Of a stretch of 22,605 bases of DNA, positions 1 through 22,605 are shown in pieces. The stretch comes from a virus, in the IMG/VR virus record IMGVR_UViG_3300035228_002195, positions 1 through 22,605 of that record; one strand, written 5' to 3'. The notes under the pieces are model-generated. The model was not told the origin of the DNA and did no database searches. It worked only from the letters and a program-made list of their open reading frames with translations. The translations under genes were made by a program, and so were the position numbers. Every line of letters starts with the position of its first letter. Positions within the stretch are counted from its first letter, which is position 1.

Positions 1-566
1 AAATTTGGCAAAAAATTGTAGAGCAAAAAATATCGCATGCGTTGATTATAGAAGATGACATTAATATAAAATCTTTATATAATTTATTTTATTCTAATAT
101 GATTTTTGACGAGAGCATTCATCTTTATAACTTATCTAAGCGGGTTAGAGAGATAGAAAATGATTTTGTGGTTTTTGATGGTGCAGAAAGCTACATCTTG
201 ACCTATAAGGGTGCAGAATTATTGCTAGAAATAACTAGACATCCTTTATTGCTCAATGAAGTAAACATACCAATATATAACAGTAATGTCGCTAAATTAG
301 CATCTAACCATAATATAAAATCTTATGAAATACCTGATTACGAATCCTCAGTGATAGCTCCTGTAGATAAATTTATAGGTATGTGTTGTGCTAGTAGTTT
401 ATTACAAGATCACTACTACTTATATCCATCTATCGATTTGAACGAAGCAGTTGCTGACGAATCTGATATATCCCATAAAAACACTGAGTCTTGGTTGTTA
501 AATGAAGAAGAGACTCTAGAATTAGCTAAGAAGCTGAATGCGATTGTTTCTACAAAAACATCTTGA
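1..566 (+). CDS. GT25-type glycosyltransferase, 3' part (left end cut by window)
   Basis: The reading frame is open from the left edge (first full codon at base 3), so the gene starts outside the window. The visible part begins with a stretch reading WQKIVEQKISHALIIEDDI, which matches the hallmark of family 25 glycosyltransferases (LPS-biosynthesis type): a hydrophobic strand ending in EDD, the acidic motif that binds metal and nucleotide sugar. About 45 residues on, 'GAESYILTYKGAELLLE' matches the second family signature (a Tyr-rich strand followed by a helix containing K-G-A). The family transfers a sugar onto a glycan; in a phage this probably modifies host surface glycan or virion protein. 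The in-frame TTG at 42 lies inside the EDD strand and is not a real start. The stop codon (564-566) overlaps the -35 box of the next promoter. Family call fairly sure; substrate unknown. Confidence 0.7.
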   Translation, partial: IWQKIVEQKISHALIIEDDINIKSLYNLFYSNMIFDESIHLYNLSKRVREIENDFVVFDGAESYILTYKGAELLLEITRHPLLLNEVNIPIYNSNVAKLASNHNIKSYEIPDYESSVIAPVDKFIGMCCASSLLQDHYYLYPSIDLNEAVADESDISHKNTESWLLNEEETLELAKKLNAIVSTKTS

Positions 567-591
567 CTTGCAAACGATTGCGCAATAGAAT
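563..591 (+). promoter_or_regulatory. sigma70-like promoter before dCMP deaminase
   Basis: TTGACT (563-568), a 17-base spacer and TAGAAT (586-591) are close to the bacterial -35/-10 consensus. The spacer and -10 edge hold a perfect 10-bp palindrome, ATTGCGCAAT (577-586), which could be an operator. The predicted transcription start, about 7 bases after the -10, falls on the ATG at 598, so the transcript would be leaderless. The -10 is followed by ATA, as in the other two promoters proposed in this window. Confidence 0.6.
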
Positions 592-597
592 ATAAGT

Positions 598-1074
598 ATG
601 ACAAGAATCAAACCTGAGTGGACAGATTATTTTTTAGGAATTGCTAAATTAGCCTCACGACGTAGTCATGATATTCATACACAGCATGGTTGTGTTATTA
701 CAGATTCTAATCATAGAATTTTGGGAGTAGGATATAATGGTTTTCCTAAAGGTATGGATGATACTGTTTTGCCAACTGATCGTCCAGAAAAATACTATTG
801 GATGATACACGCAGAACAAAATGCATTATCTAATTGTGTTATTCGGCCAGATAATGGAATAGCTTATGTAACAGGACAGTGTTGCAATAACTGTATTATG
901 TCTCTTTGGCAAAATGGTATTAAGAAAGTTATTATGGCTGAAAGTCATGGTACAAAATTATTTGATAAAAAAGCACAACAAAGATTTGATTTATTTGTAG
1001 AACAGACAGGTATTGAAGTGCAAAAAATTGAACCAGACTTTTCTTGGATCAAAACTTTAGCTGGTGTATTATAA
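598..1074 (+). CDS. dCMP deaminase
   Basis: A 158-residue zinc-dependent deaminase of the cytidine/deoxycytidylate deaminase superfamily. It converts dCMP to dUMP, the precursor of dTMP, and so feeds phage DNA synthesis. The catalytic zinc site is complete: H71-A-E73 (Glu is the proton shuttle) and C96-N-N-C99. The Pro usually found in PCxxC is replaced by Cys (C95). The N-terminus (R-x-K-P-x-W-x-x-Y-F, then R-R-S) matches phage and bacterial dCMP deaminases, so ATG 598 is the right start; an in-frame TAG at 586 leaves no better one. There is no Shine-Dalgarno upstream, and a good promoter ends 7 bases before the ATG. The ribonucleotide reductase follows, consistent with a nucleotide-supply unit. 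Length is normal for the family. No thymidylate synthase is visible in the window. Confidence 0.92.
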   Translation: MTRIKPEWTDYFLGIAKLASRRSHDIHTQHGCVITDSNHRILGVGYNGFPKGMDDTVLPTDRPEKYYWMIHAEQNALSNCVIRPDNGIAYVTGQCCNNCIMSLWQNGIKKVIMAESHGTKLFDKKAQQRFDLFVEQTGIEVQKIEPDFSWIKTLAGVL

Positions 1075-1100
1075 ATTAACAAACGTAATTTTATTTCCCC

Positions 1101-1129
1101 TTGCAGACCCTTAACCAATGATTTATCAT
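1101..1129 (+). promoter_or_regulatory. Putative sigma70-like promoter before ribonucleotide reductase
   Basis: TTGCAG (1101-1106), a 17-base spacer and TATCAT (1124-1129), followed by ATATG. It lies in the 116-base gap between the deaminase and the reductase and would give a leader of about 55 bases. The -35 is weaker than in the promoters at 563 and 17520. I see no terminator hairpin in this gap. Confidence 0.45.
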
Positions 1130-1179
1130 ATATGTATGAACAAATCTTTTCTATTTTCCAGGGGTTGAATTTCATCTTT

Positions 1180-1193
1180 AAGGAGTTTCGATG
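1180..1193 (+). promoter_or_regulatory. Strong ribosome binding site of the class II RNR
   Basis: AAGGAG (1180-1185) lies five bases before ATG 1191. This is a near-ideal Shine-Dalgarno and fixes the reductase start. Confidence 0.75.
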
Positions 1194-3389
1194 TCGGCAT
1201 TAAATGAGCTTCAGAATTATACATTTGTCAGTAAGTATGCTAGATGGATTGAAAGTGAAAACCGTAGAGAAACATGGAAAGAAGCCGTAGATCGTGTGAA
1301 GAATATGATGCATACCCACTATGCTGATTTAGGAATATCTGAAGAGGTCGATTGGGCTTACGATTTAATGTTTAAGAAAAAGATTTTAGGAAGCCAAAGA
1401 GCTTTACAATTTGGTGGAGAACCTATATTAAAAAGACATGCTAAAATTTATAATTGTACTAGCTCTTATTGCGACAGATTAAGATTTTTTCAAGAATGTT
1501 TTTGGCTATTACTTTGTGGTAGTGGTACAGGATTTAGCGTTCAAAAACACCATGTATCTAAACTGCCAAATTTAATATCCGTCGTTAAAGATAAAAGAAA
1601 AGCAACAAAATATCTTATAGAAGATAGTATAGAAGGATGGGCTGACGCATTAGGGGCTTTATTAAGTTCATACTTTGTTAAACCTTCAGAAGAAAAATTT
1701 AAAGAATACAAAGACAAGCATATAGTTTTTGACTATAGTAATATTAGACAAAAAGGGGCTCAACTATCTTCAGGAGTAGGCAAAGCTCCGGGTTCGGAAC
1801 CTTTGCAAAAAGGCTTAGAAAAAATTAGAGAATTATTAGATAGGTGTGTTGCTGATGGATCAAAGAAACTTAAACCTATTGATGCTTATGATATTATTAT
1901 GCATAGCAGTGATGCTGTGTTATCAGGTGGTGTTCGTAGAAGCGCATCTCTTGCCCTATTCAGCCCAGATGATGAAGATATGGCAAAAGCTAAAACTGGC
2001 AACTGGTATGTAGACAACCCTCAGAGAGCAAGAAGCAATAATTCAGCGCTTTTATTAAAAAATGAGACTACTTTAGAACAATTTAAAACACTTATGGAAT
2101 CTGTAAAAGAATTTGGCGAGCCAGGTTTTATCTGGAGCGATTCCACTGAAATGACATTTAATCCTTGTGTAGAAGTCGGTATGTGGCCTGTAGATGAAAA
2201 AACAGGCAAATCAGGTTGGCAAGGCTGTAATCTTTCAACTATTAACTGTTCTTCAGTAATTGATGAAGATGATTTCTATGATAGGTGCAAGGCTGCTGCG
2301 ATGATTGGAACTTTACAAGCTGGTTTTACAGACTTGGGATATCTAGGGAATATAACCAATGCTATTTTTGAACGAGAGGCTTTGTTGGGAGTGTCCCTAA
2401 CTGGCATTATGGAAAAACACGAATTAGTACTTACGGAAAAAGTTCTGAAAAAAGGAGCTAAAATTGCTGTAGATACTAACAAAGAATTATCAAAAAAAAT
2501 TCATATTAATCAAGCTGCTAGAGTAACCTGTTTAAAACCAGAAGGAACTTCAAGCTCTATGCTCGGAACTAGTTCTGGTATCCACCCACATCATGCTAAA
2601 AGATATATTAGGCATGTGCAAGCAAATATCTTAGAGGCTCCCTATCAACACTTTAAAAGTTATAACCCATTAGCTTGTGAAAAATCTTCATGGTCTGCTA
2701 ATGATACCGATGAGGTTGTAAAGTTCCCTATTGAAGTGCCTGATGGTTCAAAATTAAAAAACCAGCTACCTGCTGTAGAAATGTTAGGAGTAGTCAAAGA
2801 CACTCAAAAAAATTGGGTACATTCAGGTAAGAATAGAGCATTATGTACACAAGATTTCCTAAGTCACAATGTTAGCAACACCGTTACTGTCAAACCAGAA
2901 GAATGGGAAGATGTAACAAACTTCATTTATAGTAATAGAAAGTTTTTCGCTGGCATTAGTCTTATTCCGCAAAGTGGAGATAAAGATTATCCGCAAGCTC
3001 CTTTTACTACCGTATATACAAGTAGAGAAATTGTTAAAGAATATGGTGATGCTGGTTTATGGTGCTCTGGCTTAATAGAATTAGGGCTCAATGCATTTAA
3101 TAATAATTTATGGGCTGCTTGTGATTATATAACTTTAAAACAAGAAACAGATAAAGATACTGAAGACAAAAAATTATTCACGACAAAAATGCATAGATTT
3201 GCTAAAAAGTACTTTGATGGAGATCTAAAAAGATTAACATATTGTATGAAGGATGTATATAATTGGAAAATATATTGTGATTTATATAATAGTTTTACAA
3301 AAGTTGATTATACACAACTATTGGAAACAGAGGATAATACAACAGGAATAGAGGAAATTAGTTGTGCCGGTGGTGCTTGTCTAATTTAA
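1191..3389 (+). CDS. nrdJ: Class II (adenosylcobalamin-dependent) ribonucleoside-triphosphate reductase, monomeric RTPR type
   Basis: A 732-residue protein that reduces ribonucleotides (NTPs in this subgroup) to deoxyribonucleotides, using a radical from adenosylcobalamin instead of a small radical-storing subunit. Length and layout match the monomeric Lactobacillus leichmannii-type enzyme. Visible landmarks: an N-terminal redox Cys in 'IYNCT' (C89); the substrate loop GSGTGFSVQ; the active-site NPCVE (C326, thiyl-radical candidate, with E328); C346 as likely partner redox Cys; a PEGTSS loop; and a C-terminal CAGGAC tail (C725, C730), the swinging dithiol that re-reduces the active site. No nrdB-like gene is present, and no activator gene or cobalamin riboswitch is visible nearby. 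The phage would need host or environmental B12. It sits between dCMP deaminase and PhoH, with its own promoter candidate and a strong ribosome binding site. Confidence 0.93.
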   Translation: MSALNELQNYTFVSKYARWIESENRRETWKEAVDRVKNMMHTHYADLGISEEVDWAYDLMFKKKILGSQRALQFGGEPILKRHAKIYNCTSSYCDRLRFFQECFWLLLCGSGTGFSVQKHHVSKLPNLISVVKDKRKATKYLIEDSIEGWADALGALLSSYFVKPSEEKFKEYKDKHIVFDYSNIRQKGAQLSSGVGKAPGSEPLQKGLEKIRELLDRCVADGSKKLKPIDAYDIIMHSSDAVLSGGVRRSASLALFSPDDEDMAKAKTGNWYVDNPQRARSNNSALLLKNETTLEQFKTLMESVKEFGEPGFIWSDSTEMTFNPCVEVGMWPVDEKTGKSGWQGCNLSTINCSSVIDEDDFYDRCKAAAMIGTLQAGFTDLGYLGNITNAIFEREALLGVSLTGIMEKHELVLTEKVLKKGAKIAVDTNKELSKKIHINQAARVTCLKPEGTSSSMLGTSSGIHPHHAKRYIRHVQANILEAPYQHFKSYNPLACEKSSWSANDTDEVVKFPIEVPDGSKLKNQLPAVEMLGVVKDTQKNWVHSGKNRALCTQDFLSHNVSNTVTVKPEEWEDVTNFIYSNRKFFAGISLIPQSGDKDYPQAPFTTVYTSREIVKEYGDAGLWCSGLIELGLNAFNNNLWAACDYITLKQETDKDTEDKKLFTTKMHRFAKKYFDGDLKRLTYCMKDVYNWKIYCDLYNSFTKVDYTQLLETEDNTTGIEEISCAGGACLI

Positions 3390-3416
3390 GTTTTATTATT
3401 CCTGAAAGGGTCAAAA

Positions 3417-4145
3417 TTGAGAAAAAGAAATTCAAAATCAAAACAAGGCGTACCTGATACTCCCAGAGCTAAACCTAAAGCACCTGAAGATGTTATCGGT
3501 TTTAAAAACCGTCTTAAACCAAGAACTATAAATCAAAAAGAGTACATCAGAACTGTAGCAGAAAATACTGTTACTTTTTGTCAAGGTGTTCCTGGTAGTG
3601 GTAAAACCCATATAGCTATAGGTATGGCTTTAGAATATTTATTAGATTTTAAAGTTGAAAAAATTGTAATTACAAGACCTGTAGTAGAAGCTGGAGAAAA
3701 ACTAGGATATCTTCCCGGTACGGCTGAAGAAAAACTACATCCTTATTTGTTGCCTTTATTTGATGAGATCAATTATTTTTTACAAATGCAACATTATGCA
3801 AAACTCAAAGTGGGTCGCAAAATTGAGGTAGTACCTTTAGGCTTAATGAGAGGCAGAAGTTTTCATAACTCTTTTATAGTAGCTGACGAATGCCAAAATG
3901 CTTCTTACGATCAATTAAAAATGCTTTTAACCAGAATTGGTACAGATAGTAAGATGGTTTTAACGGGCGACGTTGCTCAATCCGATTTACAAAAACAGTA
4001 CCAAGGTGGTTTTATTTGTTTAATAAATGCGCTGTCAGGCGTTGAAGGTCTAGGTTTTTCACAACTGCAAAATACAGATATTGTACGTAATCCTATAATA
4101 GCAAATATTATATCGAGATTAGAAAATTATGAACAAGAATCATAA
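3417..4145 (+). CDS. phoH: PhoH-family ATPase
   Basis: A 242-residue P-loop NTPase. The Walker A is GVPGSGKT (residues 57-64) and the Walker B strand ends in A-D157-E158-C-Q-N. The family signature (TRPVVEAGE, then LGYLPGT and EKLHPYL) and the TGD-x-x-Q-x-D-L sensor segment (T183-D185) are all present. PhoH proteins are widespread in phages. Phosphate-starvation regulation was reported for the E. coli gene, and RNA-linked ATPase/helicase roles are suggested; the role in phage is not settled. The basic N-terminal 25 residues are an extension before the core. The start is TTG 3417, supported by an AAAGGG ribosome site six bases upstream; there is no in-frame ATG before the P-loop until well inside the domain. 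The 3' end overlaps the HNH gene by 17 bases. Confidence 0.9.
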   Translation: MRKRNSKSKQGVPDTPRAKPKAPEDVIGFKNRLKPRTINQKEYIRTVAENTVTFCQGVPGSGKTHIAIGMALEYLLDFKVEKIVITRPVVEAGEKLGYLPGTAEEKLHPYLLPLFDEINYFLQMQHYAKLKVGRKIEVVPLGLMRGRSFHNSFIVADECQNASYDQLKMLLTRIGTDSKMVLTGDVAQSDLQKQYQGGFICLINALSGVEGLGFSQLQNTDIVRNPIIANIISRLENYEQES

Positions 4146-4728
4146 ACCGTGTCTAGTATTAAATGCAGATTATTCACCCTTGTCTATTATAGATTGGCAA
4201 AAATCTATGCATTGGTATTTTAAAACATTGAATATGCAAAATCCAATGGTAGAAATTGTATCGTATTATGGCGATGAGGTCATATCCGCTAGTAGTTATA
4301 TGTATCAATTGCCAGCGGTTATTAAATGTAATAAATATTTAAGAATGAATAAAACTCAAATTAAATTTTCTAGAAAAAATTTGTTCTTAAGAGATAAATA
4401 TCTATGTCAATATTGCAGTAATAGATTTCCTAGAAGTAAATTAACATATGACCATGTAATACCTAAGTCTAAATGGAATTCTATAAAGCCTGCGACCTCT
4501 TGGGAAAATATAGTGACTGCTTGTTATAAATGTAATAGAAAGAAAGCTAATAAAACGCCTCAAGAAGCCGGTATGAAATTACTACACGATCCTAAAGCGC
4601 CGTCTTACCATACAAGATACTTGCCTTGGTTCGAAGCTCTTTCTAATATAACATATATATCAGAATGGTCTTTTTTTATAAGTAAGGATTTGATTGATGA
4701 GAGTGGATGTAAACGAATTCGATATTAA
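4129..4728 (+). CDS. HNH endonuclease
   Basis: A 199-residue protein of the HNH superfamily, which cuts DNA with one metal ion. The core spans about residues 85-145: RDKYLCQYC (C93, C96), then YDH (D108, H109), then ENIVTACYKCN (N127, C132, C135, N136). The two CxxC pairs bind structural zinc and the H/N residues form the beta-beta-alpha-metal site. The N-terminal part (about 1-80), with 'LVLNADYSPLSII', matches the large bacterial and phage HNH family with the same beginning, so this is not simply a homing enzyme. It could be a free-standing homing nuclease, a recombination or packaging nuclease, or an anti-competitor nuclease. It starts inside the end of phoH (17-base overlap) with no clear ribosome site, which suggests translational coupling. 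Confidence 0.85.
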   Translation: MNKNHKPCLVLNADYSPLSIIDWQKSMHWYFKTLNMQNPMVEIVSYYGDEVISASSYMYQLPAVIKCNKYLRMNKTQIKFSRKNLFLRDKYLCQYCSNRFPRSKLTYDHVIPKSKWNSIKPATSWENIVTACYKCNRKKANKTPQEAGMKLLHDPKAPSYHTRYLPWFEALSNITYISEWSFFISKDLIDESGCKRIRY

Positions 4729-5116
4729 CCATAATACAGAAAATAAGCGATCGGATAGATATTATACTATTAATGGAGTAGAAGAATTCCTGGACGACAA
4801 AGGTTATCCAAGACTTAAAGAAGAATCAGATAAAACATACGCCAAAGCTATATATAACAAAAAATCTCGTAATATTACAGATTTTCGTACGTATTACAGT
4901 TACTATGCATTATCTTCTCCAAGCGGAGAATTATATAACCCTGTCACATTACACTCTACTGTAAAATCTAAAGCAAAAAATAATTTTATTAATACTATAT
5001 GTAAAGATGACTGGTCTTTTAAAGAAGTCAATAAGAGTGTTTTTGATACATATATACAATTTTTAAAAACACAGAATACACGCATTTTAAGCAAAGCAAA
5101 CAGGAGCTTGAAGTAA
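4697..5116 (+). CDS. Unknown phage protein, copy A of a paralogous pair
   Basis: A 139-residue protein with no recognised function. ATG 4697 is preferred over TTG 4694 because AAGGA (4684-4688) lies eight bases upstream. It overlaps the HNH gene by 32 bases. The middle and end clearly resemble the protein at 5459-5839. Shared blocks, in order, are F-[LI]-D-D-x-x-[FY]-P-R, D-K-x-Y-A-K, a Y-N-P, and near the end V-[NS]-K-[SE]-V-F-D-x-Y-[IL]-x-F-L-K-T. The proteins are charged and Tyr-rich, with no signal peptide or membrane segment. The conserved N-terminal half looks like beta strands and the C-terminal block like a helix, but this is a guess from composition. Confidence 0.75.
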   Translation: MRVDVNEFDINHNTENKRSDRYYTINGVEEFLDDKGYPRLKEESDKTYAKAIYNKKSRNITDFRTYYSYYALSSPSGELYNPVTLHSTVKSKAKNNFINTICKDDWSFKEVNKSVFDTYIQFLKTQNTRILSKANRSLK

Positions 5117-5117
5117 A

Positions 5118-5468
5118 TTGCCTACATATTCTTTTGTATGTAAAAAATGTCAAAATATCTTTGAGTTATTTTACACTTTCGAAGCATACGATAAATCAGA
5201 ATCGCACACCTGCGATAAATGCGGATCTATACAAACAGAAAGAAATTATGTTGAAGATGCCTTAAGTATAAATTCCTCTGTAATCAAAGCAGACAGCGAA
5301 CTTAAAACATTAGGAGACTTAGCTAATCGTAATCGTGATAAATTTAGCGACGACCAAAAGCTAGATTTGCACAATAAACACAACTCATATAAAGAAGAAG
5401 GACCTGCTAAAGAATTGCCTTCAGGCATGAGTAGAATGAAAAAACCACCCAAACCCAAATGGCGATAA
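5118..5468 (+). CDS. FmdB-like zinc-ribbon protein
   Basis: A 116-residue protein whose first 40 residues match the FmdB/CxxC_CxxC_SSSS zinc-ribbon family: MPTYSFVC with C8-x2-C11 and C32-x2-C35, a single zinc site. The family's MPTY beginning fixes the start at TTG 5118. An AGGAG (5102-5106) lies 11 bases upstream, a little far but usable. The remaining 75 residues are charged and low in complexity and end in a basic Pro/Lys tail (KKPPKPKWR), which may bind nucleic acid or be disordered. FmdB was first annotated as a regulator, but phage versions have no proven role. It sits between the two copies of the unknown paralogous family, so the three may have moved or evolved as a block. Confidence 0.75.
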   Translation: MPTYSFVCKKCQNIFELFYTFEAYDKSESHTCDKCGSIQTERNYVEDALSINSSVIKADSELKTLGDLANRNRDKFSDDQKLDLHNKHNSYKEEGPAKELPSGMSRMKKPPKPKWR

Positions 5469-5839
5469 CTATGGAATCATATATTTTTCAACAAAAGCCT
5501 ACAGAAGATTCAGGACCACAAAAAAACAATTTAAGCTTTTATACCAGTTTAAATCATGCCGATTTTATAGATGATGATGAATTTCCTAGAATGGAAAAAC
5601 TAGGAGATAAAGTATATGCTAAAAAATCTAATAATATATACTACATACTATGTAACGGTAACCATATTTATAATCCATACGATACAGTGTTTATGCAAAA
5701 AATTAAAAAAGATTTGTATAATAAAAAATTTATACGTTTTATAAAAGTCTCTAAAGAAGTATTTGATATGTATTTAGAATTTTTGAAAACTAAAAATCTG
5801 TCGTGGTTTAACAATGTTCAAAGAAAGGCAATGATATGA
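5459..5839 (+). CDS. Unknown phage protein, copy B of a paralogous pair
   Basis: A 126-residue relative of the protein at 4697-5116, diverged but alignable over most of its length (FIDDDEFPRM against FLDDKGYPRL; DKVYAKK against DKTYAKA; VSKEVFDMYLEFLKTKN against VNKSVFDTYIQFLKTQN). Function unknown. The first ATG (5459) overlaps the end of the zinc-ribbon gene by 10 bases; a second in-frame ATG at 5471 is an equally possible start, and neither has a clear ribosome site. No membrane segments, Cys motifs or known catalytic motifs are seen. The stop overlaps the next ATG (ATGA at 5836-5839). Confidence 0.72.
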   Translation: MAITMESYIFQQKPTEDSGPQKNNLSFYTSLNHADFIDDDEFPRMEKLGDKVYAKKSNNIYYILCNGNHIYNPYDTVFMQKIKKDLYNKKFIRFIKVSKEVFDMYLEFLKTKNLSWFNNVQRKAMI

Positions 5840-6159
5840 AAAAATTAAATAAAAATCAAGAGTATGCCGTACTATGGCTTAGTCAACAAAATAGAAACTC
5901 TGCTCAGATAGCTGAAGAACTTGAAATATCTTTAGATAGAGTAGAGGCAGCTATTAGACAGAATACAGATCCTGTTAAAGCAACAAAAAGTAAAAGTAAA
6001 AGTAAAGACTTAATGATTACAAAAACATCTAATAAGAAGACCAAGAATGTTGCTATAATGACAGGAGAAGCCTCTGCTTTAAACGACGATCTTAAGAAAA
6101 AGTTTAAGGGAAATACTAAAGACAATCAGGACTATATATTCAGACCAAACAATGACTGA
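5836..6159 (+). CDS. Small helix-turn-helix protein
   Basis: A 107-residue protein. Residues 8-37 (EYAVLWLSQQ, then NSAQIAEELEISLDRVEAAI) read as a helix-turn-helix of the sigma-region-4 or resolvase kind. The middle is a Lys/Ser-rich linker (K-S-K-S-K-S-K). The tail holds NVAIMTGEAS, a short segment I associate with phage small regulators without a known role. It probably binds DNA and may be a transcription factor, but that is inference. An AAAGG (5824-5828) lies seven bases before ATG 5836, and the start overlaps the preceding stop by four bases, so translation is probably coupled. Confidence 0.65.
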   Translation: MKKLNKNQEYAVLWLSQQNRNSAQIAEELEISLDRVEAAIRQNTDPVKATKSKSKSKDLMITKTSNKKTKNVAIMTGEASALNDDLKKKFKGNTKDNQDYIFRPNND

Positions 6160-6586
6160 CAGCAAAAAATATCCGTCTAAATATTCTAATGGTAAAGACG
6201 TATCTGCTGCTCAATTTATTACTGAAATTATTTGTGAAAAAAAAGCCCTCAAAGACAAAAAGGATCTTCATTATAGATTCTGGACTAATAAAGAATGGGC
6301 TCAATTTTATAGAAGCCAAATAGGTACTGCAAATAAACTTCTTAAGAAATATGATGCAACAGCTATTATTAAAGCATTAAAGAATAGTAGGGCTCGTAAA
6401 ATTTATTCTTTGCGAGCACCTTTTCTTCCGGCTATCATAGATGAAGAACAAAAGAAATTGCAAGAACTGCAAAAAGATGTAAACTACGAAAAAGATAGAA
6501 CTATAGAGAATACTAAATTTCGTAAAAATCAAAAATCTAATAATATTATTTCTAAACTTAGAGAGATAGACAACGATGGCTCTTAA
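6152..6586 (+). CDS. Conserved hypothetical protein upstream of the recombinase
   Basis: A 144-residue, Lys-rich, mostly helical protein of unknown function. The best-defined part is residues 45-95 (WAQFYRSQIGTANKLLKKYD, then IIKALKNSRARKIYSLRAPFL), a compact helical segment. The last 50 residues are a charged, probably coiled or disordered tail. No catalytic motif, Cys cluster or membrane segment is visible. It overlaps the preceding gene by 8 bases and the recombinase gene by 11, so it is co-translated with the recombination block and may assist it. No recognisable ribosome site. Confidence 0.6.
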   Translation: MTDSKKYPSKYSNGKDVSAAQFITEIICEKKALKDKKDLHYRFWTNKEWAQFYRSQIGTANKLLKKYDATAIIKALKNSRARKIYSLRAPFLPAIIDEEQKKLQELQKDVNYEKDRTIENTKFRKNQKSNNIISKLREIDNDGS

Positions 6587-7586
6587 AGAAGACGTAAAGA
6601 AGAATTTCGGCAGAGATATTATAAGGAGTGCCACAGCTTTAGTAGACAGAGAATCTGTCACTATTCCTATAAGCCCTTCTCTAGATATTATCTTAGGGGG
6701 AGGAATACCAGAAGGTAGCTTCGTAGTACTCACAGGACAACCTAAATGTGGTAAGACCACTACTTCGTTAGACCTTGCTGCAACCGCTCAGAAAGCAGAA
6801 TATCAAGGAGATTTAAAAAAGCCTAGACATGTATATTATTTAAATATTGAAGGCAGACTCAAAAAGAGAGACCTTGAGGGTATTAAGGATTTAGATTTAG
6901 ACAGATTCGAAGTTATTGGATCTCAAGAAGGTAAAATACTTAGTGGAGAGGAATATTTATCTATAGGCGAGAGAATTATTAATGAAGAACCGGGGTCTAT
7001 TGTTATTATTGACTCATACTCTGCTTTATGTACAGAAGCTGAAATAACTTCAGAAATGTCTAAAATGCAAAGAGCAGATGGTGCTAAACTTTTAGCTAAA
7101 TTTTGTAGAAAAGTTGCTAACGTTATTCCTGTCAATAGAAATATAGTTATTGGCATTACTCATTTAATGGGTAATCCAACGGGCTATGGTGCAGAATTTA
7201 AAGAGAAAAGCGGACAAGCAATAGCTTATCAAACAGATATTAAACTTAGAGCAAAAACATTTAAGCCTTGGACCCTAAGTGCCGATAATACACAAATAGG
7301 ACAGACAGTAGATTGGCAAGTAGTATGTTCTGCTTTAGGTCCGCCAGGAGGTGTCACTACATCATATATTAGGTATGGCTCAGGTATAGATAAGGTAACA
7401 GAAATTATGATGTTAGCTGTTGATATTGGTTTAATTACTAAAGGTGGGGCATGGTATAGCTTTGATCTGGATGGAGAAACACAAAAATTTCAAGGCACTG
7501 AAAAGCTGAGACAGTTTTTGGTTGACAACCCAAAAGCATATGGTATAATACTGTCACAGACAAAAGAAGCTATGGGACTAAAATGA
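6576..7586 (+). CDS. RecA/UvsX-like recombinase
   Basis: A 336-residue P-loop ATPase that should form filaments on ssDNA and catalyse strand exchange, supporting phage recombination-dependent replication and repair. Residues 32-50 (ISPSLDIILGGGIPEGSFVV) are the classic beginning of the RecA core. The Walker A is GQPKCGKT (54-61, with Cys where RecA has Ser) and the Walker B is SIVIIDSYSAL. A segment rich in Gly, 'NPTGYGAEFKEKSGQAIAY', is at the position of the L2 DNA-binding loop and carries the G-x-A-I/L pattern. The usual RecA E-x-x-L-D-P after the third strand is changed to EGRLKKRD. The length is close to RecA and shorter than T4 UvsX. A KaiC/RadA-type ATPase is less likely. It overlaps genes on both sides (ATGA at the 3' end). 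Confidence 0.85.
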   Translation: MALKEDVKKNFGRDIIRSATALVDRESVTIPISPSLDIILGGGIPEGSFVVLTGQPKCGKTTTSLDLAATAQKAEYQGDLKKPRHVYYLNIEGRLKKRDLEGIKDLDLDRFEVIGSQEGKILSGEEYLSIGERIINEEPGSIVIIDSYSALCTEAEITSEMSKMQRADGAKLLAKFCRKVANVIPVNRNIVIGITHLMGNPTGYGAEFKEKSGQAIAYQTDIKLRAKTFKPWTLSADNTQIGQTVDWQVVCSALGPPGGVTTSYIRYGSGIDKVTEIMMLAVDIGLITKGGAWYSFDLDGETQKFQGTEKLRQFLVDNPKAYGIILSQTKEAMGLK

Positions 7587-7987
7587 AAACTGTCGGTTTA
7601 GACGGAAATGAATTTAATATGACGCTTACTGGATTAACAGCCAAAAGTAGTCTTAATAATAAATCAAGTTTTCATCTTTTAGCTAGGAATCTATTAAAAG
7701 ATATATATCCAACTTTACAAATTATAGAAGAAGTTTCTATACAAATACGTAAATCCGAAACACTTTATATGGATTTTTTTATACCTTTAAATAAAAAATG
7801 TATTGAAGTACACGGAGAACAGCATTATAAATTTACTCCTTTTTATCATAGAGGTAAAATAGATTTCTTAAAACAACAAAAAAGAGACAGAGAAAAAGTA
7901 GAATGGTGCTATATCAATAATATACAATATATAGAACTGCCGTATGATAAACAAGAAGATTGGCTAGAGATTATTAACAATGCATAA
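7583..7987 (+). CDS. Small PD-(D/E)XK / Vsr-like nuclease
   Basis: A 134-residue protein that looks like a compact metal-dependent endonuclease. The core reads Y-M-D64-F-F-I-P followed by C-I-E75-V-H77-G-E-Q-H-Y, then R101-D102-x-x-K and a strand ending in I-E-L-P-Y. This order (Asp, E-x-H/K, later D and a hydrophobic strand with Pro-Tyr) is typical of the Vsr/DUF559 branch of the PD-(D/E)XK superfamily, including the EDxHD homing endonucleases; the Lys is replaced by His. Possible roles are Holliday-junction or flap processing next to the recombinase, or homing. It starts on the recombinase stop (ATGA, 7583-7586), so it is co-translated with it. Fold fairly likely; cellular role not known. 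Confidence 0.6.
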   Translation: MKTVGLDGNEFNMTLTGLTAKSSLNNKSSFHLLARNLLKDIYPTLQIIEEVSIQIRKSETLYMDFFIPLNKKCIEVHGEQHYKFTPFYHRGKIDFLKQQKRDREKVEWCYINNIQYIELPYDKQEDWLEIINNA

Positions 7988-8474
7988 AAACAGTAAAGAA
8001 GAATTAGAATATTGGGATAAAATTCTAGATGAATATGAAAATTCAATAGGACTACCTAATGTTGCACAAAATGCTGAAAATTCTAAAGAGCTAGATGAAT
8101 ATCTTAATATGTCTAGAGACGTTATAGAAAAACTCACTCCAGAAGATTGTGCTCAAATATCTTATAGATTAGGACAAATTGCATTTCATATCCAAAGAAC
8201 TTTAAATCGTGAAATAGCTAGGCACAATTGGGCAGAAGATTCTGTGAAACTGGTTATCGCAGAAGAACTTAATAATTATAAAGGCTATGGGTATATCGAA
8301 AAATTTTATCAAGCTGTAAAAAACAACGATAAAGCTAGTAGTTTGTATAAGATACAGAAATACGCTAAACAAAGAATGGATAGATTAGGATATTTATCAA
8401 ATAGTGTAAAAAATCTCTCCGATATTATTCTCGCAATACAAAGGAATAAGGTGAAAAATGCCAACCAATCGTAA
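7980..8474 (+). CDS. Helical protein, possible UvsY-type recombination mediator
   Basis: A 164-residue, almost all-helical, charged protein with no catalytic motifs. Residues 60-160 form long helices (ISYRLGQIAFHIQRTLNREI, then NYKGYGYIEKFYQAV, then YAKQRMDRLGYLSNSVKNLS). Its place directly after the RecA/UvsX-like gene and nuclease, its size and its helix-only character recall T4 UvsY, which loads UvsX onto SSB-coated ssDNA; the closing block of aromatic and Arg residues before the last helix is also loosely similar. This is positional inference, not a detected homology. It overlaps both neighbours (8 and 17 bases), consistent with co-translation. Confidence 0.6.
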   Translation: MHKNSKEELEYWDKILDEYENSIGLPNVAQNAENSKELDEYLNMSRDVIEKLTPEDCAQISYRLGQIAFHIQRTLNREIARHNWAEDSVKLVIAEELNNYKGYGYIEKFYQAVKNNDKASSLYKIQKYAKQRMDRLGYLSNSVKNLSDIILAIQRNKVKNANQS

Positions 8475-8907
8475 TAAAAAAGATTTATTAAAAAACCCAG
8501 AACAAATCCAACAGATGATAGAACTTCTTCAGACCATGCTAGAGCAACAAGAAGAAGACGAACCAGAACCTACTCCAAAAAAGAGAACAAAAAAAGCAAC
8601 AAAAAAGAAAGTATCTAAAAGAACCTCTACCTCAAGGAGTACCAATACAACAACAAGCAAAAAACAACCCGCTAACGATAAGCCAGTTAATAAATTCTTA
8701 TCTATGCCAGAAGCTAATATGTATAAAGAAGATAAAGAAATAGCCAAAAAACTTTATAAACACCCTCCTGTTCCTCGTAGAAGATCAGCTCAAAGCATCA
8801 GAGTTAAATGTCGCATATGTGGTAAAGAAGAAACAACTAATCCTGATTTGATATGGGGTGGAGTAGAGAGATTTAAATGTAATAAGTGTTCATCATCATC
8901 TGGTTAA
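8458..8907 (+). CDS. Basic-linker zinc-ribbon protein before the helicase
   Basis: A 149-residue protein in three parts: a helical N-terminus with Glu/Gln-rich sequence (1-35), a low-complexity Lys/Thr/Ser linker (40-70) and a C-terminal zinc ribbon with C118-x2-C121 and C141-x2-C144, ending in a Ser run. The zinc ribbon (VKCRICGKEE, then RFKCNKC) suits a nucleic-acid or protein contact. No enzyme motif is visible. Its place just before the DnaB-like helicase allows a role as replication or transcription accessory, but nothing in the sequence proves it. An AAGGTG three bases before ATG 8458 is close for a ribosome site; the start overlaps the previous gene by 17 bases. Confidence 0.68.
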   Translation: MPTNRNKKDLLKNPEQIQQMIELLQTMLEQQEEDEPEPTPKKRTKKATKKKVSKRTSTSRSTNTTTSKKQPANDKPVNKFLSMPEANMYKEDKEIAKKLYKHPPVPRRRSAQSIRVKCRICGKEETTNPDLIWGGVERFKCNKCSSSSG

Positions 8908-8911
8908 TATT

Positions 8912-10384
8912 ATGTCAAAAAGAAAACAAACCCTTACAGACCCATCAGCAGAAAGAGCTGTTCTATCCGGAATATGTCAACACGGAGAAACAGCTTTCTT
9001 AGATGTCTCTGATATACTATCTAATACGTCTTTTACTATAGACAGCAACCAATTAATATATGCCTGCATTGCGCAAATATATCATAATGATAGTGACGCT
9101 GTTATAGATCTAGCATATATGTATTCAGCTGCTCAAGAATTAGGATATTCTGAAATTCTGTCAGCCAAAGAAGAAGTATTACATGTTAAAGCTATTCTAG
9201 ATTTTCCTGTTGAAAAATCGAATATTCGTAAGTTTGCTACAAAAATTAAAAAACTAGAAATCACTAGAAACATTTCAGAACAATTAGAATCAGCACAATC
9301 AGAATTAGAGGGTGTGACAGGATCTGAAAGTATTAATGATATTCTAAATATAGCAGAAAGCAAGGTTTTAGATCTAAGTGATTCTTTAAGCGATGGAGAC
9401 AACGCTCCTGCGTCTATCGGAGCAACTATAGATGAATATATTGATTATTTAGAAAACAATACTGTTACACAAGTAGGTCTGTCTACAGGATTCCACATAT
9501 ATGATCAAGCTATAGGTGGAGGTCTAAGGAAAGCTACTGTTAATGTTATAGCTGCTAGACCTAAGACAGGTAAAACGCTTTTAGCAGATAACATGGGTCA
9601 TTTTTTAGCAGACAACGGCATCCCTGTATTAAATATGGATACCGAAATGACTACAGAAGATCATATTCACAGAATTATAGCTATGATGACAGAAATCGAT
9701 ATGAAAACTATTGAAACGGGCAAATTCAAAGAATCACCAGATTTAAAAAGAAAAGTCTATGAAGCTAGAGATAAGTTAAAGAACCTTAAATTATACTACA
9801 AGTCTATTGCCGGTAAATCATTTGATGAACAGCTTTCTATCATGAGAAGATGGCTAATGAAAGAAGTTGGTTTTAATGAAGATGGGACAGCTAAAGACTG
9901 CGTTGTTTTTTATGACTATTTAAAATTAATGGATAGTCAGGGTATGAGCCAAGATATGAAAGAATATCAAGTACTTGGCTTCATGATGACATCATTGCAT
10001 AATTTTGCCACTAAATATAAAATACCAGTAGTTGCCTTTGTTCAATTAAACAGAGACGGTATTACTAAAGAAAGTACTGATACTGCTTCTGGTTCCGATA
10101 GAATCGTGTGGCTTTGTAGTAATTTTTCAATATTTAAACGTAAGTCAGACGAAGAGATTGCAGAAGACGGAGCGGCTAACGGCAATCGAAAACTAATACC
10201 TGTCATCAGTAGGCATGGTGGAGGATTAGACGATAACGATTATATCAATTGTCATATGAAAGGCTGGTGTGCTAAAATATCTGAAGGACGAACTAAATTG
10301 GAATTATCAACAAACCCTACTAATACTTTTAAAATTAACGATGAATCAAACAATGACTCAGAAGAAGAAATACCGTTCGTTTAG
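8912..10384 (+). CDS. dnaB: DnaB-like replicative DNA helicase
   Basis: A 490-residue hexameric helicase of the DnaB/gp41 superfamily 4, which would unwind the fork and work with the adjacent primase. Residues 1-110 form the usual small helical N-terminal domain (it begins PSAERAVLSGI as in DnaB), followed by a linker. The RecA-like C-terminal domain starts near 'GLSTGFHIYDQAIGGGLRKA'. The Walker A is ARPKTGKT (215-222). The H1a strand is NMDTEMT. The Walker B is VVFYD (331-335), and H3 includes 'VAFVQLNRDG'. The C-terminal 35 residues are acidic and probably disordered. No helicase loader was recognised, although the two preceding genes are unidentified. The gene overlaps the primase start by 44 (or 32) bases. 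Confidence 0.9.
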   Translation: MSKRKQTLTDPSAERAVLSGICQHGETAFLDVSDILSNTSFTIDSNQLIYACIAQIYHNDSDAVIDLAYMYSAAQELGYSEILSAKEEVLHVKAILDFPVEKSNIRKFATKIKKLEITRNISEQLESAQSELEGVTGSESINDILNIAESKVLDLSDSLSDGDNAPASIGATIDEYIDYLENNTVTQVGLSTGFHIYDQAIGGGLRKATVNVIAARPKTGKTLLADNMGHFLADNGIPVLNMDTEMTTEDHIHRIIAMMTEIDMKTIETGKFKESPDLKRKVYEARDKLKNLKLYYKSIAGKSFDEQLSIMRRWLMKEVGFNEDGTAKDCVVFYDYLKLMDSQGMSQDMKEYQVLGFMMTSLHNFATKYKIPVVAFVQLNRDGITKESTDTASGSDRIVWLCSNFSIFKRKSDEEIAEDGAANGNRKLIPVISRHGGGLDDNDYINCHMKGWCAKISEGRTKLELSTNPTNTFKINDESNNDSEEEIPFV

Positions 10385-11507
10385 CCAGCCTGAGATTAAA
10401 GCAATTTGCGATGAGCTGTGCGATAATATAGACTTATTATGCGAAACATTTGACTTAGATTGTAAAACGTCAAATAAAATGATAACAATGTCTTGTCCTA
10501 TTCATGGAGGAGACAATGAATCTGCATTAAATTTATATCATACAGGAGATACTTACAGAGGCAACTGGGTATGCAGAACACATCATTGTGAAAAAATATT
10601 TCAACCTTCTATTATAGGTTTCTTAAGAGGTATTTTATCTGTCAAAGACAAAGGTTGGGAAGAAGAAGGCGATGATATGTTTTCATTTAATGAAACATTA
10701 GATATGGCTTTAAAATTAATAGATAAAAATATTGGTGATATTAAAATTAATACAATTAATAAGGATAAAAGAAATTTTATACAAAAAGTCCAAAGCATAG
10801 CAGATGTAAAGAATTCCAGATCTAATAGTCCTACTAGAGAAACAGTAAGAAAATTCTTATCTATTCCAGCTCAATACTATATAGATAGGGGTTTTTCATC
10901 TAAAATATTAGATAAGTATGATGTGGGTTATTGTGATAATCCAAACAAAGAGATGTTTGACAGAGTGGTTGTCCCTGTTTATGATATGAATTATACACAT
11001 ATGGTTGGCTGTACAGGTAGAAGCGTATATGATCGATGTGATAAATGTAAATTATTCCATAGTTCCGAGAACCCTTGTGTTGATAAGAAGTATGGTTGGA
11101 AATATTCTAAATGGAGGCATAATAAAGATTTTAAATCCAAAGATCATTTATATAATATTTGGTTTGCTAAAAAACATATTTTAGAAACAGGTGTAGCTGT
11201 TATAGTTGAAAGTCCAGGTAATGTATGGAGATTAGAAGAAGCTGGTATTAAAAATGCTGTAGCTATTTTTGGGACATCTTTGAGCGATAGGCAAAAAATG
11301 TTATTAGACTGTTCTGGTGCTATGTCATTATGTTTAATTTTAGATTCTGACGAAGCAGGCAATACTGCTAGAGAACAAATTAAAGAGAAATGTTATAGAA
11401 CTTATAACGTTAAAGATATTTTTGTTAAGGAAAACGATATCGCAGATATGGACATCTCTGATATTCAAAGCATAATTACTCCGGAGATCGAAAAAATTTA
11501 TGTGTAA
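10341..11507 (+). CDS. DnaG-type DNA primase (zinc finger + TOPRIM)
   Basis: A 388-residue primase that would make RNA primers at the fork. The N-terminal zinc-binding domain has C52-P-I-H55 and C78-x4-C83, close to the CHC2 finger that reads ssDNA. A second Cys group (C233-x2-C236 and C246) lies before the catalytic core and may be another metal site. The TOPRIM core is clear: V-I-V-E290-S-P with a following Gly, and L-D335-S-D337-E-A-G, the acidic metal-binding motifs. There is no fused helicase domain, so it is a stand-alone primase like T4 gp61 or DnaG. The frame is open from further upstream, but ATG 10341 or ATG 10353 inside the helicase end are the realistic starts; neither has a strong ribosome site. 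The stop overlaps the next gene by 8 bases. Confidence 0.85.
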   Translation: MNQTMTQKKKYRSFSQPEIKAICDELCDNIDLLCETFDLDCKTSNKMITMSCPIHGGDNESALNLYHTGDTYRGNWVCRTHHCEKIFQPSIIGFLRGILSVKDKGWEEEGDDMFSFNETLDMALKLIDKNIGDIKINTINKDKRNFIQKVQSIADVKNSRSNSPTRETVRKFLSIPAQYYIDRGFSSKILDKYDVGYCDNPNKEMFDRVVVPVYDMNYTHMVGCTGRSVYDRCDKCKLFHSSENPCVDKKYGWKYSKWRHNKDFKSKDHLYNIWFAKKHILETGVAVIVESPGNVWRLEEAGIKNAVAIFGTSLSDRQKMLLDCSGAMSLCLILDSDEAGNTAREQIKEKCYRTYNVKDIFVKENDIADMDISDIQSIITPEIEKIYV

Positions 11508-12096
11508 TATTATCGCTATCGCTGGCCGAAAACAATCTGGTAAAACCACATCAGCTGAATTTATTAAAAAAACTTTTGAAGACAATAAATTAGGATCAGC
11601 TAAGATATACAACTTTGCAGATCCTTTGAAAAAAGATGTTTGTATGAATATTTTTGGCTTAACTTATCATCAGTGTTACGGTTCTGATGAATCTAAAAAC
11701 GAATTAGTAAATTGTTACTGGCCCGGAACTAACTCTAAAATGACAGCTAGAGAAGTAATGCAGTATGTTGGTACAGACGTTTTCAGAAAAATTCAACAGA
11801 ACGTATGGGCTGACGCAACTATTTATAAAATACAATCTGAAAAACCTGATCTAGCAATTGTTGCTGATTGTAGATTTCCTAACGAGGTTGAAGTTATTAC
11901 AGCGGTTTCTGGATTAGCCATTAAATTAAACAGAAATCCTTATAATTCTAATCATGCTAGTGAAGCAGCTCTCGATTCAGATGTTTATGATCAAACTAAT
12001 TTCGATCTTATTTTAAATAATCAAACATTAAATATACATCAGCAAAATATTTTTATTAAAGAATTTTTATCATCTAAAGGAGTCTTACCATTATAA
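11500..12096 (+). CDS. Deoxynucleoside monophosphate kinase
   Basis: A 198-residue P-loop kinase like T4 gene 1 dNMP kinase, which phosphorylates dNMPs to dNDPs. Visible: the strand and P-loop IIAIAGRKQSGKTT (GRKQSGKT at 9-16); the family's FADPLK segment around residue 40; 'TAREVMQYVGTDVFR', the substrate-binding helix; and 'IVADCRFPNEVEVI', the lid/Walker-B-like strand typical of this family. It completes the nucleotide-supply set with the deaminase and reductase, although it sits in the replisome block. The start overlaps the primase stop by eight bases and has no clear ribosome site, so coupling is probable. The last bases of the gene contain the ribosome site of the next gene. Confidence 0.87.
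   Translation: MCNIIAIAGRKQSGKTTSAEFIKKTFEDNKLGSAKIYNFADPLKKDVCMNIFGLTYHQCYGSDESKNELVNCYWPGTNSKMTAREVMQYVGTDVFRKIQQNVWADATIYKIQSEKPDLAIVADCRFPNEVEVITAVSGLAIKLNRNPYNSNHASEAALDSDVYDQTNFDLILNNQTLNIHQQNIFIKEFLSSKGVLPL
12076..12092 (+). promoter_or_regulatory. Shine-Dalgarno with ATT start codon
   Basis: AAAGGAG (12076-12082) is a perfect ribosome site with no ATG, GTG or TTG at the right distance in the nuclease frame. Seven bases later is ATT (12090), in frame with the nuclease. Only ATT/ATA codons (12090, 12093, 12096) are available between the upstream stop (12075-12077) and conserved-looking protein sequence. Confidence 0.55.
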
Positions 12097-13154
12097 TTAC
12101 ATACTTTAGAAGTTCTTCTTACGGAACACATAATATGTGTGAACAACAATACTTTATAGAATACGTATTGGGCCGTAGAGGTTCTTCTAACAAAAAAGCA
12201 GATAAAGGAACTATTGTACATAAAGTCTTAGAAATATTAGCTGTGATGAAAAAAGCACAACAAGACAATCTTAAAACTATTGAAGACGACATTATTGGTA
12301 CTATAGATTTGTCAGTATCAGATATGTTTGATGATAAATTTGTACTATCTTTATCAAATAGTATTTATAATTATTACACATCACAGTTTTCTCACCACGA
12401 ATGGTTTGACAAAGACAGAAAAGATTGTATACTATGGGTAAGCAAGACTCTTAGATCAAATAATAGATTGTTTGATCCTAGACTAAGGAATGTTTTTAGA
12501 GTAGAACAACACTTTGATTTTTCAATAGATAAAGATTGGGCCAAGTATATATACGATAATAATGGGGAAAAGCTAGAAGGACAGTTATCTGTTAAGGGTA
12601 CTATTGATTTGATTACTCAATTAGATGATAATACTTTAGAAATTGTAGATTGGAAAACAGGTAAGCGTTTAGATTGGGCCACGGGTGAAGAAAAAACTCA
12701 GAAAAAACTAGAGAAAGATCCACAATTAAAATTATATCATTATGCTATCAATAGATTATTTCCAGAATTTGATTATATTATCACTACCATTAACTTCATG
12801 AATGATGGAGGTCCATTTTCTGTGTGTTTTGATAATAGAGACAATGCCATTGAAGCTGAATATATGATACGACAAAAATACGAAAGAATTAAGCATACGA
12901 CCAAACCAGTATTAAGTAAAAGTTGGAAATGTACTAAATTGTGTCATTTCGGTAAAAACAACTTTATTACAGATGAGCATGTGCCGCCTATGTCTGAATA
13001 TAGAGACCATAAGTTAACTCGTAAAGACGAAATAATGACTCAATGCGAACAGATTAAACATGATACAGAAGTCAACGGTATGGATTATGTTGTAGAGCAT
13101 TATCAAATACCAGGATATTCAGTTAATACTTACAAAGCCCCAGGAGAAGTTTGA
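12090..13154 (+). CDS. RecB/Cas4-like PD-(D/E)XK exonuclease
   Basis: About 354 residues if it starts at ATT 12090; the first ATG is at 12135. It resembles RecB-type nuclease domains (Cas4, AddB C-terminus, phage exonucleases) that degrade or process DNA ends. Visible, numbered from ATT 12090: S-S-S-Y then M-C17-E-Q-Q-Y-F, the usual N-terminal helix; H44 in GTIVHKVLE; G-T-I-D173-L-I; E-I-V-D187-W-K189-T-G (the catalytic pair); and Q-L-K-L-Y-H-Y (the QxxxY motif). Near the end W-K-C281-x3-C285 recalls the Fe-S Cys cluster of Cas4/AddB, but not all four Cys are found, so a cluster is doubtful. The N-terminal helix lies upstream of the first ATG, which argues for the ATT start. Its place before the polymerase suggests a replication or recombination nuclease, not CRISPR. 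Stop overlaps the next ATG by one base. Confidence 0.82.
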   Translation: MIITYFRSSSYGTHNMCEQQYFIEYVLGRRGSSNKKADKGTIVHKVLEILAVMKKAQQDNLKTIEDDIIGTIDLSVSDMFDDKFVLSLSNSIYNYYTSQFSHHEWFDKDRKDCILWVSKTLRSNNRLFDPRLRNVFRVEQHFDFSIDKDWAKYIYDNNGEKLEGQLSVKGTIDLITQLDDNTLEIVDWKTGKRLDWATGEEKTQKKLEKDPQLKLYHYAINRLFPEFDYIITTINFMNDGGPFSVCFDNRDNAIEAEYMIRQKYERIKHTTKPVLSKSWKCTKLCHFGKNNFITDEHVPPMSEYRDHKLTRKDEIMTQCEQIKHDTEVNGMDYVVEHYQIPGYSVNTYKAPGEV

Positions 13155-15037
13155 TGTACACCCCATTGCATGTTCATACTCATTATAGCCTATTGGATGG
13201 TTTATCTAAACCTAATCAGATTGTTAACAGATGCAAAAAGTTAGGTATTAAATCTTGCGCCATTACAGATCATGGTACAATTTCTGGTAATATTGATTTT
13301 TATAAGACATTGAAAAAAAATGATATTAAACCAATTATGGGCTGCGAACTATATATTAGTACTCAAAGTGCTGACATTAAAGACAAATCTAATAGATCTC
13401 TTTCCCATATGGTAGTCCTTTGCAAAAATTATCAAGGATGGAAAGATTTAATTAATTTAGTTTCTCTATCAAACAGTTCTGAATATTTTTATCATAAGCC
13501 TAGACTTGATTTGCAATTAATAAAGAAACATTTAAAAGGTAATAAAAACTTAATATGTATTTCAGGGCATCCCGGATCGACACTTTGTAACGCTATATAT
13601 GATTTTGACACAGCGTCTATGAAAGAAGATTGGGAAAATAAAGCGTCAGAACATTTAAAGGTTTTACAAGATGTATTTGGTAAACAGAATGTTTTTGTCG
13701 AAATACAACTTATGGATACAGAAAATACAGATCAACAAACCATAGGTTTGAATTTAAGGAAATTTTCTAAGGATAGTAAAATACAAAGAGTAGCCACTAT
13801 CGATGCTCACTATTGCGAATTAGCAGATGCTGTCGATCAGAGAGTAGTATTATGCAGTTCTTTAAAAGTAACGCTACCTGAAATATCTCAAAAAATTATT
13901 AATAATGAGAAGATACCCATGTCAACCTTCTTTACTTCTGATAAATTTTATATCTTATCACCAAAAGAAATGGAAAAAATACATGACAAAATAGAATTAA
14001 GAAACACTACCAAGATTGACGATATGTGTGAAGACTATGATATTTTATTGCCTCCAACATTACCTAATTTTAACTGTCCAGATAAACAATCTTCTATTGA
14101 ATATATTACAGAACTTTGCAGACAAGGATGGAGAGAGAAAATACAAAATAATATCCCCAAAGAACAACATCAATCTTATGTAGACCGAGTTAAAAAAGAA
14201 TTTGAAGTATTAGAAGCAGCTAATTTAGCTAGTTACTTTTTAATAGTTAGAGATATTGTAAATTATGTTAAATCACAAAAATGTTTACCCGGTCCCGGCA
14301 GGGGTAGTGCTGCTGGGTGCTTAGTGTCATACTTAATAGGTATAACATCTATAGACCCTCTAAAATATAATCTAATTTTCGAAAGATTTTATAATACAGG
14401 AAGAAATACAGAAACACATATCTCTATGCCTGATATCGATGTAGATGTTCCAATTGAACATAGAGAAGACATTATTAATTATATAAAAAATAAATACGGT
14501 ATAGATAAAGTATCCCAAATGATTACGTTTAATACTCTGAAAGGTCGTGGAGCATTAAAAGAAGTATTAAGGGTATATGGTAATATTACTTTTGAAGAAA
14601 TGAATCGTATTACTAAAAGCATACCAGACGAAGCTAAGATTGCCGACGAATTACAAGAAATGAAAGGCGAAGACGGACAAGCTTCTATTATTAGGTGGGC
14701 TTTAGAAAATAACGGTAAGCAATTAAAAGAATGGTGCTATTTAGATGACGAAGGAGAGCTACAAGGCCCTCTTGCGAAAAGATTCGAACAGGCTATAAGA
14801 TTAGAGGGATCAAAATATAATCAGTCTAAACATGCTGCTGGTATAGCTATAGCAAACGAATCATTAAGTGGTATATGTCCTATGATTTGGGACTCCAAAA
14901 CAAAACAGAATATTGCAGGATTTGAAATGGTGGATCTCGAATCTATCGGAGTTATCAAATTTGATATTCTTGGTATTGCTCTTTTAGATAAAATTATGAA
15001 TGTTAAACATATACTTAAAGACAGGATTTTATTATAA
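13154..15037 (+). CDS. DNA polymerase III alpha, N-terminal part (PHP + palm)
   Basis: A 627-residue N-terminal portion of a family C polymerase (DnaE type). The PHP domain is intact: H6-V-H8-x-H10, ITDHG (39-41) and G-C-E65-L-Y. The palm follows, with GPGRGS (380-385, the nucleotide-binding loop) and PDIDVD (D427 and D429, catalytic Asps). The third catalytic Asp is D604 in KFDILGI. The protein stops 23 residues later, just after the helix that follows the third Asp. A complete DnaE continues with fingers and DNA-binding domains; here these are in the gene at 15909-17516. No intein motif is present at the C-terminus. ATG 13154 is preferred over TTG 13151 because AGGAG (13142-13146) is seven bases upstream. 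Function as a two-chain enzyme is inference; both parts keep their key residues. Confidence 0.9.
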   Translation: MYTPLHVHTHYSLLDGLSKPNQIVNRCKKLGIKSCAITDHGTISGNIDFYKTLKKNDIKPIMGCELYISTQSADIKDKSNRSLSHMVVLCKNYQGWKDLINLVSLSNSSEYFYHKPRLDLQLIKKHLKGNKNLICISGHPGSTLCNAIYDFDTASMKEDWENKASEHLKVLQDVFGKQNVFVEIQLMDTENTDQQTIGLNLRKFSKDSKIQRVATIDAHYCELADAVDQRVVLCSSLKVTLPEISQKIINNEKIPMSTFFTSDKFYILSPKEMEKIHDKIELRNTTKIDDMCEDYDILLPPTLPNFNCPDKQSSIEYITELCRQGWREKIQNNIPKEQHQSYVDRVKKEFEVLEAANLASYFLIVRDIVNYVKSQKCLPGPGRGSAAGCLVSYLIGITSIDPLKYNLIFERFYNTGRNTETHISMPDIDVDVPIEHREDIINYIKNKYGIDKVSQMITFNTLKGRGALKEVLRVYGNITFEEMNRITKSIPDEAKIADELQEMKGEDGQASIIRWALENNGKQLKEWCYLDDEGELQGPLAKRFEQAIRLEGSKYNQSKHAAGIAIANESLSGICPMIWDSKTKQNIAGFEMVDLESIGVIKFDILGIALLDKIMNVKHILKDRILL

Positions 15038-15213
15038 TGTTATTCGTAGATATTCCGGAAGGGAAACGCTTTCGACATAAAGATCAAACATATTTAAAAA
15101 TTAGAGACATAAAAGTATCCTGTTGTAAAATTACAGCTAATGCTATTAGACTAACAGACAACGAACAAGTATTATTTAAACACAAAACAGAAATAGGTGA
15201 CATAGATGATTAG
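15037..15213 (+). CDS. Small unknown phage protein inside the polymerase split
   Basis: A 58-residue ORF, starting on the stop of the polymerase N-part (TAATG, 15035-15039) and ending inside the exonuclease gene start. It begins MLFVDIPEGKRFRHKDQTYL and has the look of a small beta-barrel common in phages: P-x-G-K-x-F-x-x-x-x-x-x-Y-x-K near the start, then N-A-I-R-L-x-D in the second half. Its tight coupling to both neighbours suggests it is real. No function is known; it may stabilise the polymerase parts, but this is only a positional guess. Confidence 0.6.
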   Translation: MLFVDIPEGKRFRHKDQTYLKIRDIKVSCCKITANAIRLTDNEQVLFKHKTEIGDIDD

Positions 15214-15898
15214 AAATAAAATTTGTGTATTTGATTTTGAAACAGATGGAAAGAACCCTAAAGAATGCAGCCCTGTACAATTATCAGCTGTAATGGTCGA
15301 TCCATTTAAATTAGAAATTATTGATAAATCAGAATTTAATATTTTCCTGAAACCAGATAAACTAGTAAACACAGAGCTGGACAACCCTTATACTGATTCT
15401 GATATTTTGGAATGGCACGGAAAAGTAAAGGCAATATCGGCTGAAAAAGTATTGTCAGATTGGAAACAATATCCAGACCAAAAACAGGCATGGGGACAGT
15501 TTGTTTCTTATCTAGATAAATATCATTTAAACGGAGGTAGAAAATCTCAATTTACAGCACCTATTGCTGCAGGTTATAATATACTAAAATTTGATATGAC
15601 TATTGTTAATCGCCTCAGTGTGAAGTATGATAATGTGAATAAAGAACAAGAAACCTGTCTTTTTCATCCTAGAGACAAAGTAGACCTAATGCATGTTCTG
15701 TTCATGTGGACGTCCTATATTTCTGAAGTTAAATCCTTATCCCTGGATAATATGAGAGATTATTTAGGTCTTAGTAAGGATAATGCTCATGATGCCATTA
15801 AAGATGTTAAAGACTGTGCTGATATTTTAATTAGATTTTTAAGATTACATAAGGACCTAAGTAAGAAAATAAAGTTTAAGGACGCTTTCAAAAATTGA
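15206..15898 (+). CDS. DEDDh 3'-5' exonuclease (DnaQ-like, probable proofreader)
   Basis: A 230-residue exonuclease of the DnaQ/epsilon superfamily. All three Exo motifs are visible: D10-F-E12-T (Exo I), G-Y-N125-x4-D130 (Exo II), and H195-D-A-x-x-D200 (Exo III, with His, so DEDDh type). The metal-binding acids are D10, E12, D130 and D200. An insertion of about 40 residues between Exo I and Exo II makes it longer than the E. coli epsilon core. It lies between the two halves of the family C polymerase, so it is very probably the separate proofreading subunit. In Gram-positive PolC the exonuclease sits inside the polymerase chain; here it sits inside the polymerase locus as its own gene. Start ATG 15206 has AGGTGA five bases upstream and overlaps the previous gene by eight bases. 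Confidence 0.87.
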   Translation: MIRNKICVFDFETDGKNPKECSPVQLSAVMVDPFKLEIIDKSEFNIFLKPDKLVNTELDNPYTDSDILEWHGKVKAISAEKVLSDWKQYPDQKQAWGQFVSYLDKYHLNGGRKSQFTAPIAAGYNILKFDMTIVNRLSVKYDNVNKEQETCLFHPRDKVDLMHVLFMWTSYISEVKSLSLDNMRDYLGLSKDNAHDAIKDVKDCADILIRFLRLHKDLSKKIKFKDAFKN

Positions 15899-15908
15899 GT
15901 AAATACAA

Positions 15909-17516
15909 ATGAAAAATATATCTTTTGACGATTGTGGTTGCGTATTCCCAGTAAACGAGAATGACGGTATTGAATTAGACATAAATATAGAGAACATTGA
16001 TTTAACATGTTCTAGAACTTGGTCTATGATCGGAGAGGGTAATACTAAAGGGTGTTTCCAGCTAGAGTCTAGACTTGGTCAAACTATGGCTAAGAAACTA
16101 AAACCAGAAAATATAGAACAGTTATCTGCTTTAATCAGTATTATGAGGCCAGGATGTCTTGAAGCATATAGGAGCGGAAAATCTGTTAGTAATCACTACA
16201 TAGATAAAAAGAACGGAGATGAAGAAGTAGACTTCTTTCATCCTTCTCTTGAGTCTATTTTAGGCACAACTTATGGTGAAATGGTTTATCAGGAACAAGC
16301 TATGGAAATTTGTCAACAAATAGCTAACTTTGACTTAACAGAAGCGGACCAATTAAGAAAAGCTATTGGTAAAAAGAAGCCTGAAGAAATGGTAAAAATT
16401 AAGAAACTATTTTTAGATAAATCTAGTAAATTAAATATACTAACAAAAGAAGAAGCAGAAGAATTATTCGGATGGATTGAAAAGTCTCAAAGATATTCTT
16501 TCAATAAAAGCCATGCTGTAAGTTATGCTTATAACGCATACTTATCAGCTTACGTAAAAGCTCATTTCCCTAAACACTTCTTTGCATCATATCTAAAATT
16601 TGCTAAAGATAAACTTGATCCTCTTAGAGAAATTCAAGAATTAATTAGCAATGCTAATGAAATGGATATTGTAGTTAAAAAACCTGATTTACGAAAAACA
16701 TCTAAAGATTTTTTTATAGACAAAAACGGAGATATATATTTTGGTATGACGAATATCAAAGGACTAGGAAACTCTGTTTATGAAAAGTTACTTAAAACCA
16801 TTGGAGACCAAGATATATCTGAGATGAAATTTTTCGAGCTTTATTGTAAAATATTAAAAAATATTAATTCTACAGCAGCTAAAGCATTAATGGCGACAGG
16901 AAGCGTAGAACACACAGGACTTTCTCGTAATAGAATGCTATTTTATTATGAGTGTTTGTCAAACTTAACAGATAGAGAACTATCTATAGCGGAGACAATC
17001 TGTGATAAAGATATGAGTATTACACAAACTTTGGAATTATTAAAAAATAATACAGAGAAGAAACTTAATGTCAAACGTCAAAAGGTTGTAGAAACAGTGA
17101 TAAAATCCATAGAAAAACCAGCCTATGATCTTGAAGATTCTCCAGAATGGATTGCTAACACCGAACAGTTTTATCTTGGAGCCTCTATAACCTGTTTCAA
17201 AATAGATGGTTGCGATATTTATTCGGCCAATGTAGATTGTAAAGACTTGAATAAAGATAAACCTAACAAAGATCCTATATTAGGTGCGGAAGTAGTAGAT
17301 ATTAATGTTATTAAAACTAAAAGAGGCGTAAATCCAGGACAAGAAATGGCCTTTGTAAAAGTAATGGATTCTACAGGAACAGTGGATTTAGTGATATTTC
17401 CAGAAGAATATGACAAATATAAAGATTTAGTAATAAGCAATAATACACTTTTATTAAAACTAAATAGATCTAAGAATAAAGATTCTTTCGTCATAAAAAA
17501 GTGTTGGCAGGTCTAG
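15909..17516 (+). CDS. DNA polymerase III alpha, C-terminal part (fingers + OB)
   Basis: A 535-residue protein that continues a DnaE-type polymerase where the gene at 13154-15037 stops. After a short unique N-terminus (about 20 residues) come the segments of the DnaE fingers: F-Q-L-E-S (50-54), M-R-P-G, YQEQ (127-130), GKKKPEEM (154-161) and FNKSHA (198-203). A region equal to the C-terminal tandem helix-hairpin-helix part follows, then an OB fold ('VIKTKRGVNPGQEMAFVKVM', 'VDLVIFPEEYDKYK') near the end. Q373-T-L-E-L-L lies where DnaE proteins carry their clamp-binding motif and loosely fits its pattern; this is weak. There is no intein-like N-terminus. ATG 15909 is 10 bases after the exonuclease stop and lacks a clear ribosome site; an in-frame TAA at 15900 limits alternatives. 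Confidence 0.9.
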   Translation: MKNISFDDCGCVFPVNENDGIELDINIENIDLTCSRTWSMIGEGNTKGCFQLESRLGQTMAKKLKPENIEQLSALISIMRPGCLEAYRSGKSVSNHYIDKKNGDEEVDFFHPSLESILGTTYGEMVYQEQAMEICQQIANFDLTEADQLRKAIGKKKPEEMVKIKKLFLDKSSKLNILTKEEAEELFGWIEKSQRYSFNKSHAVSYAYNAYLSAYVKAHFPKHFFASYLKFAKDKLDPLREIQELISNANEMDIVVKKPDLRKTSKDFFIDKNGDIYFGMTNIKGLGNSVYEKLLKTIGDQDISEMKFFELYCKILKNINSTAAKALMATGSVEHTGLSRNRMLFYYECLSNLTDRELSIAETICDKDMSITQTLELLKNNTEKKLNVKRQKVVETVIKSIEKPAYDLEDSPEWIANTEQFYLGASITCFKIDGCDIYSANVDCKDLNKDKPNKDPILGAEVVDINVIKTKRGVNPGQEMAFVKVMDSTGTVDLVIFPEEYDKYKDLVISNNTLLLKLNRSKNKDSFVIKKCWQV

Positions 17517-17519
17517 TGC

Positions 17520-17547
17520 TTGACTTTACCTGAGACAGCCTTAGTAT
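17520..17547 (+). promoter_or_regulatory. sigma70-like promoter before ssb
   Basis: TTGACT (17520-17525), a 16-base spacer and TAGTAT (17542-17547), followed by ATAG. It sits in the 77-base gap after the polymerase C-part stop and would give a leader of about 40 bases ahead of ssb. The boxes are almost the same as those of the promoter at 563-591 (TTGACT, TAGAAT). A private promoter would suit the high demand for SSB. Confidence 0.55.
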
Positions 17548-17593
17548 ATAGTGTGAGTAAATTTTAAACCCTTTTTGATTTTAGGAGATGACT

Positions 17594-18001
17594 ATGAATT
17601 TAGTAATTTTGAGAGGTAATTTAGCTAGAGACCCAGAACTAAGATATGTAAGTCCTTCCGGAAGAAAGACTGCTGTCATTAATTTTACAGTTGCTGTTTC
17701 TAGAGAATTTACCAAAGCTAATGGAGATAAAGACAAGGTCACAACATTTGTAAATTGTGAAGCTTGGGATACTGGCGCAGAAGCTATTTCTCAATCTTTC
17801 CGTAAGGGTGATTTGGTTATGGTTGAAGGTTCTCTTAGGAATGATACATGGGAAAAGGATGGCGTTAAGAGATCTACAATGAAGATTAGAGTAAATAATT
17901 TTGCTCGTATCCAAAAGGTAGCCAAGTCAACAGGAGCTAAAGCTACTGAGACAGAGGATACTACTGCCAAAGAATCAAGCGAAGAAGTTGTAGCTTTTTA
18001 G
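17594..18001 (+). CDS. ssb: Single-stranded DNA-binding protein
   Basis: A 135-residue SSB of the bacterial OB-fold family. It begins MNLVILRGNLARDPELRY, the family's usual start, and continues with V-I-N-F-T-V-A-V and F-V-N-C-E-A-W (the Trp of the DNA-binding face). The C-terminal 30 residues are acidic and disordered (E-T-E-D, E-S-S-E-E) and end in V-V-A-F, equal to the acidic tip with terminal Phe that recruits partner proteins. The AGGAG (17583-17587) touches the first ATG (17588) directly but lies six bases before ATG 17594, and the family begins M-N-x-V, so 17594 is chosen. It has its own promoter and a strong hairpin after the stop, so it may be transcribed separately. Confidence 0.93.
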   Translation: MNLVILRGNLARDPELRYVSPSGRKTAVINFTVAVSREFTKANGDKDKVTTFVNCEAWDTGAEAISQSFRKGDLVMVEGSLRNDTWEKDGVKRSTMKIRVNNFARIQKVAKSTGAKATETEDTTAKESSEEVVAF

Positions 18002-18032
18002 TTTAACTTACTTATGGGTAGTTGGGAAGAGA

Positions 18033-18058
18033 CAGGGAGCCCCGCAAGGGGCTCTCTG
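18033..18058 (+). other. Strong GCAA-tetraloop hairpin after ssb
   Basis: An 11-bp stem (18033-18043 pairing with 18048-18058, one G-U pair) is closed by C-G and capped by a GCAA loop, a GNRA tetraloop. Eight of the pairs are G-C, in a very AT-rich genome. No U-tract follows (CATATTATATG), so it is not a standard Rho-independent terminator. It ends nine bases before the next ATG (18067), so it could stabilise the ssb mRNA 3' end, slow transcription, or hide the ribosome site of the glycosyltransferase. Confidence 0.7.
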
Positions 18059-18066
18059 CATATTAT

Positions 18067-19689
18067 ATGAAAAAAAATAAATACAAAAAGAAAATATTAT
18101 TTTGCTCTGAATCTGGTGATATAAATTCAGGATATGGAAAATATACAAAAGCTATTTTATCCAGACTGTATGACACAAATAAATACAAAATAGCAGAATT
18201 ATCATCTTATAAAACTGTTGATACGCCTAATAATTATCCGTGGAAAGTATATCCTAATGCAGTAAACGAAAAGGATGAAAGATTCGCTCAATACAACGCT
18301 AATACAACCAATCAGTTTGGTCAATGGAGATTGGATTTGGTTTTAGCTGATTTTAAACCTGATATAGTAATTGATTTTCGTGATATTTTTATGTCTTTAT
18401 TTGAAGGAGCTTCTGTTTTTAGAGAATATTTTCATTGGATTCTTGCTCCAACTATAGATTCGTTTCCTATTAGAACGGAATGGGTTGATGGTCTTAAAAA
18501 CTGTGATACTTTATTGACACACACTCATTGGACTAAAGATCAAATAGAATCTAGATACGGCATTCCTGTATCGGGAATAGTTAAAGACTCAATAGACACC
18601 AATACTTTTCTGCCTAAAAATAAAATAGCTCTTAGGAATAGATTTCAACTTTCTCCTAGTAGTTTTATTATTGGTTCCGTTATGAGAAATCAGAAAAGAA
18701 AACTAATACCCGATTTATTAAAAATTATTAAAAAAATATCTGAAAACAATAAAGACACTTATCTATATTTACATACAAGTTATCCTGAAGCTATGGGTTG
18801 GGATATTCCAGATTTACTTCTAGAATTTGATGTTCAAAATAATGTGTTGTTTACCTACAGATGTAATAATTGTAATCACTGGGAGCCTTCTATATGGAAA
18901 GGACCACAAGCAGTTTGTCCTAAATGCTCTCAGAAAAAAATGGTATTAGCTAATGTATCTCATGGTGTTACAGATCAACAACTAAGCGATATATATAATA
19001 TGTTTGATGTTTACATACAATATGCTATTTGTGAAGGTTTTGGTATACCTCCCCTAGAAGCAGCCTCTTGCGGTATTCCCGTTGTCTCTATAGATCATGG
19101 CTCTATGAAAGAAGTTTGCAACAGCGTAGGAGGAACCAGTGTTCCGTTGTCTCAAATTTTTAGAGAACAAGAAAACAACTCTGATAGAGTATATCCCGAC
19201 AATCAAGAAACAATTAAAATAATTCAGGACATAATAGATCAACCAAAGTTCACACTAATGGAATTAGGAGAGCTTCATAGAGAAAAGGTGATAGAAAATC
19301 ATTCATGGGATAAAACAGCTAAAGAATTTGAAAAAATTATAGATAATACTAAAATTATTAATTATCATGGTAGATGGTCTGCCCTAAGCTCTAATCATTT
19401 TCAAAAGATTAATAAAACTATGCCAGATATAGAGAGTAATAGAAAGTATGTAAATTACATTATTGATCATGTTTTAGAAATGCCTAAGCTAAAGGAAAGC
19501 TTTTTTATACAACAACTGGTTATGGCCCTTGATAATGGCTATATTTTATCTGAAGGCAAAATACTACCTTATGGTAAAGAGGATGCTACCAAAATATTGG
19601 AAGTATTATTCAATAATAAAAAAATGTTACATCAGTTTCTAACTGACAACACAATTATTAAACAAAGAGACTTTTTAAATTATAAATAG
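18067..19689 (+). CDS. GT-B (GT4-like) glycosyltransferase with inserted zinc ribbon
   Basis: A 540-residue nucleotide-sugar glycosyltransferase. The N-terminal Rossmann domain begins ILFCSES with G-Y-G-K-Y; the C-terminal domain carries the family's E-x7-E motif, E323-GFGIPPL-E331, followed by ASCGIPVVS, which grips the sugar-nucleotide. Inside the C-terminal domain there is an unusual insertion, C266-x2-C269-x14-C284-x2-C287, a zinc ribbon, between 'NNVLFTYR' and 'LANVSHGVTDQQLSDIYNMF'. After about residue 430 a further C-terminal region of about 110 residues has no recognised family. The frame opens earlier (18022), but that stretch is the hairpin; ATG 18067 begins MKKNKYKKK just before the first beta strand. 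Probably builds or modifies a surface glycan. Substrate unknown. Confidence 0.85.
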   Translation: MKKNKYKKKILFCSESGDINSGYGKYTKAILSRLYDTNKYKIAELSSYKTVDTPNNYPWKVYPNAVNEKDERFAQYNANTTNQFGQWRLDLVLADFKPDIVIDFRDIFMSLFEGASVFREYFHWILAPTIDSFPIRTEWVDGLKNCDTLLTHTHWTKDQIESRYGIPVSGIVKDSIDTNTFLPKNKIALRNRFQLSPSSFIIGSVMRNQKRKLIPDLLKIIKKISENNKDTYLYLHTSYPEAMGWDIPDLLLEFDVQNNVLFTYRCNNCNHWEPSIWKGPQAVCPKCSQKKMVLANVSHGVTDQQLSDIYNMFDVYIQYAICEGFGIPPLEAASCGIPVVSIDHGSMKEVCNSVGGTSVPLSQIFREQENNSDRVYPDNQETIKIIQDIIDQPKFTLMELGELHREKVIENHSWDKTAKEFEKIIDNTKIINYHGRWSALSSNHFQKINKTMPDIESNRKYVNYIIDHVLEMPKLKESFFIQQLVMALDNGYILSEGKILPYGKEDATKILEVLFNNKKMLHQFLTDNTIIKQRDFLNYK

Positions 19690-19695
19690 AACCAT

Positions 19696-20802
19696 ATGAA
19701 AAATATATTATATATAGGTCCTTATAAAGAAAATACAGGATTAGGACGATCAGCTAGGAGATACGTTGATGCTATAGGCTACAATCTTGACATAAATTTA
19801 ACTATCAGACCAGTTTATTTCACACCTCATTTAGATTATGGTAATGAGGCTGGTAAAGACTACACAGAGTTTGAAGAGAATCATTTTAAATCTTATGATA
19901 TGGTTATACAGCATGGTTTTCCGGAATGCTTTGATTACAGACCAGAATATGGGGAAAATATTGGCATAGTAGATATTGATACTTTAAATATACAGCACAC
20001 GGGTTGGGCAGAAAGAATGAACATGATGGACAGGGTTCTCGTCGGCTCTAATTGGTCTAAAAAATCAGCTTTGGACGCAGGTTGTAATACTAGGATAGAC
20101 GTTTTACCAGAGCCTTTTGATCTGAGTAAATTTAACAAAGAGTATAATCCTATTTTTGAAGATAAGGATGAATCTTTTAAATTTTACTTTATTGGTAAAC
20201 ATTATGATAAAAATAATATTAAAGCCCTATTAGCTGCTTTTTTGTTAGAGTTTGATAAAAATGATAATGTTAAATTAATTATTAAAACAGATTTGCCTGA
20301 CTTTGATGATCAGCAATCAAAACAAATCATTACTGCTGACACTAATGCTGTAGAAAAATCATTAAGAGTACAAAATAGCGACGTTAATCAACCTAGTATA
20401 ATTGTTGGATATTATGAACAAGATTATATCTTTAGACTTCATCAACAATGTGACTGTTATGTAAATGTATGCAAAGCTGAATCTTTTGGTCCAAGCGCAA
20501 TAGAATCTATGTTATTCAAAAATTTAACTATCACTAATTCAGGTATTGGATCTAATACATATATAAATAAAGAAAACGGATACGTTATCGATAGTTTTTT
20601 AAATAATGTATACAGTAAAGATTTCTATATGGAAAATACTTATACTATTCACGAAAAATGGAACGAACCATACCTTGACTCTATTAGAGAAAACATGAGA
20701 AAAGCCTATGAAGCTACCGATGAAGAAAAAGAAATCAAAAATAATAATTTTGATCCTCAGTTGTTTAGCGAAGAATCATTTATAGAAAGGCTTTTAGCAT
20801 GA
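19696..20802 (+). CDS. GT4-like glycosyltransferase
   Basis: A 368-residue GT-B glycosyltransferase. The N-terminal strand (ILYIGPY) and G-L-G-R-S-A-R-R-Y are at the same place as in the preceding protein, and the C-terminal domain has E262-SFGPSAI-E270, the E-x7-E sugar-nucleotide motif. It is therefore a second, smaller enzyme of the same general family, without the zinc ribbon. 'VLVGSNWSKKSALDAG' is the typical end of the N-terminal domain. It starts six bases after the previous stop with no clear ribosome site and overlaps the next gene by four bases (ATGA, 20799-20802), so it is part of a glycan gene run. The order of enzymes suggests sequential sugar additions, but this cannot be shown here. 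Confidence 0.82.
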   Translation: MKNILYIGPYKENTGLGRSARRYVDAIGYNLDINLTIRPVYFTPHLDYGNEAGKDYTEFEENHFKSYDMVIQHGFPECFDYRPEYGENIGIVDIDTLNIQHTGWAERMNMMDRVLVGSNWSKKSALDAGCNTRIDVLPEPFDLSKFNKEYNPIFEDKDESFKFYFIGKHYDKNNIKALLAAFLLEFDKNDNVKLIIKTDLPDFDDQQSKQIITADTNAVEKSLRVQNSDVNQPSIIVGYYEQDYIFRLHQQCDCYVNVCKAESFGPSAIESMLFKNLTITNSGIGSNTYINKENGYVIDSFLNNVYSKDFYMENTYTIHEKWNEPYLDSIRENMRKAYEATDEEKEIKNNNFDPQLFSEESFIERLLA

Positions 20803-21266
20803 ATTCTATAACAGGCATTCTTAATAGAGAAAATATTACAGAAGAAGATGGTTTGAATATCGTATGGACACCAGCCGATGATCTTAGATTCCAACAAACA
20901 ATTCAGGACATAGGACACAATCTATTATCATTTGATCATCTGTATTTCGGTTGCGATACACCTCATCTAATATTATGTAATAATAAAATTATGTATTATG
21001 AAAAGTGTAAAAATTTATCTATACAATTTCATATTCCTGTATTAATGGTAGACCATGATTTAAAACCATCTAATGTTTCTGATGAAAAAGCAACCTATGA
21101 TTTTCCTACATCTAAAAATATAGCTATGAGTCAAAGGATAGCAGATTCTTGGGAAAGACAGAACTATGATAGTATCATAGATAATGTAGAACATGCACAC
21201 AGTAAAAATATTTGGCGTAAATTTATTTTCCAAACTACTCAAACAATTTTTAAATATTATGGATAA
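20799..21266 (+). CDS. Half-length glycosyltransferase-like protein
   Basis: A 155-residue protein that looks like the N-terminal domain alone of a GT-B glycosyltransferase found in phage glycan clusters. It begins with G-I-L-x-R-E near the start, then NIVWTPADDLRFQ, GHNLLSF, a strand LILCNN, 'FHIPVLMVDHDLKP' and 'IAMSQRIADSW', in the order of such N-terminal domains. The C-terminal domain with the sugar-nucleotide motif is absent; the protein stops where it should begin. It may be a remnant or a partner protein. Overlaps with both neighbours (ATGA upstream, 8 bases downstream) show that it is still embedded in a translated run. Not a proven enzyme. Confidence 0.6.
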   Translation: MNSITGILNRENITEEDGLNIVWTPADDLRFQQTIQDIGHNLLSFDHLYFGCDTPHLILCNNKIMYYEKCKNLSIQFHIPVLMVDHDLKPSNVSDEKATYDFPTSKNIAMSQRIADSWERQNYDSIIDNVEHAHSKNIWRKFIFQTTQTIFKYYG

Positions 21267-21681
21267 AGACAAACTAATATTTCTTCATGCAGAAAATCAA
21301 GAACTAAAACCGGTCAATTCTAGATTAGTTGCTATTAAAAATTTAGATAATTATGAAGATAATTCCATGTCAGACGTAACTATACAAGACTTATGTGATT
21401 TCTTCGACTCAGATAAGATTCCTGCTTTGATAGATAAAATTTATCATAAACTCAGTAAGGACTCTATTTTACATATACAGGGCTCGGATTTAAAACAATT
21501 AGGTATTGCCATAGCTTTTAATAATCTCCCTTATAGCGTCATAAAGAAGGTTCTGTATGGTGGTAAGAAATCTATCCATACTATGGGGGATATAACCACT
21601 ATCTTAAAAGAAAATAATTTTAAAATTATCAATAAAAGATATACTAATGTCTTTGAATATTACATAAAAGCTTATAAATGA
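21259..21681 (+). CDS. Methyltransferase-like protein lacking the SAM-binding start
   Basis: A 140-residue protein. ATG 21259 is the best start; the frame opens earlier (21193) but that part overlaps the previous gene by 74 bases and has no ribosome site. Its parts correspond to the later half of class I SAM methyltransferases of phage glycan clusters: 'YEDNSMSDVTIQDLCDFF' equals the strand and helix after motif I, 'LSKDSILHIQGSD' the L-x-P-G-G strand, then 'VLYGGKKSIHTMGD' and 'TTILKENNFKIINKRY' equal the final strands. The glycine-rich SAM loop (motif I) is missing. So it is probably an inactive remnant or a binding protein. Relationship is inferred from pattern only. Confidence 0.5.
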   Translation: MDKDKLIFLHAENQELKPVNSRLVAIKNLDNYEDNSMSDVTIQDLCDFFDSDKIPALIDKIYHKLSKDSILHIQGSDLKQLGIAIAFNNLPYSVIKKVLYGGKKSIHTMGDITTILKENNFKIINKRYTNVFEYYIKAYK

Positions 21682-22373
21682 TAAAAAATATTAACATTGT
21701 TATAATCAGTTCTTTACCTGATAAATCTATGAAATCCATAGGTAACAAAGCTCTTATTGATTTTCATGGAACCTCATTAATAGAACATCAAATCACTAAT
21801 ATTCGCAAAATATATAAAAAAGCAAAGATAATTATAGTTGGTGGATTTGAACATAAAAAACTTTATGATAAGATTAAATCTAAAAAGAATATTTTATATG
21901 TATATCATGAGTATAATGATTACGTAAATGTAGGAATGGCTGTAAAAACAGTGCTACCTGTACTTGGAAATAAACCTACGATCATAATGAATATTGGATT
22001 TATTTTTAACCCAACCATTATAGAAAATTTAAATCTAGATAAAGATAATGTAATGATAAATAATAAAAATAAAAACTTTGAATCTAAAATAGGATGTATA
22101 GTAGATAAAAATGGTTGTATAGAATTTATCTTTTACGATTTAGACAAAAGGCTTTGTGAGTTTGTATATCTAAATAGTAATGGTATTTCAATAATGAGGG
22201 ATATTCAAAAAGAAATTAGAAACAATATGTATCTATTTGAAATATTAAACAAGCTAATAAACATGGGTATGCAACTAAAAACATCCACCACAAATCAAAA
22301 CATTTTACATTTTGACCATATGAAAAAACTCAAACAAACTCAAAACACATTAAAGAAGTTAAAGAAATGTTAA
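21678..22373 (+). CDS. Nucleotidyltransferase-like (GT-A fold) protein with altered signature
   Basis: A 231-residue protein. The first 65 residues follow the layout of sugar-nucleotide transferases (GlmU/RfbA/MobA fold): a strand INIVIISS, a loop, then 'KALIDFHGTSLIEHQITNIR' and 'AKIIIVGGFEHKKL'. In active enzymes the loop is a Gly-rich G-x-G-[ST]-R/K motif and the Lys comes as P-K; here the loop reads S-L-P-D-K-S-M-K, so the canonical nucleotide loop is lost or changed. The segment IIMNIGFIF is at the place of the metal-binding D-x-D strand, but lacks the Asp pair. The C-terminus is a Lys-rich tail. It may be a degenerate enzyme. It starts inside the previous gene's last four bases (ATGA). 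Confidence 0.55.
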   Translation: MIKNINIVIISSLPDKSMKSIGNKALIDFHGTSLIEHQITNIRKIYKKAKIIIVGGFEHKKLYDKIKSKKNILYVYHEYNDYVNVGMAVKTVLPVLGNKPTIIMNIGFIFNPTIIENLNLDKDNVMINNKNKNFESKIGCIVDKNGCIEFIFYDLDKRLCEFVYLNSNGISIMRDIQKEIRNNMYLFEILNKLINMGMQLKTSTTNQNILHFDHMKKLKQTQNTLKKLKKC

Positions 22374-22605
22374 TCTTATATAAATCATCTTTTACTAATC
22401 AAAACGACATTAAAATTATTAATATATATAACTATCTTTGCAATAATTGTAATATAGATAAAAAAATATTGTTTACTGATATTTATCTGGTAGGAATTAA
22501 TTCTTTCCCCGATATAGCTATTTTTCATGCCTGTTATCTACAAAATATTGCTAATAAACAATTTAAAATTATAACCGATCATTTAGAAAATATTGATACA
22601 TTAAA
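22367..22605 (+). CDS. Partial unknown protein (right end cut by window)
   Basis: An open reading frame from ATG 22367 to the window edge, 79 codons without a stop, overlapping the previous gene by seven bases. It begins MLILYKSSFTNQNDIKI and includes 'VGINSFPDIAIFHACYLQ', a hydrophobic-Pro-Asp pattern like the beginning of a Rossmann domain. Because the neighbours are glycosyltransferase-like, it may be another such protein, but the visible part is too short to tell. Confidence 0.5.
   Translation, partial: MLILYKSSFTNQNDIKIINIYNYLCNNCNIDKKILFTDIYLVGINSFPDIAIFHACYLQNIANKQFKIITDHLENIDTL

What the first reader, a model, noticed from the sequence alone, without database searches (positions are those of the whole stretch)
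13154..17516. Family C DNA polymerase split into two genes with the exonuclease gene between them, without an intein
Seen: the N-part stops 23 residues after the third catalytic Asp (D604) and the C-part starts just before the fingers (FQLES), with no conserved segment missing. A 58-residue gene and a DEDDh exonuclease lie between. Known: cyanobacterial DnaE is split by a split intein, at YCFNKSHS; here that motif is whole (residues 197-203 of the C-part), and neither half has intein motifs. PolC carries its exonuclease inside the chain. Inference: the enzyme works as a hetero-oligomer, PHP-palm plus fingers-OB plus proofreader, from adjacent genes. The break falls in the linker between palm and fingers, a place tolerant to cutting.
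Basis: partly seen in the sequence, partly recalled or inferred. Interest (0 to 1): 0.75.

Follow-up and report, generated by a model that had tools for sequence, protein, structure and literature searches.

The report
Phage replicative polymerase in two pieces
A whole lineage of uncultivated phages makes its replicative DNA polymerase as two separate proteins, cut between the catalytic palm and the fingers and not rejoined by any recognisable intein or intron, usually with a proofreading-type nuclease gene in the gap; the halves most likely have to dock to form one active site.

Summary
The window carries a DnaE-type family C polymerase as two genes: N (13154-15037; PHP, thumb and palm with all three catalytic Asp) and C (15909-17516; fingers, HhH, OB). 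Together they cover DnaE with no conserved segment missing. A 58-codon gene and a DEDDh exonuclease lie between. It is not an assembly error: all 174 related viral loci with N, exonuclease and C (96 distinct exonuclease sequences) keep the break and gene order, and none has a fusion. Palm Asps (92/92) and exonuclease residues (98/98) are invariant, and 20 large related contigs hold one finger domain each and no detected family A or B polymerase. No intein or intron fits at the break. Some relatives do carry inteins elsewhere in the same genes, including split inteins at the cyanobacterial DnaE site; never at this break. A distant syntenic cousin (L214) has the same break but RNase HII and a zinc ribbon between the halves, so the break is ancestral and the insert exchangeable. 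Best explanation: a non-covalent two-chain polymerase with a separate proofreader. Intein-free phage splits are known elsewhere, and phage phiT1 is cut at this same place, so this is a new variant, not a new kind.

The parts
12135..13154 (+). PD-(D/E)XK nuclease gene, conserved upstream neighbour of the split polymerase (context)
   Evidence: Pfam PDDEXK_1 1.7e-15; upstream of N in nearly every related locus and in cousin L214
13154..15037 (+). Polymerase N-part: PHP + thumb + palm, 627 aa from the ATG (628 aa from TTG 13151); ends 23 residues after the third catalytic Asp
   Evidence: PHP 8e-42, DNA_pol3_alpha 8e-71; aligns to T. aquaticus DnaE 7-637; stop overlaps the start of the next gene
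14432..14440 (+). Codons of catalytic Asp D428 and D430 (motif MPDIDVDVP; TTG numbering)
   Evidence: invariant in 92/92 N-parts
14963..14965 (+).
   Evidence: invariant in 92/92
15037..15213 (+). 58-aa SH3-like small protein with conserved SCC motif; function unknown
   Evidence: SCC- or NCC-bearing small ORF in 90 of 92 loci, absent in L018/L019; AlphaFold2 mean pLDDT 95, small beta fold; top Foldseek hits EF-P/eIF5A domains but none significant, best E 0.35
15206..15898 (+). DEDDh 3'-5' exonuclease, 230 aa (D10, E12, D130, H195, D200)
   Evidence: RNase_T 2.8e-9, phrog_192 'DNA polymerase exonuclease subunit' 2e-18, profile match to the PolC exonuclease domain 2p1j 2.7e-7; five catalytic residues invariant in 98/98
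15909..17516 (+). Polymerase C-part: fingers + HhH + OB fold, 535 aa
   Evidence: DNA_pol3_finger 3e-45, HHH_6 6e-8, OB 7e-5; Foldseek of the model to DNA Pol III alpha, best E 3e-22
15909..15974 (+). N-terminal extension of the C-part before its DnaE homology: predicted beta-hairpin with CxC (C9, C11)
   Evidence: C9/C11 in 85 of 96, later C34 in 96 of 96; modelled as strands 3-6 and 11-15, pLDDT about 85; CTC...LEC also in cousin L214
17588..18001 (+). SSB-like gene, conserved downstream neighbour (context)
   Evidence: follows C in nearly all loci whose contig reaches that far

Best explanation
Shown: in this phage lineage one DnaE-type replicative polymerase is encoded as two separate genes, cut in the linker between palm and fingers, in an operon-like array nuclease - N - small SH3-like protein - DEDDh exonuclease - C - SSB. 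Inferred: the chains are made side by side from one message and dock non-covalently. N supplies the metal-binding palm and C the positively charged fingers and DNA-binding domains, so neither half should polymerise alone. The DEDDh protein most likely proofreads for this enzyme, as epsilon does for bacterial DnaE but encoded in the gap; an intact PHP site in most members may add a second exonuclease, lost in one subclade. The break was inherited from an ancestor shared with cousin L214, and the genes lodged in it changed later.
For: Halves contiguous and complete against DnaE structures. All 174 loci with N, exonuclease and C keep the break, none is fused, 96 distinct exonuclease proteins. N, exonuclease and C evolve alike: dN 0.1-0.23 with saturated or near-saturated dS between the window and its nearest relatives. 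Palm Asps 92/92, tested finger basic residues invariant or nearly so, exonuclease DEDHD 98/98. In 20 contigs of 110-233 kb the finger domain occurs once and no family A or B polymerase is detected; 13 were also searched with DNA_pol3_alpha and gave one polymerase each, in fragments where frameshifts or an intein break it. No room for an intron or intein: L018 reads N-stop-ATG-exonuclease with C overlapping; Rfam finds nothing. Other cuts in these same genes carry inteins, this one never does. Cousin L214, supported sister (100/99), has the same break, CxC extension and flanking synteny. phiT1 is cut at the same place.
Against: No interaction, expression or activity data, and complex modelling was not available. 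The exonuclease link rests on gene order; L214 has RNase HII in the gap and no recognisable copy of this exonuclease in the 11 kb examined. The 58-aa protein is dispensable in L018/L019. In one subclade (L009, L035, L036, L050, L051, L056, L062) several PHP ligands are gone, so PHP exonuclease activity is not general. The viral records carry no completeness estimate, so a second polymerase outside the contigs cannot be fully excluded.
Confidence: 0.8

Rival explanations
1. The halves are joined after all: by RNA splicing, programmed frameshifting or bypass, or an unrecognised split intein.
For: Relatives use split inteins at two other sites of the same polymerase; the genes abut or overlap.
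Against: No intron model hits and no non-coding space: L018 is N-TAA-ATG-exonuclease with C overlapping. Only a few residues of N and about 20 of C lie outside DnaE homology, too little for intein halves. The window frames differ (N and exonuclease frame 2, small gene 1, C 0), so joining would need several recoding events.
Confidence: 0.05
2. The two genes are remnants with separate roles (N as PHP nuclease, C as DNA-binding protein) and the phage uses the host polymerase.
For: Neither half can polymerise alone by known family C mechanism.
Against: All catalytic Asps and finger residues are kept under strong constraint in both halves, and 20 large relatives have no other detected A or B polymerase.
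Confidence: 0.07
3. The polymerase is two-chain, but the exonuclease and 58-aa protein are only operon neighbours and not part of the enzyme.
For: L214 has RNase HII and a zinc ribbon in the gap; L018/L019 lack the 58-aa gene; other genes insert here too in L010, L033/L034 and L171.
Against: The exonuclease sits between N and C in all 174 loci, including those with extra insertions, resembles polymerase proofreaders and keeps its catalytic residues 98/98. A mirror-tree check (partial r 0.59 with N and with C, given SSB) is only weak support.
Confidence: 0.25
4. Assembly artefact or sequencing frameshift.
For: One record (L025) does have a frameshift-broken N.
Against: L025 is 99.7% identical to intact L032 with 15 gap openings, a local error. 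The palm/fingers break itself recurs in 174 loci from many metagenomes and in phiT1.
Confidence: 0.005

Closest known systems
Bacterial DnaE (Pol III alpha; T. aquaticus 2hpi, E. coli 5fku)
   Same: domain order PHP-thumb/palm-fingers-HhH-OB and catalytic residues; separate DEDDh exonuclease as with epsilon
   Different: two chains; C ends just after the OB fold (window C516 matches E. coli about 1050 of 1160), so the C-terminal domain of E. coli DnaE is missing; no beta clamp found in 20 relatives
Rossellomorea phage phiT1 (PV767480) gp20/gp19/gp18
   Same: family C polymerase cut at the same palm/fingers place (N ends at window N622, C starts at C23) with a small ORF between, annotated as two alpha-subunit genes
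   Different: no exonuclease in the gap, no CxC extension, unrelated 49-aa ORF; about 32-37% identity. Common or independent origin not resolved: it falls outside the split clade in the ML tree, but the AU test does not reject grouping (p 0.109)
Microbacterium cluster EF phages and other PHP|palm splits (Gilda, Gordonia BiteSize, Mycobacterium Nilo)
   Same: intein-free two-gene family C polymerase; PMC7302621 remarks on two genes related to the Pol III alpha subunit in cluster EF
   Different: in Gilda, BiteSize and Nilo the cut is between PHP and palm (about window N250-316), so the active site stays in one chain; the cut in cluster EF was not mapped
Bacillus phage Jayan (PQ299153)
   Same: two polymerase genes with a small ORF between
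   Different: cut inside the palm (N416/N425), looks recent: phage PS1 has the unsplit gene
Cyanobacterial DnaE with split intein
   Same: split family C polymerase
   Different: there the chains are trans-spliced at the FNK|S site; here that site is whole and no intein is present at the break. Relatives L147 and L158 do carry split inteins at that very site
PolC
   Same: polymerase plus DEDDh exonuclease; our exonuclease's best PDB profile hit is a PolC exonuclease domain
   Different: PolC is one chain with the exonuclease inside PHP and OB at the N-terminus (PMC3919608); N scores far better to DnaE and C matches only DnaE by sequence

Membership tests
DnaE-type family C DNA polymerase | PHP, palm, fingers, HhH and C-terminal OB homologous to DnaE | tested here: met
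DnaE-type family C DNA polymerase | three catalytic Asp residues in the palm | tested here: met
   92/92
DnaE-type family C DNA polymerase | one continuous chain, or chains rejoined by an intein | tested here: not met
   two ORFs in 174/174 loci, no fusion, no intein at the break
DnaE-type family C DNA polymerase | DNA synthesis activity | not testable with these tools
   needs purified proteins
DnaE-type family C DNA polymerase | C-terminal domain after the OB fold and sliding-clamp binding | tested here: inconclusive
   C ends right after OB; no bacterial beta clamp in 20 records; clamp-binding peptide and other clamp types not tested
PolC | exonuclease inserted in PHP and OB at the N-terminus of one chain | tested here: not met
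   exonuclease is a separate ORF between palm and fingers genes; OB at the C-terminus
Cyanobacterial split-intein DnaE | intein halves at the break | tested here: not met
   no room or motifs; FNK|S site whole
Intron-interrupted polymerase gene | intron RNA between exons | tested here: not met
   no Rfam hit; genes abut or overlap
Intein-free split phage Pol III alpha | two adjacent genes for complementary parts of a family C polymerase without an intein | tested here: met
   compared with BiteSize, Nilo, Gilda, Jayan and phiT1
DEDDh exonuclease (DnaQ/RNase T) | D-x-E, D, H-x(4)-D catalytic residues | tested here: met
   DEDHD 98/98

The most novel reading that the evidence does not exclude
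An obligate multi-chain replicase whose nucleotidyl-transfer site is assembled between two chains, with the in-gap exonuclease as a structural subunit and the CxC hairpin (plus invariant C34) of the C-part as a new docking element; the ancestral cut may be a fractured-gene site (split intein plus homing endonuclease, as relatives still carry at other sites) that lost its intein after the halves had come to assemble without it.
Probability: 0.2. Interest if true: 0.75.

Novelty: new variant of a known kind. Interest (0 to 1): 0.55.

Why it matters
Replicative DNA polymerases are normally one continuous catalytic chain. A lineage-wide, ancestral break between palm and fingers, kept without splicing, suggests that a family C active site can be assembled from two chains. 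It offers a natural split-polymerase design, a way to study palm-fingers communication and proofreader coupling, and a natural comparison in which other cuts of the same genes are accompanied by split inteins while this one is not.

Tried and rejected
Intron: Rfam negative and no space. Split intein at the break: no room. Fusion in any relative: none in 174 loci. Second polymerase: no A or B detected, one finger domain each in 20 large records. Exonuclease relatives among cultured phages: no tblastn hit at 1e-5, so they did not help place the phage. T4-like capsid Gp23: no hit, but the control rang nowhere, so uninformative. Taking phiT1 as plainly independent: the ML tree separates it, but the AU test does not reject grouping. 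Mirror-tree correlations follow shared ancestry and are not used as proof of contact. The 58-aa protein's Foldseek hits are not significant. L025's broken N was dismissed as local frameshifts. Paper searches for split family C phage polymerases found only the cluster EF remark; most subscription journals are not in the library.

Full report
What is there. The window is the whole of a 22.6-kb viral record with no tRNA gene. Between a PD-(D/E)XK nuclease gene (12135-13154) and an SSB-like gene (17588-18001) lie four abutting or overlapping genes: N (ATG 13154, or TTG 13151, to 15037), a 58-codon gene (15037-15213), an exonuclease (15206-15898) and C (15909-17516). N carries PHP and DNA_pol3_alpha; C carries the finger domain, HHH_6 and an OB fold; the exonuclease is RNase_T; the 58-aa protein has no Pfam or PHROG match.

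Completeness. N aligns to T. aquaticus DnaE 7-326 and 380-637, and C to 635-948 plus, weakly, the OB region at 1034-1101. With a profile of the split family, unsplit polymerases (E. coli, a Chitinophagia chromosome, gut phages, Bacillus phages) run from about N612-622 into about C15-27 with no conserved segment between. The AlphaFold2 model of C matches Pol III alpha structures in Foldseek (best E 3e-22; the modest TM-score reflects uncertain domain placement). By alignment the break falls near E. coli residues 576-584, in the palm-to-fingers linker.

It is not an accident of this contig. Scans of IMG/VR with N, C and an exonuclease alignment returned 16, 143 and 434 relatives (at most 80 kept per scan). 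All 174 loci in which N, exonuclease and C were found have them in that order, and no two of them share an ORF; they hold 96 distinct exonuclease proteins, 78 clusters at 90% identity. One of them is an 8-kb contig binned with a Chitinophagia genome, whose own DnaE is a normal 1229-residue frame. The only N broken by scattered frameshifts (L025) is 99.7% identical to intact L032 with 15 gap openings, so a local error.

It is maintained. Between the window and its nearest relatives dN is about 0.14-0.18 (N), 0.11-0.18 (exonuclease) and 0.22 (C) while synonymous sites are saturated or nearly so (the script stopped after seven pairs on a division by zero). Palm Asps are invariant in 92/92, basic residues tested in the fingers in 92-96 of 96, and exonuclease D10/E12/D130/H195/D200 in 98/98. 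PHP ligands are kept in most members; in one subclade (L009, L035, L036, L050, L051, L056, L062) several are lost, while apparent changes at the very N-terminus of others may be start-site or alignment effects. In 20 contigs of 110-233 kb the finger domain occurs once and no family A or B polymerase is detected; a DNA_pol3_alpha search of 13 of them found one polymerase each, broken by frameshifts in G003 and by an intein in G013. These records have no completeness estimate.

Not an intron, not an intein. Rfam finds nothing in 12000-18500. In L018 the N stop is followed directly by the exonuclease ATG and the exonuclease end overlaps C, leaving no room. N ends a few residues, and C begins about 20, beyond the DnaE homology. 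The lineage does carry inteins elsewhere in the same genes: an HNH-containing cis-intein at RPGC|ISGD...VHN|CLEA in C (L012, L154); split inteins with a free-standing endonuclease ORF at GPGRG|C...VHN|SAAG in N (L016, L055); and split inteins at SFNK|...|SHAV in C (L147, L158; the second half was read only in L147), the cyanobacterial DnaE site. So other cuts in these genes are accompanied by inteins; only the palm/fingers cut never is. This is the strongest argument that the halves work without being joined; the intein calls rest on reading terminal motifs, not on a profile search.

Age and what sits in the gap. L214 is a distant cousin (N 31%, C 28% identity) syntenic with the window: dNMP kinase-like, PD-(D/E)XK, N, C and two glycosyltransferase-like genes correspond. 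It has the same break and a CxC-bearing extension on C, but between the halves lie a 110-aa ORF, an RNase HII-like gene and a zinc ribbon (RNase HII assigned by motif reading), and no copy of this exonuclease is recognisable in the 11 kb examined. L214 groups with the split clade at 100/99. The break is therefore probably older than the exonuclease's residence in it, or the exonuclease was lost from L214. Other insertions at the gap occur in L033/L034 (an extra ORF), L010/L011 and L171.

Other phage splits. Gordonia BiteSize, Mycobacterium Nilo and Microbacterium Gilda are cut between PHP and palm, Bacillus Jayan inside the palm. PMC7302621 notes two alpha-subunit-related genes in Microbacterium cluster EF. 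Rossellomorea phage phiT1 is cut at the same palm/fingers place (N to window N622, C from C23) with an unrelated 49-aa ORF between. It lies outside the split clade in the ML tree, but holding them together is not rejected (p 0.109), so independence is unproven.

Accessory parts. The exonuclease is nearest in profile to a PolC exonuclease domain and to phrog_192. The 58-aa protein folds confidently as a small beta fold (pLDDT 95); Foldseek's top hits are EF-P/eIF5A domains, none significant. C begins with a predicted beta-hairpin carrying CxC in 85 of 96 loci, and C34 is invariant; a docking role is speculation.

Mechanism and confidence. Shown: gene structure, conservation, absence of a joining device at the break. 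Inferred: co-translated N and C dock into one polymerase (0.8); the exonuclease proofreads for it (about 0.65); role of the 58-aa protein unknown. No binding or activity has been tested.

Noticed in passing
L012 10739-13006, L154, L147, L158, L016, L055: Relatives carry cis-inteins (HNH) and split inteins with free-standing endonuclease ORFs in the polymerase genes, two of them at the cyanobacterial DnaE split-intein site. Seen by reading terminal motifs.
   Followed up: partly
G005 (L196 11665-15952) and other large related contigs: A close relative carries PSCyt1/PSCyt2/PSD1 and DUF1501 genes typical of Planctomycetota/Verrucomicrobiota, and DUF1501 occurs in 7 of 21 records; a hint at the hosts or an odd phage-borne metabolic gene set.
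   Followed up: partly
L009, L035, L036, L050, L051, L056, L062: A subclade has lost several PHP metal ligands while the DEDDh exonuclease stays intact.
   Followed up: partly
L214 4117-4975: Cousin phage with an RNase HII-like gene and a zinc ribbon (similar to the window's 5118-5468 gene) between the polymerase halves.
   Followed up: partly
L008 5238-7235: The neighbouring PD-(D/E)XK nuclease ORF carries an in-frame insertion of about 945 bases, possibly an intein.
   Followed up: no
L199 5718-18332: A 4205-codon ORF in relative G005, in the stretch downstream of the terminase gene.
   Followed up: no
PQ299153 (Bacillus phage Jayan) against PQ758588 (PS1): Apparently recent split of a family C polymerase inside the palm, with a 76-aa ORF between, next to an unsplit relative.
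   Followed up: partly
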